From an uncultured Rubrobacteraceae bacterium (GTDB taxonomy: Bacteria > Actinomycetota > Rubrobacteria > Rubrobacterales > Rubrobacteraceae), in assembly GCA_902806095.1 (NCBI GenBank), contig CADCVF010000081.1, forward strand, positions 1 to 64,000: 64,000 nt of DNA. Direction: 5' to 3'. Both the position numbers and the translations under genes were made by a program. The notes beneath the pieces are model-generated. The model searched no databases. It was not told where the DNA came from and saw only the letters and a list, made by a program, of their open reading frames with translations. Below, one piece after another: positions 1 through 64,000 of this stretch (position 1 is the stretch's first letter; each line of letters opens with the position of its first letter).

Positions 1-79
1 GACCACCAGGTTGATAGGCCACAGGTGTAAGTGCAGCGATGTATGTAGCCGAGTGGTACTAATAAGTCGAGGGCTTGAT
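1..79 (+). rRNA. 23S rRNA, 3' end only
   Basis: The first bases match the conserved 3' end of bacterial 23S rRNA (GACCACCAGGTTGATAGGCC, later GGTACTAATAAGTCGAGGGC). Only the last part of the gene is in the window and the exact 3' end is approximate. It lies on the same strand as the 5S gene, so this is the tail of an rRNA operon. No tRNA is seen between 23S and 5S. Confidence 0.93.
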
Positions 80-150
80 GTACTTTCGCGCTGTGCGGTT
101 TTCAAAGGGCAGGCGCCCTCTACAACCGAATACTTGCCGCTTTTTAAGAA

Positions 151-262
<112 letters not shown>

Positions 263-270
263 ATTTTCAT

Positions 271-301
271 TAGCTAGTCAGCATTTCAGCTTGTCAGCTT
301 T
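271..301. repeat. TCAGCA/TGCTGA modular intergenic repeat, copy 1
   Basis: The words GTCAGCATTTCAGC and TTGTCAGC occur just after 5S. The same words, in both orientations, recur in most gaps of this window. It is the simplest copy, with no internal hairpin. Confidence 0.6.
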
Positions 302-329
302 CTGTCGAGTTTGCCTGGGTAGACTTCGG

Positions 330-335
330 TATCAT
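330..335 (+). promoter_or_regulatory. -10 box TATCAT, leaderless type
   Basis: TATCAT is followed by exactly six bases and then ATG at 342. The same spacing is seen at six other genes here, so transcription probably starts at or next to the A of the ATG. No clear -35 box is seen. Confidence 0.55.
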
Positions 336-341
336 TCCTCC

Positions 342-428
342 ATGAACGACTTTCACATCGGTGCGTTCGCCCTCGCGTTTGATGACCGCGGGAGGGTGCT
401 TCTGTGTTTGCGGCAGGGTACCGGGTAA
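342..428 (+). pseudogene. NUDIX N-terminal fragment, possible leader ORF
   Basis: A 28-residue reading frame starts at the leaderless-type ATG at 342 and ends in TAA directly against the next ATG (TAAATG). Its sequence, with FALAFDDRGRVLL, looks like the first beta strands of a NUDIX hydrolase (typically AVAVVFDDEGRVLL). The GX5EX7REUXEEXGU NUDIX box is absent, so it cannot be an active enzyme. It is either the stump of a deleted gene whose promoter now drives the metallophosphatase, or a translated leader peptide coupled to it. The family match rests on about 15 residues. Confidence 0.5.
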
Positions 429-1787
429 ATGATCGAGTTGGGTGACGATGTTCTGGTGGTCTTTGTCTCCGATTCGCACATCGGGGGGGACCCTGGTTGC
501 GACGGGTTCGAGTCGCCGAACGAGCTCGAAGCTCTCTTCCAGGAGCTTGCGGACCGGGACGGGCCTGTCGAGCTGATTCTCGCGGGGGACTTCTTCGATT
601 TCTTGCAGATAGGCGAGGTTGCGGAGGGGAAGAACCGGGCTTCGCTGACGATCGAACGCCCCGAGTATGTGCATCTCTTCGCCGTCCTAGAGCGGTTTCG
701 CGCGGCGGCGGGCAAGCGAGTTATCTACCTGCCGGGGAACCACGACGCTGAGTCGTTCTGGAACACGGAGATCCAGGAGACGTTGCGCGAGCGGGGGCTC
801 GTCGATGAGTTCGCGTACTATTATCTCGCCTCCTTGGAGACGGGCGGAGAGCGGCGGGTAGTCTACTGCGAACACGGCAACCAGTTCGACCCCGAGAACA
901 GCGTTGGTAATTACCACGATCCCCTTGACACGCCCCTGGGGCACCATGTCGTGATGGACGGCACCAGGCGCATCGCGCCTTACGGTGAGATCTCTCCCGG
1001 TTTGGACCTTTCGGAGATAAAGATGGTCTATCCGCTGGTGGCGATTCCGGCCTGGATCGCGAGCCGTTACTTCTACAATCTGGCTGGGAAGGTTGCTTCT
1101 TATTTGCTCGTGCCACTGCTCGTAGCGTATGCTATCTACAAGGTGGTCGCGTTCGTGATCTCGCGTGCGACCGGCGGTGAGGCGAGCCTGCTGTTCGGTA
1201 GCGCCCGCGAGCTGTCGCAGGTGCACCAGGCTCTTCTCGACACCGTCCTTTTCCTGCTCTTGGTGTTTGGGATCTTCGGGGTCTTCTTCCTGGTCGTGCG
1301 CCACTCCGTCCACAAGACTTTGAGGGCTGTGAGCCCTGGCGGAACGCCGCATTACTCGCCCGCGGAGGCTTCTCAACAGAGGATCATGGCGATCCTCGCG
1401 GGCGGGGCAGGGCCACCGATGGACCCATCGTTCGATCCTACGACGGCCGATGTCTTCGTCTCGGGTCACACCCACCTCCCTTCGCTCATCGAGACCGAGG
1501 GGCCTGAGGGCAGCGAGGCTGTGCTGGTGAACTCAGGATGCTTTTTGCGGCAGCTGCAGCCTATAACGCCCCGGCTAAAGGGGCCGCCGATCTTCGTTTC
1601 GAAGTTTGTCCTGACCCACGTCCGCGTGTTCGCCCAGGAAGGGAAGTTGCGCGTCGAACTCTGGGAGCACCCGAAGCCGGCCGGACAGACCTTGACCCGC
1701 ATCGAGCGCCTCGTCTCGATCGGACGCCGCCCGCCGCAGCAGCCCGCAGACTCGAAGCCTCGTCTCGTAGCATCGGCCACACTGTAG
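429..1787 (+). CDS. Membrane-anchored calcineurin-like metallophosphoesterase
   Basis: The 452-residue protein has a two-metal phosphoesterase fold. Visible ligand motifs are D15-x-H17, G53-D54, G103-N-H-D106, H149 and G346-H-T-H349. Between the fourth and fifth motif sits an insert with two hydrophobic membrane segments (about 222-244 and 272-291), which would tether the enzyme to the membrane. The layout resembles LpxH-like and YkuE-like phosphatases, but a lipid A substrate is unlikely in this lineage and the true substrate is unknown. The ATG at 429 abuts the stop of the NUDIX-like mini-ORF and has no separate strong Shine-Dalgarno sequence, which favours translational coupling to it. Confidence 0.85.
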   Translation: MIELGDDVLVVFVSDSHIGGDPGCDGFESPNELEALFQELADRDGPVELILAGDFFDFLQIGEVAEGKNRASLTIERPEYVHLFAVLERFRAAAGKRVIYLPGNHDAESFWNTEIQETLRERGLVDEFAYYYLASLETGGERRVVYCEHGNQFDPENSVGNYHDPLDTPLGHHVVMDGTRRIAPYGEISPGLDLSEIKMVYPLVAIPAWIASRYFYNLAGKVASYLLVPLLVAYAIYKVVAFVISRATGGEASLLFGSARELSQVHQALLDTVLFLLLVFGIFGVFFLVVRHSVHKTLRAVSPGGTPHYSPAEASQQRIMAILAGGAGPPMDPSFDPTTADVFVSGHTHLPSLIETEGPEGSEAVLVNSGCFLRQLQPITPRLKGPPIFVSKFVLTHVRVFAQEGKLRVELWEHPKPAGQTLTRIERLVSIGRRPPQQPADSKPRLVASATL

Positions 1788-1878
1788 TCGGCCGTGCAGC
1801 ATGTCCCGGATGAAGTGTTAGGGTAGTAAGAGCAGCATCGAGCTTTAGTCGATTGGATGAGATCAGGAGGTAGAACCC

Positions 1879-2265
1879 ATGCAGAACGATGAGATAGACC
1901 AGCAGTTCGTAGAACATCAGCGAGAGAGGCTGGTGGGCTTGCGCGAGGAACTGGTGCGCATACGCGAAGGCATGGCCGCTGACGAAGAGGACCTCGGCGA
2001 GGCCGAGGGGGATTCCACGCCCGACTCGGGCGACATGAGCCAGGATATGTTCACCCGTGAGATGGACGCCTCCATAGGGGAGCAGGCCGAGCGCCGCCTC
2101 GGGGAGATCGACCGTGCGCTGCAGAAGGTCGAAGAGGGCACCTACGGACTCTCCGACGACAGCGGGAAGCCTATACCCACAGGCAGGCTCGAGGCCGTGC
2201 CCGAGGCGATAAGGACCGTCGAGGAACAGCAGCGCTTCGAGAGGGAGCGACGCCCCCCAATCTAG
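1879..2265 (+). CDS. DksA/TraR-like protein lacking zinc cysteines
   Basis: The 128-residue protein has an acidic, helical N-terminal two-thirds that should form a coiled coil. Its C-terminal block around residues 87-118 (GTYGLSDDSGKPIPTGRLEA) aligns with the DksA/TraR finger (GTYGYCEETGEPIGLKRLEA). Every zinc-binding cysteine is replaced and the protein contains no cysteine at all. DksA family members bind the RNA polymerase secondary channel and alter initiation, often with ppGpp. A cysteine-less form could still do so, as some described DksA2 proteins do. The start is supported by AGGAGG at 1866-1871. It stands alone between the phosphatase and the M50 gene. Confidence 0.75.
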   Translation: MQNDEIDQQFVEHQRERLVGLREELVRIREGMAADEEDLGEAEGDSTPDSGDMSQDMFTREMDASIGEQAERRLGEIDRALQKVEEGTYGLSDDSGKPIPTGRLEAVPEAIRTVEEQQRFERERRPPI

Positions 2266-2280
2266 AGCCAGCCGTTTCTT

Positions 2281-2314
2281 GCTCTTGCTGAAGTGCTGAC
2301 AAGCTGAAATGCTG
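2281..2314. repeat. TCAGCA/TGCTGA modular intergenic repeat, copy 2
   Basis: TTGCTGAAGTGCTGAC and GCTGAAATGCTG stand in tandem between the DksA-like gene and the promoter of the M50 protease gene. The copy touches the left arm of the dyad at 2313-2372. Confidence 0.6.
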
Positions 2315-2372
2315 TCTCGTCACCTGGCGGTATAATCTGTTCATGGATCATCGTTCGTCAGGTGACGAGACA
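2313..2372. promoter_or_regulatory. 14-bp dyad centred on the predicted transcription start
   Basis: TGTCTCGTCACCTG at 2313-2326 is repeated as its exact reverse complement, CAGGTGACGAGACA, at 2359-2372. The 32-base centre holds the -10 box and the start codon. The axis falls at 2342/2343, exactly the expected start site and first base of the ATG. The left arm is upstream of the transcript, so it cannot act as an RNA hairpin. A two-site operator for a dimeric or tetrameric regulator is the likely role. Confidence 0.6.
2331..2336 (+). promoter_or_regulatory. -10 box TATAAT, leaderless type
   Basis: A perfect TATAAT lies six bases before the ATG at 2343. No Shine-Dalgarno sequence fits between them, so the M50 protease mRNA is probably leaderless. 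Confidence 0.7.
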
Positions 2373-3212
2373 AGAGAGCCCATCTTCCGCAGCGACCTTG
2401 AAGGGCCGAGGCCAGAACCGAGGTATGAGCCCCTCAGGCCAGAAGGTGGCCTTTGGAGCGTCATCAAGCGCTGGCTCGCGCCGCTCGCCGCGGTTGGGAT
2501 CCTGCTCGCAAAGTTCAAGGGCCTGGCGTTACTTCTCCTCAAGGTGAAGTTCCTGGGCACGGCTCTGACTATGCTCGTCAGCATAGGAGCTTACGCCCTG
2601 CTGTTTCCGGTGTGGTTCGCGGTCGGGATAGTCGTTTTGATCTGGGTTCACGAGATGGGACACGTCATTCAGCTCAGGCGCGAGGGAATCCCTGCTTCAG
2701 CCCCGATGTTCATACCCTTTCTCGGGGCTTTCGTGGCGATGAAGCAGATGCCGAAGGACGCCCTGGCCGAGGCGCGCGTCGGGCTCGCCGGCCCCGTGCT
2801 CGGTACGCTCGGTGGCCTCGCGACCCTCGGGCTCTACGCGCTTATGGGAGACCATCTGTTCCTCGGGCTCGCTTACTTCAATTTCATCATCAACCTTTTC
2901 AACCTGGCGCCGCTGCTGCCGCTCGACGGCGGAAGGGCCGTCGGAGCGATGTCGCCTATCTTCCAGGTGCTCGGGCTCGTCGTGATGGTCGCACTGTTCT
3001 TCGTGGCCCCGATCATGGCGTTTATCGCGCTGCTCGGCCTGCCTGAGCTCTGGCACCGCTGGAAGACGCGCAATACGCCGGAAGGAAAGGCGTACTACGA
3101 CCTTCCGTTGCGCCAGAGGGTGGCTGTCGGCGTGGTCTACCTGGGTTTGATCGTCGTGCTGGGTCTCCTGACGGGGGCCACGTTCGAGCCGGATCCGGCG
3201 TCGCTCCAGTAA
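2343..3212 (+). CDS. Site-2-protease-type (M50) membrane metalloprotease
   Basis: The 289-residue protein has several membrane segments and the two M50 signatures. The zinc motif is H103-E-M-G-H107 inside a hydrophobic helix, and L194-D-G-G-R198 is the second metal-ligand region (NLAPLLPLDGGR). This family cuts substrates within the membrane, typically anti-sigma factors or membrane-bound regulators. There is no PDZ or CBS domain, and the first 40 residues are polar and cytosolic. The stop codon is one base before the start of the ArsA-type ATPase gene, so the two are surely co-transcribed. Its substrate cannot be told from the sequence. Expression is probably set at the dyad operator around the start. 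Confidence 0.88.
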   Translation: MDHRSSGDETREPIFRSDLEGPRPEPRYEPLRPEGGLWSVIKRWLAPLAAVGILLAKFKGLALLLLKVKFLGTALTMLVSIGAYALLFPVWFAVGIVVLIWVHEMGHVIQLRREGIPASAPMFIPFLGAFVAMKQMPKDALAEARVGLAGPVLGTLGGLATLGLYALMGDHLFLGLAYFNFIINLFNLAPLLPLDGGRAVGAMSPIFQVLGLVVMVALFFVAPIMAFIALLGLPELWHRWKTRNTPEGKAYYDLPLRQRVAVGVVYLGLIVVLGLLTGATFEPDPASLQ

Positions 3213-3213
3213 C

Positions 3214-4383
3214 GTGCGTACGATCCTCTACACCGGCAAGGGCGGCGTCGGCAAGACGAGCGTGGCCGCGGCCACGGCTTTGAAGGCTTCGCTGACGGGG
3301 AAGAATGTACTCGTGATGAGCACCGACCCCGCGCACTCGCTCGCCGACGTTTTCGACACGGAGATAGGGCCTGACCCGAAGGAGATGACTACAGGCCTGT
3401 GGGCGCAGGAGATGGACCACACGTCCATGATCGAGGAGAACTGGTCCGAGATACAGGGCTACATGACAACGCTCTTCGAGTGGCAGGGCGCCGACACGCT
3501 CGCCGCCGAGGAGCTTGCGATGCTGCCTGGGATGGACGAGCTCTTCGGGCTCCTCATGGTCAGGCGCCACAACCAGGAGGGCCTCTACGACGCCCTTATA
3601 CTCGACGCCGCGCCTACCGGCGAGACGCTGAAGCTTCTGAGCCTTCCCGACCACATGAGCTGGTACGTCGAGAAGGTCTTCCCGATACAGCGCCGCGCCG
3701 CGAAGCTGGTCAGGCCGTTTGCGAACAGGGCAAAATCTCTTCCCCCGCTGCCCCAGGACAGCGTCTTCGCCGCCGGCCAGAGGTTCTACGAGGCCATCGC
3801 GAGCGTCGAGGAGATCCTGACCGACCGAAACAACGCTTCTGTGCGCCTGGTGCTCAACGCGGAGAAGATGGTCATAGCGGAGGCGCGGCGGGCCTACACC
3901 TACCTCAACCTCTACGACTATGGCGTGGACGCTATTGTGGTCAACCGGCTCTTGCCCGAGACTATAAGCGACCCTTACTTCGTGCGCTGGCAGGAGGCGC
4001 AGGCGCGGCACATGCAGACTATCGAAGAGTCATTCGCCCCCATCCCGATCCTGACCGCACGGCTCTTCGACCGCGAGATGTTCGGCCTGGAGGCGCTCGG
4101 CGCGCTCGCCGAGGATGTCTTCGATGACGCGGAGCCTCTCGGGGTGCTGTTCAAAGGCGCCACGCACGACATAGAGAAAAATGGCGAAGGCTACGACGTC
4201 GTCTTCCACCTGCCGCTCGCTGAGAAGCAGAGCGTGGACCTTTCGAAGAAGGGGGCCGAGTTGCTCGTAAAGGTCGGCAACTACCGGAGGAACATCCTTC
4301 TGCCCGACGCCCTCGCGCGTCTCTCGGCGGCGGGTGCGAGCTTCGAGGAAGGCTCGCTGAGAGTGAGGTTGAAGGATGACTGA
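3214..4383 (+). CDS. ArsA/Get3-family ATPase with C-terminal HSP20-like domain
   Basis: The 389-residue protein has a deviant Walker A (GKGGVGKT, residues 8-15), the STDPAHS switch I motif near 36-42 and the DAAPTGETLK switch region near 131-140. The last 70 residues (from about 318) form the small beta-sandwich called the ArsA HSP20-like domain. There is no second ATPase half, so it should work as a homodimer like Get3. The family covers arsenite-pump ATPases and tail-anchored protein targeting factors. No arsB or arsR is nearby and the partner is a membrane protease, so a membrane-protein handling role is more likely than arsenite export. The GTG start is one base after the upstream stop. 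Confidence 0.88.
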   Translation: MRTILYTGKGGVGKTSVAAATALKASLTGKNVLVMSTDPAHSLADVFDTEIGPDPKEMTTGLWAQEMDHTSMIEENWSEIQGYMTTLFEWQGADTLAAEELAMLPGMDELFGLLMVRRHNQEGLYDALILDAAPTGETLKLLSLPDHMSWYVEKVFPIQRRAAKLVRPFANRAKSLPPLPQDSVFAAGQRFYEAIASVEEILTDRNNASVRLVLNAEKMVIAEARRAYTYLNLYDYGVDAIVVNRLLPETISDPYFVRWQEAQARHMQTIEESFAPIPILTARLFDREMFGLEALGALAEDVFDDAEPLGVLFKGATHDIEKNGEGYDVVFHLPLAEKQSVDLSKKGAELLVKVGNYRRNILLPDALARLSAAGASFEEGSLRVRLKDD

Positions 4384-4579
4384 GGAGAAGCAACGCAAGG
4401 GCTCGCTCCTGGGCGTGATCGCCTACGTCCTGGTGCCCGGCGAGCGGCGAGTGCGGGCCGCAGGGCACTTCCGCAAAGCGGGCTTCGAGACTCTCAAAGG
4501 TGTCGGAGCGCTGGTGAGGCCCGAGAAGTCGCAGGCACCGTCAGGCGCTGCTAGCAGGGAACGCATAGAGATCGAGTAG
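4376..4579 (+). CDS. Small protein coupled to the ArsA-type ATPase
   Basis: The 67-residue protein overlaps the end of the ATPase gene by eight bases, a layout typical of translational coupling. It is basic, with a short moderately hydrophobic stretch (LLGVIAYVLVPG) followed by an amphipathic, positively charged region (GHFRKAGFETLKGVGALVRP). No family is recognised. The coupling suggests it acts with the ATPase, perhaps as a membrane-touching adaptor, but this is inference. Confidence 0.6.
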   Translation: MTEEKQRKGSLLGVIAYVLVPGERRVRAAGHFRKAGFETLKGVGALVRPEKSQAPSGAASRERIEIE

Positions 4580-4611
4580 GAGAGGCCGTTGCCGGACCCC
4601 AGGAGGAAGTG

Positions 4612-4788
4612 ATGAGAGGACGGGACTTCTTGCGGAGGGTGGGGGAGTTCGCCAGGAAGGAAGTCACCCTGGCGCTGCCTGCTGCGCAGCGGGCAGCGAG
4701 CCACGGCTTGCAGGCGTTCTTGAAGAAGTTCTCCGAAGAATACGGCAAGGAGCGCAAGAAACTGAAGAGTGGTACCGACGCACGGTAG
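4612..4788 (+). CDS. Small basic helical protein
   Basis: The 58-residue reading frame has a strong AGGAGGAAG ribosome site (4601-4609) two bases before its ATG and ends in TAG at 4786-4788. It is rich in Lys and Arg ([14 protein letters not shown], later [15 protein letters not shown]) with an amphipathic helical pattern and no cysteine. It lies 32 bases after the previous small gene and is probably the last gene of the M50-ArsA operon. No family is recognised. The ribosome site and position are the main support. Confidence 0.6.
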
Positions 4789-4794
4789 CGGTTT

Positions 4795-4821
4795 GGCCCT
4801 CAGGGCCGCCGGTAGTATGAT
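4795..4821 (+). promoter_or_regulatory. Hairpin and likely pdxS promoter
   Basis: GGCCCT-C-AGGGCC (4795-4807) is a short perfect hairpin just after the upstream operon. It is followed by TATGAT at 4816-4821, a plausible -10 box for pdxS. No clear -35 box is seen. Confidence 0.4.
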
Positions 4822-4861
4822 ATCCCTTACAAATTCTAGTAGATACCAGCGGGAGAATAAT

Positions 4862-5758
4862 ATGGCCGAGAACGGACAGCTAACAGGGACCTTCAGGGTC
4901 AAGAGCGGGATGGCCCAGATGCTCAAGGGCGGGGTCATCATGGACGTCGTCGACGCCGAGCAGGCCAGGATCGCCGAGGAGGCTGGGGCCGTGGCCGTCA
5001 TGGCCCTGGAGCGTGTGCCAGCTGATATTAGGGCCGATGGTGGAGTCGCGAGGATGAGCGACCCCGAGAAGATCGTGGAGATCCAGGAGTCCGTCACCAT
5101 CCCCGTAATGGCCAAAGCGCGCATCGGGCACTTTGTGGAGGCCCAGATCCTGGAGGCCCTCGAGGTCGACTACATCGACGAGTCCGAGGTCCTGACGCCG
5201 GCCGACGAGAAGCACCACATAGACAAGGCCGGTTTCGAGGTGCCTTTCGTGTGCGGTGCCACGAACCTCGGGGAGGCGCTCAGGCGCATCGGCGAGGGGG
5301 CTGCCATGATCCGGTCAAAGGGCGAGGCAGGCACAGGCAACGTGGTCGAGGCCGTGAGGCACATGCGCGCGATAGTCGGCGGCATCCGTCGTCTTGGCGC
5401 GCTCGAGCACGAGGAGATGATGACGGAAGCGAAGAACCTCGGGGCGCCGTACGAGCTCGTGCGATGGGTCGTCGAGAACGGGCGACTACCCGTCGTGCTG
5501 TTCACGGCCGGCGGTATAGCCACCCCTGCCGATGCTGCGCTGATGATGCAGCTTGGGGCCGACGGCGTTTTCGTGGGGAGCGGCATCTTCAAGAGCGGGG
5601 ACCCTGCCACAAGGGCGCGGGCCATCGTGAAGGCGACGACGCACTTCAAGGACGCCAAGGCCGTGGCCGAGGCGAGCAGGGGCCTCGGCGTGGCGATGGT
5701 CGGTAGGGAGATGGGCGATCTAGCTGAAGGAGAGCGACTCGCTACCCGTGGCTGGTAA
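4862..5758 (+). CDS. pdxS: Pyridoxal 5'-phosphate synthase subunit PdxS
   Basis: The 298-residue TIM-barrel enzyme builds PLP from ribose 5-phosphate, glyceraldehyde 3-phosphate and ammonia in the DXP-independent pathway. Visible signatures are the GGVIMDVV start of the barrel, MAKARIGHF with the first catalytic lysine, [10 protein letters not shown] with the second lysine and phosphate loop, and [15 protein letters not shown]. The ATG at 4862 is chosen because the family begins just before this point (usual length about 294) and GGGAG lies at 4851-4855; a longer frame from 4769 runs through the promoter. It overlaps pdxT by 11 bases, which is the expected pairing. Confidence 0.97.
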
Positions 5759-6368
5759 CGGCGAGACGAACGGCGTGGCGCGCGAGGAAGAGGGCCAGAA
5801 GAGGGTCGGGGTCCTCGCGTTGCAGGGAGACTTCAGGGAGCACGCCGAGATCCTGCGTGGGCTCGGGGTCGAGCCTGTCGAGGTGCGGGCCGTAGAGGAC
5901 CTCGAAGGTTTGGCTGGGATCATCGTCCCCGGCGGCGAGTCGACGACCATAGGGAAGATGATGGTCTCCTCCGGTCTCCTCGACGGTATCAGGAGCTACT
6001 ACTACAAGGGCGGCCCAGTGTGGGGCACGTGCGCCGGGATGGTGCTTGCGGCGTCGGCGACTACGGGTCCGCGCCAGCCTCTGCTCGGCCTGATGAATGC
6101 GCTCGTCGAGCGCAACGGGTTTGGGCGGCAGGTCCATTCCTTCGAGGCCGACCTCGAAGTCGACGGCTTCGAAGAGCCGTTCACGGGGGTCTTCATCCGG
6201 GCGCCTTTCTTCGAGGACGTGGGGCCAGGGGTCGAGGTGCTCTCCAAAGTCGGAGATAGAGTCGTTGCGGCAAGGGGCGAGAACATACTGGTAACGGCGT
6301 TCCATCCCGAACTTACGGACGACGTCAGGTTTCACGAGTACTTTTTGCGGGAGGTTTGTTCCATATGA
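5748..6368 (+). CDS. pdxT: PLP synthase glutaminase subunit PdxT
   Basis: The 206-residue protein is a class I glutamine amidotransferase that hydrolyses glutamine and passes ammonia to PdxS. The triad is visible: nucleophile C95 in GTCAGM, H186 and E188 in FHPEL. The [11 protein letters not shown] oxyanion loop is intact. The GTG start at 5748 lies inside the end of pdxS. The first 16 residues are a polar extension before the usual [10 protein letters not shown], so an internal start is possible, though no better one is evident. Confidence 0.95.
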
Positions 6369-7129
6369 GTGGGCATAGTAAATGGTCGACGATCAAGCGC
6401 AAGAAAGGTGCCGCCGACGCGAAGCGCGGGGCGCTATTCGGTAAGTTGTCCAAGGCTATAAGCGTCGCAGCGCGCGAGGGAGGCGGGGACGTCGAGATGA
6501 ACGCGGCTCTAGGCCTTGCGGTGCAGAAGGCCAGGGACGCCAACATGCCAAACGACAACATCCAGCGGGCCGTCGACAAGGGGACGGGCGCAGGCTCCGA
6601 CGCCGACACCTACGAGCGGATCACTTACGAGGGCTACGCGCCAGGCGGGGTCGCCGTCCTGGTCGACGTGCTCACGGACAACCGCAATAGGGCCGCCTCC
6701 GACGTGCGCTACGTCTTCTCCAAGAACGGCGGCAAGCTTGGCACGAGCGGCTCGGTCGCCTACCTGTTCGAGCGGAAGGGCGTGATCCTAGTCCCTAAGG
6801 ACTACACTGACGAAGAGGAGTTGATGGAGGTCGCCCTCGAAGCCGGGGCTGAGGACGTAGAAGAGCAGGAGAACGACTACAGGGTCGTCATTACCCCGGA
6901 GGATTTTACGGCCGTCAGGGAGGCTCTCGGCCAGGCGGATATCCCTTACGAGAACGCGGAGATCACCATGGAGCCCCAGAACAGCATCGACCTCGACGCA
7001 GGGACGGCGAGGCAGACGCTGCGCCTGATCGACGCCCTCGAAGAGAACGACGACGTGCAGGAAGTCTACGCGAACTTCGATATCTCGGAGGAGGTCATGG
7101 CGGTAACGGTCGACGAGGAGATGAAGTAG
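6365..7129 (+). CDS. YebC/PmpR family protein
   Basis: The 254-residue protein begins with the family signature [14 protein letters not shown] and keeps the three-domain YebC layout and usual length. The ATG at 6365 overlaps the pdxT stop (ATGA) and has GGGAGG about ten bases upstream. YebC family proteins are DNA-binding regulators in some bacteria, and a role in easing ribosome stalling at proline runs has been reported for others. In many genomes yebC precedes ruvC; here ruvC lies 6 kb further on, with accessory genes between. Confidence 0.95.
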
Positions 7130-7512
7130 CATTTCAGCAAGTCAGCATTTCATACCGAGTCGTTTGAATGGGATCGTGTTCGGGCTGCGCGCACACACAT
7201 GGTAGGCCCTCCCAGTAGTCGTTCCCGCGCAAGCGGGAATCCACTGCGGTGGCGCTTCCCGCCTCCAACCACGACCGATCTACCAGATTACGTCTGAGAC
7301 CTATGCGAGTCGCATTAGCATCAGCTTTCGGCCGACTTCGATCGTGTTGGTCGCGAGAGATATCGTTCGCAGCGAACAATTGGTACAGTTGCGGGCAGGG
7401 ATAGCCAGATGTCGGAGGAAAGGGTCCTAGTCAAACATATCGCCCCGCATAGCAACCTTCTTCTTCGTCCCCGACCCTGCTCGCGAGGACAGGCCCTGCG
7501 GAGGAGACTCTG
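7130..7512. other. Intergenic region, 383 bp
   Basis: This gap starts with a short TTTCAGCAAGTCAGCATTTC repeat directly against the yebC stop. It then holds one palindromic element (7221-7240) and ends in GGAGGAG before the next gene. No tRNA and no convincing small gene is seen. Confidence 0.6.
7221..7240. repeat. dRS3-like palindrome, copy 1
   Basis: GTTCCCGCGCAAGCGGGAAT has arms TTCCCGC and GCGGGAA around GCAA and is followed by CCAC. A near-identical copy lies at 36537-36556. The form resembles the dRS3 repeats (ATTCCC-N8-GGGAAT) known from Neisseria and similar short palindromes in many genomes. Confidence 0.6.
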
Positions 7513-10500
7513 ATGCCTGACGAGACGAACCACTCGCCCCGCGAGGTTCCCCTCGGAGAACGAGGCGAGACTGGATCCGTGGTAGCCTTCCCCCGGGTCC
7601 GCCCTGCGACGCGTCCGATCGACAACCTGCCGCTGGAGCTAAGCAGCTTTATAGGGCGGGAGAGAGGTCTCCGAGGTCGGGCGATTGCTGGCCGGCGGCA
7701 CTCGCCTCCTGACGCTCTGCGGCCCAGGGGGAGCCGGCAAGACGCGTTTGGCGCTGGCGGTTGCCCAGGAACTGGTCGAGCAATTCATGGACGGGGTGTG
7801 GTGGGTGGAGCTTGCCTCCATCTCCGACCCGGATCTCGTGCCACAAGCGGTGGCCGGGGCGCTAGGCGTGCGCGAGGTGCCGGATCTTTCACTGACCGAA
7901 GCACTCGTTGAGCATCTGAAGAGCCGTGAGACGCTCCTGATCCTGGACAACTGCGAGCAGCTGGTTGAGGCGTGCGCCGATCTCGCAGATACATTGCTGC
8001 GCTCCTGCCCCACTCTGCTCATCCTCGCGACCAGCCGGGAGCCTTTGCGTATAGCCGGTGAGACCAACTTCATGGTGCCAAGCCTCTCCCTGCCGGATCC
8101 CGAGCGTTTGCTCCCCGCCGGGGAGCTGGCGCTCTACGAGGCGGTCGGCCTCTTCGTCGAGCGGGCTCAGGCCGTCGATTCTGGCTTCGAGCTGACCGAT
8201 CGGAACGCCTCCGCAGTGGCGAAGCTCTGTCAGAAGCTGGACGGCATACCGCTAGCCATAGAGCTCGCTGCGGCCAGGACGAGAGTCTTGACGGTAGAGC
8301 AGATCTCGGAGAAGCTTGAGGATCCTCTGGGGCTTCTGATAACGGGCAGCCGCACGGCGGCTGCGCGCCACAAGACGCTCCGGGCGACCCTGGAGTGGAG
8401 CTACGGGTTGCTGAACGAGCAGGAGCGGGCGTTGTTCCGCAGGCTCTCGGTGTTCGTGGGGGGTTGGGACCTGGAGGCGTCCGAGGCGGTTGGGGCCGGG
8501 GAGCCTGTGGAGGCGGGGCTGGTGTTGGACCTGCTCTCTCAGCTGGTGGACAAATCACTCGTGGTAGCTGAGGCGGATGCAGGGGTGCCGTGCGCTACAG
8601 GATGCTGGAGCCGGTCCGCCAGTTCGCGCGCGAAAAGCTCGAGGAGAGCCAGGAGGCGCCGGAGGTTCTAAGGCGACACGCCGAGCACTACCTGGCACTC
8701 GCCGAGAGGGCCGAGCTGTTAGGGGCGGATCAGGGAGAGTGGTTCGGGCGGCTGCGGACGGAGATCGGGAACCTCAGGGGCGCGCTCTCGTGGTCGTTGG
8801 AGGCGGAGGAGGATTCGCGGGAGCGGGCGGATGAGTTACGGCTGCGGCTCGTGGCCGCGTTGGGACGGTTCTGGGACGTGCAGGGTTTGGAAGAAGGAAA
8901 GGGGTGGCTGGAGGTAGCGTTGGAGAGGGACGCCGGGAGATATCCCGCCGTCCGGGCCAAGGCGCTCAGCGGGCTCGGTTGGATCCTGCACTTCCGGCGG
9001 GACTACGCCCGAGCGATAGCGGTCCTGGAAGAGGCCGTGGTCCTCCACAAGGAGCTGGGGGACAAATCGGGCGTCGCGTTCGCGCTCGCCAACCTCGGAT
9101 ACGCCGTGCTGCACGGGGGCTTTCGCGAGCGCGTGCCGGCCTTCGTGGAAGAGGGCGAGTCGTTGATGAAGGGAGACCTGGACGGCCATCCCCGCGCTTT
9201 TCTGCGCCTGATCCTGGCTTCCGCCCCGATAGAGGAGGGTGACCTCGACTCGGCGGTCTCTCAGCTCGAAGAGAGCCTGGCCCTGTGCCGCGAGCTGGGC
9301 GACATGCGGGTCGCCACCATATCCCTCCACACCCTGGGCATGATCGAACTGATAAGGGGAGACCTCGACCGGGGAGCGGCAACGCTCGAAGAAAGCGCCC
9401 GGATAACGCGGGAGCTGAAAGATAGGCCGGGCATCGCCTACCATGCCTGGGCGCTAGGGGAGGTAAACGCCCTGCGGGGGAGACCCGTCCGGGCGGCGAG
9501 GCTGTGGGGGGCCGCCGAAGCCTTAAGGGAGCAGATGGGTACGTACCTCTCCAAGTTCGATCTCGCCCAATCCCGCTACGAGCAAGGTCTGGCCGACGTG
9601 CGCGCGGCGCTCTCCGAAGCAGCCTTCGAGGCAGCCTGGACCGAAGGAAGGGCCATGTCCCCCGAGCAGGCCATCGACTACGCGCTGGAAGAGCCAGAGG
9701 CGCCCCACGAGGAGGACGGGGACGCCCACACAGTTGCCGCAGGGGCGGCTGTGGTGCGAGAGGACGCCCGGCCGCCCGCCGCAGCGGAGGCCGAGGTGCG
9801 CATCCTCGCCCTTGGCTCGGCAAGGGTGGAGAGGAGCGGGCAACCCATCGACTCCCCGGATTGGATCCACAAGTCCCGCGAGCTGCTCTACCTCGTGCTC
9901 TCCCGCCCGGAGGGACGTACCAAGGAGCAGATAGGACTCTCCCTCTGGCCCGAAGCATCAACATCCCAACTAAGAAGCAGCTTCCACGACACCCTCTACC
10001 GCCTTAGGAAGCCACTTGGAGGCAAGGAGTGGATCTCCTTCCGGAAAGGACGCTACACCTTCGAGCGCTCACTCTCCTACTCCTACGATGTGGAAGCCTT
10101 CGAGTGGAACTTCTCTGAGGCTCGCCGGCTCCAGTCCGAGGCGCCGGATCAAGCCATAAGGCATCTTAAGGAGGTTGCTGACCTCTACAGGGGAGATTAC
10201 CTGGAGGACCTTGCGGTAGAAGGCGAATGGGCTTTTGCCCGACAAGAGGAGCTAAGGCGCACCTATCAGGAGGCGCTACTCTTGCTAGGAGGTCTGCTCG
10301 TGGCCGAAGAGCGTCACGCCGAGGCGGCTGACGCTTACCGGAAGGCAATCTCCCACGACAGCTTCCTGGAGGAGGCGCACAGGGGTTTGATGCGAAGCCA
10401 GGCAGCAATGGGTGAGAGGGGGAGGGCGCTCAGGCACTACGAGGAGCTGGTGCGGTTGCTGGAGGACCAGTTGGGCTCCTCACCTGCCCCCGAGACAGTC

Positions 10501-10539
10501 GCACTCCACGAACATCTTCGCGCCGGCGAAGAGGGTTAG
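7513..10539 (+). pseudogene. NB-ARC/TPR/BTAD transcriptional regulator with two frameshifts
   Basis: Read across three frames this is one regulator of about 1,000 residues. It opens with NLPLELSSFIGRER at 7513-7665, then an NB-ARC ATPase with Walker A GPGGAGKT and LLILDNCEQL, an alpha-helical TPR region, and at the C-terminus an OmpR-type winged helix plus BTAD domain (from about 9800). The frame changes near 7664 in a GA repeat (two bases short) and again near 8585 (one base short), after which the original frame returns. Typical SARP/AfsR proteins have the DNA-binding and BTAD domains first; here they are last. The start has GGAGGAG at 7500-7506. It is either a decaying gene or one hit by two indel errors. 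Confidence 0.75.
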
Positions 10540-10540
10540 A

Positions 10541-10575
10541 GCGGTTCGCAGAGAGATCGAACCTCTTTGCGAGCT
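10541..10575 (+). terminator. Imperfect hairpin after the BTAD regulator
   Basis: CGCAGAGAG and CCTCTTTGCG can pair with one wobble just after the stop codon. It has no run of T. It is similar in sequence to the perfect hairpin after mltG (53181-53209), which also uses GCAAAGAGG and CCTCTTTGC arms. Confidence 0.35.
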
Positions 10576-10755
10576 ATATGCTTGTCAGCTCATTCCTTGT
10601 CTGGCGAGGCTGTACCTTGCAAACCGATACCTCCCTTGTCGTCTTCTTCAGCTGATCGCTGACCGCTGACCAGCGTAGTTTGCTGAGGGGTCCGCCCTTC
10701 CGCAAACCGCTTCTCGACACTTTTTTCTCTCTTTTTCCTGAAATTTTCCAGATTT

Positions 10756-10799
10756 GAGCGTTTCCGAGAGCGTTTCCGAGAGCACCCCCCCGTTAGACT
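10756..10799 (+). promoter_or_regulatory. Tandem 12-bp direct repeat and -10 box, SARP-like operator
   Basis: GAGCGTTTCCGA occurs twice head to tail (10756-10767, 10768-10779), followed by GAGC. Ten bases later comes TAGACT (10794-10799), a fair -10 box. Direct repeats in place of the -35 box are the usual target of BTAD/SARP activators, though their period is normally 11 bp. The neighbouring BTAD regulator is the obvious candidate binder, by inference. Confidence 0.5.
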
Positions 10800-10849
10800 C
10801 CTCCTCGTAAGGCGCAGAACGAAGACCGCCAAGAGCAAGGAGGTACTCG

Positions 10850-10858
10850 ATGAGCTAA
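10850..10858 (+). other. Two-codon reading frame with strong ribosome site
   Basis: AAGGAGG (10837-10843) is ideally placed before ATG-AGC-TAA. No longer frame follows. It may be a minimal ORF that controls the leader, or the remains of a deleted gene. Confidence 0.3.
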
Positions 10859-10932
10859 GCCCTAAGCGCATCAACCATGGTGAAAAGCAGTAAACACAGT
10901 AGTGAAAGACGAGGAAAGGAAGAGGTAGGCAG

Positions 10933-11547
10933 ATGGAAAGCGTACTCAAGAAGGTGATGTTCGTAGGCAGGGCTACTACGTTTATGGTGGGCCTTGCGGT
11001 GATACTGGCCCTAACTGTGGGGGTGGCAGGCGCTGCCTTCGGGGCCAACAGCGCCAACTTCCTGCTGGGCAAGACCAACACGGTCAATGCCATAACCCAG
11101 CTGGTAGGCAGCGTGGCCGGTCCTGGCCTGCTCATAGACAACAACTCCACCGACGCCGCTGCCACGGCTCTCGACCTTCAGGTGGAGGCTGGCAAGGCGC
11201 CGATGAAGGTCAACTCCGGCACGCAGGTGACCAACCTCAACTCAGACAAGGTAGACGGTCTGGACGCATCCCAGCTAGGTGGTCTAAGCGGGGTCGAGCA
11301 GGTGGGAGCAGCAGGGGTGCACAACTCGTTCGACATCAAGGCGACGACCGCGACGTGCCCGGAGGGAAAGGTTGCAATTGGGGGCGGGGCTAGGATGAAT
11401 GGCTTCATCAACGTCGCGGCCCTTCACGAGAGCCATCAGGGCTTCGGAGATCCCCGCAGCTGGTTTGTGAGCGCCCACGAGCACGGTCCGACGGACAAGG
11501 AGTGGGAGCTCGATGCGTTCGCTATCTGCGCGTCTGCAAGACCGTAG
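10933..11547 (+). CDS. Exported protein with a VNSGTQV/DKVDGLDA segment
   Basis: The 204-residue protein starts with a basic stretch and a hydrophobic signal region (about 15-36, ending AGAAFGA), so it should be exported or membrane-held. It then has a glycine, asparagine and aspartate-rich part with VNSGTQVTNLNSDKVDGLDA and ASQLGGL. Such motifs are common in actinobacterial surface proteins and phage-tail-like spacers. The C-terminal domain has two cysteines (ATCPEGKVAIGGGAR and FAICASA) that could form a disulfide. Function is unknown. AGGAAGAGG lies just upstream of the ATG. It probably responds to the adjacent BTAD-type operator. Confidence 0.7.
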   Translation: MESVLKKVMFVGRATTFMVGLAVILALTVGVAGAAFGANSANFLLGKTNTVNAITQLVGSVAGPGLLIDNNSTDAAATALDLQVEAGKAPMKVNSGTQVTNLNSDKVDGLDASQLGGLSGVEQVGAAGVHNSFDIKATTATCPEGKVAIGGGARMNGFINVAALHESHQGFGDPRSWFVSAHEHGPTDKEWELDAFAICASARP

Positions 11548-11677
11548 CTCTCAGGAGGATTCTTGGTAGACAGCAACGGAGGTCAACGAGAATTCATCGC
11601 CAGCTGCTCTTCGTAGTTTAGGTTAGCCCAACTTCCGAAAATTAGCCTTTCCAGGCACTCGGGAGCATAAGGGCAAA

Positions 11678-11713
11678 GAGAGAGCCGGGACTTTCAGGAG
11701 CCCCGGCTCTCTC
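11678..11713 (+). terminator. Strong terminator hairpin
   Basis: GAGAGAGCCGGG (11678-11689) pairs perfectly with CCCGGCTCTCTC (11702-11713) around a 12-base loop. It lies 130 bases after the exported protein gene and has no long T run. Confidence 0.65.
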
Positions 11714-11949
11714 ACATCTAGCTCTCGAATTCCTTGTCCGCCTACTTCGTCTTGTATGCGACGACCTCACCGGCTGTGACTTGGGGTGAATTCAGAATGT
11801 TGGGACACAGATGCAATAGAGATACAAAAGGCATTGCGGCTCGGGGCAGTTGGACCCAGATAGGGAGCGGCGCGGGTACAATGCGTCTTGGACCGGAACA
11901 TGGTCAGGAAGAGCCATGCTATCGAAGAATGGACGGTAGAAGAGATGAA

Positions 11950-13242
11950 ATGCGAGCCCAAACTCTATTCTCCAAGTGCGACCGCCAACACTATAGCGGA
12001 GGTGGTTTCGTAGGGCGCCCTACTTCGGGTGGTCTCCTTTCCGACGGGGTTGGCAGGAGACCCAGCATCAAGAAGATTCTGACTCTCGCGGCCGTGCTCG
12101 CCCTCTTGCTGATGTGTTCAGCTTGCTCTTCTGGAGATGTGGGGAAGGGCGGGGAGGAGGATGTGATCGCCGGCGCCTCCAAACAGCGCAGCCCGAACCC
12201 TGAACCGAGACAAACGCAAATCGACGGAGAGATCGGCGACAGCGTAGAGGCTGGGGTCCTATCTTTTCGGATCTTCGACGTGCGCGCGAAAGACCGCATC
12301 TATGCCATCTCAGAGCCCGGGAAGAAACCCGTAACGCGGGGGAACATCTCTAGCGAGTACGTGGCCATCGATTATCTGGTGCAGAACATCTCCGGTTCAC
12401 CACTGACCACGGGGGCGAAGGCGACGCTCCTCGATGAACAGGGTAATTCCTACAGCCAGGACACCTCTATCGAACCCCCCTCCGGCGGTACCGATGGCAT
12501 GGAACTCGGGACGGCCCAGACAATGGCCTCCACCATGTTCTTCCGAGTGCCGAACGGCATCATCCCCGCAACGCTCGAGATAGAGACTCGCGGTGGCGGG
12601 GCCGGCGTCGATCTGCTGGAGAGGGATCTGGAGAACGTGCCGCCCGACGATTACCTGCGCGTGTACCACCTTTATTTCAACGAACAGGCTTACGAGGAGG
12701 CCTACGAGATGTTCGACCCAGCCTCTGTCCAGGACATCACGCTTGGCGAATGGCTGGCGTTCTACGAGCCCCTGTGGGGCAAACGTTACGTGAACCTCGA
12801 CGACCTCAGGCCGCTTTCGGAGGGCTCCGATCAGGCGACGTTCCAGATGACGCGTACCTTCTACGACGCGGACGGCGACATCGTGGCAGACCCGGAGATC
12901 AACCCTTCCGTAGCGCAACAGATGGTCGAAGTGGACGGAGAGTGGAAGCTAGTAATGCGCGACGACCTGGTCTCAGACATCATAGCCGTGATAGGACCGG
13001 ATGAGAAGCCCGAGACGAAACCCCCCGAACCTGAGAAGACAGTCCCCGAACGCACCCAGCCACCTTCAACTGTCCTCGAGACTACGGAGCAGACCGAGGC
13101 CACGAGGTCTGCGGACCCGGTGCGCGATTACGACTGCGACGACTTCGAGACCCAGCAAGAGGCCCAACTCTACCTCGCGCCCGGAGACCCCTACGGGCTC
13201 GATGAGGACGGCAACGGCCTGGCTTGCGAGACCTTGCCGTAG
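11950..13242 (+). CDS. Lipoprotein with DUF4352-like and Excalibur domains
   Basis: Export as a lipoprotein is shown by [19 protein letters not shown] with a lipobox cysteine. Then follow a DUF4352-like beta domain (about [16 protein letters not shown] to the [12 protein letters not shown] region), a middle helical domain that may resemble NTF2-like folds ([17 protein letters not shown]), a proline-rich linker and a C-terminal Excalibur calcium-binding motif ([10 protein letters not shown]). The frame is open further upstream to 11734. The start is uncertain: ATG 11950 leaves a 39-residue polar tail before the signal, and no ATG, GTG or TTG lies closer. The true start may be non-canonical or the region may carry an indel. 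Confidence 0.7.
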
Positions 13243-13248
13243 CGTGGG

Positions 13249-13275
13249 TTGCAAAGAGGTTGCACCCCTTTGCAA
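13249..13275 (+). terminator. Hairpin after the lipoprotein gene
   Basis: TTGCAAAG pairs with CTTTGCAA, with two more inner GC pairs. It lies seven bases after the stop codon. TCAGC-type repeat words follow at once. Confidence 0.5.
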
Positions 13276-13465
13276 GCACTTCAGCTTGTTTTGGCTGAAT
13301 AGAGGAGATAGCTAGAACCCTACGTCCGTCAAGTCATCAGCCCGACAGCAAGAGTAAGAATCTGACCAGCTAAAGTACTGACATGCAGCTTGGGAGTGCC
13401 TCTTGTAGGATCGGCAGTCCCGTGCACAACATGTAGAATCCGGTGCAATCGGTGGCGGGAGGGAG

Positions 13466-13471
13466 TAATCT
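13466..13471 (+). promoter_or_regulatory. -10 box of ruvC, leaderless type
   Basis: TAATCT ends seven bases before the ATG of ruvC. The spacing matches the leaderless pattern of neighbouring genes within one base. Confidence 0.45.
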
Positions 13472-13478
13472 TTAGGCC

Positions 13479-14000
13479 ATGATCTCGACCGGCGGTAGGG
13501 GACATACCATACTCGGCATAGACCCTGGGACGGCGACGATGGGGTGGGGTGTGATCCGGCAGGAAGGCAACCGTCTGCGCTACATGCAGCACGGGGCCAT
13601 CACAACGCCGCCAGATTGGGACATGCCCCGCAGGCTCGGGCGGCTGTTCGATGGTGTAACAGAACTGGTGCGGGGTTACAGGCCTGAGACCGTGGCTGTC
13701 GAGGAGCTCTTTTTCAACACCAACGTGACTACGGCTATCACGGTCGGGCAGGCGAGGGGCGTCGCGCTACTTGCGGCCTACAAGGCAGGGATCGAAGTGA
13801 CCGAGTACACACCTTTGCAGGTCAAACAGGCGATCACATCGTACGGACGGGCAGACAAGCGCCAGGTTCAGGAAATGGTGAAAGCACTCCTTAACCTGCC
13901 TGCCATACCCCGTCCCGATGATGCGGCAGACGGGCTGGCTATAGCTATCTGCCACGCGTTCTCGAGCAGCTTGCCCGGCAAGGTCGGGGTGGGGAAATAG
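13479..14000 (+). CDS. ruvC: Holliday junction endonuclease RuvC
   Basis: The 173-residue nuclease resolves four-way junctions with RuvAB during recombination repair. The acidic active site is visible: D15 in GIDPG, E75/E76 in VEELFFN, and D148/D151 in PDDAADGLAIA. It is followed by ruvA, with a separate promoter, and ruvB. The first eight residues (MISTGGRG) are a short extension. The ATG fits the leaderless promoter just upstream. Confidence 0.96.
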   Translation: MISTGGRGHTILGIDPGTATMGWGVIRQEGNRLRYMQHGAITTPPDWDMPRRLGRLFDGVTELVRGYRPETVAVEELFFNTNVTTAITVGQARGVALLAAYKAGIEVTEYTPLQVKQAITSYGRADKRQVQEMVKALLNLPAIPRPDDAADGLAIAICHAFSSSLPGKVGVGK

Positions 14001-14012
14001 CGGATTGTGCGT

Positions 14013-14018
14013 GATAAT
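14013..14018 (+). promoter_or_regulatory. -10 box of ruvA, leaderless type
   Basis: GATAAT lies exactly six bases before the ATG of ruvA, in the 24-base gap after ruvC. ruvAB can therefore be transcribed apart from ruvC. Confidence 0.55.
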
Positions 14019-14024
14019 TAGCCC

Positions 14025-14618
14025 ATGATCTACAGGTTGCGCGGTACTCTGGTCGAGAAAGATACTGAAGGAGTTGTAATCGATGTTGGGGGCGTCGGCT
14101 ACCGGGCTTCGGCTTCGCTGGCGACGTTGCGTGCGTTACCCTCGCTCGGCGAGGAGTGTGTTATCCACACCAGGCTGGTTGTGCGCGAGGATGCGATGCT
14201 CCTTTTCGGGTTTGCTGAGCGTGAGGAGCGTGCCGCGTTCGACGCGTTGACCGCCGTGAGCAAGGTCGGGCCGAAGCTGGCCCTGTCCGTACTCTCTTCG
14301 ATGACGCCGCCGGAGATCTCCGAGGCGGTCGCCAGGGGGGATGTGATCAAGTTGTCTTCCGTGCCTGGTCTCGGGAAGAAGACAGCTGAACGACTCGTGC
14401 TCGAGCTGAAGGGCAAGAGCCTCGCCACCTTCGCACCTGAACCTGGCGTGCCGAGCAGCGATGGTGGAGGCGGCCCTTACATCGAGGCGAGAGACGCGCT
14501 CGTGGCGCTGGGGTACAGGCTCGAGGAGGCCGAGAAGGCGCTCAACGACGTGCCACCGCAGGATACGGTAGAGAAATACATAAAGGAGGCGCTACGGCGG
14601 ATAGGGAGCAGGCGTTGA
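14025..14618 (+). CDS. ruvA: Holliday junction DNA-binding subunit RuvA
   Basis: The 197-residue protein binds the junction and loads RuvB. It has the N-terminal OB fold ([13 protein letters not shown]), the helix-hairpin-helix signatures [13 protein letters not shown] and [17 protein letters not shown] near residues 80-125, and a C-terminal three-helix domain ([19 protein letters not shown]) that contacts RuvB. Length is normal. The stop overlaps the TTG start of ruvB. Confidence 0.97.
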
Positions 14619-15709
14619 GCGCGGAGGAGATGGACGACTTCACCGTGCGGGACGATAGAGGAGCTGGCGAGCTGCCTGAGGACATCACGGGGGCAGCGGG
14701 ATTCGGGGAGTTCGGTGAGCATCCACTCGACCCCGAAGCACACGTCGGGGACGACGAGCCCACGCTCAGGCCGAGCTCGTTCGACGAGTTCGTCGGGCAG
14801 GAGGCGCTCAAGCAGAACCTCAGGATCTTCGTGCAGGCGGCCAAGCAGCGCGATGAGCCTCTCGACCACATACTGCTCGACGGCCCTCCCGGACTGGGTA
14901 AAACGACGCTCTGCCGTATTCTTGCCGAGGAGATGGGGGTCGGGCTCAGGCCGACGAGCGGGCCGACCCTGGAGCGAGCCGGAGACATGGCGGCGATCCT
15001 GACCGCCCTCGAGGAACGTGATTTCCTGTTCATAGATGAGATCCACCGCCTGAACAGGCAGATCGAAGAGGTCCTCTACCCTGCGATGGAGGACTACGCT
15101 ATGGACATCGTCCTCGGCCAGGGTCCCTCGGCGCGTACGATCAGGATGGACCTGCCGCGCTTCACCTTAGTCGGCGCGACTACCAGGAAGGGGCTGCTAA
15201 CAAAACCCCTGCTCGACCGGTTCGGTGTCGCAGAGAGGCTCGAATACTACGGTCCGGAGGACCTCGAGAAGATCGTGATCCGCAACGCGGGGATACTCGG
15301 CGTTCCCATCACAGAAGGAGGCGCCAGCCAGCTCGCGCGGCGCAGCCGCGGGACGCCCCGCATCGTCAATCGGCTCCTCAAACGGGTCCGCGACTACGCC
15401 CAGGTGGTTGGCGACGGGAAGATAGACGAGGATACGGCGAACGCCGCGCTCGATATGCAGGGCGTCGACCATCTAGGCCTCGACAGGGCAGACAGGGATT
15501 ATCTGGGACTCGTCATAGACAAATTCGAAGGCGGACCCGTCGGCGTTGGCACGATCTCCGTGGCCCTTGGCGAGGCGCGCGACACCGTCGAGGATGTCTA
15601 CGAGCCCTACCTGCTGCAGAGCGGCCTGATCCAACGCACCCCCCGGGGCCGGATCGCAACGCAAAGGGCCTACGGGCACCTCGGCGTTCCCGTCCCTAAC
15701 AGCGGATAA
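14615..15709 (+). CDS. ruvB: Holliday junction helicase RuvB
   Basis: The 364-residue AAA+ motor drives branch migration. Walker A is GPPGLGKTT near residues 90-98, Walker B is LFIDEIHR near 139-146, and the sensor region is [15 protein letters not shown]-terminal winged helix ([20 protein letters not shown]) follows. The TTG at 14615 overlaps the ruvA stop (TTGA) and has GGGAG upstream; ATG 14630 is an alternative. The N-terminus carries a longer acidic extension than most RuvB proteins. Confidence 0.97.
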
Positions 15710-15767
15710 TCCCCGACGGGCCGAGTCGCTAAGGCCCGTCCATGAAGTGGCCGATACTGATAGGGCA

Positions 15768-15962
15768 ATGCGCTACGACGTAGAACTGGCCAGCCTCTCG
15801 AAGGATGCTGCAGGTGAAGGAGATCTCTCTTTCGCCGCTTTCAGCCTGGCGCACGCTGTGTGTGGAGACGAGGTGCTCGAAGTGCGAATCGGAGAGCGCA
15901 TGTTGCTTGCGTGGTGCATGGGATGCGCCGTCATGGAGGTTTTCGGGTCGAGCGAGACGTGA
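15768..15962 (+). CDS. Small hypothetical protein
   Basis: A 64-residue frame begins at ATG 15768 and ends inside the left arm of a strong hairpin. It has a soluble, mixed alpha/beta look and a cysteine pair in AWCMGCAVMEVF that could bind metal. No family is recognised and there is no strong ribosome site. It could equally start at GTG 15747. Support is coding-like amino acid use and the terminator at its end. Confidence 0.4.
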   Translation: MRYDVELASLSKDAAGEGDLSFAAFSLAHAVCGDEVLEVRIGERMLLAWCMGCAVMEVFGSSET

Positions 15963-15988
15963 CGCCAGAGGCGTCACGTCTCGCTCGA
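15948..15988 (+). terminator. 19-bp perfect hairpin
   Basis: Arms 15948-15966 and 15970-15988 are perfectly complementary around the loop AGA, starting TCGAGCGAGACGTG. The stop codon of the small gene lies in the left arm. There is no T run after it. Confidence 0.7.
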
Positions 15989-15993
15989 CAGCG

Positions 15994-16052
15994 TGTCAGC
16001 ACGCTCAGGCTTCGCCTTCGCTTGTCAGCATTTCAGCTCGTCAGCTTTCTGC
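15994..16052. repeat. TCAGCA modular repeat, copy with long match to 32075-32116
   Basis: The 42 bases at 15997-16038 match 32075-32116 with one mismatch. The units are GTCAGCACGC, a GGCTTCGCC hairpin, TTGTCAGCATTTCAGC and TCGTCAGC. The rest of the gap to 16205 shows nothing else clear. Confidence 0.75.
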
Positions 16053-16205
16053 TTTGGTATAGGGTCTCCCGCTCGTAGTCGAATGGGTGAATCGTAGATA
16101 TTCGGTTGCCGCGTGGATCGCTCTTATGGTTGAAATCTTGTGTCTAGCCCGTTCATCGTGTTAATTTCGGTTCCACTGGATGTGTTGAGTCGGGAAGGAC
16201 TCTAG

Positions 16206-17315
16206 TTGATCGATTTGAGGCGGACGGCGCTGGTGGTCGGGCGGGCCATCGAGGAACGCTTCGACGCGTTCACGTTCAGGTTGAAGCGGCGCTTCGGGCT
16301 GCTAGATCCGTTCGAGATTCTACCGTACCGGGGGTACGGCACTACCAGGGAACTGTTCTTGAAGGGCCGTGTACTCGAGGAGGCTGGCATTAGCCGCCCG
16401 GGCCGGGACGATACAGTGTGGAAGAACATAATCAACATGGCCCGGCGCTTCGCGAGCGATGAAGTGGCAGGCGCGCGGGTAAGGGCTACTTTCGAGGGGT
16501 TGCAGGTCGAGACTACCGCCGACGTCGAGGGCTTCTTCGAGGTGCGCTTCCGGCTTGCGGAGCCGCTCGACGGTCCTGGCGGATGGTACCAGGTCCAGTT
16601 GGAATTGCTTTCTCCTCCATCGCCGGGTGGTGGGAGGGTCCGGTCCAAGGCACAGGTGCTCGTGCCGCAAGCGGCCCAGTTCGGTGTGATCAGTGACCTC
16701 GACGATACGGTACTGCGTTCCAATGCGACCAGCGTGTTGAGGATGGCCTGGATCGTAGTGCGCAACAACGCCCACACACGGCTGCCTTTCGAGGGCGTCG
16801 CCGCGTTTTACAGAGCCTTGCGATTGGGCGCGGACGGCCGAGTCTCAAACCCGATCTTCTATGTGTCTAGCAGTCCCTGGAACATCTACGACATGCTCGT
16901 GGACTTCTTGAACGTCCATGGCGTTCCCCATGGGCCGCTGTTTCTCAAGGACTGGAGCCTGAGCGTTCTCGGGAAGCACAGAGACTACAAGATAGGGGTG
17001 ATACGGAGCCTCCTCCGCACCTACGAGAACCTGCCTTTCGTCCTGATCGGCGACTCGGGGGAGGAGGACCCGGAGATCTATTTGCAGGCCGTGCGGGAGC
17101 ACCAGGGACGAATCAAGGCCATTTACATCAGGGACGTCACTTCGGTCGAGCGTGACGCCGAGGTCAGGGCGATGGCCAACGAGGCACGCATGCTCGGGAC
17201 GGAGATGGTGACCGTTCCCGATACCACCGCGGCGGCCGAGCACGCGGCCTCGATGGGTCTCATAGCGCCGGACGCTATCGCCGCGGTCCGGGCCGAAAGC
17301 GCTGCCGGCTTCTAA
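16206..17315 (+). CDS. App1/DUF2183-family phosphatase
   Basis: The 369-residue protein carries the HAD-like DUF2183 domain of yeast phosphatidate phosphatase App1. FGVISDLDDTVL (DxDxT, near 160-170) is the catalytic motif. FYVSSSPWNIYDML, HKDYKIG-like HRDYKIGVI and FVLIGDSGEEDPEIY follow in the family order. An N-terminal beta domain (about 75-150) precedes it, as in bacterial homologues. The substrate in bacteria is not established; phosphatidate is the known one in yeast. The TTG start has GGGAAGGA nearby. It is convergent with the cupin gene. Confidence 0.85.
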   Translation: MIDLRRTALVVGRAIEERFDAFTFRLKRRFGLLDPFEILPYRGYGTTRELFLKGRVLEEAGISRPGRDDTVWKNIINMARRFASDEVAGARVRATFEGLQVETTADVEGFFEVRFRLAEPLDGPGGWYQVQLELLSPPSPGGGRVRSKAQVLVPQAAQFGVISDLDDTVLRSNATSVLRMAWIVVRNNAHTRLPFEGVAAFYRALRLGADGRVSNPIFYVSSSPWNIYDMLVDFLNVHGVPHGPLFLKDWSLSVLGKHRDYKIGVIRSLLRTYENLPFVLIGDSGEEDPEIYLQAVREHQGRIKAIYIRDVTSVERDAEVRAMANEARMLGTEMVTVPDTTAAAEHAASMGLIAPDAIAAVRAESAAGF

Positions 17316-17325
17316 CGCGCTCTCG

Positions 17326-17826
17326 TCAAGAACCGAGACCGAAGCTGGCTTCTACCTCGGGGATGCGTTCGTCGTGCCAGGTTATTCCGTAGCGCTCGCC
17401 GAGCTCTGCCCGTGCCCTGCGGTGCTCCTCGTCACCCATCCGCCGTGAGACGATCTCCTCGTACTCGTCGAAGTAGCCCTCGAACGCGCTGCCCGGAGCG
17501 AGGATCTCCATGACCCGTACGGTATTTGCGCCAGAATTGTAGAAGGCGTGGGGTACGCCCCGCGCTTTGATGACGTAGGAGCCTTTCTGGGCGAGCACGA
17601 CCTCACCGTCTACGTAGCACTTCATCTCGCCCTCCAACACGAACGAACACTCGTCCTCGCGGGCGTGGGTGTGGGGTGGGATCATCTCGCCGGGTGGGAG
17701 TCTCCACTCCTCGATCTTTAGCGAACCACCTGAGGCCTCCGCCGTGACCTTGTGCACTATGTCCAGGACAGGAAGGTAGGCGCCTTCGTCCGGGCCGACA
17801 AGGATTTCGCTCTTTTCTATGGACAT
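17326..17826 (-). CDS. Cupin-domain protein
   Basis: The 166-residue protein is a single cupin. Metal ligands are visible as H52, H54 and E58 in PPHTHARED and H93 in GVPHAFYN. The start is the ATG at 17826, with GGAGG right upstream and the family-like beginning MSIEKSEILV; a longer frame reads through the neighbour's end. It is the last of a three-gene minus-strand operon with a small protein gene and a cysteine-dioxygenase-like gene. The substrate is unknown; oxygenase, isomerase or sensor roles are all possible. Confidence 0.8.
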   Translation of the reverse strand: MSIEKSEILVGPDEGAYLPVLDIVHKVTAEASGGSLKIEEWRLPPGEMIPPHTHAREDECSFVLEGEMKCYVDGEVVLAQKGSYVIKARGVPHAFYNSGANTVRVMEILAPGSAFEGYFDEYEEIVSRRMGDEEHRRARAELGERYGITWHDERIPEVEASFGLGS

Positions 17827-17830
17827 CCGC

Positions 17831-18049
17831 TTACCTCCTTTGAGTTCGTTGGTTAGTGTACCCGCCTGACGCGGAAGACCCGTTCTCCTTGCCCGGGAGG
17901 GCCTCCCGAGCCTTCTTTCGCGCCTTGCTCTTCCGGCGAACCTTCTCGGCCTCTTGCAGGGCAATCAGGTACTCGCTTAACCCGTACACTTTCAGCCTCC
18001 TGTCTATTGGCCACTCCGAGCACACGCCTACTAATACCGCTTCATTCAT
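17831..18049 (-). CDS. Small basic protein between two cupin-fold genes
   Basis: The 72-residue frame has GGAGGAG upstream and its stop lies four bases before the cupin ATG. The first part is ordinary (AVLVGVCSEWPIDRRLKVYG), followed by a strongly basic segment (EKVRRKSKARKKAREA) and a polar tail. No family is recognised. Spacing supports translation with its neighbours. Confidence 0.5.
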   Translation of the reverse strand: MNEAVLVGVCSEWPIDRRLKVYGLSEYLIALQEAEKVRRKSKARKKAREALPGKENGSSASGGYTNQRTQRR

Positions 18050-18083
18050 TGCGGTTTCTCCTCCATCGTGTCGTGGACGGTCC

Positions 18084-18647
18084 TCAGTCCTCCCGCCGGT
18101 CGCAGACGTGGTCGCGGGATGGGTCGTAGTCCCGTCCGTCCACCTCGCTAGTTCGCGGCCCGTAGAGATGGACCGAAATTGCCGTGCTGTCGCCAGGGTT
18201 CCCTACCCGGTGGATCCCATCATCGCCTGGCAGGACTGTGGAAGCGCCGTCTTCCGGGCTCCACCACAGTTGCCAGACCTTCTTCAGGCGGGCGTGATCT
18301 GAGTGGGAGCCGTCGTCGAGGCGCTCATAGCGCTCCTCGAGCACAGCGCCAGAGGCGCAGCAGTAGGCCCCCCAAGAGGAATGGTCGTGTATCCGGGTCC
18401 CTGTTCCCGAAGGCCACACAAAGACCTTCAAAAAGTAAGCTCCGTCTTCGGCCTCGTAGCGGCGGGCCACGTACCAGTCCCTTTCGCCCTCGGCTTCTTC
18501 CGCCAGGGGAAGAATTAGCGAGTCGAGGAAGGCTCGGCCTTTCACCAGGTCGGCCAGGAAGGCCGCTGCTTGTCGTAAGGCAGACTCCGTGGGTAGCTCT
18601 GAGATCCTGTACAGTCGTCCCTGGTCCGGCGTGTATATGGTCTTCAC
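18084..18647 (-). CDS. Cysteine-dioxygenase-like non-heme iron protein
   Basis: The 187-residue protein has a cupin-type double-stranded beta helix with a three-histidine iron site: H87 and H89 in RIHDHSSWG and H146 in GIHRVGN. This is the arrangement of thiol dioxygenases such as cysteine dioxygenase and related predicted enzymes (CISVHLYG-like AISVHLYG at the end). Thiol oxidation is the likely chemistry, with the actual substrate open. The GTG start at 18647 has GAGGAG upstream; a longer frame upstream lacks coding character. It leads the operon with the small protein and cupin, divergent from the NB-ARC regulator. Confidence 0.8.
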   Translation of the reverse strand: MKTIYTPDQGRLYRISELPTESALRQAAAFLADLVKGRAFLDSLILPLAEEAEGERDWYVARRYEAEDGAYFLKVFVWPSGTGTRIHDHSSWGAYCCASGAVLEERYERLDDGSHSDHARLKKVWQLWWSPEDGASTVLPGDDGIHRVGNPGDSTAISVHLYGPRTSEVDGRDYDPSRDHVCDRRED

Positions 18648-18803
18648 GGGGTTCTCCTCTTCCAGGTGCTTGCAATGTCCTGGACGTGTTTCGTCCTGGT
18701 ACCTATCTTGCGTGTCGCGCTTCTTGGGTCCCAGCGACAGATCCAAACAACAACCCAAACAATCGGCCCGGCGTAGGAACGTGATGATGTTGCTGGGCTT
18801 TGA

Positions 18804-21224
18804 ATGTATGATGCCGTCGGACGCGCAACACGTGAGCAGAAGGTGAGGGAAGTCGAGACCGGCACGAGGCACTCGTTCGGGGACCTGCTGCGACGCCACA
18901 GAGCCCATTCCGACATGACGCAGGAGGTTCTGGCCCGTCGAACGGGCCTCACGCCCCAGGCTATCGGCCTCCTCGAACGGGGCGAGCGACGCCGACCGCA
19001 CGCCTACACCGTGCAGGTATTGGGGGAAGCGCTGGGACTCGAAGGACGGGAGTTCGCCGAGTTCGAGGCGTCGGCCAGGGGACCGGCAGCTCGTGGCGCG
19101 GCGGCGGAGCCGCCCTCGCGGGCTATGCCCATGCCCCCGACGTCGCTCGTCGGACGCGAAACCGAAGTGACGTCTGTCATGGAGCTCTTCCGCCGCGAGG
19201 ACGTGCGCCTGGTGACGCTTACGGGTCCGGGTGGCGTCGGTAAGACCAGGCTGGCCCTGGAGGTGGCGGGACTCTCCCACGACGCTTTCGCCGACGGCGT
19301 CTTCTTCGTGCCGCTGGCGCCCCTCCAGGACCCCGACCTCATGCCTTCGGTTATCGCCCAGACGCTCGGGGTCAAGGACGCGGGGGACCGGTCGCTGCTA
19401 GAAGCCCTCATCCGGCATCTGGGAGACAAACGGTTGCTCCTGCTGCTCGACAACTTCGAGCACCTGCTCAAGGCCGTTCCCGTGGTGTCTGACCTTGTTA
19501 GGGACTGTCCGGGACTGACCGTACTCGCAACGAGCCGGGCGCCGCTCCGGCTCAGCGGCGAGCGGCAGTATCCCTTGTCCCCGCTGTCCCTGGTGGCAGG
19601 AGCATCCTTGGAAAGATCTCCGGCGGTGCGCCTCTTCGAGGAACGCGCGAGGGAGGTATCTCCTGGCTTCGAGGTTCGTGCAGGGAACGAGGCCGCGGTG
19701 GCAGAGATTTGCAAGCGGCTCGACGGGCTGCCGCTGGCGATCGAGTTGGCGGCCGCGAAGGTCAAGCTATTCTCGCCGAAGGCGCTGCTCGATCGGTTGG
19801 AACTCCGGTTGCCCCTGCTCTCTGGCGGGGCGCGCGATTTGCCGGAGCGGCAGCAGACACTGCGCGACACAGTCGCGTGGAGCTACGATCTCCTCGGACC
19901 AGACGAGCGGGCGCTGTTCGGGCGACTCACGGTCTTCGCGGGTGGCTTTTCCCTGGAGGCGGCGGAGGCCGTTTGCGGACCCGGCATGCCCGAGGAGAAG
20001 GAAGTTCTGGAGATCCTGGCATCCCTGGTGGACAACAGCCTGGTAGTGTCGCGGGTCGAAGCCGCTTCGGAGCCTGGGGGCGACGAGCCGCGGTTCACGA
20101 TGCTGGAGACGGTCCGAGAATACGCCGCGGAGCGCCTCGGCTCGGACGGTGAGGCCGAGCAAGTGCGTCGCGCGCACGCAATGTATTACCTGGAGCTGGC
20201 TGAGGCCGCGCAGCCGGAGGTTTCATCCCAGACGCTCACAGGATGGCTGGTGGTCCTGGAGAGGGAGCACGACAACATGCGGGCGGCGCTCCGCTGGGCG
20301 ATTCGGTGCTGGCAGGTGGACTTCGGGACACGGCTGGCCCTTGCGTTGTGGCGGTTCTGGCCCGAGCGTCACCATGTGAGCGAAGGCCGCCGGTGGTTGG
20401 AGGCGGTGCTGGCGCTCGGTATGCCGGCGGACGTGGCCGAAGGATCCGAACCGACGTTGCCCCTACGCAGGTGGGCGTTTCTGCACCTGGTGGCGGGTAT
20501 GCTGACAGCCGAACAGGGGGACTACGACCGCGGCATGGCGCTGTACGAGGAGAGCCTTACCCTCTACCGGAACATGGGCCACAGAAAGGGCATGAGTGGT
20601 CCGCTGCGCGAGCTTGGGGCGGTGGCCTACCAAAGGGGAGAATACGATCAGGCGGCCCACCTGAGCCAACAGGCGCTCGACATTGCCCGCGAGTTCGGAA
20701 GCGCCTTCGGCTCCGGCCTCGCCGTTTGCACCCTGTCCGACGCCTTGCGCGCACAAGGCGACCTCGAACGGGCCAGGATGTTGCTGGAAGAGAGCGTAAT
20801 CTCGTTGCGGCGCACGGAGTACCCCTTGCGCGTCGCCAACGCGCTCGCCATCACGCTCTCCAGGCTCGGGAGCATAGAGTGCCAGGTGGGCAGAGAGGAG
20901 CGGGCCCCGGAGCTGTTCAGGGAAAGCCTTCAGCTGGCGCGGCGGTTCGGCTTCACGTTTGACACTGTGATCTGCCTGGAGGGTATGGCCCGCGTGGCGG
21001 TGCAGGAAGATCCCGTACAGGCGGCGCGGCTCCTGGGAGTCTCCGCCGTCCAGCGCGAGGCGCTGGGCACGCCACTTCCGCCCGTTGCCCGAACGGACCA
21101 CGATTATGCTGCGAACGCGGCCCGTGCCGCGCTCGGGGAAGAACCGTTTGAGGCGGCGTGGGCCGCGGGCTACGCGATGCCTCTGGAGAAGTCAATCTCA
21201 GAGGTTGTTGGCGAGGACGGCTAA
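18804..21224 (+). CDS. XRE-type HTH / NB-ARC / TPR regulator
   Basis: The 806-residue protein has an N-terminal Cro/CI-type helix-turn-helix (about 24-87, MTQEVLARRTGLTPQAIGLLERGE), then an NB-ARC ATPase with Walker A GPGGVGKTR (141-149) and LLLLDNFEHLL, and TPR-like helices to the end. It is a paralogue of the broken regulator at 7513-10539 in the ATPase and helical parts but has a different DNA-binding domain. Such STAND proteins act as switches that assemble on ligand binding; the signal is unknown. TATGAT at 18807-18812 could be a -10 box, in which case the true start is GTG 18843. It is divergent from the cysteine-dioxygenase-like operon and may control it. Confidence 0.8.
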   Translation: MYDAVGRATREQKVREVETGTRHSFGDLLRRHRAHSDMTQEVLARRTGLTPQAIGLLERGERRRPHAYTVQVLGEALGLEGREFAEFEASARGPAARGAAAEPPSRAMPMPPTSLVGRETEVTSVMELFRREDVRLVTLTGPGGVGKTRLALEVAGLSHDAFADGVFFVPLAPLQDPDLMPSVIAQTLGVKDAGDRSLLEALIRHLGDKRLLLLLDNFEHLLKAVPVVSDLVRDCPGLTVLATSRAPLRLSGERQYPLSPLSLVAGASLERSPAVRLFEERAREVSPGFEVRAGNEAAVAEICKRLDGLPLAIELAAAKVKLFSPKALLDRLELRLPLLSGGARDLPERQQTLRDTVAWSYDLLGPDERALFGRLTVFAGGFSLEAAEAVCGPGMPEEKEVLEILASLVDNSLVVSRVEAASEPGGDEPRFTMLETVREYAAERLGSDGEAEQVRRAHAMYYLELAEAAQPEVSSQTLTGWLVVLEREHDNMRAALRWAIRCWQVDFGTRLALALWRFWPERHHVSEGRRWLEAVLALGMPADVAEGSEPTLPLRRWAFLHLVAGMLTAEQGDYDRGMALYEESLTLYRNMGHRKGMSGPLRELGAVAYQRGEYDQAAHLSQQALDIAREFGSAFGSGLAVCTLSDALRAQGDLERARMLLEESVISLRRTEYPLRVANALAITLSRLGSIECQVGREERAPELFRESLQLARRFGFTFDTVICLEGMARVAVQEDPVQAARLLGVSAVQREALGTPLPPVARTDHDYAANAARAALGEEPFEAAWAAGYAMPLEKSISEVVGEDG

Positions 21225-21327
21225 CGTACAGTGCCGCAATGCGGCGCCCGAGTAACCCTACGCCTTCTCCCGTCGACTGTGTAGAATGTTCACCAAGCAC
21301 GCGTTGCGAGCTCTGGAGCCGAGGGGT

Positions 21328-21816
21328 ATGGAGGAACGCGAGATAGAGAAGGCCGAGGAGCGGACGGGGGAGGACAGGCAGGAGCGGACCGCGCGGGAAC
21401 TCATCGAGCTTCTGACGGAGTTGCGGGTAATACTGCCCGGTGTGCAGGTGCTGTTCGCTTTCTTGCTCACGGTGCCCTTCACCCAGCGCTTCCCGCAGCT
21501 CGACGACCTCGAGACTGGGGTCTTCTTTATGACGCTGCTGTGCACGGCCATCGCCACGGCGCTCCTCATAGCGCCCTCGGCGCACCACCGCATGCTATGG
21601 CGCGGCGGCGTAAGGGAGGAGCGACTGGAGCTGGGTAACGTGCTCACGATCGCCGGTTTGATCGTCCTGGTGCCCGCCATGGTCGGGGTGGTGTTCGTGA
21701 TCACCGACTTCATCTTCAACCTGACCGCCGCAGTTACCGTGACCGCCCTCCTCGTTCTCTTTTTTGTGCTGCTGTGGTTCGTCCTCCCACTGCGGTACCG
21801 CGATAGGGGAGGGTGA
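21328..21816 (+). CDS. DUF6328-like membrane protein
   Basis: The 162-residue protein has a charged N-terminus (EEREIEKAEERTGEDRQERT) and four membrane segments, with LTELRVILPGVQVLFAFLL as the characteristic first helix. This matches the DUF6328 type found in actinobacteria, of unknown function. The ATG at 21286 lies inside TAGAAT (21282-21287), a likely -10 box, so the second ATG at 21328 is chosen. Confidence 0.75.
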   Translation: MEEREIEKAEERTGEDRQERTARELIELLTELRVILPGVQVLFAFLLTVPFTQRFPQLDDLETGVFFMTLLCTAIATALLIAPSAHHRMLWRGGVREERLELGNVLTIAGLIVLVPAMVGVVFVITDFIFNLTAAVTVTALLVLFFVLLWFVLPLRYRDRGG

Positions 21817-21827
21817 AGACCGAATTG

Positions 21828-23525
21828 TTAGCCCGCTGAACCGAGCTTGGGGTCCGTAACGGCGCCTTCCGCGGCCGACGAGACGAGGGCCGCGTATTTC
21901 GCCATCACGCCGGTCGCGTAGCGGGGTTCTGGTTCCTTCCAGTCTGCCAGTCGGGCCTCCAACTCTTCGTCCGGCAGATCCGCGTTAAGGGTCCTGTTCT
22001 CGATGTCGAAGGTAACGATGTCGCCGTCTTTCAGGGCTGCTATCGGGCCGCGATGGGCCGCCTCGGGGGCAACGTGGCCGGCCATCAGGCCACGGGTGGC
22101 GCCGGAGAAGCGGCCGTCGGTGAGGAGGGCGACGGTCTCGCCGAGACCCTGGCCGACGAGGGCGGCGGTGACGCCGAGCATCTCGCGCATTCCGGGTCCG
22201 CCCTTCGGTCCCTCGTAGCGGATCACGACCACGTCGTTCTCGGTGATTTCTCCGGCCTGCACGGCCCTCATGGCGTCCTCCTCGGAGTCGAAGACGCGGG
22301 CGGGGCCCGTGTGCTCCAGGCGGGTGTATCCCGCGACCTTGACCACGCAGCCCTCTGGTGCGAGGTTGCCTTTGAGGATCACGAGTCCACCCGAAGACCT
22401 CAGCGGCTCTTCGATGGGGACGATAACGTCCTGTCCTGGCGTCTCCTCGGCGCCCTCAACCTCCTCGGCGAGGGCGCGCCCTGTGGTCGTGAGCTGGCTC
22501 CCGTCTATGAGGCCTGCGTGGAGCAGTCGTTTGCCAAGAAGCCTGCTCCCACCCGCGCGGTCGACATCTACGGCGGTGTAGCGGCCTCCCGGCTTGAGGT
22601 CGGCGATGATTGGGGTTCGTCCGCTTACGCTATCGAAGTCGTCGATGTCGAGGGGGACCCCGACCTCGCGGGCGATTGCGAGCAGGTGCAATACGAGGTT
22701 GGTCGAGCCTCCGGTTGCGGCACCGGCGGCGATTCCGTTCTCGAACGCCTCGCGGGTCAGGATGCGCTCCGGTGTGAGGCCGCGCTCTAACAACTCCATG
22801 ACAAGCCTGCCGGCACTGGCGCATACCTCGTCCTTGCGGCCGTCGAGGGCTGGAGGGCCGGCCGAGCCCATCGGCGAGAGGCCGAGGAACTCCAGGATCA
22901 TCGCCATGGTGTTCGCCGTATATTGGCCGCCGCACGCGCCCGCTCCAGGGCAGGCGTGCTCCTCCAGGTCGAGGAGGTCTTCATCGGACATCCTGCCCGC
23001 GGCGTTGGCACCCACGCCCTCGAAGACCTCCTGAACGGTAACGTCGCGTCCTTTAAAGCGGCCGGGGGCTATCGAGCCGGAATAGACGATGGCGCCTGGC
23101 ACGCCGAGCCTCGCGTGGGCCATGGCGGCTGCGGGGATAGTCTTGTCGCAGCCGACGATCGTTACCATCGCGTCGAACATGTGGCCGCGCCCGACAAGCT
23201 CTATGGAGTCAGCGATGACCTCCCTGCTTACGAGGGAAGTCTTCATCCCTTGCGTCCCCATGGTTATGCCGTCCGAGATGGAGATGGTGTTCAGCTCCAT
23301 CGGTGTGCCGCCGGCCTCCCTGATGCCCTCCTTAACCTTCTCCGCCAAGTGCCGGTGGTTGTAGTTGCACGGCATCGTCTCGATCCAGGAGTGGGCCACG
23401 CCGACTATGGGTTTGCTGAGGTCCTCGTCGGAGAAGCCCATACCCTTGAGGTAAGACCTCGCAGGCGCACGGTCGCGGCCTTCGAGTATGGTGCGGCTCC
23501 TTTGCCTGGTGTCTGTGGTCTCCAT
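21828..23525 (-). CDS. ilvD: Dihydroxy-acid dehydratase
   Basis: The 565-residue enzyme makes the 2-keto acids in valine, isoleucine and leucine synthesis. Iron-sulfur and active-site motifs are visible: [27 protein letters not shown] and the C-terminal [13 protein letters not shown]. The ATG at 23525 is chosen for its GGAGAG ribosome site and for the family start; a longer frame adds nine residues. It stands alone, with no ilv neighbours, and is convergent with the DUF6328 gene. Confidence 0.96.
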
Positions 23526-23616
23526 AGTTCTCTCCACGCTCTTCGAATACACGACGGCGTCCCGAGTATAGGGAGCGGGGCCGCGCCGTGCCAGGGGGAT
23601 TCGGGAGCGGGTCGTT

Positions 23617-23622
23617 TAGAAT
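23617..23622 (+). promoter_or_regulatory. -10 box TAGAAT, leaderless type
   Basis: TAGAAT is exactly six bases before the GTG at 23629. This sets the likely start of the transporter gene. Confidence 0.6.
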
Positions 23623-23628
23623 GGGTTG

Positions 23629-24507
23629 GTGAAGAGAGCGGGGTTCGACATGAGCGTGACGCTGGCGCTCGCTGTTACGGTCGTCTTCTGGGCCTCGGCA
23701 TTCGCCGGGATACGGGCCGGGCTGGGCGAGTACGGGCCAGGCCAGATCGCGCTCTTCCGGTTCGCGGTGGCTTCCGTAGTCCTCGGGGCGTTCGCCCTCG
23801 CCACGCGGATGCGGCCGCCGGAGAGGCGCGACCTTCCAGCGATCTTCCTGGCCGGATTTCTTGCCTTCACGGTCTATCACGTAGCACTCAACTACGGAGA
23901 GCTCGTGGTCGCGGCGGGTGCGGCGAGCGTGCTCATCAACACTGCCCCGCTCTTCACCGCGCTTCTCGCCGTTGGGTTCCTCGGCGAGCGGCTGCGGACG
24001 CTTGGCTGGGTGGGAATGGCAGTCAGCTTCCTCGGTGCGGCCCTGATCTCTGCCGGAGAGGGCGAGGGGTTCGGCCTCACGCCGCAGGCGTTCCTGATCC
24101 TGCTCGCAGCCCTATCTTCGAGCATCTACTTCGTGATCCAGAAACCCTATCTCCAGAAATACGGCGCGCTCGTCTTCACGACCTACGCCGTCTGGGCCGG
24201 CACCCTCCTCTCGGTCGTCTTCCTGCCTGGCCTGATCTCCCAGGCGAGGGTGGCCCCGATCGGGACCACCCTCACGATGACCTACCTCGGCATATTCCCT
24301 ACCGCTGTGGCCTACGTGACCTACGCTTACGCGTTCTCGCGCATGCCGGCCTCGGTAGCCGTGAGTTTCCTGTATCTCATCCCTGTAATGGCTTACCTGA
24401 TCGCCTGGGTCTGGCTCGGGGAGGTGCCGACGTTGCTCTCCCTGGTCGGCGGATGCGTCACCCTCTCCGGGGTCCTGATCGTAAACGCCTACGGACGGCG
24501 GCGGTAG
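23629..24507 (+). CDS. EamA/DMT-family transporter
   Basis: The protein of about 292 residues has ten hydrophobic segments in two EamA repeats. The first repeat has [13 protein letters not shown] and [19 protein letters not shown], the second [18 protein letters not shown] and [16 protein letters not shown]. Members export amino acids, nucleosides or other metabolites. The substrate is not visible. GTG 23629 fits the leaderless promoter; ATG 23650 is the alternative start. Confidence 0.88.
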
Positions 24508-24542
24508 AATCGAGGGTAGTGCGATCCAGGAAAGGAGTGGCA

Positions 24543-25061
24543 GTGGAGACGAGTAAACTTACCAAACGAGTCACAAACCCAGGGACCAGTATCGGCCACG
24601 TCCACCTGAAGGTGGCGAACATCGAGCGCGCCCTTGGCTTCTACAGAGACGTCCTTGGTTTCGAGGTGACCCAGTGGTACGGTGACGACGCGGTCTTCCT
24701 CTCCGCTGGCGGATACCACCACCACATCGGCCTGAACACCTGGATGAGCCGCAACGCCGACCCGGCTCCGCCCCATTCCGCAGGGCTTTTTCATCTCGCC
24801 ATCCTCTACCCTGAACGGCGGGACCTCGCCCTCGCCCTCAAGTGGCTCCTGGAATCCAACTACCCCATCGATGGAGCTTCGGATCACGGCGTCTCCGAGG
24901 CGCTGTACTTGCAAGACCCCGACGGCAACGGCGTCGAACTGTACCGGGACCGCCCGCAAGAAGAGTGGCCGCGGACCCCCGCCGGCGGCCTCGCCATGGT
25001 GACCAGGCCACTCGACGTCGAGGATCTACTTGCGGAGCTCGACCACAAGGAGTCCATCTGA
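24543..25061 (+). CDS. VOC-family protein (glyoxalase/dioxygenase-like)
   Basis: The 172-residue protein has one full vicinal-oxygen-chelate module. It begins SIGHVHLKVANIERALGFYR, has the usual GFEVTQW and GGYHHHIGLNTW strands, GLFHLAILYPER in the second half and ends GNGVELYRDRP with the metal glutamate. The layout resembles CatE-type extradiol dioxygenase-like proteins, but the reaction is unknown. The GTG at 24543 has AAGGAG nearby. TAGAAT at 24504-24509 is a likely -10 box. Confidence 0.82.
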   Translation: METSKLTKRVTNPGTSIGHVHLKVANIERALGFYRDVLGFEVTQWYGDDAVFLSAGGYHHHIGLNTWMSRNADPAPPHSAGLFHLAILYPERRDLALALKWLLESNYPIDGASDHGVSEALYLQDPDGNGVELYRDRPQEEWPRTPAGGLAMVTRPLDVEDLLAELDHKESI

Positions 25062-25112
25062 GTGAACGGCACAACCACCGGTCGTCCCTGTGGACATCGT
25101 AAGCGGCGGGCA

Positions 25113-25118
25113 TAGAAT
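25113..25118 (+). promoter_or_regulatory. -10 box TAGAAT, leaderless type
   Basis: TAGAAT is exactly six bases before GTG 25125, which starts the DUF2905 gene and probably the queA-tgt-sec transcript. Confidence 0.6.
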
Positions 25119-25124
25119 AGGATC

Positions 25125-25343
25125 GTGGGACTCGAAGGCATAGGAAAGTTGTTGATCGGCGGCGCGGCCGTTCTGCTCGTGCTCGGCGGACTCTTGTTTC
25201 TGCTCAGTCGTTTCGGGTTAGACCGGCTGCCTGGCGACCTCGTGTTCCGGCGCGGCGACTTCACCCTCTACTTCCCGATAGGGCTCATGATCTTGCTCTC
25301 CATCGTCGGCACCATCGTCCTGAACATCGTCTTCCGCCGCTAG
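25125..25343 (+). CDS. DUF2905-family small membrane protein
   Basis: The 72-residue protein has two membrane helices joined by the family hallmark LDRLPGDLVFRRGDFTLYFP. Function is unknown. DUF2905 genes often sit near ruv and queA genes, as here. The GTG start fits the leaderless promoter and the stop is one base before queA. Confidence 0.88.
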   Translation: MGLEGIGKLLIGGAAVLLVLGGLLFLLSRFGLDRLPGDLVFRRGDFTLYFPIGLMILLSIVGTIVLNIVFRR

Positions 25344-25344
25344 G

Positions 25345-26355
25345 GTGCTCTCATCCGAGCTCGACTACGAGCTTCCCGAAGGTCTCATCGCCCAGAGCCC
25401 CGTCGAACCGCGCGACGCCTCGCGCCTGATGGTAGTAGACGTCCGGTGCGGCACGATAGCCCACCACACTTTCAGGGACCTGCCACGGTTCCTGATGCCC
25501 GGCGATGCGCTCGTCCTGAACGAGACGAAAGTGCTCCCTGCCCGCGTCAAGGCGAACAAGTCGACCGGTGGCGAAGTGGAGCTGCTCTTCCTACGGGATC
25601 TGGGGCCGGACCGCGGCGGAGCATGGGAGGTCCTCGCCAGGCCGAGCAAACGCCTCAGACCCGGACTCGGGCTTACGGCCGGTGGGGATCGGCTCGAGTT
25701 GGTCGAGAGCCTCGGAGACGGACACTGGGCCGTCTTTGCCCCTGACTTACCCGGCCTGCTGGAGCGCAGGGGCAGGATGCCGCTTCCGCCTTACATCGAT
25801 CCTACGCCCGAGACAGAGAGTCGTTACCAGACCGTGTACGCGCGCAACGAAGGTTCGGCCGCCGCACCAACGGCCGGCTTTCACTTTACGGGGCGGGTTC
25901 TCGAGGATGCACAGCGGGCCGGCGCCCAGATAGCCAGGATCACGTTGCACGTTGGGGTGGGGACCTTCATGCCCGTGAGGACCGAGAGGCTCGAAGACCA
26001 CAGGATGCACTCCGAGCACTACAGCGTGCCGCTCGAGGCGGCGCAGACCGTAGAGCTGGCGCGGCGGGTGGTTGCGGCAGGCACCACCACAGCCCGCGCG
26101 CTCGAGACGTGGTCAGCGAACGGCGAGGCGGAAGGAGAGTCGGAGCTCTTCGTTTATCCCGGCTACCGCTGGTTGGCCGTTGATTCCTTGCTGACGAACT
26201 TCCACCTGCCGCGCTCGACGCTGCTGGCCATGGTAATGAGCTTCGGGGGCGAGGAGCTGGTTAGGGAAGCCTACAGGACGGCGGTAAGGGAACGCTACCG
26301 TTTCTACTCTTTCGGCGATGCGATGCTCCTTCTCTACGGCGGACGGCGGCTGTAG
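25345..26355 (+). CDS. queA: tRNA preQ1 ribosyltransferase-isomerase QueA
   Basis: The 336-residue enzyme uses S-adenosylmethionine as ribosyl donor to turn preQ1-modified tRNA into epoxyqueuosine tRNA. Signatures include LDYELPEGLIAQSP at the start, the TAGFHFT motif, HVGVGTFMPVR and NFHLPRSTLLAMV. Length is typical. The GTG at 25345 follows the DUF2905 stop by one base. tgt follows, giving two successive queuosine steps. Confidence 0.96.
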   Translation: MLSSELDYELPEGLIAQSPVEPRDASRLMVVDVRCGTIAHHTFRDLPRFLMPGDALVLNETKVLPARVKANKSTGGEVELLFLRDLGPDRGGAWEVLARPSKRLRPGLGLTAGGDRLELVESLGDGHWAVFAPDLPGLLERRGRMPLPPYIDPTPETESRYQTVYARNEGSAAAPTAGFHFTGRVLEDAQRAGAQIARITLHVGVGTFMPVRTERLEDHRMHSEHYSVPLEAAQTVELARRVVAAGTTTARALETWSANGEAEGESELFVYPGYRWLAVDSLLTNFHLPRSTLLAMVMSFGGEELVREAYRTAVRERYRFYSFGDAMLLLYGGRRL

Positions 26356-26369
26356 GCGCTCCCGTCTAC

Positions 26370-27491
26370 ATAGAGGTAGTCGCCCGCGAAGGCGAGGCGC
26401 GCGCCGGTGTTCTGAGCACGCCCCGCGGGCAGGTAGAGACGCCGGCCTTCATGCCTGTCGGGACCAAGGGCACCGTCAAAGGACTCACCCCGGGGGACCT
26501 GCGGGAAGTCGGTGTCGGAATCGTGCTCGGGAACACCTATCATCTTTACCTGAGACCCGGATCGGACCTCATCGAAGAGGCTGGTGGGCTTCACCACTTT
26601 ATGGGCTGGGACGGTCCGATCCTCACCGACTCGGGTGGCTACCAAGTGTTCTCACTCGCCCAGACGAGGCGCATCTCGGAGGAGGGGGTCGAGTTCGCGT
26701 CGGTCTACGACGGCTCGCCGCACATGTTCACCCCTGAGCTGACGACGAGGGTTCAGGAGGATCTAGGATCGGATGTGGCCATGGTCCTGGATGAGTGTCC
26801 GCCGGCCAACGCCAGCCGCGAGTACCACGAGCACTCGCTGCGGCGGACCGCGCGATGGGCGGGGCGGAGCAAAGAGGCGCACGGGAGGAGGGATCAGGCA
26901 CTGTTCGGGATCTTGCAGGGCGGGCTTTACCCCGACTTGAGGGAGGAGAGCCTCGCGCGGACGGTCGAGATCGGGTTCGACGGCTACGCTGTGGGGGGGC
27001 TCTCGGTGGGTGAGTCGCGAGAGGAGATGCTGAAGACGTTAGCCCTCACTGCGTCCAAGCTACCCGCCGGGAAGCCCAGGTACTTTATGGGGATCGGGGA
27101 CCCCGTCGGCATTTTGCAGGTCATAGCCCTCGGGGTGGATATGTTCGACTGCGTGCTCCCGACGCGCCTGGCCCGCCACGGCGCGGCCCTGACCCCGGAG
27201 GGCCGCCTCAACCTCAAGAACTCGAGGTACCGCAGGGATTTCGGCCCGCTCGACCCCGGGTGCTCGTGTGAGGCGTGCACCGGCTACAGCAGGGCCTACC
27301 TGGCGCATCTCGTGAGGGAGAACGAGCTTCTGGGCCACAGGCTCGTCACGTTACACAACGTCCGCTTCACCGTAGATCTTTGTCGTCTGGCGCGGTGCGA
27401 GATTAGGGCGGGACGCTTCGAGGCGTGGTCGCGGGGCTGGATCTCGCGCTACGAAGGTTCTGACCATGCGGGTGCAGATGAGCTAGAATGA
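26370..27491 (+). CDS. tgt: tRNA-guanine transglycosylase; start codon unclear
   Basis: The enzyme exchanges guanine 34 for preQ1 in tRNA. It shows FMPVGTKGTVKGL, the nucleophile and binding motifs ILTDSGGYQVFS and MFDCVLPTRLARHG, and the zinc site CSCEACTGY plus the histidine in VTLHNVRF. Coding similarity clearly begins before the first canonical start, ATG 26451: the stretch VYIEVVAREGEARAGVLSTP (from about 26364) matches the family's first strands. No ATG, GTG or TTG is in frame there. The position given (ATA, 26370) only marks the homologous extent. A rare start, an N-terminally short protein or an indel are all possible. Confidence 0.88.
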   Translation: MEVVAREGEARAGVLSTPRGQVETPAFMPVGTKGTVKGLTPGDLREVGVGIVLGNTYHLYLRPGSDLIEEAGGLHHFMGWDGPILTDSGGYQVFSLAQTRRISEEGVEFASVYDGSPHMFTPELTTRVQEDLGSDVAMVLDECPPANASREYHEHSLRRTARWAGRSKEAHGRRDQALFGILQGGLYPDLREESLARTVEIGFDGYAVGGLSVGESREEMLKTLALTASKLPAGKPRYFMGIGDPVGILQVIALGVDMFDCVLPTRLARHGAALTPEGRLNLKNSRYRRDFGPLDPGCSCEACTGYSRAYLAHLVRENELLGHRLVTLHNVRFTVDLCRLARCEIRAGRFEAWSRGWISRYEGSDHAGADELE

Positions 27492-27503
27492 CTCTCCGAT
27501 CAT

Positions 27504-28982
27504 ATGGGTAGTCGTCGAAACAACTTGATCGTGCTGGCCCTCGTGGTCGTCCTCCTCGGGGTGGCCGCCTACTTCATCTTTATCGATGAGCCCGTGACGA
27601 GGTCGACCCAGCTCGGGCTCGACCTCCAGGGCGGCGTCAGCGCCCAGCTAGAAGGCTCCCAGACGGGTGGGGGAAAGGTGACCCGAGAGGAGATGGTGCA
27701 GGCGGCCGACCTGATCCGGCAGCGCATAGACCGTCTCGGCGTGGCCGAACCCGACGTCAGGGTGCAGTCCGAGAACCAGATAGTGGTCCAGATCCCCGGG
27801 GTAAAGAACCCTGACGAGGTGATTCGCATTATCGGCAGTACTGCCCAGCTCGGTTTCTATCAGGTCCTCGCTGCGGGCCCGCAGCCGAACGTCCCGCAAG
27901 ACGAGATCGATCAGACCAGGCAAGACATTACAGAGACGCTCGAGGATGATGAGGCTTACGAGAAGGCGAAGACCAAAATCCTCTTCGAGGAGACCCCCTC
28001 GATACAGGGCAGGGGTACCGACGTCAACGGGTACGTGGTTCGCAAGGACCCCGACCTGACGGGCGACTCCCTAAAGCAGAACGGGGCGAACGTCGAGTTC
28101 GACCAGACGACAGGGAAGCGCATCGTGAGCCTGGAGCTCACGGCCGAGGGCGGCAGGCAGATGGGGGAACTTACCCAGAGAATGCTCAACGACTCGCTCG
28201 CCAGCGGGGAGCCCGCGCAGCTCGCCATCGCGCTCGACCAGGACATCCAGAGCGCGCCTACCGTGCAAGACACACTGGGCCAGAGCATTTCGATCTCCAA
28301 CGACGGACTGCCCAATGGGCTCCCCGAGGACGAGGCCAGGCAGCTCGAGACCGTGCTCAACACGGGCGCGCTGCCGGTCAACATGCAGGTTATCTCGCAG
28401 ACCACAGTAGGTCCGACACTCGGCCTGAGTTCCCTACAGAGCGGGCTTCTGGCCTCGCTCGTCGGGTTCGGGCTCGTGCTCTTGTTGCTGTTCGTCATCT
28501 ACAGGGCGCTCGGCGTCGTCGCCGACCTCGCCCTGCTGATCTACGCGTTCTTGTTGTGGGGCCTCATCGTGATCATCCCTATCACGGTGACGCTGCCGGG
28601 GATCGCCGGCATCGTGCTCTCCATCGGGGTCGCCGCTGATGCCAACGTCGTGATCTTCGAGCGCATCAAAGAGGAGGTCAGGCGCGGCAAAACGCCACGG
28701 AGTGCGATCCAGGCCGGCTACGACAAGGGCTTCAGGGCGATCCTGGACGGTAACGTAACGACCCTCATAACGGCGTTCATCCTGTTCGCGCTCTCCAGCG
28801 GATCCGTCAGGGGCTTCGCCGTGCTGCTCTCCATCGGGGTCGTGCTCTCGATGTTTACGGCGATCGTGATCACACGCGCCCTCCTTGGGTTGCTCTCTGA
28901 CCGCGGCATCCACCTCTCGCCGGCCCTGATGGGGGTCTCGAAGTCCAGTATCTCTGCGACGCAAGAAGCCAGGGTGAGGTAA
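27504..28982 (+). CDS. secD: Protein translocase subunit SecD
   Basis: The 492-residue protein forms, with SecF, the membrane complex that helps pull secreted proteins out of SecYEG. It has an N-terminal membrane helix, the large periplasmic part starting TQLGLDLQGGVSAQLEG, and a five-helix RND-type membrane domain with GLLASLVGFGLVLLLLF, AADANVVIFERIKEEVR and LDGNVTTLITAFILF. TAGAAT at 27484-27489 is a likely -10 box, giving a leader of only about eight bases. secF follows after one base. Confidence 0.96.
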   Translation: MGSRRNNLIVLALVVVLLGVAAYFIFIDEPVTRSTQLGLDLQGGVSAQLEGSQTGGGKVTREEMVQAADLIRQRIDRLGVAEPDVRVQSENQIVVQIPGVKNPDEVIRIIGSTAQLGFYQVLAAGPQPNVPQDEIDQTRQDITETLEDDEAYEKAKTKILFEETPSIQGRGTDVNGYVVRKDPDLTGDSLKQNGANVEFDQTTGKRIVSLELTAEGGRQMGELTQRMLNDSLASGEPAQLAIALDQDIQSAPTVQDTLGQSISISNDGLPNGLPEDEARQLETVLNTGALPVNMQVISQTTVGPTLGLSSLQSGLLASLVGFGLVLLLLFVIYRALGVVADLALLIYAFLLWGLIVIIPITVTLPGIAGIVLSIGVAADANVVIFERIKEEVRRGKTPRSAIQAGYDKGFRAILDGNVTTLITAFILFALSSGSVRGFAVLLSIGVVLSMFTAIVITRALLGLLSDRGIHLSPALMGVSKSSISATQEARVR

Positions 28983-28983
28983 C

Positions 28984-29874
28984 GTGTTCGATAATGTAGA
29001 CTTCGTCGGCGGCTGGAAGCTGTATTTCTCGCTCTCGGCAATCTTGCTACTTGCAGGGATCATCGCCATAGCGCTCGGAGGCCTCAACTTCGGGATAGAC
29101 TTCCAGGGTGGGGCGCAGTTCACCGTTGCAAACGCCGAGCGACAGCTCAGCGACGAGCAGGTGCGCGCCGCGCTGCCCGAGGAACTTGCAGGAGAATCCG
29201 TCGTCACGACCCTGGGGGAGAATGGCTACGAGGTGCGGACTCCGGTCGTAAGCTCTCAGGAGGAGCAGAGCCAGATTCGCGACTCCCTGAGCCAGGCTAT
29301 AGGGGGAGAGGTTAGCGTCACGACCGTTAGCCCTGCGTTCGGCGAGCAGCTCAGAAATCAGGCGCTGCAGGCTGTGGTGGCCGCGCTGATCATAATCGTG
29401 GCCTTTATCAGCTTCCGGTTCGAGTTCGCCTTCGCCCTCGCTGCGATGGCCGCGCTCGTGCACGACATACTGATGACCATAGGTTTCTACGCCATCGTCG
29501 GCAGGGAGGTTAGCCTGGTTACCGTGGTCGCCGTTTTGACGGTGCTCGGGTACTCGATCTACGACACCATAATCATCTTCGACAGGATCAGGGAGAACGC
29601 CCCCACGGTCGGCTACAACAGGCGCCGCTTCGACGAGATGATCAACCGCTCCATCCGGCAGGTCGTGAGGCGTTCGATCTACACTTCCATCTTCACCCTC
29701 ATCCCTATAACGGCGCTCTTGATCTTCGGGGAAGCGACCCTGAGTGACTTCGCCTTCGCCCTGCTGGTCGGCATCGTCGCGGGTACTTACAGTTCGATCT
29801 TCATAGCCTCACCGGTCCTCTCGCTCTACAAGGCCTGGCGCGCCGGGAAGCTCCAGGCCGCCCGCTCGACGTAG
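28984..29874 (+). CDS. secF: Protein translocase subunit SecF
   Basis: The 296-residue partner of SecD has LNFGIDFQGGAQFTV after the first helix and the RND-like membrane domain with VVAVLTVLGYSIYDTIIIFD-type motifs (VLTVLGYSIYDTIIIFDR) and RSIYTSIFTLIPITALLIFG. GTG 28984 is one base after secD, so the two are co-translated. Confidence 0.95.
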   Translation: MFDNVDFVGGWKLYFSLSAILLLAGIIAIALGGLNFGIDFQGGAQFTVANAERQLSDEQVRAALPEELAGESVVTTLGENGYEVRTPVVSSQEEQSQIRDSLSQAIGGEVSVTTVSPAFGEQLRNQALQAVVAALIIIVAFISFRFEFAFALAAMAALVHDILMTIGFYAIVGREVSLVTVVAVLTVLGYSIYDTIIIFDRIRENAPTVGYNRRRFDEMINRSIRQVVRRSIYTSIFTLIPITALLIFGEATLSDFAFALLVGIVAGTYSSIFIASPVLSLYKAWRAGKLQAARST

Positions 29875-29901
29875 GGGCCGCCACATGGCTTGCGCCTTGG
29901 T

Positions 29902-29935
29902 TATCATGTAGGTGTTGCACTCGATAATCTGGAGG
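29902..29935 (+). promoter_or_regulatory. Promoter and ribosome site for the phasin-like gene
   Basis: TATCAT at 29902-29907 is a likely -10 box, and GATAAT at 29923-29928 is a second candidate. GGAGG at 29931-29935 is a clear ribosome site for ATG 29941. Confidence 0.45.
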
Positions 29936-29940
29936 TAATT

Positions 29941-30342
29941 ATGCGTGGAACGGTTGGCGAGACGCTCGAGCGCCTGATCCTGTTGCAGATAGGGGCTGCC
30001 GCTGCGACGCGCGACAGGGTACAGGAGATCGTGGACTCCCTCATCGAGCAGGGCCGCGTCGAGCGCGAGGAGGGCCGCACGGTGGTCAACGACGTGATGA
30101 ATCGCGCCCGCGAGCGCTCGACAGGGGCGCGTTCGCTGGTCGACGCTTCTGTGCAGCAGGGTCTCAGGAGGGGCGGATTTCCGACTAGGGAGGACTACGA
30201 GGACCTTCTGTTCCGCATCGAACAGCTGGAGCACAGGGTGAGGATGCTCGAGGACCGTCCCGCGGCCCCTCCTCCGCCTGCGGGTGAACCTGAGGCTCCG
30301 CCCGGGCGCGGTGACGCCCCCGAGACACCGCCGGGACTGTAG
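29941..30342 (+). CDS. Phasin-like helical protein
   Basis: The 133-residue protein begins with a helical stretch (GETLERLILLQIGAAAATRD and VQEIVDSLIEQGRVEREEG), then heptad-like segments (DLLFRIEQLEHRVRMLED) and a proline-rich tail. This is the look of PHA-granule-associated (phasin-like) and related regulators; no PHA genes are in the window. The ATG at 29941 is chosen for its ribosome site over a longer frame from 29890. Its gene precedes a UbiB-type kinase gene by 22 bases, and the two may work together on lipid or quinone matters, by inference. Confidence 0.65.
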   Translation: MRGTVGETLERLILLQIGAAAATRDRVQEIVDSLIEQGRVEREEGRTVVNDVMNRARERSTGARSLVDASVQQGLRRGGFPTREDYEDLLFRIEQLEHRVRMLEDRPAAPPPPAGEPEAPPGRGDAPETPPGL

Positions 30343-30364
30343 CAGAAGGGCCTATTCTCCGCGC

Positions 30365-32035
30365 GTGGCGAACGGAGGGATACCCCGGGCCGACCGGTCG
30401 GGGAACCTCAGGCGCTTCTCCCAGATAAGCCGCATCCTCGTGCGCCACGGTTTCGGCTTCGTCTTCGACGTAAGGCGGGACAGGAGGGAGAAGAAGGGTC
30501 TGCAAGAGTTCCTCGCGCCCAACTTCGGCGTCAGGTTACGCCGCACCCTCGACGACCTCGGGCCCACCTTCGTCAAGTTCGGCCAGGTCCTCTCCACCCG
30601 CTCGGACATACTGCCTGAAGGCGTACTCTCCGAGCTCGAGAAGCTTCAGGATACGGCCAGGCCGATGCCTGCCGGGGTCGCCCAGGAGATAATCGAGAGT
30701 GAGCTCGGGGCTCCTGTCGATGAGGTGTTCGCCTCTTTCGACCCTGTGCCGCTCGGCTCCGCTAGCATCGGACAGGTCCACAGGGCCGTGCTGCGTGGCG
30801 GGGAGACCGTCGCCGTCAAGGTACAGCGGCCCGAGGCACCCCGCAGGGTCGGGGGAGACCTCGAGCTCATGAGGGACTTCGCCGGCCTGCTCGACCGGAG
30901 GTTCGGGCGCAGGCTGTTTGTAGACGTGCGCGGCCTCGTGGCCGAGTTCGAGGTCGTCGTCAAGCGCGAGCTCGACTACACCGCAGAGGCGGAGAACGCC
31001 CGCCGCTTCGCCGCCAACTTCGCTGAGACGCCGGTCATCATCCCCAGGGTCTACCTCGGGCTGTCGACCTCCAGGGTGTTGACGGAGGAGTACATCGAGG
31101 GGACCAGGTTCAGGGACATCCGTCCGCTGGTACTCTCTCCCTCCGAGCGGCGGCGCATCGCCTCCATGGGGGCGGAGGCGATCTTCAAGATGGCCTTCGA
31201 GGATGGATTCTTCCACGGTGACCCCCATCCGAGCAACCTGCTCCTGACTCCTGATGGGGACCTCGCCTTGCTAGATTTCGGCATGGTCGGCTACATGAGC
31301 CAGGGCGATATCGAGGCCCTCTCGAGACTCTTTATCGCCGTGATACAGCGTGACGCCCCCGCCGCCCTGCGGGCCCTCGAACGGCTCGGCGTACGCTACG
31401 CGACCGAGATACGCGGCGACCTAGTTAGGGATCTGCGGGAGTTCCTCAACAAGTACTCGGGGCTCTCAGTCGGGGAAGTCACCCTGGGGCAGGCGCTCTC
31501 AGAACTAGTCGCGCTCGCGCGCCGCTACAGGCTCAGGATGCCGCCCGTCTTCCCGCTGCTAACCAAGGCGCTCGTGACCGCCGAAGGGCTCGCCCGCTCC
31601 ATAGATCCAACCATAAACGTCTACGAGGTCGCCAGGCCATACGCACAGAGGCTCCTCTCCGAGCGTTACAGGCCGGAGGCCGTAATCGAAGTCGTCGAAG
31701 AGTACGCCCTGGAGTACGCCCGCTACGTCGAGGACTATCCGGAGCAGGTCAGGCTGCTACTGGCCGAGCTCGCCGACGGTGAGTTCGAGGTGCAGCTCGC
31801 GCACGGCGGCCTCGACGAACTGGTAGGCAGCGTCGACGTTCTCGCAAACCGGCTGGTCTTCGCCGTCGTTACCGCCGCCTTGCTCGTCGGGTCCTCGATG
31901 CTCGGCGCCTTCGATGTCGGAGGGCCCAACGTGCCCCTTCTCGGCGCCCCCCTCATCAGCTTCATCGGCTATGCATTTTCCCTCATCCTAACCGCCTTCC
32001 TCCTCATAGTTATTTTCAGGTCTGGAAGGCTGTGA
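30365..32035 (+). CDS. ABC1/UbiB-family atypical kinase
   Basis: The 556-residue protein has the UbiB hallmark FVKFGQVLSTRSDILP, the nucleotide-binding AVKVQRP lysine, DGFFHGDPHPSNLL catalytic loop and LLDFGMVG metal motif. Two membrane helices end the protein. Members support quinone synthesis or lipid homeostasis through ATPase or kinase activity. The GTG at 30365 is chosen as it begins coding-like sequence; the frame upstream overlaps the phasin-like gene. A long repeat region follows. Confidence 0.9.
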   Translation: MANGGIPRADRSGNLRRFSQISRILVRHGFGFVFDVRRDRREKKGLQEFLAPNFGVRLRRTLDDLGPTFVKFGQVLSTRSDILPEGVLSELEKLQDTARPMPAGVAQEIIESELGAPVDEVFASFDPVPLGSASIGQVHRAVLRGGETVAVKVQRPEAPRRVGGDLELMRDFAGLLDRRFGRRLFVDVRGLVAEFEVVVKRELDYTAEAENARRFAANFAETPVIIPRVYLGLSTSRVLTEEYIEGTRFRDIRPLVLSPSERRRIASMGAEAIFKMAFEDGFFHGDPHPSNLLLTPDGDLALLDFGMVGYMSQGDIEALSRLFIAVIQRDAPAALRALERLGVRYATEIRGDLVRDLREFLNKYSGLSVGEVTLGQALSELVALARRYRLRMPPVFPLLTKALVTAEGLARSIDPTINVYEVARPYAQRLLSERYRPEAVIEVVEEYALEYARYVEDYPEQVRLLLAELADGEFEVQLAHGGLDELVGSVDVLANRLVFAVVTAALLVGSSMLGAFDVGGPNVPLLGAPLISFIGYAFSLILTAFLLIVIFRSGRL

Positions 32036-32118
32036 ATTAGCACGCTTCGGCTTCGCCTACGCTCGTCAGCACTTCAGCACGCTCAGGCTTTGCCTTCGCT
32101 TGTCAGCATTTCAGCTTG
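32036..32118. repeat. TCAGCA modular repeat cluster, left part
   Basis: Units GTCAGCACTTCAGC and TTGTCAGCATTTCAGC alternate with GGCTTCGCC and GGCTTTGCC mini-hairpins right after the UbiB stop. 32075-32116 matches 15997-16038 with one mismatch. Confidence 0.75.
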
Positions 32119-32205
32119 CTCCCGGTCCGGCCCTGCCTGGCCGCGCATGAGGAACCGCTACCAACGTCAGTAGGGTCTTACGCTCGTGGCGAAGTGGTAG
32201 GACGA

Positions 32206-32310
32206 CTTGCTGAAATGCTGACGAGCCGCCGAGCGGAGCGAGGCGGCGTGCCGACAAGCGGAGGCCGAAGGCCGGAGCGTGCTGACAAGCCTGCGTAGCA
32301 GGCGTGCTGA
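32206..32310. repeat. TGCTGA modular repeat cluster, right part
   Basis: TTGCTGAAATGCTGAC begins a series in which GTGCTGA(C) words separate three different hairpins: GCCGCC...GGCGGC, GGCC-GAA-GGCC and GCCTGC-GTA-GCAGGC. It ends directly at the TATAAT of the rel promoter. Confidence 0.75.
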
Positions 32311-32316
32311 TATAAT
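32311..32316 (+). promoter_or_regulatory. -10 box TATAAT of rel, leaderless type
   Basis: A perfect TATAAT lies exactly six bases before the ATG of the ppGpp synthetase gene, and its first base follows the repeat array directly. Confidence 0.7.
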
Positions 32317-32322
32317 TTCGCC

Positions 32323-34548
32323 ATGGAACCCGTTCGTACAGAGGAACGTCCGAGGGCGATAGCGGCGCCTGGCGTGAACATATCTTCTCTTATCGAGAAG
32401 GTGTCTTCCTACGGGCCTGCGGGGACGGAGGAGTTGATCGCCGACGCCTATAACGCCTCCCACGCGGCGCACAGGGGCCAGACCCGCAAGAGCGGCGAAC
32501 CTTTCGTCTACCACCCGCTCGCGGCGGCCGACGTCCTCGCCGAGCTGCGCCTCGACCCTACGACCATAGCCGCCGCGCTCTTGCACGATGTGCTCGAGGA
32601 TACGGGCGTGACCAAAGAGGAGCTGGCGGAGCGGTTCGGGGAGGAGGTGGCCGAGATAGTAGATGGGGTCACCAAGCTCAAGCGGCTGCCTTCGGGCAAC
32701 CTCGAGGAGGCGCAGGCCGAGTCTTTGAGGAAGATGATCGTAGCCATGAGCCGCGACGTGCGTGTGATCATCATCAAGCTCGCCGACAGGCTGCACAACA
32801 TGAGGACCCTCGCCTACCTCAAGCGCGAGACCCAACTCAGGAAGGCGACGGAGACCCTGGAGATCTACGCTCCCCTCGCGCACAGGCTGGGGATCTACTC
32901 GATCAAGTGGGAGCTCGAGGACCTCTCTTTTGCCACCCTACACCCGCGGCGCTACGAGGAGATAAAGAGCCTGGTCGCCGCCAGGCGCGGGGACAGGGAG
33001 GCTTTTATCAACGGGACGGCGGCCGAGCTTCTGCGGCACCTGCGGGAGTCGGGGATAGGGGCCGAGGTCCATGGGAGGGTCAAGCACTTCTACTCCATCT
33101 ACAACAAGATGGTGCGTCGCAACAAGGAGTTCAACGAGATCTACGACCTCGCCGGCCTCAGGGTCGTCGTCGACGGCGTGCGCGACTGCTACGGCACGCT
33201 CGGTGTCATACACTCGATCTGGAAGCCTATCCCTGGCCGCTTCAAGGACTACATAGCGATGCCCAAGTTCAACATGTACCAGTCGCTTCACACGACAGTG
33301 ATGTCCAACGAGGGGAAACTGCTCGAGATCCAGATCCGGACCTCCGAGATGGACACGACGGCGGAGTACGGCATCGCTGCCCACTGGATGTACAAGCACG
33401 GTCTTACCGACCGTCAGGTGGACCGCCTGACCTGGCTCAAGAGCATGATGGAGTGGCAGCAAGAGACGACCGATGCCGGTGATTTCATGGAGTCTTTGAA
33501 GGGTGAGCTCGTCGCTGAGGAGGTCTTCGTCTTTACGCCCAAGGGCGACGTGGTCAGCCTTCCCAGCGGGGCGACCCCCATAGACTTCGCCTATCACGTC
33601 CACACCGAGGTCGGCCACCGTACGATAGGGGCCAGGGTCAACGACCGCATCGTCCCCCTCGACTCCGAGCTCGTCTCGGGTGACAGGGTCGAGGTCATCA
33701 CTGGCAAGAACTCGGGGCCGAGCCGCGACTGGCTGGCCGTGGTCCAGAGCGGGCGCGCGCGCAACAAGATAAGGCAGTTCTTCAACAAGGCCGACCGCGA
33801 AGACAACTTGAGCCTGGGACGCGAGAAGATCCTCGCCCTTCTGAAGAGGCGTCGGATCGGCAAGGTCCCCTCGGGCGTCCTCGAGGATGTTGCCCGCTCG
33901 ACCAACTACTCCTCCCCCGACGACATGTTCGCCGCCGTCGGCGCCGGCGTGCTCTCGGCCGAGAACGTGGCCGGTCGTATAGTCGAACATGTACGTCCCA
34001 AGGAGGAAGAGGAACAGCCAAGAGAGCAGAGCCCCGCGCTCGCCCCGCTTCCGCTCCCCGAGGGTGGAACTGACGAGCAGACCGGGGTGCGTGTCGTCGG
34101 GTCGAGCGGTATCCTGACGCGGCTTGCGCGTTGTTGCACCCCGATGCCTGGCGACGAGATCGTCGGCTACGTCTCGCTGGGGCGCGGCGTCGTCGTTCAT
34201 TCAGCCGGCTGCGTGAACGCGAGGGCGCTCCAGTCCAGGGACCCCGAGCGCTTTGTCGAGGTCGAGTGGGCCAGGGGGTCAGATAAGCTCTTCACCGTCG
34301 AACTGCTCGTCGAGGCCCTCGACAGGATGCATCTGTTGAAGGATATAACGGCCACGATCTCGGACGCCGGCGTCAATATCGTCTCCGCGAGGGTCGACAC
34401 CATCGAGGACAGGACGGCCCTCAGCAGGTTCGCTTTCAAGGCTGCGGGCGTGCAGCACGTCGAGGAGGTAATACGTAAGATCCGGAGCATCCCCGACGTC
34501 TACGACGTCTACAGGGTCTCCCGCGACGGCACACCCCTGGAGCGCTAG
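32323..34548 (+). CDS. rel: Bifunctional (p)ppGpp synthetase/hydrolase
   Basis: The 741-residue RSH protein makes and degrades the alarmone ppGpp. The HD hydrolase domain is intact (HAAHRGQTRKSGEPFVYHPL, AALLHDVLEDT). The synthetase domain has YSIYNKMVRRN, DLAGLRVVVD and PGRFKDYIAMPK, whose RFKD charge pattern is that of bifunctional enzymes. TGS (VFTPKGDVVSLPSGATPIDF), a zinc-finger-like RCCTPMPGDEIVGYV segment and a C-terminal ACT domain follow. It is the only RSH seen here. A leaderless start is predicted. The MBL hydrolase and hisS follow closely. Confidence 0.96.
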   Translation: MEPVRTEERPRAIAAPGVNISSLIEKVSSYGPAGTEELIADAYNASHAAHRGQTRKSGEPFVYHPLAAADVLAELRLDPTTIAAALLHDVLEDTGVTKEELAERFGEEVAEIVDGVTKLKRLPSGNLEEAQAESLRKMIVAMSRDVRVIIIKLADRLHNMRTLAYLKRETQLRKATETLEIYAPLAHRLGIYSIKWELEDLSFATLHPRRYEEIKSLVAARRGDREAFINGTAAELLRHLRESGIGAEVHGRVKHFYSIYNKMVRRNKEFNEIYDLAGLRVVVDGVRDCYGTLGVIHSIWKPIPGRFKDYIAMPKFNMYQSLHTTVMSNEGKLLEIQIRTSEMDTTAEYGIAAHWMYKHGLTDRQVDRLTWLKSMMEWQQETTDAGDFMESLKGELVAEEVFVFTPKGDVVSLPSGATPIDFAYHVHTEVGHRTIGARVNDRIVPLDSELVSGDRVEVITGKNSGPSRDWLAVVQSGRARNKIRQFFNKADREDNLSLGREKILALLKRRRIGKVPSGVLEDVARSTNYSSPDDMFAAVGAGVLSAENVAGRIVEHVRPKEEEEQPREQSPALAPLPLPEGGTDEQTGVRVVGSSGILTRLARCCTPMPGDEIVGYVSLGRGVVVHSAGCVNARALQSRDPERFVEVEWARGSDKLFTVELLVEALDRMHLLKDITATISDAGVNIVSARVDTIEDRTALSRFAFKAAGVQHVEEVIRKIRSIPDVYDVYRVSRDGTPLER

Positions 34549-34559
34549 GAGGCTCGCAG

Positions 34560-35135
34560 GTGAGCGAGATCGAACAGGTAACACTCTCTATGGACGGCTT
34601 CGAGGTCAACTCCTACGTCGTCCACGCCCCCGAAGGAGACATCGTCGTCGACGCCGGTGCGGAGCCGGAGAAGATCCTCGGCGCCACCCGCGCCCCCGTG
34701 GCGGCGATCCTGCTGACGCACGGTCACGCTGATCACGTGGAGGCCCTGGAGTTTGTGCGTAGTGAGACCGGGGCCCCTGTCTACATGCACCCTGCGGACA
34801 CAGAGGGGAAGGTCAGTGATTACGAGGCACTCGATGACGGGCAGGCCCTCGATCTCGCCGGTCTAGGTATCAGGGTTCTTCACACGCCAGGGCACTCTCC
34901 AGGGTCTGTGACGTTCGTTATTGGGCACGACCAGATCGTCGGTGACCTCATATTGCCTGGCAGCGTAGGCCGGACGGACCTCCAGGGCGCTTCATGGGAG
35001 GAGATCGAAGCCTCAATCCGCAAGGTGATGCCTCTCTGGGAGGAGGAGACGCGCCTGTACACCGGCCACGGTCCTGTCCTCACGGCAGTGGAGGAACTGA
35101 GAACCAATCCATACCTTCCTCCTGGTCTCTCGTGA
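34560..35135 (+). CDS. Metallo-beta-lactamase-fold hydrolase (GloB-like)
   Basis: The 191-residue protein has the zinc motif THGHADHVEAL, H in HTPGHSPGSV, D in GDLILPGSVGRTD, and ends with TGHGPVLT. This is a short glyoxalase II-type fold. It lies between rel and hisS, a place where such a gene is common in Gram-positive genomes. The substrate is unknown. The GTG start is 11 bases after rel; its stop overlaps the hisS GTG. Confidence 0.88.
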   Translation: MSEIEQVTLSMDGFEVNSYVVHAPEGDIVVDAGAEPEKILGATRAPVAAILLTHGHADHVEALEFVRSETGAPVYMHPADTEGKVSDYEALDDGQALDLAGLGIRVLHTPGHSPGSVTFVIGHDQIVGDLILPGSVGRTDLQGASWEEIEASIRKVMPLWEEETRLYTGHGPVLTAVEELRTNPYLPPGLS

Positions 35136-36406
35136 GCTACAGGGGACCGAGGGGCACCTACGATGTCTTCCCCGGCGGACGGGAGCCTTACGAGAGGGCG
35201 GAGTTGTGGACCTTCGTCGAAGCGCGGGCGCGGGAGGTCATGGCTCGCCACAACTACTCGGAGATACGCACCCCGATCTTCGAGGAGATCGAGTTGTTCG
35301 CCAGGACAGCCGGGGAGGCTTCGGACATCGTCGTCCAGAAGGAGATGTTTAGCTTCCGGGATAAGGGCGAGAGGGAGATGGCGCTCAGGCCAGAAGGGAC
35401 TCCGGGAGCGGTGCGCGCGTACATCGAGCACAACCTGTACAAGCTTGCGCAGCCGATCAAGCTGTTCTACGTAGGGCCGATGTTCCGCCAGGAAAGGCAG
35501 CAGCGGGGGCGTTACCGGCAGCACACCCAGATCGGGGTCGAGGTCCTAGGCACCTCGGACCCGCTGGTTGATGCGGAGGTGATCTCGCTCCTCTACTCCA
35601 TCCACCAGGCAGTGGGCGTGGAGGATGAGGTCGTCTACCTCAACAACATAGGCGACATGGAGACCCGCAGCATCTACGCGCCTGAACTGCGCGCCTACCT
35701 CCAGAAGCATGTGGGAGAGCTCGACTCCGACTCGGTCGCCCGCATGGATACCAATCCGCTGCGCACCTTCGACTCCAAGCATGAGAATACACAGGCCGTC
35801 CTGGCGGGGGCGCCGAGGATAAGCGCGTACCTGAGCCGGGAAGCCGCTGACCACGTCGCCACAGTGCGAGAAGGTCTCGATGCGCTAGGCGTCCCGCACG
35901 AGATGGACGAGGGACTCGTGCGGGGCTTCGACTACTACACAATGACGGTCTTCGAGGCCAAGAGCGGCGCCCTTGGGGCGCAGGACACCGTCGGTGCCGG
36001 CGGGCGGTACAACGGTCTGATCTCCGACCTCGGAGGGCCCGATGTCGGGGGGATCGGCTTCGGCTCGGGGGTCGAACGGATGCTCCTGGCCGCCGCCTCG
36101 CAAGAGGCGCGCGTTAGCCTGGACGTTTTCTTCGTGACCCTGGCGCCGGAAGCGCGCATCCTTGCTATGAAACTTGCCGGCGCCCTTAGGGAAGAAGGAA
36201 TCTCTGCCGACCTGGATTACGGAGGGCGCGGCATGCGGGCGCAGTTCAAGCAGGCCGACCGCACGGGTGCCTCGTACGCAGTCATATTGGGTGAGGATGA
36301 GCTCGCGCGTAGCGACTGCACGGTGCGTGATATGGCTTCGGGAGAGGAACTGGCGGTACCCGTGGCCGACGGGGCGAAGGACCTGATCCGGACCGTTGCC
36401 CGCTGA
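35132..36406 (+). CDS. hisS: Histidyl-tRNA synthetase
   Basis: The 424-residue class II enzyme charges tRNA-His. It has GPRGTYDVFPG at the start, motif 2 region MALRPEGTPGAVRAY and GPMFRQERQQRGRYRQ, the histidine-binding RGFDYYTMTVFE and motif 3 GIGFGSGVERMLLA, followed by the anticodon domain. The start is GTG 35132, overlapping the upstream stop (GTGA); a longer frame from 34994 lies inside the hydrolase gene. Confidence 0.96.
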   Translation: MSYRGPRGTYDVFPGGREPYERAELWTFVEARAREVMARHNYSEIRTPIFEEIELFARTAGEASDIVVQKEMFSFRDKGEREMALRPEGTPGAVRAYIEHNLYKLAQPIKLFYVGPMFRQERQQRGRYRQHTQIGVEVLGTSDPLVDAEVISLLYSIHQAVGVEDEVVYLNNIGDMETRSIYAPELRAYLQKHVGELDSDSVARMDTNPLRTFDSKHENTQAVLAGAPRISAYLSREAADHVATVREGLDALGVPHEMDEGLVRGFDYYTMTVFEAKSGALGAQDTVGAGGRYNGLISDLGGPDVGGIGFGSGVERMLLAAASQEARVSLDVFFVTLAPEARILAMKLAGALREEGISADLDYGGRGMRAQFKQADRTGASYAVILGEDELARSDCTVRDMASGEELAVPVADGAKDLIRTVAR

Positions 36407-36536
36407 GTGTTGGTGGAGAGGCCCCCACTCATAAGAATATCCGCAGGATCAGTTCCGCTCTGTGTACAAACTGGACGGGCCCGCCTCCTACCCCTGCTCC
36501 AGGATAGGCGTCATTCGCGCAGCACCATCGCCCGTC

Positions 36537-36556
36537 ATTCCCGCGAAAGCGGGAAT
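36537..36556. repeat. dRS3-like palindrome, copy 2
   Basis: ATTCCCGCGAAAGCGGGAAT is a perfect 8-bp-arm palindrome around GAAA and again is followed by CCAC. Apart from this and TATAGT (about 36633-36638, a likely -10 box for the next gene), the 267-bp gap shows no gene. Confidence 0.65.
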
Positions 36557-36673
36557 CCACAGCGAGATGTCTTGCTACGCGTGATGCGGGAACTCTCGTA
36601 GTGGTCGGTTTCACGTTGAGTGCGTCGGGTACCCGTATAGTTCGGACGTACACCAACGAGAGGAGCACTACCC

Positions 36674-37054
36674 ATGCCGGTAGAAGATCTGCGTCAGAGC
36701 CCGATGATGGGCCACATGCTCGACGCCCTGGATAACGGTGAAGATATCGGCCACTACGGCCGTCTCGTTTTTGCGATGATCGGGCGTCACTTCGTAAGCA
36801 ACGACGAGCTTGTGGAGCTGCTGACCAAAGACCAAGATACCGACGAGCAGGAGATGAGGGCTCTCGTGCAGCAGGTGGAGGAGAAGGGCTACAGCCCGCC
36901 CAGGCGCGAGAAGATCCTGGAGTACCAGAGCCAGCAGGACTTCCCGATCTGCCCTGACCCCGATGACCCTGACGCCTGCAACCCTTATGCGGAACTGCAG
37001 TTCCCAGACGAAGTCTACGAAAGTATTCAGGAATATAGGGAAGAGAGGGCGTAG
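36674..37054 (+). CDS. Hypothetical acidic protein
   Basis: The 126-residue protein has a good GAGAGGAGC ribosome site. It is acidic and probably all-helical in the first half (MMGHMLDALDNGEDIGHYGR, DELVELLTKDQDTDEQEMRA). The second half has CPDPDDPDACNPYAELQFP, a proline and aspartate-rich block with two cysteines that could bind metal. No family is recognised. It is convergent with the GT2 gene, seven bases away. Confidence 0.7.
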   Translation: MPVEDLRQSPMMGHMLDALDNGEDIGHYGRLVFAMIGRHFVSNDELVELLTKDQDTDEQEMRALVQQVEEKGYSPPRREKILEYQSQQDFPICPDPDDPDACNPYAELQFPDEVYESIQEYREERA

Positions 37055-37060
37055 GCCCAA

Positions 37061-37846
37061 CTAGCCGTCTGCACTTTCTTCGCGAAGGCTGAGCGTGATC
37101 CTGGAGAGGTCTTGGGAGAGGCCGCGGCTGGCGCGGCCCACGAGGCGCGGCGATGTCGTCACCCTGACCGAGAGCAGGCGCTCTATCGGGATGCGGTGCT
37201 CGAGCAGGACCCTTTCGAGGGCCTCGTCCTCCAGCGCAGAGAGTGGTTCGAGGCCACCTATCTCCTTGTAGACCGTAGCCGTCAGTGCCAGGGAGGCGCC
37301 CGAGAACTGCCAGTGCTGTGTCTCACCCTTGGGATCGGAACCGGAGAGAAGGATCTCGTGGCGCAAGCGTCCCTGCTCAGCGTACATGTGCCACACGCCC
37401 TCGGGCAGCGAGCCGTCGTCGGCGAGTTCGATGCGCCCGCCGATGGCCTTTGCTCCCTGCGAGACGGCCCGGAGTTGGGTGGCGAGCCAGTCAGGCGCAA
37501 CCACCGTGTCGGCGTCCGTGCACGCTATGAGACCCTCGGGACGACCAACCTGGAAGAGACGGGCGCAAGCAGCATCCATTCCGACCCTGCGGGCTGGGCC
37601 TGATCCCTCACCGGGACCGTCGAGTAGGTGTAGCCTCAGACGAGGGTGGCCCACGGCGATCTCACGGGCGCGTGCTTCTGTACGGTCCGTGCAGCGGTCG
37701 AGGATCAGCAGGACCTCGAACTCGTCGTGCGCGACGATTTCTTGGGTGGCTAGCGCTTCGAGACATGACCCTATCAAATCCTCCTCGTCGCGGGCGGGCA
37801 CGACCACGCAGGCCATGAGGGCGAAGTCCGGCGCCGAGGGCGTCAT
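37061..37846 (-). CDS. Family 2 glycosyltransferase
   Basis: The 261-residue protein has a GT-A fold. The nucleotide-sugar site shows VVVPARDEEDLIGSCLEAL at the start and the metal-binding DAD in ACTDADTVVAPDW, with an acceptor-region ED in SALEDEALERVL. There is no membrane segment, so it acts in the cytosol. It is the last gene of the aspS operon. Its ATG overlaps the stop of the oxidoreductase gene. Neighbours suggest it adds sugar to a deacetylated or methylated small molecule, by inference. Confidence 0.85.
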   Translation of the reverse strand: MTPSAPDFALMACVVVPARDEEDLIGSCLEALATQEIVAHDEFEVLLILDRCTDRTEARAREIAVGHPRLRLHLLDGPGEGSGPARRVGMDAACARLFQVGRPEGLIACTDADTVVAPDWLATQLRAVSQGAKAIGGRIELADDGSLPEGVWHMYAEQGRLRHEILLSGSDPKGETQHWQFSGASLALTATVYKEIGGLEPLSALEDEALERVLLEHRIPIERLLSVRVTTSPRLVGRASRGLSQDLSRITLSLREESADG

Positions 37847-39015
37847 CGGGAGAAGGACGCTCCGCGTTCGATCAGTTCGCGTCCCCGCTCGTAGTCCTCG
37901 TCCTTACCGTGGGAGAGAACTCCCACGAGCACACCCCCTTTGCCGTACCAGACCGTGAAGGCTTCGCGCTCGTCCTCGAAGACCTGCTCGTTCCAGCCGT
38001 CGCCCCAGGCCCAGTACTTTAGCGTCTTATCGCCGATCGTGGACCAGAAGCCGGGAGCCATGTTCCAGGCAGCTTCGCCGCCTGAGATTACGGTCCCCGC
38101 GATGCGCCCGTGCTCCAGGGCGTCGCCCCAGTGCTCGACGCTGAGGTGGCGTCCTGCAGACTCATTGTAAGCCTGGGCAATGTCTCCGACCGCGAAGATG
38201 CCCGGCGCGCTCGTCCGCATGGAGGAGTCCGTGATGATCCCGTGGTCCATCTCCAGGCCGGCCTCTGACGCGAGGCTGACACGGGGCGCGACGCCTGTCG
38301 CGAGGAGGACGGTTCCCGTTTCGACCGGATCCCCGTCTCCGAGGATCACCGTGTGGCCACGATTCGTGCGTTCGATGCCCTCGATCCTGGCCCCGAGGCG
38401 AAGGTCCACGCCGTAGTCCCTGAGCCAGCTTTCGAGGCGTTCCCCGACCTCGCGGCCGAGCCGCACTCGTTGTGGCGACTCTTCGCGGCTGAGCAGGGTT
38501 ACCTCGGCGCCGCGTAGCGAGAGGGACGCCGCCGCCTCGCATCCGATGAAGCCGCTCCCCACGACGACGGCCCGTCCGTCCTCTCCGACGCGGTCCTGGA
38601 GGCGGGTCGAGTTCTCTATCGTCCTCATCGTTAGTATCTCGGGGTCGTCGCCTCCTGGTACGGGTGGACGGATCGGCTCTGAGCCCGTGGCCAGCACACA
38701 GACGTCGTACGCCAACTCTTCATCTTCGTCTGTGGCGACGATCCGCCGTTCTCTGTCGATGGCACTCGCGTTGGTTAGGAGCCTGAGTTCGACGCTGTTC
38801 TCCTCGTACCAGTCGTCGCTTTCGATGGGTAGATCCTTCCGGGACGCTTCGCCTCGGAGGTAGCCCTTTGTCAGCGGAGGGCGATTATACGGGGCGTATG
38901 GCTCTGGGGTCAGCATCATGACGTGACCCATGCCTCCGCCCTCTCTATAGGCGCGGGCCGTTGCCAGTCCGGCGGGGCCTGCGCCTACGATCACCAGGCG
39001 TTCGTTCCCATTCAC
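37843..39015 (-). CDS. FAD-dependent NAD(P)H oxidoreductase
   Basis: The 390-residue protein has two dinucleotide folds: VIVGAGPAGLATARAYREGG for FAD near the N-terminus and VVVGSGFIGCEAAASLSL for NAD(P)H near 150. ATGSEPIRPP and GIFAVGDIAQAY complete the pattern of ferredoxin/rubredoxin reductase-like flavoproteins. There is no redox CxxC. The C-terminal domain has aromatic residues (YWAWGDGWNEQVF). It could serve as the electron partner of the acyl-CoA dehydrogenase-like enzyme. Both ends overlap neighbouring genes by four bases. Confidence 0.85.
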   Translation of the reverse strand: MNGNERLVIVGAGPAGLATARAYREGGGMGHVMMLTPEPYAPYNRPPLTKGYLRGEASRKDLPIESDDWYEENSVELRLLTNASAIDRERRIVATDEDEELAYDVCVLATGSEPIRPPVPGGDDPEILTMRTIENSTRLQDRVGEDGRAVVVGSGFIGCEAAASLSLRGAEVTLLSREESPQRVRLGREVGERLESWLRDYGVDLRLGARIEGIERTNRGHTVILGDGDPVETGTVLLATGVAPRVSLASEAGLEMDHGIITDSSMRTSAPGIFAVGDIAQAYNESAGRHLSVEHWGDALEHGRIAGTVISGGEAAWNMAPGFWSTIGDKTLKYWAWGDGWNEQVFEDEREAFTVWYGKGGVLVGVLSHGKDEDYERGRELIERGASFSR

Positions 39016-39587
39016 GAAGGATCCTCGAAGAGATCCAGACGGTAATCCGGCTCGATGATCGTCTCGTTGTTCTGAAGCCGCGTGTTTCTCATGAGTAGCT
39101 CGTGCACCTCGTCTCCCTGCAGCGGGTAAGTTCTGGTCTCCCTGCGCCAGTGGACGGCGAGCAGGGCTCCTCCTCGTGCCAGCTCGCGCTCGAAGGCCCC
39201 TAGCGCCGCGATCAAATCTTCCCTCGTGAAGTAATACAAAACCTCCGAGGCGACGATCAGGTCGAACGGACCGTCGGGCATCTCCTCAGGTAGCGTGCGC
39301 CGTTCGACACGTACGTGCCTGTGACCCGAGAGGCGCTCGCGGGCCGCGACCACGGCCCGCTCCGATACGTCTACCGCGAGCAGCGCGTCGCAGCGGTACG
39401 CGAGCATCTCTGTGAAGACCCCGATGGAAGCTCCCACCTCCAGGGTCCTGTGAAACCGGCGTTCGCCCAGGACCTCCAACGTTCGCTCGTACTTGTTGCG
39501 TTCGTACTCGCTCGTCTCGAAATCCCAGGGGTCGCCTGATTCGGCGTAGAGCCTCTCGAAGTACTCGCGTCCGAGTCGCCCTTTCAA
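39012..39587 (-). CDS. NodS-type SAM-dependent methyltransferase
   Basis: The 191-residue protein has a class I methyltransferase fold: TLEVGASIGVFTEML (motif I), ALLAVDVSERAV (motif II), DLIVASEVLYYF (motif IV) and LARGGALLAVHW. The N-terminus (REYFERLYAESGDPWDFETS) is that of the NodS group, which N-methylates the glucosamine end of Nod factors in rhizobia. In this setting it more likely modifies a sugar amine made by the NodB-type neighbour. It overlaps both neighbours by four bases. Confidence 0.82.
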   Translation of the reverse strand: MKGRLGREYFERLYAESGDPWDFETSEYERNKYERTLEVLGERRFHRTLEVGASIGVFTEMLAYRCDALLAVDVSERAVVAARERLSGHRHVRVERRTLPEEMPDGPFDLIVASEVLYYFTREDLIAALGAFERELARGGALLAVHWRRETRTYPLQGDEVHELLMRNTRLQNNETIIEPDYRLDLFEDPS

Positions 39588-40709
39588 GACTGCCGGCCCG
39601 CGATGGCCTGTCTCCCACGGCGTACCAGGGCTGGCTCCAGGCGGTGCTGGAGGAGGAAAAGTTCGAGATCCCGCCTCGCGCGGTCTAGGGGGCCTGAGAC
39701 GGCGAAGGGATGGGAACCGACGGCTCTGGCCGCCTCATCGAGGATCTTTCGGCAAGAGAGGGCAACGGACTCGCGCAGCTCTGTCGAGATCTCCGGTAGA
39801 GAGGCTGGGTCCGCGTCGGCCCGGCTTGCGGCGTACGCCAGCCAGCTATCGATCGTGGCCCTGGCCGTGAGCATCCTGCCAGCGGCGAGTGAGACTACGT
39901 CGTCGGGCTCTCCGTCCCCGGCTTTGGCGGCCAGTACGTCGAGGGTGGCGTCGACGGCCGTGTCGGAGATCCCGGCCCACGTAACGGCCGTGCGGATGGC
40001 ATCCCTGCTGAAGTAAGGTTCCCTGACGAGCTCGCCGGGTTCTCCCAGTACCGCGAGCACAGGCGTTCCTTCGAATACGAGGCGATGACTCTCCGAGGCC
40101 CGCATGCCCGCGCCTCTGAACCAGGCCGTATCTACGTTTACGCCTTCGGAGAGGTCGACGTAGGCAAGGAGGGGCGCACCCTGGGCGGGGCCACGCACGA
40201 GCACGAGCGCGCGGTCCAGGCCCGTCGCTCCGGAACAGAAGGTCTTGACGCCGGAGAGGTTTGCCCCGTCCCTACCCTGCACGAGCCGAGCCGGCTCCCC
40301 TTCGCCTGGGATGGGGTCGGCGCCCCAGACCCCGAGGAGGACGTCTCCAGAAGCGATGGCTTCGAGCTCGGCCGAGCGCAGGGGCTCTGGGGCCAGGAGA
40401 GCGACGCGTTCCACGCCGTTGAAGTGGCCATCGAGTATGCGGCCGACAGAGCCGTCGGCACGGGCGACGGCCCGCAGCACGCCGCCACTCCTCCGCGAAC
40501 GAGGCGCGGCGTCCATGTTTTCCTATGGGTTCGGGGACGGGGATTGCGAGTGCGCCCGTGGGCGCGAGCTGCCGAAAGGGATCTTGCGGAAAAGTAGGGT
40601 GCGCGTCCCTTCCGGACGCCCCGGCGGAGATAATCGCAAGGATGGCTTCGAGGTCGTAAGTTCCGCCTGGACGTCCTTGTCGCTCTTTGCCGGGGTTGAA
40701 GATGCTCAT
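39584..40709 (-). pseudogene. Acyl-CoA dehydrogenase-like protein with one frameshift
   Basis: The N-terminal part (MSIFNPGKERQG, FRQLAPTGALAIPVPEPIG, ASFAEEW) reads in one frame from 40709. From about 40484 the homologous reading goes on in another frame (VLRAVARADGSVGRILDGHF and VALLAPEP). The junction TGGCGGCGTG has one base too many for a continuous read. The remaining 300 residues form an acyl-CoA dehydrogenase-like fold with LSGVKTFCSGATGLDRALVL. The usual catalytic glutamate cannot be placed with confidence. Either the gene is recently broken or the sequence has an indel. It lies 46 bases after the deacetylase gene. Confidence 0.7.
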
Positions 40710-40755
40710 GGTGACAATACTCTAAGCGAAGGGACGACCCGTGCGAAGAGAATGC

Positions 40756-41409
40756 TCACACACCGTGTACCCTGGGCCCCGTGTCCTGGAAGTCAGGGTT
40801 CCTGTCCGGCAGCGGATGGCGGAGCTCGCCCAACGGCGCGGGCTCGAGACCGAGGGATCTTACCGTCGCTACGAGCGGGCGTACGAGATCTATGGTCCCT
40901 TCGCAGCCGTCACGCGTCGCTCCAGGGCCGAATCCGTCGTGCATCAGTACGATGGCTCCCGGTGAGATCCTGCCCCTGAGGCGGGCGAGCATCGCCTCAG
41001 GCGCGCCTCCGCGCCAGTCCTCCGTGTCCGCGGTCCAGCCGACGAGACCGAGCCGATGCCGCTTTGCAACCTCTTCGGTCGCCGGTGTGACGAGGCCCCA
41101 CGGTGTGCGCCAGTGTCGGACGGACTGCCCGAGTGCCAGGAGCCCTGACGCCGCGTCTGCTTCGATTTCCCCGACCGTCATGGCGTCGTGGCGAACGTGC
41201 TCCTTGCAGTGAAAGGCGACCTCGTGTCCATCCTCCCGCAATCTTGATATGAGGGAAGGGTAACGAGTGGCTCGTGGCGCGATGACGAAGAACGTGGCGC
41301 GTGCGCGGGAATCGGCGAGGGCATCCAGCACGAGCGGGGTCCAGACGGGGTCTGGCCCGTCGTCGAAGGTGAGTGCCATGGGTGCCGGGGACCTGTGGTC
41401 GGTGTGCAT
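40756..41409 (-). CDS. NodB-type polysaccharide deacetylase
   Basis: The 217-residue protein has a full NodB homology domain without signal peptide. Motif 1 is ALTFDDGPDP with the metal and catalytic aspartates, motif 2 is HEVAFHCKEHVRHD with the metal histidines, motif 3 is RTPWGLVT, and LVGWTADTEDWRGG and IVLMHDG follow. The lack of an export signal suggests it removes acetyl groups from a cytosolic sugar, unlike peptidoglycan deacetylases. It starts four bases after the aspS stop. Confidence 0.87.
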   Translation of the reverse strand: MHTDHRSPAPMALTFDDGPDPVWTPLVLDALADSRARATFFVIAPRATRYPSLISRLREDGHEVAFHCKEHVRHDAMTVGEIEADAASGLLALGQSVRHWRTPWGLVTPATEEVAKRHRLGLVGWTADTEDWRGGAPEAMLARLRGRISPGAIVLMHDGFGPGATRDGCEGTIDLVRPLVATVRSLGLEPAPLGELRHPLPDRNPDFQDTGPRVHGV

Positions 41410-41413
41410 TCCG

Positions 41414-43252
41414 CTAGTTGTTGCCTTCGCCAGGACGGGCTGCAGGGTCGGAGCCTCGTTCGCCTCCTGGGCCGCGTCGGAGCGAGATGTTTAGCTCCTT
41501 GAGCTGCTCGTCCGAGATGGGACCTGGCGCATCCATCATCTCGTCGCGGGCCGCCTGCGTCTTGGGGAAAGCCATCACCTCACGGATGTTCGGCTCGTCC
41601 GTGAGGAGCATGAGCAGGCGGTCCACGCCTGGTGCGATCCCGCCGTGCGGCGGCGCACCGTAGCGGAAAGCCGTGAGGATGGTCCCAAACCTGTTGTGTG
41701 CCTCCTCGGGCCCGATGCCGATAACGTCGAAGACCTTCTGCTGCAGGTCGGGGTTGTGGATCCTCATGCTCCCCGACGCGAGCTCGGTACCGTTGGCCAC
41801 GAGGTCGTAGAGCTGGCCGATGACTTGTAGGGGGTCGGAGTCGAGGAGCGGTAGGTCCTCCTCGCGCGGCATGGTGAACATGTGATGCATCGGCTCGATG
41901 CACCCCTCGTCCTCGTTCCACTCGAAGAGCGGGAAGTCCGTCACCCAGCTCATGCCGAGCACGTCGGGATCGGCCAGCCCGAGGCGGTCTCTGAAGTGGA
42001 GCCGCAGGCGGCTTAGGCTCTCGAATACGACCGGGTTCTTGTCCGCGACGAAGAACATCCAGTCGCCCTCTTCGGCCCCGAGCGCTGCGCGCAGGGTATC
42101 TTGCTCGGCTCTGGAGAACAACTTCGCGACGGGGCTCTTCAGGCCATCAGGTTGAACCTGGAAGTGGGCCAGGCCCTTTGCGCCTCCGGAGGTTGCGACA
42201 GCGGTGAGCTCGTCGAGCTCCCTGCGGGTCAGGTCACCTAGTCCCCCGACGGCGATGCCACGCACCGACCCGCCCGATGCCACGGCCCCCTCGAAGACCT
42301 TGAACTCCGAATCGGCGGCGGGCTGCGAGACGTCGCTGAGCTCCAGGCCGAAGCGGATATCGGGCTTGTCCGTACCGAAACGGTTCATCGCCTCGGTGTA
42401 GGTGAGGCGGGGGAAGGGCTTGGTGAGGAGCCGCTTCTGAGTAAGCCGCTCGACGATCCCGGTGTAGAGACCTTCGACGAGTTCCAGCACTTCGTCTTGC
42501 GTCGTGTAGCTCATCTCCAGGTCGAGCTGCGTGTGCTCGGGTTGGCGGTCCCCGCGCTGGTCCTCGTCGCGCAGCGCGCGGGCTATCTGGAAGTAGCGTT
42601 CGAAGCCTGCAACCATCAGAAGTTGCTTGAACTGCTGCGGGGACTGGGGGAGCGCGTAGAACTGCCCCGGATAGAGGCGGGCAGGAACCAGATAGTCCCT
42701 GGCGCCCTCCGGAGTAGAGGCTGTTAGGATCGGGGTTTCGATCTCGACGAATCCCCGATCGTCGAGGTAGTCGCGCATGTGCTTGACGACGCGGTGGCGC
42801 AGCAGGATCTTGTCACGCATCCTCTCCCTGCGCAGGTCGAGGTAGCGGTATTTCAGGCGCAACGTCTCGTCCACGGGCCTGTCGCGTTCGATCTCGAAGG
42901 GCGGCGTCTCGGAAGGGTTCAGAATCTCCAGTCTCGTGGCCTCGACCTCGATCGCTCCAGTCGGCAGGTCGGGGTTTTCGTTGCCCTCTGGGCGGCGCAC
43001 CACTTCGCCCTCCACGGAGATAGACCATTCTGGCCTCAATCGCTCGGCCGAGGAGAAGACCCCGCCTCGTTCCGGGTGGAACGTGACCTGTGTGATACCC
43101 CAGCGGTCGCGCAGGTCGATGAAGATCAGACCCCCGTGGTCCCTGCGCCTGTGTACCCAGCCAGCGAGCCTGACCTCTTCTCCGGCGTTGTCCTTGCGCA
43201 GCTCATCTGTGCTGTGGGTCCTGTACGGGTTGCTCTTGTCCTGAAGGGGCAA
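41414..43252 (-). CDS. aspS: Aspartyl-tRNA synthetase
   Basis: The 612-residue class II enzyme has the OB-fold anticodon domain (VRLAGWVHRRRDHGGLIFID), the motif 2 region PQSPQQFKQLLMVAGFERYF, the bacterial GAD insert, and the motif 3 stretch GIAPGVDRLLMLL. The TTG at 43252 is chosen: GGAGATAGG lies just before it and the protein then starts at the usual place, whereas the longer frame from 43336 runs into the promoter area. It heads the minus-strand operon that continues into the deacetylase and downstream sugar-type genes. Confidence 0.95.
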   Translation of the reverse strand: MPLQDKSNPYRTHSTDELRKDNAGEEVRLAGWVHRRRDHGGLIFIDLRDRWGITQVTFHPERGGVFSSAERLRPEWSISVEGEVVRRPEGNENPDLPTGAIEVEATRLEILNPSETPPFEIERDRPVDETLRLKYRYLDLRRERMRDKILLRHRVVKHMRDYLDDRGFVEIETPILTASTPEGARDYLVPARLYPGQFYALPQSPQQFKQLLMVAGFERYFQIARALRDEDQRGDRQPEHTQLDLEMSYTTQDEVLELVEGLYTGIVERLTQKRLLTKPFPRLTYTEAMNRFGTDKPDIRFGLELSDVSQPAADSEFKVFEGAVASGGSVRGIAVGGLGDLTRRELDELTAVATSGGAKGLAHFQVQPDGLKSPVAKLFSRAEQDTLRAALGAEEGDWMFFVADKNPVVFESLSRLRLHFRDRLGLADPDVLGMSWVTDFPLFEWNEDEGCIEPMHHMFTMPREEDLPLLDSDPLQVIGQLYDLVANGTELASGSMRIHNPDLQQKVFDVIGIGPEEAHNRFGTILTAFRYGAPPHGGIAPGVDRLLMLLTDEPNIREVMAFPKTQAARDEMMDAPGPISDEQLKELNISLRRGPGGERGSDPAARPGEGNN

Positions 43253-43479
43253 TTTCCTATCTCCTTGTGTGCCTACGGGCCCGCTTGCGGGCCGGTCCAC
43301 GAATGTTAGCCGATATTTCCGTGGACCGAGGGACACCCTGTATCCTGGCTTCGAATTGCGGTGTTTTCGCTACCGTGCTAACTTAGCGTAAATCGAGTCG
43401 GAGCCTGCTGGTTGCGCCGGATCTCCGGAGAGCTGTAGGGGAGAGGTCTATCCGAGGGAAGGATAAGGAACGGTCGCAC

Positions 43480-44445
43480 GTGGGGCTCTGGGTGTATATG
43501 GCGCTCGTCCTCGGCTGCCTGTCTGTGTTCGCAGGGTGCGGAAGCGACGAGAGCCAGGTCCCTGTAACGCCCACCCAGAGTTCGGAGGCGCCCCCAGCAG
43601 GCACGACTACAAGCAACGCTGTGGTTGGGGAAGGACAGGCCGAGAGCACCAAGGACATGCCTTTCACGCTCAACACGACCCAACCAGTACCGCCGAACTT
43701 CGAGGAAGCGTACGGGCGGAGGGCCAGGCTCGTGGTCCAGTTCTACAAGCTGGACCAGGACTCGCTCTCCTATCCACAGGGCCTCTCTGTGGACCGCAAG
43801 GTCAACAGGTCCATGATGCGACTGAGCACCAGGTATCCGACCATCGAGTTCTTCACCTACGAAATCGCGAACCCCGGGCCCGTCGGCGACGAGCAGAGTC
43901 TGCAACCCGGCGAGTACGGTACACTGGCCGCGCAACTTGGGGTCGGCATCACGCCATTCGTCGCGATGCTCGCGCCGAGCGGCGAGGAATATGTGATCAC
44001 CAACCTCTTCGAAGGATACGTGCCAAGACCCGTGCTGAGCCAGGCCCTCTTCGACCTCGCGGCGGTGCAGGTCGAGGACAACACGAGCGATGCCAACGTG
44101 ACCCTGGAACAGGTACAGACGACCGACAAGGGCGGCGGAATCGAGTACTTTACCGTGCAAAATCGGGGTGTCAAGCCCCTGAACCTGCAGGGCTTTACCC
44201 TGAGGGTCCTCGATCCCGAGACGGCGCAGGTAACACCTGGCGCGCCGGGTGTTACGATCAACAGCGATGTCGAGGCAAAGCGGGGTCAGGACGTCTCCAT
44301 CGGCCGCGTTCCCGACATAGTAGACGATACGGGCAAGCGCGTGGCAGGCACGTTCGAAGGAGGCACGTCACTGGATCTGGCGCCCGGAGACCAGATCGCG
44401 CTCCTCGACCCCGGCGGCGCGGTAGCCTCGACCATCACCGTCTGA
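43480..44445 (+). CDS. Lipoprotein with thioredoxin-like and lamin-tail-like domains
   Basis: The 321-residue protein starts with a short hydrophobic signal and lipobox (VFAGC, cysteine 20). After a Thr/Ser/Pro linker comes a domain with the order of a thioredoxin fold (RLVVQFYKLDQDSLSYPQG ... YPTIEFFTYEI ... GVGITPFVAMLAPSG) but no CxxC. The last 110 residues resemble a lamin-tail-type beta domain (GIEYFTVQNRGVKPLNLQGF). It should sit on the outer face of the membrane. Function is unknown. GTG 43480 is preferred, with ATG 43498 as the alternative. It is divergent from aspS. Confidence 0.72.
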   Translation: MGLWVYMALVLGCLSVFAGCGSDESQVPVTPTQSSEAPPAGTTTSNAVVGEGQAESTKDMPFTLNTTQPVPPNFEEAYGRRARLVVQFYKLDQDSLSYPQGLSVDRKVNRSMMRLSTRYPTIEFFTYEIANPGPVGDEQSLQPGEYGTLAAQLGVGITPFVAMLAPSGEEYVITNLFEGYVPRPVLSQALFDLAAVQVEDNTSDANVTLEQVQTTDKGGGIEYFTVQNRGVKPLNLQGFTLRVLDPETAQVTPGAPGVTINSDVEAKRGQDVSIGRVPDIVDDTGKRVAGTFEGGTSLDLAPGDQIALLDPGGAVASTITV

Positions 44446-44490
44446 GCGAAGCGCGCTCTATGGCTGACATTTCGGCCCATTAGGATAAAC

Positions 44491-44496
44491 TAGACT
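44491..44496 (+). promoter_or_regulatory. -10 box TAGACT, leaderless type
   Basis: TAGACT ends five bases before the ATG of the cysteine desulfurase gene, within one base of the leaderless pattern. Confidence 0.45.
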
Positions 44497-44501
44497 CGAT
44501 C

Positions 44502-45662
44502 ATGACTGATGCTGTTTACCTGGACAACGCCGCCACCACGCCGCTCGACCCGCGAGTGCTGGAATCGATGCTTGGGCACCTTGGCGCTCGACGCGGCAAT
44601 CCTTCTTCGCTGCACGCATTCGGAGGCTCGGCGCGTGAAGGGTTGGAGGAGGCCCGTGCCGGTGTGGCCTCTCTGATCGGGGCTTCACCAGGGGAGATAG
44701 TGTTTACCAGCGGCGGAACCGAATCCGATGTCCTGGCCGTCCTCGGTCTGGCGAGATCCGCAGGCTCCGAAAAGCGGCACGCGGTCGTCTCGTGCGTCGA
44801 GCACGCGGCGGTGCGGGAGGCCGCGAAACGCTTGCAGTCCGAAGGCTTCGAGGTGTCCTGGATTGGGGTGGACGAGGAGGGTCTCCTCGACCCAGCCGAG
44901 TTCGCCGAATCTGTGCGCCCGGACACAGCACTGGCCGCCGTTGTATGGGCGAGCAACGAGGTCGGTACTGTCGAGCCCGTGCTCGAGCTCGCCGAAATCT
45001 GCGCGGCGAAGGATGTACCTTTCCACGCCGACGCCGTCCAGGCCGCTGGCAGGGTCCCTATCGATGTCTCGGAGGCACCGGTCTCGACGCTGGCGCTCTC
45101 GGGCCACAAGCTCTACGGCCCGCAGGGCATCGGCGCCCTGTACGTGCGTGAGGGCGTCTCGCTCGAACCCATCGTCTACGGGGGAGGGCAGGAGAACGGG
45201 CTGAGGAGCGGTACCGAGAACGTCGCAGGGATCGTCGGCCTTGGCACGGCTGCGAGGCTGGCCCGCGAGGAGATGGACGACCGTGTCACGCACGAAAGGG
45301 AGCTACGCGACCGCATCGTGGCCGGGGTGGAGGAGATACCTCACGTGCTCGTAAACGGGCATCGCGGGCGACGATTGTCCAACAACGTCCACCTGACGGT
45401 ATCCGGCGTCGAGGCCGAGAGCCTGGTCCTCTTCCTCGATTCGCTCGGCTACGCAGTCGGGAGTGGATCGGCCTGCTCTTCGGGCGGGCACAAGGCTTCA
45501 CCGGTCTTGCTCGCGATGGGCCTGTCCGAGCGAGAGGCGTTCTCCGTCGTCAGGATCACGGTCGGCAAAGACAACACCGTGGAAGAGGTCGACGACTTCC
45601 TCGAGGCGTTCTCGACCGCGGTGGCGCAGCTACGAGAGCTCTCCCCGCTCTACGCGGGCTGA
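44502..45662 (+). CDS. Cysteine desulfurase (NifS/IscS-type)
   Basis: The 386-residue PLP enzyme takes sulfur from cysteine as a persulfide. It has NAATTPLDPRVLE, the PLP lysine in TLALSGHKLYGPQGIG, GGGQENGLRSGTEN, and the catalytic cysteine loop GSGSACSSGGHKASPVLLAMG, of the long-loop (class I, IscS/NifS) form. It is followed after 13 bases by the IscU-like/MnmA fusion gene, so it is the likely sulfur donor for tRNA 2-thiouridine. It could also serve iron-sulfur assembly. Confidence 0.94.
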   Translation: MTDAVYLDNAATTPLDPRVLESMLGHLGARRGNPSSLHAFGGSAREGLEEARAGVASLIGASPGEIVFTSGGTESDVLAVLGLARSAGSEKRHAVVSCVEHAAVREAAKRLQSEGFEVSWIGVDEEGLLDPAEFAESVRPDTALAAVVWASNEVGTVEPVLELAEICAAKDVPFHADAVQAAGRVPIDVSEAPVSTLALSGHKLYGPQGIGALYVREGVSLEPIVYGGGQENGLRSGTENVAGIVGLGTAARLAREEMDDRVTHERELRDRIVAGVEEIPHVLVNGHRGRRLSNNVHLTVSGVEAESLVLFLDSLGYAVGSGSACSSGGHKASPVLLAMGLSEREAFSVVRITVGKDNTVEEVDDFLEAFSTAVAQLRELSPLYAG

Positions 45663-45675
45663 ACGCGGGTCATTC

Positions 45676-47139
45676 ATGTCCGATCGGTACAGACAGCAGG
45701 TCGTAGACCACCTTGTCCGGCCGCGCAACGCTGGTGAGATAGGCGACCCCTCGGGCAGGGGCGAGTCCGGCGACGCCGCGTGCGGCGACGTCGTCCGCTT
45801 TACGGTCGGGATCTCAGGCAACGTCCTCGAACAGGTTCGCTACAAGGTCTACGGGTGTGCGGCGTGCATAGCCGCCGGCTCGGCGCTCGCCGAACTGGCC
45901 GAAGGCAAACACCTTCTCGATGCCGCCAGTGTCTCGAAGGCTGATCTGGAGGATGCGCTTGGCGGACCACTTCCCGCCGGTAAGGAACATGCGCTCACGC
46001 TCGTCCTCGACGCACTGCACAAGGCCTTCGAGGACCACTGGAACCGTACGGCTGGCGAGATGCTCTTCCACGCGAAAAGCGGCCGGGCAATCGGCGGCAG
46101 GAGTGTCGTGGCCGCGATGAGCGGGGGTGTCGATTCGGCGGTCACGGCCCTGCTTCTCAAAGACGCCGGCTACGACGTGGCAACCGTGACGTTCCGGCTG
46201 CACGACGGCGAGAGGGGCAGCCGCTCGTGCTGCTCGCCTGATACGGTGCTCTTCGCCCGCGACACGGCGCACAGGATGGGCCTGCCACACTTCACGCTCA
46301 ACCTCAAAGAGCTCTTCAACAGGCGAGTCATGCAGGACTTCGTAGGCTCATACAGCGAAGGCAGGACGCCCAATCCCTGCGTCGCGTGCAACGCCCACGT
46401 CAAGTTCCATGCCTCCTCGTTCCTTGCGGATGAGCTCGGGTTCCGACACGTTGCGACGGGGCACTACGCCAGGGTAGAAGAGGGTCCTGCGCTCGCACGC
46501 CCCGTGGACGAAAGCAAAGATCAGACCTACGTACTATGGCCCGTACCGCGGGATCTCCTGTCGCGCACGATCTTCCCCCTCGGCGAGTACAGGAAGACTG
46601 AGGTGCGCGCCATAGCCGAGGAGCGGGGTCTCGCCGTCGCTTACACGCCTGAGAGCCAGGATATCTGCTTTATCCCCGACGGGGACTACCGCAAGTTCGT
46701 GCGCAAGAACGTGGCGGCGGAGCCCGGAGACGTCGTAGACCGCCAAGGACAGGTACTAGGCCGTCACGCCGGCGTCGTCGACTTTACGGTCGGACAGCGG
46801 CGCGGAATAGGAGTCTCGGCGCCGACGCCACTTTACGTCAACGAGGTGCGCCCACGCTCGGGTCAGGTCGTCGTCGGACGCAAGCAGGATCTCGAGGTGC
46901 GCGAAGTCAGGGTCGGGAATCTCAACTGGTTCCTCGATCCCGAGGAGGCTGCTTGCGTGCAGGTCCGCTACAACGGCTCGCCGGTCCCTTGCACACTCGA
47001 GGAGACCGATGACGGTGGGTGGGTAGCCTCACTCGATGAGCCTGTCATCGGTGTCGCGCCGGGCCAGTCCGCCGTGTTCTATACAGGGGATGGGGAGCGG
47101 GTCGTCGGGGGCGGCGTCGTTGCGCGCAGCGGTTCTTGA
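45676..47139 (+). CDS. mnmA: IscU/NifU-like domain fused to tRNA 2-thiouridylase MnmA
   Basis: The 487-residue protein joins two units. Residues 1-130 are an IscU/NifU-type scaffold (YRQQVVDHLVRPRNAGEIGD, GDAACGDVVRF, YGCAACIAAGSALAELAEGK). The third scaffold cysteine is replaced (GKEHALTLVLDAL where HCS is usual). From about 140 it is MnmA: PP-loop AAMSGGVDSAV, the first catalytic cysteine in NPCVACNAHVKF, SKDQTYVLWPV, the second in ESQDICFIPDGDY, and FTVGQRRGIG. MnmA places sulfur on uridine 34 of tRNAs for Lys, Glu and Gln. ATG 45676 is the start; the frame further upstream lies inside the desulfurase gene. The fused domain may hand over sulfur or an iron-sulfur cluster. Confidence 0.93.
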   Translation: MSDRYRQQVVDHLVRPRNAGEIGDPSGRGESGDAACGDVVRFTVGISGNVLEQVRYKVYGCAACIAAGSALAELAEGKHLLDAASVSKADLEDALGGPLPAGKEHALTLVLDALHKAFEDHWNRTAGEMLFHAKSGRAIGGRSVVAAMSGGVDSAVTALLLKDAGYDVATVTFRLHDGERGSRSCCSPDTVLFARDTAHRMGLPHFTLNLKELFNRRVMQDFVGSYSEGRTPNPCVACNAHVKFHASSFLADELGFRHVATGHYARVEEGPALARPVDESKDQTYVLWPVPRDLLSRTIFPLGEYRKTEVRAIAEERGLAVAYTPESQDICFIPDGDYRKFVRKNVAAEPGDVVDRQGQVLGRHAGVVDFTVGQRRGIGVSAPTPLYVNEVRPRSGQVVVGRKQDLEVREVRVGNLNWFLDPEEAACVQVRYNGSPVPCTLEETDDGGWVASLDEPVIGVAPGQSAVFYTGDGERVVGGGVVARSGS

Positions 47140-47168
47140 GAGCGGTACATATTGCGTGCGATCACAGC

Positions 47169-47174
47169 TATAAT
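47169..47174 (+). promoter_or_regulatory. -10 box TATAAT of the DUF948-sigF module
   Basis: TATAAT lies 39 bases before the TTG at 47214, with GGAGGTGAT as ribosome site. Unlike several neighbours this gene has a normal leader. Confidence 0.6.
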
Positions 47175-47213
47175 CCAGGTTTCCAGGGATCCCGGACGGA
47201 GGTGATGTAAGGT

Positions 47214-47594
47214 TTGGAACTATTCGTAGAGCTGATGAAAGGGTTGCTCTTCGCGGGGATCGCCGTCGCGTTCTTCGTCCTCGCGTGGTTGTTCTCGAGG
47301 CTGGCGAGGGTCTTTTCGACTACAGAGCAGACGATCAAGGACGTCACGGGGGAGGTCGTTCCACTGCTCGGGAAGACGCACGTCACGGTGGACAACATAA
47401 ACAGCCAGCTCACGCAGCTCGACGAGGCCGTCGGGGACGTTGCGGGCATGACGGGCGAGCTCGACCAGACGACCGCCGTGATCACGCGCGGCGTAAGGGG
47501 CGGGGTGATCAAGGTCTCTTCTGCGACCGCCGGCATCTCGCGGGGGGTCAGCACCTTCCTTGGCGGCGAAAAGCGTCCTGAGAAGGAGGAGTAG
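47214..47594 (+). CDS. DUF948-family membrane protein
   Basis: The 126-residue protein has one N-terminal membrane helix (GLLFAGIAVAFFVLAWLF), then a helical region with heptads (HVTVDNINSQLTQLDEAVGD) and a charged tail. This is the DUF948 type, often encoded next to YtxH proteins and under general-stress control in Firmicutes. The TTG start is set by GGAGGTGAT upstream. It is the first gene of a cluster with a YtxH-like protein, an anti-sigma-like protein and a sigma factor. Confidence 0.8.
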   Translation: MELFVELMKGLLFAGIAVAFFVLAWLFSRLARVFSTTEQTIKDVTGEVVPLLGKTHVTVDNINSQLTQLDEAVGDVAGMTGELDQTTAVITRGVRGGVIKVSSATAGISRGVSTFLGGEKRPEKEE

Positions 47595-47599
47595 TAGCG

Positions 47600-47929
47600 G
47601 TGGCGAGTTGGGGCAGGGTCGTGGCCGGCGTCGTTATAGGGGTGGCAGGCACGCTCTACGCGACGAACGAAGACGTACGCAAGAACCTGCCGAAGGCGGC
47701 GCGGGATCTACCCGACAATGTCCGCCGCCGCTACAGGAGATCGGTCACTGCCGCGCGCGAGGCTTCAGCCCGGCGGCGGGAGGAGATCCTGCACGACCTC
47801 GAGGAACACGGCGGTGGGAACCACGCCGCACGCGGGGTGCAGGCCGACCCTGGCGCCGGGGGAGCGCAGAGGGCCGCACCGGAAGATAGGACCACCGAAG
47901 TATCGACAGAAGAGTCCGAGCAACGCTAA
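47600..47929 (+). CDS. YtxH-like small membrane protein
   Basis: The 109-residue protein begins with a glycine-rich membrane helix (RVVAGVVIGVAGTLYATNED), followed by a basic helical part (RRRYRRSVTAAREASARRRE) and a polar tail. The shape is that of YtxH-type stress proteins. GTG 47600 is five bases after the DUF948 stop. Confidence 0.7.
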   Translation: MASWGRVVAGVVIGVAGTLYATNEDVRKNLPKAARDLPDNVRRRYRRSVTAAREASARRREEILHDLEEHGGGNHAARGVQADPGAGGAQRAAPEDRTTEVSTEESEQR

Positions 47930-47942
47930 GGAAGGAATCGGC

Positions 47943-48230
47943 TTGACCGAAGATTATCCCCAGGAGTACGCTTATCTAAGGCTCCCTCCTCACGAACAGC
48001 TGCGGTCCTGTGTCGGCCTCGTGCTTGTTGGGATGGCGGCGCGGGCCAGGGTAGGAGTTGGGGGGTTGGAGGAGGCCGTGGAGGTTCTGGAGGGCTGTCA
48101 CACCGGTGACGCTCCGACCCGCTTCCGCTTCTCCCTGGCCGGTGAGGGGGTTCTCGCCGAAGTCGAGGAACCTGCCTCCGGGGGGAACACGGAGACGAGC
48201 TGGCGCACCGTAGTCGAGTTGGTGTCGTGA
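47943..48230 (+). CDS. Degenerate RsbW-like anti-sigma homologue
   Basis: The 95-residue protein starts at TTG 47943 behind AAGGAAGG. Its first half (YLRLPPHEQLRSCVGLVLVG and MAARARVGVGGLEEAVEVLE) follows the start of RsbW/SpoIIAB proteins. At the N-box, where they have ExxxN for ATP and magnesium, it has LEEAVEVLEGC with no asparagine. The G1 and G2 ATP motifs are absent and only a short beta part (FRFSLAGEGVLAEVEE) remains. It cannot be a normal kinase. Its stop overlaps the start of the sigma factor gene, the usual place of rsbW. It may still bind the sigma factor. Confidence 0.6.
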   Translation: MTEDYPQEYAYLRLPPHEQLRSCVGLVLVGMAARARVGVGGLEEAVEVLEGCHTGDAPTRFRFSLAGEGVLAEVEEPASGGNTETSWRTVVELVS

Positions 48231-49039
48231 GCCGGCGCTATCGAAGACCTGACAAGGCGCGAACGCGGCGCCTGCTCGTTCGCTATCACAAGCAAGGCGA
48301 CCAGAATGCCCGCGAGCGCGTCATCCAGGAACAACTTCCGCTGGCTGAGTTCTTGGCCCGTAAGTTCGCGGGGCGTGGAGAGCCTCTGGACGATCTGATC
48401 CAGGTCGCCTCCGTCGGACTTATAAAGGCGGTAGACCGCTTCGACGTAGACAGGAACATCGAGTTCTCGACCTACGCTACCCCGAACATCCTCGGCGAGA
48501 TCAAGCGCTACTTCCGTGACAAGGGCTGGGCAATGCGGGTTCCTCGCGGCCTGCAGGAGTTGCGCCAGTCGGCCAAGGAAGTGATCCGCAACGAGACGGT
48601 CAGGACGGGGCGGTCGCCGACCCTACAAGAGCTCGCCGAGACGCTCGACGCCGACGTCGAGGGCGTCGCGGAAGCGTTGACCCTGGGGAGGGCTTACAAC
48701 ACTGCCAGTCTCGACGCGCCCGTAAGCCAGGACGAGCCCGACGGGGACACCATCATGGACTTCCAGGCCGACGACAGATCTGCGATAGAAGGGTTGGAGG
48801 AGAGGATCCTGCTGAAGGAGGCCATCGAAAGTCTCAAGGGCCAGCAGCAGCAGATACTGAAACTCCGCTTCAACGAGGGCAAGACGCAGACCGAGATCGC
48901 GGACCACATAGGCGTAAGCCAGATGCACGTCTCCCGCCTTCTCAGACGCGCCCTCGAAGACCTGCGGGTCGAGCTGGAGCAGATGGAGCGCGACCGCGAG
49001 AGAGGCGAGTTATCACCGGATGGGGCGCATGCAGAGTAG
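48227..49039 (+). CDS. SigF/SigB-type RNA polymerase sigma factor
   Basis: The 270-residue sigma factor has region 2 (LAEFLARKFAGRGEPLDDLI, ASVGLIKAVDRFDVDRNIEF, STYATPNILGEIKRYFRDKG), region 3 (VPRGLQELRQSAKEV) and region 4 (LRFNEGKTQTEIADHIGVSQ then MHVSRLLRRAL). This is the group 3 form that serves general stress in Gram-positive bacteria. The GTG start overlaps the anti-sigma-like gene, and the end overlaps alaS. The DUF948 and YtxH-like genes upstream are plausible members of its own regulon. Confidence 0.93.
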   Translation: MSRRYRRPDKARTRRLLVRYHKQGDQNARERVIQEQLPLAEFLARKFAGRGEPLDDLIQVASVGLIKAVDRFDVDRNIEFSTYATPNILGEIKRYFRDKGWAMRVPRGLQELRQSAKEVIRNETVRTGRSPTLQELAETLDADVEGVAEALTLGRAYNTASLDAPVSQDEPDGDTIMDFQADDRSAIEGLEERILLKEAIESLKGQQQQILKLRFNEGKTQTEIADHIGVSQMHVSRLLRRALEDLRVELEQMERDRERGELSPDGAHAE

Positions 49040-51662
49040 CGAGATAAGACGGCGTTTCCTTGACTTTTTCGAACAGCGGGGCCACAGGCTCTACCCGAGT
49101 GCGTCGCTGGTCCCCCACAACGACCCAACGGTCCTCCTGACCACGGGCGGGGTCCAGCAGTTCATCCCCTACTTTCTCGGTCAGGAGAGGCCGGCTTCCA
49201 CGCGGGCGATGAGCGCGCAGAAGTGCTTCCGAACCCCCGACATCCTCGATGTCGGCGACTGGCATCACCTAACATTCTTCGAGATGCTCGGGAACTTCTC
49301 GTTCGGGGACTACTTCAAGAAGGAAGCCATAGGGTGGGCCTGGGAGTTTCTCACGGGCGAGCTCGGCATCCCGCCGGAGCGCCTGTGGATAACGATCTTC
49401 GAAGGCGACGAGGACGCCCCAGAGGACGTGGAGGCAAAAGAGTTGTGGATGGACGTCGGCGTGCCCGAAGAGAGGATCTTCGGCCTTCCGAAGAGCGAGA
49501 ACTGGTGGGGACCGCCGGGCGAGACGGGCCCATGTGGTCCCTGCTCGGAAGTCTACTACGACCATGGTGAAGAGTTCGCCAGGGGCGACCCGCTGGAGGA
49601 CCCGAAATACGGTCCTGGCGGCGAGGAGGGAGACCCGCGCTTTCTCGAGATTTGGAACCTCGTCTTCAACCAGTACGAGCAGTTGAAAGACAAGACCTTC
49701 ATCCCCTTGAGCAAGACCGGCATCGATACCGGCCTTGGCCTGGAGCGGACCACGGCGGCGGTACAGGATGTACTCTACGTCTACGATACCGACGTCTACG
49801 CGCCAATCTTCGAAAAAGCGAACGAGTACACGGGCATCTCTTTGGGCGACGCCGAGATGACGGATCGCGCGCTCCGCATCGTCGCCGACCACGCGCGCGG
49901 GATGGCTTTCCTCATCGCCGACGGCGTCAGGCCTGGGAACCAGCGTCGTGAGTACATACTTCGCCGCATAATACGCCGGGCGATGTTGCAGGCGCACTCG
50001 CGTCTCGGCATGAGTGCTGGCCAGCTCGCCGGGCTCGCCGAGACTGTCGTCGACTACATGGGCGACTTCTACGGGGAGTTGCGTCAGGCGCGGGAGGACA
50101 TCCGCCGCACCGTCACCGGCGAGGCCGGCAGGTTCGTGGAGATCTACGAGTCGGGGATGTCGCTTCTGGCCTCCGAGATAGAGCGGATGCGGGGCGGACA
50201 CTTCCCTGGTGACGTGGCGTTCATGTTGCACGACACCTACGGATTCCCCGTCGAGGTGACGCGGGAGGTGCTCGCCGATAGGGGTTTGTCGCTCGATGAG
50301 GCGAGTTTTGAGGCTGCCATGGACGCCCAGCGGGAGCGCGCCAGGGAGGCCATGCAGGGCTACGAGCGGGTCGTCGCCGCGTTCAGAGATCAGGAGATCC
50401 GGAGCCGCTTTGTTGGCTACGAGCGCGAGCAGGTCGAGACCAGGATAGTCGCCATCGAGCCCGTGCCCGACGCCGGGGGAGAGGTGTTTGTGGTACTGGC
50501 CGAGAATCCCTTCTATGCCACGGGTGGCGGGCAGGTGGCGGATGGCGGTTGGATCACCGCCGAGGATGGACAGCTGGAGGTCTTCGACGCTATCCCTGCG
50601 GGTAACTATCAGGTGCTGCGGGCAAGGATCGAAGGCGGCGTGTTCGAGGCCGGGGATGCCGTAACGGCTTCCATAAACAGGGTGCGCCGCCAGCAAATAG
50701 AGGCGAACCACACGGCCACGCACATTTTGCACTGGGCCTTGAGGGCGGTCCTCGGACAGGACGTCGTGCAGGCCGGCAGCTACGTCGGGCCCGACAGGTT
50801 GCGCTTCGACTACCGTCACGCAGGGAAGGTAACTGACGATGAGATCGGTCGCGTCCAGGAGCTCACTCTGCAGAAGATAACCGAGAATCAGCCGGTCCGC
50901 TACTTTACGACGACACTCGAGGAGGCGCGTAACCTCGGCGCGATCATGCTCTTCGGAGAGAAGTACAGCGATCTCGTGCGCGTGGTCGAGGTCGACGGCT
51001 TCTCGCGCGAGCTGTGCGGCGGGACGCATGTGCGCGGCACGGCCGAGATCGGGGCTTTCAAGATACTCTCCAACAGGAAGCACGGTGCCGACCTGTACCG
51101 CATCGAGGTCATAACCGGCCGCGAAGCGCTGTACTACTTGACCGGCGCGACAGAGAGGGCAGAAGAGATCTCGGAGGCCCTGAAAGTCGAGATCGACGAC
51201 ATCCCTCAGGCCGTATGGCGGCTGCGCGATGAGGTGCGAACATCTCGCGAGACGGCCAGGGATCAGGCGCTGAAGCAGGGCCTCGAGGAGGTTGGCGACC
51301 TCGTAGAAGGCGCCGAGCAGGTCAACGGTACACGGGTGGTGACGGGCCAGGTCGTGGCCGCGGACGCCAGGGGTCTGCGCCAGATCTCCGACGATGTCAA
51401 GAATCGTCTCGGCGGTCCTTCTGCCGTGGTGCTTGCCGCCGCGCTCGGCGGCAAGGCTATCCTCGTCGCCAATCTCCACCCCGACGTCTCCCGTAGGGTC
51501 GAGGCCGGGGAGATAGTACGCGAGGTCTCGGACGTACTCGGGGGCGGCGGGGGTGGTGGCGCGACCATGGCCCAGGCCGGCGGTGGCAACCTCGAAGCCA
51601 TCCCCGACGCCCTCGCCAGGGTACGAGAGATCCTCGACCAGCGTCTAGCGGACCCGGAGTAG
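49029..51662 (+). CDS. alaS: Alanyl-tRNA synthetase
   Basis: The 877-residue enzyme (880 if started at ATG 49020) has the aminoacylation core (SSEIRRRFLDFFEQRGHRLY, TTGGVQQFIPYFLG, CFRTPDILDVGDWHHLTFFE), the editing domain with the zinc motifs NHTATHILHWAL and CGGTHVRGTAEIG, and a C-terminal coiled coil plus glycine-rich tail (GGGGGGATMAQAGGG). It overlaps the sigma gene and is in the same frame as the following ruvX, separated only by its TAG stop. Confidence 0.96.
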   Translation: MQSSEIRRRFLDFFEQRGHRLYPSASLVPHNDPTVLLTTGGVQQFIPYFLGQERPASTRAMSAQKCFRTPDILDVGDWHHLTFFEMLGNFSFGDYFKKEAIGWAWEFLTGELGIPPERLWITIFEGDEDAPEDVEAKELWMDVGVPEERIFGLPKSENWWGPPGETGPCGPCSEVYYDHGEEFARGDPLEDPKYGPGGEEGDPRFLEIWNLVFNQYEQLKDKTFIPLSKTGIDTGLGLERTTAAVQDVLYVYDTDVYAPIFEKANEYTGISLGDAEMTDRALRIVADHARGMAFLIADGVRPGNQRREYILRRIIRRAMLQAHSRLGMSAGQLAGLAETVVDYMGDFYGELRQAREDIRRTVTGEAGRFVEIYESGMSLLASEIERMRGGHFPGDVAFMLHDTYGFPVEVTREVLADRGLSLDEASFEAAMDAQRERAREAMQGYERVVAAFRDQEIRSRFVGYEREQVETRIVAIEPVPDAGGEVFVVLAENPFYATGGGQVADGGWITAEDGQLEVFDAIPAGNYQVLRARIEGGVFEAGDAVTASINRVRRQQIEANHTATHILHWALRAVLGQDVVQAGSYVGPDRLRFDYRHAGKVTDDEIGRVQELTLQKITENQPVRYFTTTLEEARNLGAIMLFGEKYSDLVRVVEVDGFSRELCGGTHVRGTAEIGAFKILSNRKHGADLYRIEVITGREALYYLTGATERAEEISEALKVEIDDIPQAVWRLRDEVRTSRETARDQALKQGLEEVGDLVEGAEQVNGTRVVTGQVVAADARGLRQISDDVKNRLGGPSAVVLAAALGGKAILVANLHPDVSRRVEAGEIVREVSDVLGGGGGGGATMAQAGGGNLEAIPDALARVREILDQRLADPE

Positions 51663-51665
51663 GTC

Positions 51666-52064
51666 CTGTCGCCAGCCGACCGCGGGCGAGTCGCCGCCCT
51701 CGACCTTGGAGATGTACGCATCGGCGTCGCAGTCTCCGATGCTGGAGGCGTTCTGGCCAGCCCTCTCGACGTGATACCCAGTGGGGAACTCTCCGTCTAC
51801 CTGCGCGGGCTCGTGGACGAACAGGGTGTCTACGAGGTTGTCGTCGGGGTGCCGAGAACGCTCGGTGGGGAGGTCGGCTTCCAGGCCCGCAAAGTCTTGA
51901 CTAGACTAGACGCCCTGAAAACAGAATTTCCTGGCGTGCGGTTCGTGGAGTGGGACGAGCGGTTCACCACCCGTCTGGCCGGTAGCCGCAGAAGGAGGAG
52001 GGTGGATCACCTAGCGGCCGCAAGGATGTTGCAGGAGTACCTCGAGGCGAGGGAGAACCTTTGA
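51666..52064 (+). CDS. ruvX: RuvX/YqgF RNase H-like nuclease, apparent CTG start
   Basis: The protein of about 132 residues is a YqgF-type nuclease that helps ribosomal RNA processing or junction resolution. It has RVAALDLGDVRIGVAVSDAG with the first catalytic aspartate, VVVGVPRTLGGEVG, FVEWDERFTTRLAG and a final D in RRVDHLAAARMLQ. The first canonical start (GTG 51771) would remove the catalytic aspartate. Upstream, in frame back to the alaS stop, there is no ATG, GTG or TTG. CTG 51666 is best placed, with GGAG six bases before it, and gives the family length. It overlaps mltG by four bases. Confidence 0.88.
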   Translation: MSPADRGRVAALDLGDVRIGVAVSDAGGVLASPLDVIPSGELSVYLRGLVDEQGVYEVVVGVPRTLGGEVGFQARKVLTRLDALKTEFPGVRFVEWDERFTTRLAGSRRRRRVDHLAAARMLQEYLEARENL

Positions 52065-53176
52065 GGCGTCAGGACAAGAGCGAGCGACGAGACCGTGAGG
52101 AGCTCGATGCCAGGCTCGACGCCCTCCAGCCATCCGGTCCCGGAAGGATCCGGCGCAAACGCCGCTCCAACGCCGGGCCGACGGTGCTCGGCCTCCTCCT
52201 CGTGCTCGCCGTTCTGGTGGCCATCTTCGTCATTTACTCTGCGGCAACCGGGGGCGAGACCGGGCCTGCGCCCGGCAAATCAGCCAGGGTGGAGGTGGTC
52301 AAAGGGGATACGCTCTCGGACGTCGCGACCAAGCTGGAAGGGGCTGGGGTCATAAAGAGCGCGTTCGTCTTCGAACTGCAGGCCAGGTATGAAGGATACG
52401 GAACGGAGATAAAGACAGGACGTTACACCTTCGAATACGGCCAGGACAGCGGAGATATCCTCCAGAGACTGACCGCCGGCCAGGCTGCCCCTACGATCAC
52501 CGTCACCATCCCAGAGGGGCTCACCATCGAGGAGACCGCTAAGACCGTCGCAGCAGACAGCAGTGTCCCCGCATCAGAGTTAGAGGAGGCTGCGCGTAGT
52601 ACCGACTACGGATACGCGTTCCTCGAAAACCCTGAGGTCAAGACCACGGAAGGGTACCTCTTTCCTGCCAGGTACGATTTCGAGAAGCGCGTTACCGCCA
52701 GGCAGATAGTCGACAGGCTCCTAGGGCAGTATCTACTCGAGACCCAGGACCTCGACATCGCTGACGCCAAAGAGCGTCTCGATCTCACAGAGTATCAGGT
52801 GGTTACCGTGGCATCCCTTATCGAGAAGGAGGCAGCCACCCCCGATGAGAAGCCGCTGATAGCATCGGTGATCTACAACCGCATGCAAAGGGAGATGCCG
52901 CTCCAGATCGACGCCACGATCCAGTACGCTCTCGAGAGCCCCAAGGTGAACCTCTCACTGGCCGACCTGAAGATAGACTCGCCGTACAACACCTACGAGA
53001 ACGACGGACTGCCCCCAGGACCCATCTGCAGCCCGGGCCGCGAGTCAATCCAGGCCGCACTGAACCCCGCTGATACCAACTACCTCTACTACGTCCTCGA
53101 GGCAAATGGCCAGAAGCACTTCTTCACTAACGACTACGAAGATTTTCTCCGGGCGAAGGCGAAGGCTGGACGCTAG
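52061..53176 (+). CDS. mltG: Endolytic murein transglycosylase MltG
   Basis: The 371-residue protein cuts nascent peptidoglycan strands. It has a basic cytosolic tail, one membrane helix (TVLGLLLVLAVLVAIFVIYS), a LysM-like part (KGDTLSDVATKLEGAGVI) and the YceG domain with catalytic glutamate in VTVASLIEKEA, then ASVIYNRMQREMPLQIDATI and SPYNTYENDGLPPGPI. The TTG start overlaps the ruvX stop. alaS-ruvX-mltG is a common order in Gram-positive genomes. Confidence 0.93.
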   Translation: MRRQDKSERRDREELDARLDALQPSGPGRIRRKRRSNAGPTVLGLLLVLAVLVAIFVIYSAATGGETGPAPGKSARVEVVKGDTLSDVATKLEGAGVIKSAFVFELQARYEGYGTEIKTGRYTFEYGQDSGDILQRLTAGQAAPTITVTIPEGLTIEETAKTVAADSSVPASELEEAARSTDYGYAFLENPEVKTTEGYLFPARYDFEKRVTARQIVDRLLGQYLLETQDLDIADAKERLDLTEYQVVTVASLIEKEAATPDEKPLIASVIYNRMQREMPLQIDATIQYALESPKVNLSLADLKIDSPYNTYENDGLPPGPICSPGRESIQAALNPADTNYLYYVLEANGQKHFFTNDYEDFLRAKAKAGR

Positions 53177-53180
53177 GGGA

Positions 53181-53209
53181 GTTGGCAAAGAGGGAACCTC
53201 TTTGCCAAC
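53181..53209 (+). terminator. 13-bp perfect hairpin after mltG
   Basis: GTTGGCAAAGAGG pairs with CCTCTTTGCCAAC around GAA, five bases after the mltG stop. There is no T run. A TAGTCAGCATGTCAGC repeat word follows it. Confidence 0.7.
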
Positions 53210-53314
53210 TCTAGTCAGCATGTCAGCTTTTCCAGCCCTGGCCTTGCCCCGGCCGCGTGCGAGGGACCACTGTCTGAGACGGTCGGGTTCGACGCTCTTG
53301 GTGACACTCTGAGT

Positions 53315-53405
53315 TGACTTGCTGAAGTGCTGAGAGCCGCCGACCGGAGGGAGGCGGCGTGCTGAGAAGCCGCCTGCAAGGCGGCGTGCTGCAGTGCTGA
53401 CAAGA
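53315..53405. repeat. TGCTGA modular repeat cluster with two hairpins
   Basis: TTGCTGAAGTGCTGA, GTGCTGA and GTGCTGCAGTGCTGAC words separate two hairpins, GCCGCC...GGCGGC and GCCGCCT-GCA-AGGCGGC. The layout matches 32206-32310 while the hairpins differ. Confidence 0.75.
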
Positions 53406-53433
53406 TCTTGCAAATCGGCGGCATTTCATGGAA

Positions 53434-53600
53434 GATTTATCGTGACAGGGCCGATCCGCAAGGGAGTGCGTGCACTCGTGAGGCGCTTCGGGCCCACCAA
53501 GACTCCTTGACGGAGCTGATGTGGCGCGGGTGTAAGTCTTAGTGGCTTCCGCTCGTGAGAGTAGGGGAGCGGGCCCGTTGCCTACTCCCTTTCAACGCTG
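53434..53600 (+). ncRNA. Candidate structured leader RNA
   Basis: In about 130 non-coding bases three separate helices can form: GAGTGC-GT-GCACTC (53464-53477), CCACCAAGACT with AGTCTTAGTGG (53494-53504 and 53535-53545, one mismatch) closing over a small CTCC/GGAG hairpin, and GAGTAGG with CCTACTC (53559-53565 and 53581-53587). It lies just before the arylsulfotransferase-like gene on the same strand. I recognise no known riboswitch class. Confidence 0.35.
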
Positions 53601-53609
53601 ACTAGAGAT

Positions 53610-55178
53610 GTGAGGACGAACTTGGGCAAACGGTCGAGAAGCGGGAGACTCGAAGCAAGGATCACACGTCGTAGGTTTCTCGGGGCCGCCACGGCCGGGA
53701 CCGCCTTGGTCGCACTCTCGGGTTCCCTTGGATGCGAGCCGACCGCACGCACTAGGGCGACCGCGGCGCCACAGGGAGACGGACAGGCGATGGTTTTCCG
53801 CTCGCGTCCGGATCTTCGCCCGCCCGCCATCGAGGTGAACACGAACCTCCCTGGCACGGCGCCTGGTTATATTTTCGTCTCTCCCAAGAAAGGTCCTGGG
53901 GAAGAAGCCCCAACCCAGGACGCACCTCTAATCGTCGACGCCAGCGGTGAGCCTGTCTGGTTCCATCCGCTGCAGGATGAGGAGGCCGACGCCTTCAACT
54001 TCGAGGTCCAGACATACAAGGGAGAGACGGTGCTCACCTGGTGGGAAGGGCAACACACAGGCTACGGCCAGGGCGAGTATGTGATCTGCGACCACTCCTA
54101 TCGAGAGATAAAGAGGGTAAAGGCCGGCAACGGCTATGAGGGGGACCACCACGAGTTCCTCATCACGCCCGAGGACACGGCGCTGATCACGATCTACAGC
54201 AAGGTGTCCAGGGACCTGTCTGGCGTCGGCGGTCCCGTGGACGGTGAAGTTCTCGACGGGATAGCCCAGGAGGTCGATATCGAGACCGGCGAGGTGCTCT
54301 TCGAGTGGCACAGCCTGGACTATGTCGAGCTCGACGAGTCTTATTACGAACCGCCGCCAGACCTCAAGGCGGCTTTCGACTACTTTCACATCAACTCCAT
54401 AGACCCGCATCCAGACGGATATCTGATCATCTCGGCCCGCAGGACTTGCGCCGTGTACAAGGTCGACCGAAAGACGGGCGAGGTCGTATGGCGTCTGGGC
54501 GGGGAAAAGAGCGACTTCGACATGGGATACGGCACCAGAACGGACTGGCAGCACGATGCCCGCCTCCACCCCGATAACCACATCACTATCTTCGACAACG
54601 GCGGGGTCCAAAAGGACGTCCAGTCTCGTGTCATAGTGGTGGAGATCGACGAAGATGGCATGAGTGCCAGCCTTGTCGGTGAGTACACGCATCCGGACAA
54701 GATACTCGCGGCCACTCAGGGCAACGCGCAGGTGTTGCCCAACGGAAACGTGTTCGTCGGGTGGGGAAGCGAGCCCTACTTCTCCGAGTTCAGCCGAGAC
54801 GGCAAGCTTCTCTTCGATGCCAGTTTCCCTTCCCAGGTCGAGTCTTACAGGGCCTTCCGCTTCCCGTGGAAGGGCCTGCCGGAGGATCGGCCCGCGATCG
54901 TAGCCGAATCGGGGTCCGAAGACGAGGTAACGATCTACGTCAGTTGGAACGGCGCGACGGAGGTAGACACCTGGCAGATGCTCGCCGGTAGTGATCCCGA
55001 CAAGCTCGAGCCCGCAGGCTCCGCACCCCGCAAGGGCTTCGAGACCGCTGTAAGCCTGTACACCAAGGAGCCTTACGTCGCCGTCACAGGCAAAGACAGC
55101 ACTGGCCGGATACTCGGAAGTTCCGAGGCGATCAAGCCGGTAGAGCCTTCCGCTTCGACGGGCCAAACGACCTCGTAA
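53610..55178 (+). CDS. Twin-arginine exported arylsulfotransferase-like lipoprotein
   Basis: The 522-residue protein has a twin-arginine signal (ARITRRRFLGAATAGTAL) ending in a lipobox-like cysteine (SGSLGC). The rest has the beta-propeller pattern of the ASST/arylsulfotransferase family: PGYIFVSPKKG, WHSLDYVELDESYY, FDYFHINSIDPHPDGYLIIS, VYKVDRKTGEVVWRLGGEKS and QHDARLHPDNHITIFDNG. Members transfer sulfate between phenols or are of unknown action. The catalytic histidine is likely in the HINS or QHDA stretch. The start is uncertain: GTG 53610 lies close to a TAGAGA box, and TTG 53622 is possible. It is followed by a large membrane protein gene. Confidence 0.82.
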   Translation: MRTNLGKRSRSGRLEARITRRRFLGAATAGTALVALSGSLGCEPTARTRATAAPQGDGQAMVFRSRPDLRPPAIEVNTNLPGTAPGYIFVSPKKGPGEEAPTQDAPLIVDASGEPVWFHPLQDEEADAFNFEVQTYKGETVLTWWEGQHTGYGQGEYVICDHSYREIKRVKAGNGYEGDHHEFLITPEDTALITIYSKVSRDLSGVGGPVDGEVLDGIAQEVDIETGEVLFEWHSLDYVELDESYYEPPPDLKAAFDYFHINSIDPHPDGYLIISARRTCAVYKVDRKTGEVVWRLGGEKSDFDMGYGTRTDWQHDARLHPDNHITIFDNGGVQKDVQSRVIVVEIDEDGMSASLVGEYTHPDKILAATQGNAQVLPNGNVFVGWGSEPYFSEFSRDGKLLFDASFPSQVESYRAFRFPWKGLPEDRPAIVAESGSEDEVTIYVSWNGATEVDTWQMLAGSDPDKLEPAGSAPRKGFETAVSLYTKEPYVAVTGKDSTGRILGSSEAIKPVEPSASTGQTTS

Positions 55179-55184
55179 GGGACC

Positions 55185-57293
55185 TTGCAGGAAGAGATAG
55201 TGAACAAGGGCCGGATCCACGTTCGATGGTTCGAGGCCGGCGCCGTGCTCGCGGTCGTGGCGGCATTCGTCGTTATCGGGCCGCTCAGGGACGCCTTCGC
55301 GACGGTGCCTGGCGTCATGATGCTGGCCACCCTGGTCCTATTTTCGACGCCGGGAGTAGTGATCGTGCGTTGGTTTTTCAGGGAGTATTTCTCAGGCGCC
55401 GCGCTCGCGCCGGCGGCTTTCGTAACGAGCGTAGGGCTATTCGCCCTGTTGGCCGTGCCGATGCTCATCTTACAGGTCACCCTTGCCGCCTACTTGTGGG
55501 CCTGTGGCATAACGGTCGCCGTCTGCTGGCTGGCCGCCGTCGTGCTGACATTCCGCCCCGAGCGGGCGGCGGGCGGGGTCGAGCTCTCTGACCATGGGGG
55601 GATGCTCTGGGTTCCTTTCGGCGCGCTCGTCGCGGCGTTGGCGTACATCGCCAGGATCACAGCGCCGAGCTACTACGGCGACGTCTGGATCTACCTCTCG
55701 TGGGTCAGGGAGTACCTGGACGGGGACAGGCTCGCCTCCGTCGAACCGTTCTTCGGCGGGGACGTCGGCCTCTCGCGCGCCAGGATCAACGGCTGGCTGC
55801 TGGAGCAGACCGCTGTAGCCAGGGTCTCGGGGGTCGACCCCGTAGACCTGGCTTTCTCGTACCTGAACCCGGCGCTCGTGGTCGTAGCGTTCCTGGGCTT
55901 CTACGCGCTGGCGCGCATCCTTTTTGCGAGCGAGGGGGCGGCGCTGTTGTCCGGTTGCCTCTACTCGCTGTTCTTCCTGGTCCACCTGAGTCAGTCGCGC
56001 ATAGCGTGGGGGGGCGAATTCGTCCAGCGCCTGCCAGAGGACAAACTGGTCGCCAAGTTCCTCTTCTTGCCCCTTGCCCTCGCGTGCGCATTCGCATTTC
56101 TGGAAGGTGGAGCAAAGCGATATTTCGTGGGCTTCACTTTCCTGTGTTGCGCCGTAATGGCCGTGCATCCAATAGGCTTGGCGATCATCGGGATCTCCAT
56201 GGCCGGGTTCGCCGTTATGCACCTCGCCGCCGGCCCGCGCACCCGCGCGGCGTGGGCCAGGATCTCGGCCATGGGCCTCGCCGGCGTCGCGATCGTCGCC
56301 GTTCCGGCGGTACTCGTCTCGGTGTTCACCGATGAGCCGCTGTCGAATGCGCTGGCCGACTCGGATATCAACTCCGGTGACCCTGACGTGTTGAGGAACA
56401 TGATCTTCGTCAGCCCGGAGAGGAATCGCATCTTCGAGTTTGCCGACGGCTCGTACATGATGCATCCTTCTTTGCTCCTCGACCCCATGATCGCCACGGC
56501 TTTCTTGATCGGACTTCCTTTCTTGCTCTGGCGCGTGCAGCGGAGCCTGGCCGCACGACTGCTCTTCGGCGTGATGTACGTGACGACTGTGGTCGTGTAC
56601 GTACCCCCGATCACCACGTTCCTCGGTGACAATGTCGTGCTCCCGGGCCAGATCTGGCGTCTGGCATGGCCCATTCAACTCGCCGCCGTGCTGACGCTTG
56701 GCTGGCTTGTTTGGACTGCGATAGGCTATGTGACATCGTGGCTACAGGGTCTCGGGCCCGCGCGTTATCTCGCAGGGGTATTACCTGCCTTGCTGGTCGT
56801 CGTCCTGACAGTTGCGGTCGTGCCTCAGGCGCGTCGGGGTATGGAGTCTATACAGGCACACAGGGAGGCGAGCCGTACGTCTGGATTCTACCCGTCGGAC
56901 CCCATCTTTCCCTGGTTCCGCGACGAGATGCGCTCGCCCGTCGTCGTGTTGGCGCCAGACATCCAGAGCGCCCGTATCCCCGCTTACTCCTCCGAGGCGA
57001 ACGTGGTAAGCCGCAGGGGCGGATTGGTCCTGAGAGTCCTCCCCGAACTGGAGAAGCGGGCGCCGGGCCGGATCGAGGTGCCCCAGGGCTCGCTCGACGT
57101 GCAGGAGTTTTTCAGTGGGACCACGCTACAAGAAAGAGTCGAGATCCTGCGCCGCAACAATGTGGACTACGTGATGGTCGCGAACGACTCGCAGCTGACC
57201 GGAGTGCTCGCCCGTCTGTCCGGCTTCACCCCTGTGGGGACACCGAGTGAGAGGTACGCCCTTTACGCTGTGGACCTCCAGAAGCTGGCCTAG
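55185..57293 (+). CDS. Multi-pass GT-C-like membrane protein
   Basis: The 702-residue protein has about 13 hydrophobic segments, then a soluble C-terminal part. The first external loop has SYYGDVWIYLSWVREYLDGD, like the aspartate loop of GT-C glycosyltransferases that use lipid-linked sugars. The end (LRRNNVDYVMVANDSQL, FTPVGTPSERYALYAVD) is typical of this kind of enzyme and of DUF6541-like proteins. Function is therefore likely sugar or polymer transfer on the outer face, but unproven. TTG 55185 is six bases after the arylsulfotransferase-like gene, so the two form one operon. Confidence 0.7.
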   Translation: MQEEIVNKGRIHVRWFEAGAVLAVVAAFVVIGPLRDAFATVPGVMMLATLVLFSTPGVVIVRWFFREYFSGAALAPAAFVTSVGLFALLAVPMLILQVTLAAYLWACGITVAVCWLAAVVLTFRPERAAGGVELSDHGGMLWVPFGALVAALAYIARITAPSYYGDVWIYLSWVREYLDGDRLASVEPFFGGDVGLSRARINGWLLEQTAVARVSGVDPVDLAFSYLNPALVVVAFLGFYALARILFASEGAALLSGCLYSLFFLVHLSQSRIAWGGEFVQRLPEDKLVAKFLFLPLALACAFAFLEGGAKRYFVGFTFLCCAVMAVHPIGLAIIGISMAGFAVMHLAAGPRTRAAWARISAMGLAGVAIVAVPAVLVSVFTDEPLSNALADSDINSGDPDVLRNMIFVSPERNRIFEFADGSYMMHPSLLLDPMIATAFLIGLPFLLWRVQRSLAARLLFGVMYVTTVVVYVPPITTFLGDNVVLPGQIWRLAWPIQLAAVLTLGWLVWTAIGYVTSWLQGLGPARYLAGVLPALLVVVLTVAVVPQARRGMESIQAHREASRTSGFYPSDPIFPWFRDEMRSPVVVLAPDIQSARIPAYSSEANVVSRRGGLVLRVLPELEKRAPGRIEVPQGSLDVQEFFSGTTLQERVEILRRNNVDYVMVANDSQLTGVLARLSGFTPVGTPSERYALYAVDLQKLA

Positions 57294-57298
57294 AGAGG

Positions 57299-57381
57299 CA
57301 TTTCAGCACGCGCCCTCTCGGGCGCTGGTCAGCACTTCAGCAGGTCAGCTTTTTGTTCTTGCTAGCTGAAATGCTGACCAG
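57299..57381. repeat. TCAGCA/TGCTGA modular repeat cluster
   Basis: CATTTCAGCACGC, a GCGCCC...GGGCGC hairpin, GTCAGCACTTCAGC and, in inverse orientation, GCTGAAATGCTGACC follow the membrane protein gene. Confidence 0.75.
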
Positions 57382-57382
57382 C

Positions 57383-57419
57383 GCGGGTTGCTGAAGGGTT
57401 GGACCCTTCAGCAACCCGC
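57383..57419 (+). terminator. 16-bp perfect hairpin
   Basis: GCGGGTTGCTGAAGGG pairs with CCCTTCAGCAACCCGC around TTGGA. The arms contain the TGCTGA and TCAGCA words of the repeat family, so terminator and repeat are merged here. Confidence 0.7.
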
Positions 57420-57464
57420 TGTCAGAAAGCAGTACGGGCGATGAGTTTGCCTGTGACCTTTCTG

Positions 57465-57470
57465 TAGAAT
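57465..57470 (+). promoter_or_regulatory. -10 box TAGAAT of rpe
   Basis: TAGAAT lies 37 bases before TTG 57508. An ATG at 57469 overlaps the box and so cannot be the start. Confidence 0.55.
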
Positions 57471-57507
57471 GGCCGTCTCTGGAACTTCGACCTGGGAGGC
57501 GGATCTC

Positions 57508-58191
57508 TTGACGTTTTTCGGAAGGCTCGGTGAAAGGGTGGTCGGCGCCCCTTCGATACTCGCGGCCGATTTTGCGGAACTGGCCGAGGAGGTGCGGCGG
57601 GCCGAGAGGGGCGGCGCCGAGCTCGTGCACTTCGACGTTATGGACAACCACTTCGTCCCTAACCTGACCGTCGGCCCCGCCGTCGCGGCCTCGCTCGCCG
57701 CCGCGGTCGATCTTCCCATAGACGCCCACCTCCAGGTGACGAACCCTGACAACCTGATCCCATCTTTCATCGAGGCCGGGGTCGTCAGCATCTCCGTCCA
57801 GCCCGAAGTCGTCACCCACCTGCACCGCACCCTGGATCTGATCCGGACCGGCGGCTGCGAGGCCGGCGTCGCACTCAACCCGACGACTCCTCCCGAGTCT
57901 ATAAGTTGGGCTCTGCCGTACGTGAGCTACGTGAACCTCATGAGCGTCAACCCTGGCTTCGGGGGCCAGGACTTCATCCCCGAGATGGTCGAGAAGGTCA
58001 GGCACCTCAAGGAGATGACCGACGTCCCCGTCGAGGTTGACGGCGGCATCACGGTCGAGACCGCGCCACTCATGGTCGAAGCCGGCGCCCAGGTGCTAGT
58101 CGCAGGTTCGGCGGTCTTCAAGGGCGACCCCGCGACCGAAATGCGCCGGATCATAGACGCCGGCCAGGGAGCCAGTCAGCATTTCAGCTAG
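57508..58191 (+). CDS. rpe: Ribulose-phosphate 3-epimerase
   Basis: The 227-residue TIM-barrel enzyme interconverts ribulose and xylulose 5-phosphate. It has GAPSILAADFAELAEEVRRA, LVHFDVMDNHFVPNLT with metal ligands, IDAHLQVTNPD, VNLMSVNPGFGGQDF and PVEVDGGITVETAP. TTG 57508 is chosen for GGGAGG at 57494-57499 and the usual family start. The last residues (SQHFS then stop) are encoded by an invading copy of the TCAGCATTTCAGC repeat. It supplies pentose phosphates that feed the riboflavin operon downstream. Confidence 0.94.
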   Translation: MTFFGRLGERVVGAPSILAADFAELAEEVRRAERGGAELVHFDVMDNHFVPNLTVGPAVAASLAAAVDLPIDAHLQVTNPDNLIPSFIEAGVVSISVQPEVVTHLHRTLDLIRTGGCEAGVALNPTTPPESISWALPYVSYVNLMSVNPGFGGQDFIPEMVEKVRHLKEMTDVPVEVDGGITVETAPLMVEAGAQVLVAGSAVFKGDPATEMRRIIDAGQGASQHFS

Positions 58192-58285
58192 TCAGCACGC
58201 CGCCAGGCTTCGCCAGACGGCTTGTCAGCATCTCAGCTTTCCGTACGCGAGACCCTGCTGACAAGCGAAGCCCGAAGGGCGCAGC
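58173..58285. repeat. Modular repeat cluster between rpe and rib operon
   Basis: GTCAGCATTTCAGCTAG overlaps the end of rpe. GTCAGCACGCC, a GGCTTCGCC hairpin, TTGTCAGCATCTCAGC and, inverted, CTGCTGACAAGCG follow. TTCCGTACGC and GCGTACGGAA form a longer dyad around the last part. Confidence 0.7.
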
Positions 58286-58289
58286 GTAC

Positions 58290-58337
58290 GGAAACGCGAA
58301 GCGTTTCCTTGCTGCCCTGGTCCTTCTGTGGTATAGC
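58290..58337 (+). promoter_or_regulatory. Promoter of the riboflavin operon
   Basis: TTGCTG (58309-58314) and TATAGC (58332-58337) are 17 bases apart, a proper sigma-70 layout. A perfect hairpin GGAAACGC-GAA-GCGTTTCC (58290-58308) lies right against the -35 box. Confidence 0.6.
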
Positions 58338-58346
58338 TTGCTGCGT

Positions 58347-58512
58347 AACTTTCGGGGGCGGGTGGAATTCCCGCACCGGCGGTGAGCCTGGCAGGGGCGT
58401 CTTGTGCTTTGCCGGGGAGCCCGCGAGCCTCCTTTGAGGTTGAGCCGGTGAAGGTTCGCCTTCGTGACGAACCGTAGTCCGGCGCCGACGGTCAGAGTCC
58501 GGATGGGAGAAA
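58347..58512 (+). ncRNA. FMN riboswitch (RFN element)
   Basis: The conserved blocks are present in order: TTCGGGGGCGGGTGGAATTC near 58351, CCGCACCGGCGGTGAGCC near 58371, GGAGCCCGCGAGCC near 58416, TTGAGCCGGTGAAGG near 58440, AGTCCGGCGCCGACGGTC near 58476 and AGAGTCCGGATGGGAGA near 58494. FMN binding lowers expression of riboflavin synthesis genes in this class. It leads directly into ribD. Confidence 0.95.
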
Positions 58513-58519
58513 GGAAGAC

Positions 58520-59638
58520 GTGCTGCAGGATTCGATGATGGATCTTGCCCGCCGCCTCGCCGAGCGCGGGCGTTACACGGTTGCGCCGAACCCTCTCGTG
58601 GGAGCCGTTGTCGGGCGCGACGGTAGTGTGGTAAGCGAGGGCTGGCATTCCAGGGCCGGTGATGACCACGCCGAGATAGTGGCCCTCGATAGGGCCGGAG
58701 GGTCGGTGCGCGGGGCTACGCTCTATGTAACGCTCGAGCCCTGCAACCATTACGGCAGGACGCCGCCATGCGTCGAGGCTATCTTGCGGGCCGGCATCTC
58801 GCAGGTGGTCATTGGCCACCTGGACCCGGATCCCAGGATGCAGGGCTCGAGCGTTGAAATACTGCGCGACGCTGGCGTCGAGGTCGATGTGATCGAGGAC
58901 CCGGCTTTCGAGCGGCAAAACGAACAGTTTCTCCACCACATGCGAACCGGAAGGCCTTTCGTACACCTCAAGCTCGCCACCACCCTCGACGGCAGGATCG
59001 CCGCTTGCGGTGGTGACAGCAGGTGGGTGACGGGCGAGGCCGCGAGGCTGCGGGCCCACGAACTGAGGGCCGAGGCAGGGGCCGTACTCGTCGGCGCGAA
59101 CACCGTGCGGACCGATGACCCAATGCTTACGCCAAGGAACCTTCCTGTGCGGCCGCCCCGTATCACCCGTGTGGTCCTAGATCCCCGCCTGACGACCAGC
59201 CCGGAGAGCAAGCTCGCGATGAGCGCCGGAGAAACGCCAGTCGTCGTCTTCGTCTCTGAGTCCGCGCTCGACGGGCGCGAGATAGAGTTGGAGAGACTTG
59301 GCGTCGAGGTCGTTGCGACGCCGGCTTCTGAGGAGGGCCTCGAACTTTTCGATGTCTTGGATCAGTTGGGCGGACGTGGGATCAAAGGCCTGCTCGTCGA
59401 GGGAGGCGGCGCGACGGCGACTCGCTTCGTCCGCAAGGGGCTAGCCGACAAGCTGACCCTGTTCTACGCGCCGAAGCTCCTCGGCTCTGAGGGCGTGCCC
59501 ATGATCGGCGATCTCCGGGCTACGAAGGTGGCCGAGTCGCTGCAATTCTCGGTCTCGGAAGTCGGGAAAGTAGGGGATGACGTAGCCCTGACGCTCTACC
59601 CCAGCGGAGAGGAGGAACGTGTTCACCGGGCTTGTTGA
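58520..59638 (+). CDS. ribD: Riboflavin deaminase/reductase RibD
   Basis: The 372-residue bifunctional enzyme has an N-terminal zinc deaminase (DDHAEIVALDRAGG with HAE, and LEPCNHYGRTPPC) and a C-terminal reductase (RPFVHLKLATTLDGRIAA, SRWVTGEAARLRAH, LLVEGGGATATRF). It carries out steps two and three of riboflavin synthesis. GTG 58520 follows GAGAAAGGAAG. It overlaps ribE by 20 bases. Confidence 0.95.
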   Translation: MLQDSMMDLARRLAERGRYTVAPNPLVGAVVGRDGSVVSEGWHSRAGDDHAEIVALDRAGGSVRGATLYVTLEPCNHYGRTPPCVEAILRAGISQVVIGHLDPDPRMQGSSVEILRDAGVEVDVIEDPAFERQNEQFLHHMRTGRPFVHLKLATTLDGRIAACGGDSRWVTGEAARLRAHELRAEAGAVLVGANTVRTDDPMLTPRNLPVRPPRITRVVLDPRLTTSPESKLAMSAGETPVVVFVSESALDGREIELERLGVEVVATPASEEGLELFDVLDQLGGRGIKGLLVEGGGATATRFVRKGLADKLTLFYAPKLLGSEGVPMIGDLRATKVAESLQFSVSEVGKVGDDVALTLYPSGEEERVHRAC

Positions 59639-60254
59639 GGAAGTAGGGCGTGTCTCGTCGCTCGAGGGAGGTGAGATGCTGCGCCTGACCATCTCCGCCG
59701 GCAGGGTGTCCGAGGGCACGCACGCCGGCGACAGCGTCTCCGTGAACGGGGCTTGCCTGACTGTCGGCGAGGTCGATGGCCTGACCCTCACCTTCTTCGC
59801 TATGCCCGAGACGCTGAGGCGGACGGCGCTCGGCGGCCTCGCTGAGGGGAGTCCCGTCAACCTGGAGCGGGCGATGTCAGCGGGGAGCAGGTTCGGAGGA
59901 CACATCGTGCAGGGGCACGTCGATGGCGTCGGCGAGGTGCTCTGGGTAAGGCCAGAAGGCGACGCGGAGATCTGGAAGTTCCGGGCGCCCGAGTCGGTGC
60001 TCCGCTACTGCGTCGAGAAGGGCAGCATCTGCGTCGATGGAATAAGCCTGACGATCGTCTCGGTCGGGGAGGGCTCCTTTACGGTCTCGATACTGCCCCA
60101 GACCCGCGCGAGCACGAACCTTGGGGAGCTTGGGGTGGGGAGCAGGGTAAACCTCGAGGCCGATGTTATAGGCAAGTACGTAGAGCGGCTGCTCGAGCCG
60201 CGCCTGGTAGAGAGAGTTTCAACCTTCGAGAGGAGTGGTGGAGATGCCTTTTAG
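59619..60254 (+). CDS. ribE: Riboflavin synthase alpha chain
   Basis: The 211-residue enzyme has two lumazine-binding repeats: MFTGLVEEVGRVSSLE with VNGACLTV, and GGHIVQGHVDGVGEVL with SICVDGISLTI. It dismutates dimethyl-ribityllumazine to riboflavin. The GTG start lies inside the end of ribD. Confidence 0.95.
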   Translation: MFTGLVEEVGRVSSLEGGEMLRLTISAGRVSEGTHAGDSVSVNGACLTVGEVDGLTLTFFAMPETLRRTALGGLAEGSPVNLERAMSAGSRFGGHIVQGHVDGVGEVLWVRPEGDAEIWKFRAPESVLRYCVEKGSICVDGISLTIVSVGEGSFTVSILPQTRASTNLGELGVGSRVNLEADVIGKYVERLLEPRLVERVSTFERSGGDAF

Positions 60255-61446
60255 TCCCATAGAGGAGATCGTCGAGGACATCAAGCAGGGCAAGATGGTC
60301 ATAGTCTGTGACGACGAGGACCGTGAGAACGAGGGCGACCTGACCATGGCCGCCGAGCTCGTAACCGCAGACGACATCAACTTCATGGCCGTCCACGGTC
60401 GTGGTTTGATCTGCCTGCCGATGGCAGAAGAGATCGTCGACCGGCTCGACATACCGCAGATGGTCACCCACAACGCTTCGAGGATGGGTACGGCGTTCAC
60501 GGCCTCGATCGAGGCGAAGGAGGGCATCACGACAGGCATCTCCGCCGCAGACAGGGCGCACACCTGCAGGGTCGCCGTCGACGAGGCGACGGGCCCGGAA
60601 GACCTCGTGATGCCCGGCCACGTCTTCCCCTTGCGGGCGAAGCCAGGGGGGGTCCTGCAGCGCGCCGGCCAGACCGAGGCCGCCGTCGACCTCGCCAGGT
60701 TGGCAGGGTTCAAGCCCGCCGGTGTGATCTGCGAGATCATGAAAGAGGACGGAACGATGGCCCGTGTCCCCGACCTGGAGAGGTTCTCCAAAGAGCACGG
60801 CGTCAAGCTGGTAACAGTCGCCCAGATAATCGAGTACCGTCATGCCTTCGAGACGCAGGTCAGGTGCGCCGTAGAGACGCGGCTGCCCACCCCGTTCGGG
60901 GAGTTCAGGCTGCGCGCCTACGAGAACGAGATAGACGACCTTACCCACGTTGCGCTGGTAATGGGCGAGCCCGAGGGCAAGGACGACGTGCTCGTCAGAG
61001 TCCACTCGGCGTGCCTGACCGGCGACGCGTTGCACTCTCTACGTTGCGACTGCGGCGAGCAACTAGAGGCCGCTATGCAGCGCATCGCGGCGGAGGGCGA
61101 AGGCGTCATCGCCTACATGCAGCAGGAAGGTCGGGGCATCGGGCTCTTGAACAAGATGAGGGCCTACCACCTCCAGGATGAGGGGATGGATACCGTCGAG
61201 GCCAACCAGAAGCTCGGCCTCGCGCCCGACCTGAGAGACTACGGGTTAGGAGCCCAGATCCTCAAGGACCTCGACCTCAAACGCATCCGCCTTCTTACCA
61301 ACAATCTGACGAAGGTCGTGGGCTTGAGGGGATTCGGACTGGAGATCAGCGAACGCGTCCCGATCGAGATGGAGCCCAACGGCCATAACGAGCGCTACCT
61401 GAAGACAAAGCGAGAGAAGCTGAACCACGTCTTCGAGAAATTCTAG
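60244..61446 (+). CDS. ribBA: Bifunctional DHBP synthase / GTP cyclohydrolase II
   Basis: The 400-residue protein joins RibB (MVIVCDDEDRENEGDLTMAA, ASRMGTAFTASIEA, GHVFPLRAKPGGVLQRAGQT) and RibA with the zinc motif CLTGDALHSLRCDCGEQL, then QEGRGIGLLNKMRAYHLQD. It supplies both precursors for lumazine. ATG 60244 overlaps the ribE stop; GTG 60235 is possible. Confidence 0.95.
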   Translation: MPFSPIEEIVEDIKQGKMVIVCDDEDRENEGDLTMAAELVTADDINFMAVHGRGLICLPMAEEIVDRLDIPQMVTHNASRMGTAFTASIEAKEGITTGISAADRAHTCRVAVDEATGPEDLVMPGHVFPLRAKPGGVLQRAGQTEAAVDLARLAGFKPAGVICEIMKEDGTMARVPDLERFSKEHGVKLVTVAQIIEYRHAFETQVRCAVETRLPTPFGEFRLRAYENEIDDLTHVALVMGEPEGKDDVLVRVHSACLTGDALHSLRCDCGEQLEAAMQRIAAEGEGVIAYMQQEGRGIGLLNKMRAYHLQDEGMDTVEANQKLGLAPDLRDYGLGAQILKDLDLKRIRLLTNNLTKVVGLRGFGLEISERVPIEMEPNGHNERYLKTKREKLNHVFEKF

Positions 61447-61455
61447 GAGGCACGC

Positions 61456-61938
61456 GTGGAGGGAGTCAACCAGATCGAAGGGACCCTATCTGCCGAAGGG
61501 AGATCCTTCGGGATAGTCGCCTCGCGCTTCAACGACTTCGTCGTAAAGGCGCTGCTCGAAGGGGCAATCGAGGCGATCCGACGCCACGGTGGCGACACCG
61601 GGGCCGTTGACGTAGTGTGGGTGCCAGGTTCCTACGAGATACCGGTCGTCGCCAGAGAGCTGGCCCTCTCCGGACGCTACGACGCCATCGTCTGTCTGGG
61701 GGCTGTGATCCGGGGCGCAACGGCCCACTTCGACTACGTCGCCGGCGGGGTGTCCGGGGGCATCTCGAACGTAGCTCTCGAGACCGGGGTGCCCATAATC
61801 TTCGGGGTCATCACCACGGAGACGATCGAGCAGGCGATAGAGCGCGCCGGCACGAAGATGGGCAACAAGGGTTTCGAGGCTGCCGTCTCGGCGATGGAGA
61901 TGGCCGATCTGATGTCAAAATTGCACAGTGATCATTGA
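61456..61938 (+). CDS. ribH: Lumazine synthase
   Basis: The 160-residue protein condenses the RibB and RibA/RibD products. It has [56 protein letters not shown] and [18 protein letters not shown] 61456 has TAGGAGG just upstream. It is the last gene of the operon and ends in a hairpin. Confidence 0.95.
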
Positions 61939-61952
61939 CCATTGTGCAATTT
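61918..61952 (+). terminator. Terminator hairpin of the rib operon
   Basis: AAATTGCACA pairs with TGTGCAATTT, with the ribH stop codon in the loop region. AT-rich arms make this unlike the other hairpins of the window. Confidence 0.6.
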
Positions 61953-62140
61953 GAGCACTTCAGCACACCGCTTCGCGGCTTGTCAGCACTTCAGCAAGTC
62001 GTCCCAGGGCGTCACCAGGAGCAGAGAACCCAGCCAGTGCCGGCAGCGATTCCTGGAGTGCCGCAGGGCGAGGCCATCAGGGGGAAAGCTGACATGCTGA
62101 CAAGCGAAGGCCGCAAGGCCTGAGTGTGCTGAAATGCTGA
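61952..62140. repeat. Modular repeat cluster after the rib operon
   Basis: GAGCACTTCAGCACACCG, a CGCTTCGCG mini-hairpin and TTGTCAGCACTTCAGC occupy the left part. CTGACATGCTGACAAGCG, AGGCC-GCAA-GGCCT and GTGCTGAAATGCTGACGG the right part. The middle (62000-62085) is plain. Confidence 0.75.
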
Positions 62141-62144
62141 CGGC

Positions 62145-62357
62145 TTACACGCCGGAGCGTGCTCCAATTGATGCCTTCTTGACCTTGAATCCCTTGAGGC
62201 ATGAGGTGCAGACCCACTCACGCCGCATGGTTGGGCCTTCCTGGATACGGACCTTCTGCAGGTTCGGGTCTCTGCGCCTGCGCGTCGCCCTCAGTGAGTG
62301 GCTGCGGGCGTTGCCGAAGTCTGGCTTCTTTCCGCACGAATAACAAACTTTCGCCAC
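62145..62357 (-). CDS. rpmB: 50S ribosomal protein L28, zinc form
   Basis: The 70-residue protein has MAKVCYSCGKKPDFGN, RSHSLRATRRRRDPNLQKVR and WVCTSCLKGFKVKK. The two CxxC pairs are the zinc-binding (C+) form of L28. The GTG start has AGGAGA upstream on the minus strand. It is convergent with the rib operon and divergent from the DAK2 gene, a common pairing (rpmB next to yloV/fakA). Confidence 0.95.
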   Translation of the reverse strand: MAKVCYSCGKKPDFGNARSHSLRATRRRRDPNLQKVRIQEGPTMRREWVCTSCLKGFKVKKASIGARSGV

Positions 62358-62528
62358 GAAACTTCTCCTGTGCTAGGATACCGGTCGAATTTGGGGACCC
62401 CGGAAAACGCGACTCGCAAGCCGTACCCGGACGTCGGGCGGTGATTGTACCAGATTGTCGTCGATCTCCTACAGTGGGGAGTGGTCTGCCGGAAATCCCA
62501 TGGGAGGAGCAATGAAGGATCTCTTGCG

Positions 62529-64000
62529 ATGGCGATAGAGGTGGCCCACATGGTCACGGCGGCCCACGCGGCCGTGAAGGCCCAGGTCGCCAGGATCAAC
62601 GATCTCAACGTCTACCCAGTACCAGACGGTGACACAGGCACCAACATGCTGCTCACCCTGGAGTCTTTGTTGAACGAAACGTCGGGCAGATCCTACGATA
62701 GCCCCGAGGAGGCGAGCAGGGCCTGTGCCAGGGCCGCGCTGATGGGTGCGAGGGGGAACTCCGGGGTCATACTCTCGCAGATGATCCGGGGCGCCTGCGA
62801 GGTGCTAGCCGACCGAGACTCCCTGGACGCCGAGGCCTTCGCCGCCGGGCTCGACGGCGCGAGGGAGCGGGCCCACGCCTCCGTCCGCGAACCGGTAGAG
62901 GGCACGATGCTCACCGTGATAAAGGATGCTGCCCTGGCGGCACGAGAGGCGATCGAAGGAGGGAGCGCTTACCTGCCTTCCGTGGCAGGGGCTGCTAGGC
63001 TGGCGGCCCACGATTCGGTGCGCCGCACCCCTGAGCTGCTCGCCGTGTTACGCGAGGCCGGCGTCATCGACGCGGGGGGATTGGGTGTTGCGGTGGTCCT
63101 CGACGGCCTCTACGCGTGCATTACCGGGCAGGAGATCGAGGCCCCCGAAGCAGGCGAGGACGAGGTGCCCGACCTGGAGGCGATCCACGCCCAGGAAGAG
63201 GCTTGGGGATACTGCACGGAGTTCCTCGTCGACGGCTTCGACGGTGACGCAGAGGAGTTCAGGGAGCACGTCTACGACTCGGGCAGGAGCGTCTTCGTGG
63301 TCGCCGACGACGATGTGGTCAAGGTGCATGTGCACACGCAAGACCCTGGCGCGGCCCTCTCCTACGCTGGCGGTTTCGGCCGCCTTGCCGGCGTGAAGGT
63401 AGATGACATGGAGGCACAGGTCCGCTCCCGCGGGCCGGTGGAGCGGCCCGCGGCCAGACTCGGTGTTGTAGTTGCCAGCCGCGGGGAGGGCAACCGCGTC
63501 CTCTTCGAGCAGATGGGGGCGGTCGTAATCGAGGGTGGGCAAGGCAAGAACCCGAGCGCAGCCGACCTCGCCAGGGCGGTAGAGAAGACAGGAGCAACAG
63601 CCGTAGTGCTGCTTCCCAACAACAAGAACATCGTCCCAACAGCAGAGCAAGTCGACGAGCTGGTAGCAGCGAGGACGCACGTCGTACCGACGACGAACAT
63701 AGCAGCCGGACTCGCAGTGATGGTCGGATACGACGCTGAAGGCGAGCCGGATGAGGTAGTCGAGGAGATGTGTGAGATCTCCGACTCCCTGCGCGTCGCC
63801 GAGATCACACGCGCCGTGCGTGATGCCCGCATCGGGGACCGTGAGGTCCCCGAGGGGGCTTACCTCGGGTTCCTCGGCGGAGAGCTCGTAGCCGTCGAGG
63901 GTGGCGCCAGAGACGCCGCGCTCGCGCTCGCGAGGAAGATGGTGGGCGACGGGGCCGACGTTCTGACCCTACTGAAGGGCGAGGAGCTGGCCGAGGCCGA
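62529..64000 (+). CDS. DAK2-domain FakA/YloV-like kinase, 3' end cut by window
   Basis: The open frame runs past the window end. NVYPVPDGDTGTNMLLTLES and ARGNSGVILSQMIRG are the DAK-type ATP/magnesium site, followed by a middle domain (DDVVKVHVHTQDPGAAL) and a DegV-linked C-terminal part (GVVVASRGEGNRVLFEQMGA). FakA homologues phosphorylate fatty acids held by FakB. ATG 62529 has AAGGA upstream. A separate ATG at 62512 behind GGGAGGAG starts MKDLLRWR and stops; the family's N-terminus would read MKDLLR-MAIEVAH across both frames, so one base may be missing near 62528. Confidence 0.9.
   Translation, partial: MAIEVAHMVTAAHAAVKAQVARINDLNVYPVPDGDTGTNMLLTLESLLNETSGRSYDSPEEASRACARAALMGARGNSGVILSQMIRGACEVLADRDSLDAEAFAAGLDGARERAHASVREPVEGTMLTVIKDAALAAREAIEGGSAYLPSVAGAARLAAHDSVRRTPELLAVLREAGVIDAGGLGVAVVLDGLYACITGQEIEAPEAGEDEVPDLEAIHAQEEAWGYCTEFLVDGFDGDAEEFREHVYDSGRSVFVVADDDVVKVHVHTQDPGAALSYAGGFGRLAGVKVDDMEAQVRSRGPVERPAARLGVVVASRGEGNRVLFEQMGAVVIEGGQGKNPSAADLARAVEKTGATAVVLLPNNKNIVPTAEQVDELVAARTHVVPTTNIAAGLAVMVGYDAEGEPDEVVEEMCEISDSLRVAEITRAVRDARIGDREVPEGAYLGFLGGELVAVEGGARDAALALARKMVGDGADVLTLLKGEELAEA

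Follow-up and report, generated by a model that had tools for sequence, protein, structure and literature searches.

The window analysed here is the whole 64,000-nucleotide stretch of DNA from an uncultured Rubrobacteraceae bacterium, whose genome assembly is 3.83 Mb and 98.6% complete. On its forward strand, a cysteine desulfurase gene is followed after 13 bases by a gene, running from an ATG at 45676 to a stop codon ending at 47139, that encodes a 487-residue protein with an IscU-like domain in front of MnmA. A preliminary description had reported this IscU/NifU-MnmA fusion; its coordinates proved exact, and Pfam and NCBIfam agree with it. The features of the locus are:

44502..45662, + strand: IscS/NifS-class (group I) cysteine desulfurase, 386 aa (ORF and family matches)
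45108-45110, + strand: desulfurase PLP lysine K203, in SGHK (from sequence)
45474-45476, + strand: desulfurase catalytic C325, long loop GSGSACSSGGHKAS (from sequence)
45676..47139, + strand: IscU-like domain fused to C-type MnmA, 487 aa (ORF, Pfam, NCBIfam)
45688..46050, + strand: IscU/NifU_N domain, residues 5-125 (Pfam, alignment, AlphaFold2 model)
45781-45783, + strand: IscU-like domain C36
45787-45789, + strand: IscU-like domain D38
45856-45858, + strand: IscU-like domain C61
45865-45867, + strand: IscU-like domain C64
45988-45990, + strand: IscU-like domain H105
45991-45993, + strand: IscU-like domain A106, a cysteine in canonical IscU
46051..46101, + strand: short linker, residues 126-142 (AlphaFold2 model)
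46102..47121, + strand: MnmA part, residues 143-482, with PP-loop SGGVDS (Pfam, NCBIfam, alignment)
46228-46233, + strand: MnmA C-type cysteines C185/C186
46378-46380, + strand: MnmA C-type cysteine C235
46387-46389, + strand: MnmA C-type cysteine C238
46666-46668, + strand: MnmA C-type cysteine C331

The desulfurase was assigned to group I (IscS/NifS) by its PLP lysine, its catalytic cysteine on a long loop and its match to the IscS/NifS family. Its best NCBIfam match was NifS (E 4e-132), under the NifS equivalog cut-off, and it scored 285 against a cut-off of 304 for PRK02948, which we take to be the YrvO-type desulfurase model. Other desulfurase-like matches in the same genome were at most 32% identical to it. 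Among relatives (the Rubrobacteraceae desulfurases L008, L011 and L022), the catalytic-cysteine loop differed in length, with short insertions separating the cysteine from the HKAS/HRAS motif. Upstream of the desulfurase, on the same strand, positions 43480-44445 hold a predicted lipoprotein-like ORF with a signal-like start and the sequence AGCGSDE.

Within the fusion, Pfam placed NifU_N at residues 5-125 (E 9e-25), the MnmA HUP domain at 143-334 (E 9e-63), a PRC-barrel at 340-402 and the C-terminal domain at 409-482. The C-terminal part belongs to MnmA by all three of its domains, the PP-loop SGGVDS and an NCBIfam match of 378 bits, above the curated cut-off of 284, and C185/C186, C235-x-x-C238 and C331 form the CC-CxxC-C motif of the C-type class (PMC11784392, PMC8584467). 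The IscU-like domain fell short of the NCBIfam equivalog cut-offs for scaffolds, at 99.9 against 187.9 for NifU_clost and 63.9 against 192.4 for IscU. The closest solved relatives were IscU/NifU proteins for the N-terminal part and MnmA for the C-terminal part. An AlphaFold2 model of the fusion, from 30 sequences, had a mean pLDDT of 88.9 and a pTM of 0.87, with its lowest confidence at linker residues 132-134. It matched MnmA (2hma/2der) and IscU (7c8m/4eb5), and the predicted N-terminal domain reached a TM score of 0.92 to 7c8m, as expected of an IscU fold.

The fusion is the only mnmA in the genome and so replaces a stand-alone MnmA, a point that the preliminary description had put forward for checking. 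The relay suggested in the preliminary description also required no Tus proteins, and neither TusA nor DsrC/TusE gave a match in the genome at E 0.001. This layout, in which a desulfurase gene immediately precedes mnmA and neither TusA nor TusE is found, is that of Bacillus subtilis YrvO-MnmA, for which Tus-free transfer of sulfur directly from desulfurase to MnmA is already known (PMC5372745). In Bacillus, however, YrvO and MnmA suffice, whereas the window MnmA carries a fused IscU-derived domain (PMC5372745). Two further NifU_N proteins in the window genome were both SufU-like, and one of their genes adjoins two SUFBD_core genes (SufB/D). The second (L033, on contig C60, outside the window) lies away from the suf cluster, beside a YchF-like GTPase gene on the opposite strand. 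With the genome having its own SUF machinery for general cluster assembly, the desulfurase and fusion look like a dedicated pair.

A search for the fusion across Actinobacteria, as initially proposed, covered a sample of 397 genomes, in which the surroundings (3-12 kb) of about 100 MnmA genes were inspected. Fusions (64 sequences) recurred in Rubrobacteraceae (f1) and nine other families (f5, f14, f21, f27, f29, f39, f48, f55 and f72), f14 matching Miltoncostaeaceae/Thermoleophilia; a narrower profile search with the fused domain matched in Rubrobacteraceae and Miltoncostaeaceae/Thermoleophilia. One Miltoncostaeaceae-type locus resembled the window in its neighbours: an AspRS gene precedes it, and a DUF948-like gene and an AlaRS gene follow (names assigned by eye). 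Among Rubrobacteraceae, the two parts were fused in 20 genomes and encoded by two adjacent genes in five, and three more genomes held fragments at contig ends. The two-gene forms that were checked overlapped by a few bases in three cases and abutted after an in-frame TAA in one. The family has either a desulfurase and a fusion, or three genes in which the ends of IscU and MnmA overlap or abut. In the two-gene forms a start codon overlaps or adjoins a stop, so that fused and split forms both look real.

Desulfurase, IscU and MnmA were encoded by three adjacent genes in families f18, f45, f64 and f78, and in many other actinobacterial families MnmA stood alone or with a desulfurase. Beyond Actinomycetota, a Zixibacteria MAG (L144) carried three adjacent genes, for a desulfurase, a NifU-like protein and MnmA. 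C-type MnmA without an IscU domain was common in the phylum, and an association between the C-type cysteines and the IscU domain was rejected on that ground. An adjacent desulfurase was mainly a Rubrobacteraceae trait. The two-protein relay first envisaged is not general, since nearly all other fusions lack an adjacent desulfurase, and some fused genomes have only SufS-like desulfurases. In f29, f39 and f72, where the desulfurase matches were distant and SufS-like (~30% identity), sulfur for the fusion would have to come from another route.

Mapped on an MnmA tree with 127 rows, the three states took 10 changes, compared with about 50 when labels were shuffled. The fused state took 6-7 changes, among which gain and loss are not distinguishable on the tree. 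The bulk of the fusions formed one large clade, with f48 and f5 separate. No description of an IscU-MnmA fusion was found in the literature available as open-licence papers. The fusion is real, widespread and constrained, and joins known parts in a new combination.

Five site residues, C37, D39, C63, H105 and C106 in E. coli IscU numbering, were tabulated across fusions and controls. The window domain has GDAACGD (C36, D38) and YGCAAC (C61, C64), as first described. The third site, reported as absent, is not wholly lost: in KEHAL the histidine H105 is kept, and only the cysteine is missing (C106 to Ala). The extra cysteine, C64, is present, frequent among Rubrobacteraceae and close to exclusive to them, with none in the other fused families. 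The resulting pattern, C-D-C-H-A, departs from that of a five-residue scaffold at position 106, and also from the SufU pattern, C-D-C-[K/R]-C, which the SufU genes checked showed wherever the end was present.

None of the 64 fused domains had all five residues, whereas three-gene IscU proteins outside Rubrobacteraceae had C-D-C-H-C in 13/13. This bears out the earlier suggestion against normal cluster assembly: the window domain probably does not act as an ordinary scaffold. C-D-C-H with C106 changed to Ala or Gly was found in 52 rows (47 fusions and five Rubrobacteraceae two-gene rows, with one genome entered twice). H105 was lost but C106 retained in five fusions from f27, f48 and f55, and loss was more extensive in 12. 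In f21 fusions, C37 (C36 of the window) was the sole survivor; in f5 fusions, site loss ranged from partial to full, with one retaining none of the five. C36 was retained in all but two fused or Rubrobacteraceae-split domains, both exceptions being f5 fusions. As f21 keeps only C36 and one f5 fusion keeps nothing, no domain cysteine is needed in every fusion.

Stand-alone IscU genes beside a desulfurase served as controls and had C-D-C-H-C in 9/9; eight came from fusion-bearing genomes and one from an f27 genome, G316, with an unfused MnmA. Intact stand-alone IscU in genomes that carry the fusion indicates that site loss tracks MnmA fusion, or recent split, and not the genome. Since the fused lineages share ancestry, these comparisons amount to only 3-4 independent contrasts, with which a sign test is unable to reach 0.05. 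In G316, a 269-aa open frame (L233, contig C28) has an IscU-like domain of divergent sequence with C-D-C-H-C. Purifying selection acts on the fused domain (dN/dS 0.11-0.34), though it is less constrained than canonical IscU, for which the single pair measured gave 0.016.

The ligands of Zn/Fe2+ in mammalian ISCU are C35, D37, C61 and H103; C104 is not among them and instead receives the persulfide (PMC6687725). By equivalence, the window domain would retain the metal site and be without the persulfide receptor. The missing ligand had been taken to suggest sulfur carriage, which is not an obvious inference, as the lost residue corresponds to that receptor (PMC6687725). With C106 lost and the Zn/Fe2+ ligands kept, sulfur carriage would need C36, C61 or C64, or would bypass the domain.

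In E. coli, helix 1 and K103 of IscU are required for IscS binding, and Cys37, the most exposed cysteine and the closest in the complex, was proposed as the first acceptor (PMC2854127). The window domain has both docking elements; across Rubrobacteraceae, K103 was present in 22/22 rows and helix 1 was recognisable. Mean scores for the N-terminal motif were 49-51 in Rubrobacteraceae; in the fused families that lack a neighbouring desulfurase, helix 1 is worn and the means were 5-29. Judged from these sequences, we favour a fused domain that is functional, may still meet the desulfurase and hold a metal, and would no longer assemble clusters in the usual way.

Among known systems, the domain is most like IscU, MisU and clostridial NifU, in its predicted fold, its best sequence relatives, the residues equivalent to C37/D39/C63/H105, K103, helix 1 and the neighbouring partner desulfurase. 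It differs from them in lacking C106, in being fused to an enzyme and in occurring in a genome with separate SUF machinery. SufU likewise has an altered five-residue site, with Lys/Arg for His, and a CGD cysteine as a possible acceptor (PMC10216065). The window domain, however, has retained the His but not the Cys, is less similar to SufU in sequence and is partnered by a desulfurase that is not of the SufS class. Its MnmA part shares the CC-CxxC-C set with C-type MnmA of Thermus thermophilus (PMC8584467, PMC11784392) but has the additional N-terminal domain.

These data suggest, with a probability of about one half, that IscU has been repurposed from a scaffold into a desulfurase-docking, metal-holding sulfur-delivery module. 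The fusion would be a tRNA 2-thiouridine-34 synthase whose N-terminal domain descends from an IscU-type scaffold. In Rubrobacteraceae, the surface that this domain retains from IscU, with helix 1 and K103, would dock the adjacent group I desulfurase, and C36/D38/C61/H105 would bind a mononuclear metal, either Zn or Fe2+. The domain would also hand on or direct the persulfide of the desulfurase in cis to the MnmA active site (C235/C238/C331), which probably carries a [4Fe-4S] cluster. Having lost C106, the domain would no longer divert sulfur into cluster assembly. The combination of the same three proteins in operon and fusion, the site intact in three-gene IscU and broken in every fusion, the retained docking surface beside a separate SUF system, purifying selection and the confidently predicted IscU fold all argue for docking and in-cis delivery. 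Against it, f39 fusions, with no desulfurase beside them, retain K103 too, no single domain cysteine is indispensable, the independent contrasts are few, and Bacillus YrvO-MnmA functions without an IscU-like domain. More tentatively, an Fe-S scaffold may have been turned, perhaps repeatedly, into an in-cis sulfur-delivery domain whose four-residue metal site steers sulfur to s2U34 and away from Fe-S clusters; on this reading, the cluster site would be broken in each fused lineage, mostly through loss of either partner in the His-Cys pair.

A domain acting as a dedicated cluster loader, which would assemble or accept an Fe-S cluster and place it in an MnmA CxxC-C site that needs [4Fe-4S], would fit the MnmA half, as T. 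thermophilus MnmA, of the same C-type, is reported to be a [4Fe-4S] enzyme (cited in PMC8584467); for E. coli MnmA, the cluster question is disputed (PMC8584467, PMC11784392). Three-gene operons with the canonical scaffold exist, and C36, D38, C61 and H105 could still ligate a cluster together with an MnmA cysteine. We nevertheless consider a loader rather unlikely: at least one site residue is lost in every fusion, several of the genomes carry intact IscU paralogues elsewhere, and in ISCU the equivalent of C106 accepts the persulfide used in assembly (PMC6687725). Moreover, the frequency of C-type MnmA without an IscU domain in the phylum indicates that the domain is not required for cluster loading in general.

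Slightly less probable is a SufU-like relay, in which C36 accepts the persulfide under metal gating and hands it to C331 of MnmA. SufU is a Zn sulfurtransferase that uses its CGD cysteine (PMC10216065), and C36 is equivalent to that residue, Cys40, in M. tuberculosis SufU. The near-universal retention of C36, including in f21, the proposal of Cys37 as first acceptor in E. coli IscS-IscU (PMC2854127) and the H105-less, C106-retaining fusions, which in this respect resemble the SufU proteins examined, would all accord with such a relay. However, the receptor in ISCU is C104 and not C35 (PMC6687725), two f5 fusions have no C36, and the desulfurase lies outside the SufS class, whose own histidine swaps the Zn ligand.

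A structural or tRNA-handling role, with the domain outside the flow of sulfur, seems improbable. It would explain why no domain cysteine is universal and why most fused lineages have a worn docking helix and no adjacent desulfurase, but Rubrobacteraceae retain four site residues, the helix and the desulfurase, and the same partners make up the three-gene operon. An indel from sequencing or assembly that joined two genes at about residue 130, to which the separate genes of five Rubrobacteraceae genomes might point, has a negligible probability and was rejected along with chance, given the same open frame in 20 genomes of the family, the fusions in other families, the short linker of a well-scored model and purifying selection on the domain.

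The finding suggests that IscU-type domains may leave cluster assembly and serve tRNA modification. Whether MnmA works through a persulfide or an Fe-S cluster is an open dispute (PMC11784392), on which a natural fusion with an IscU derivative bears. The fusion, its unfused canonical relatives and the natural single-residue variants form a compact system for changing the sulfur donor, the carrier and the acceptor one at a time.
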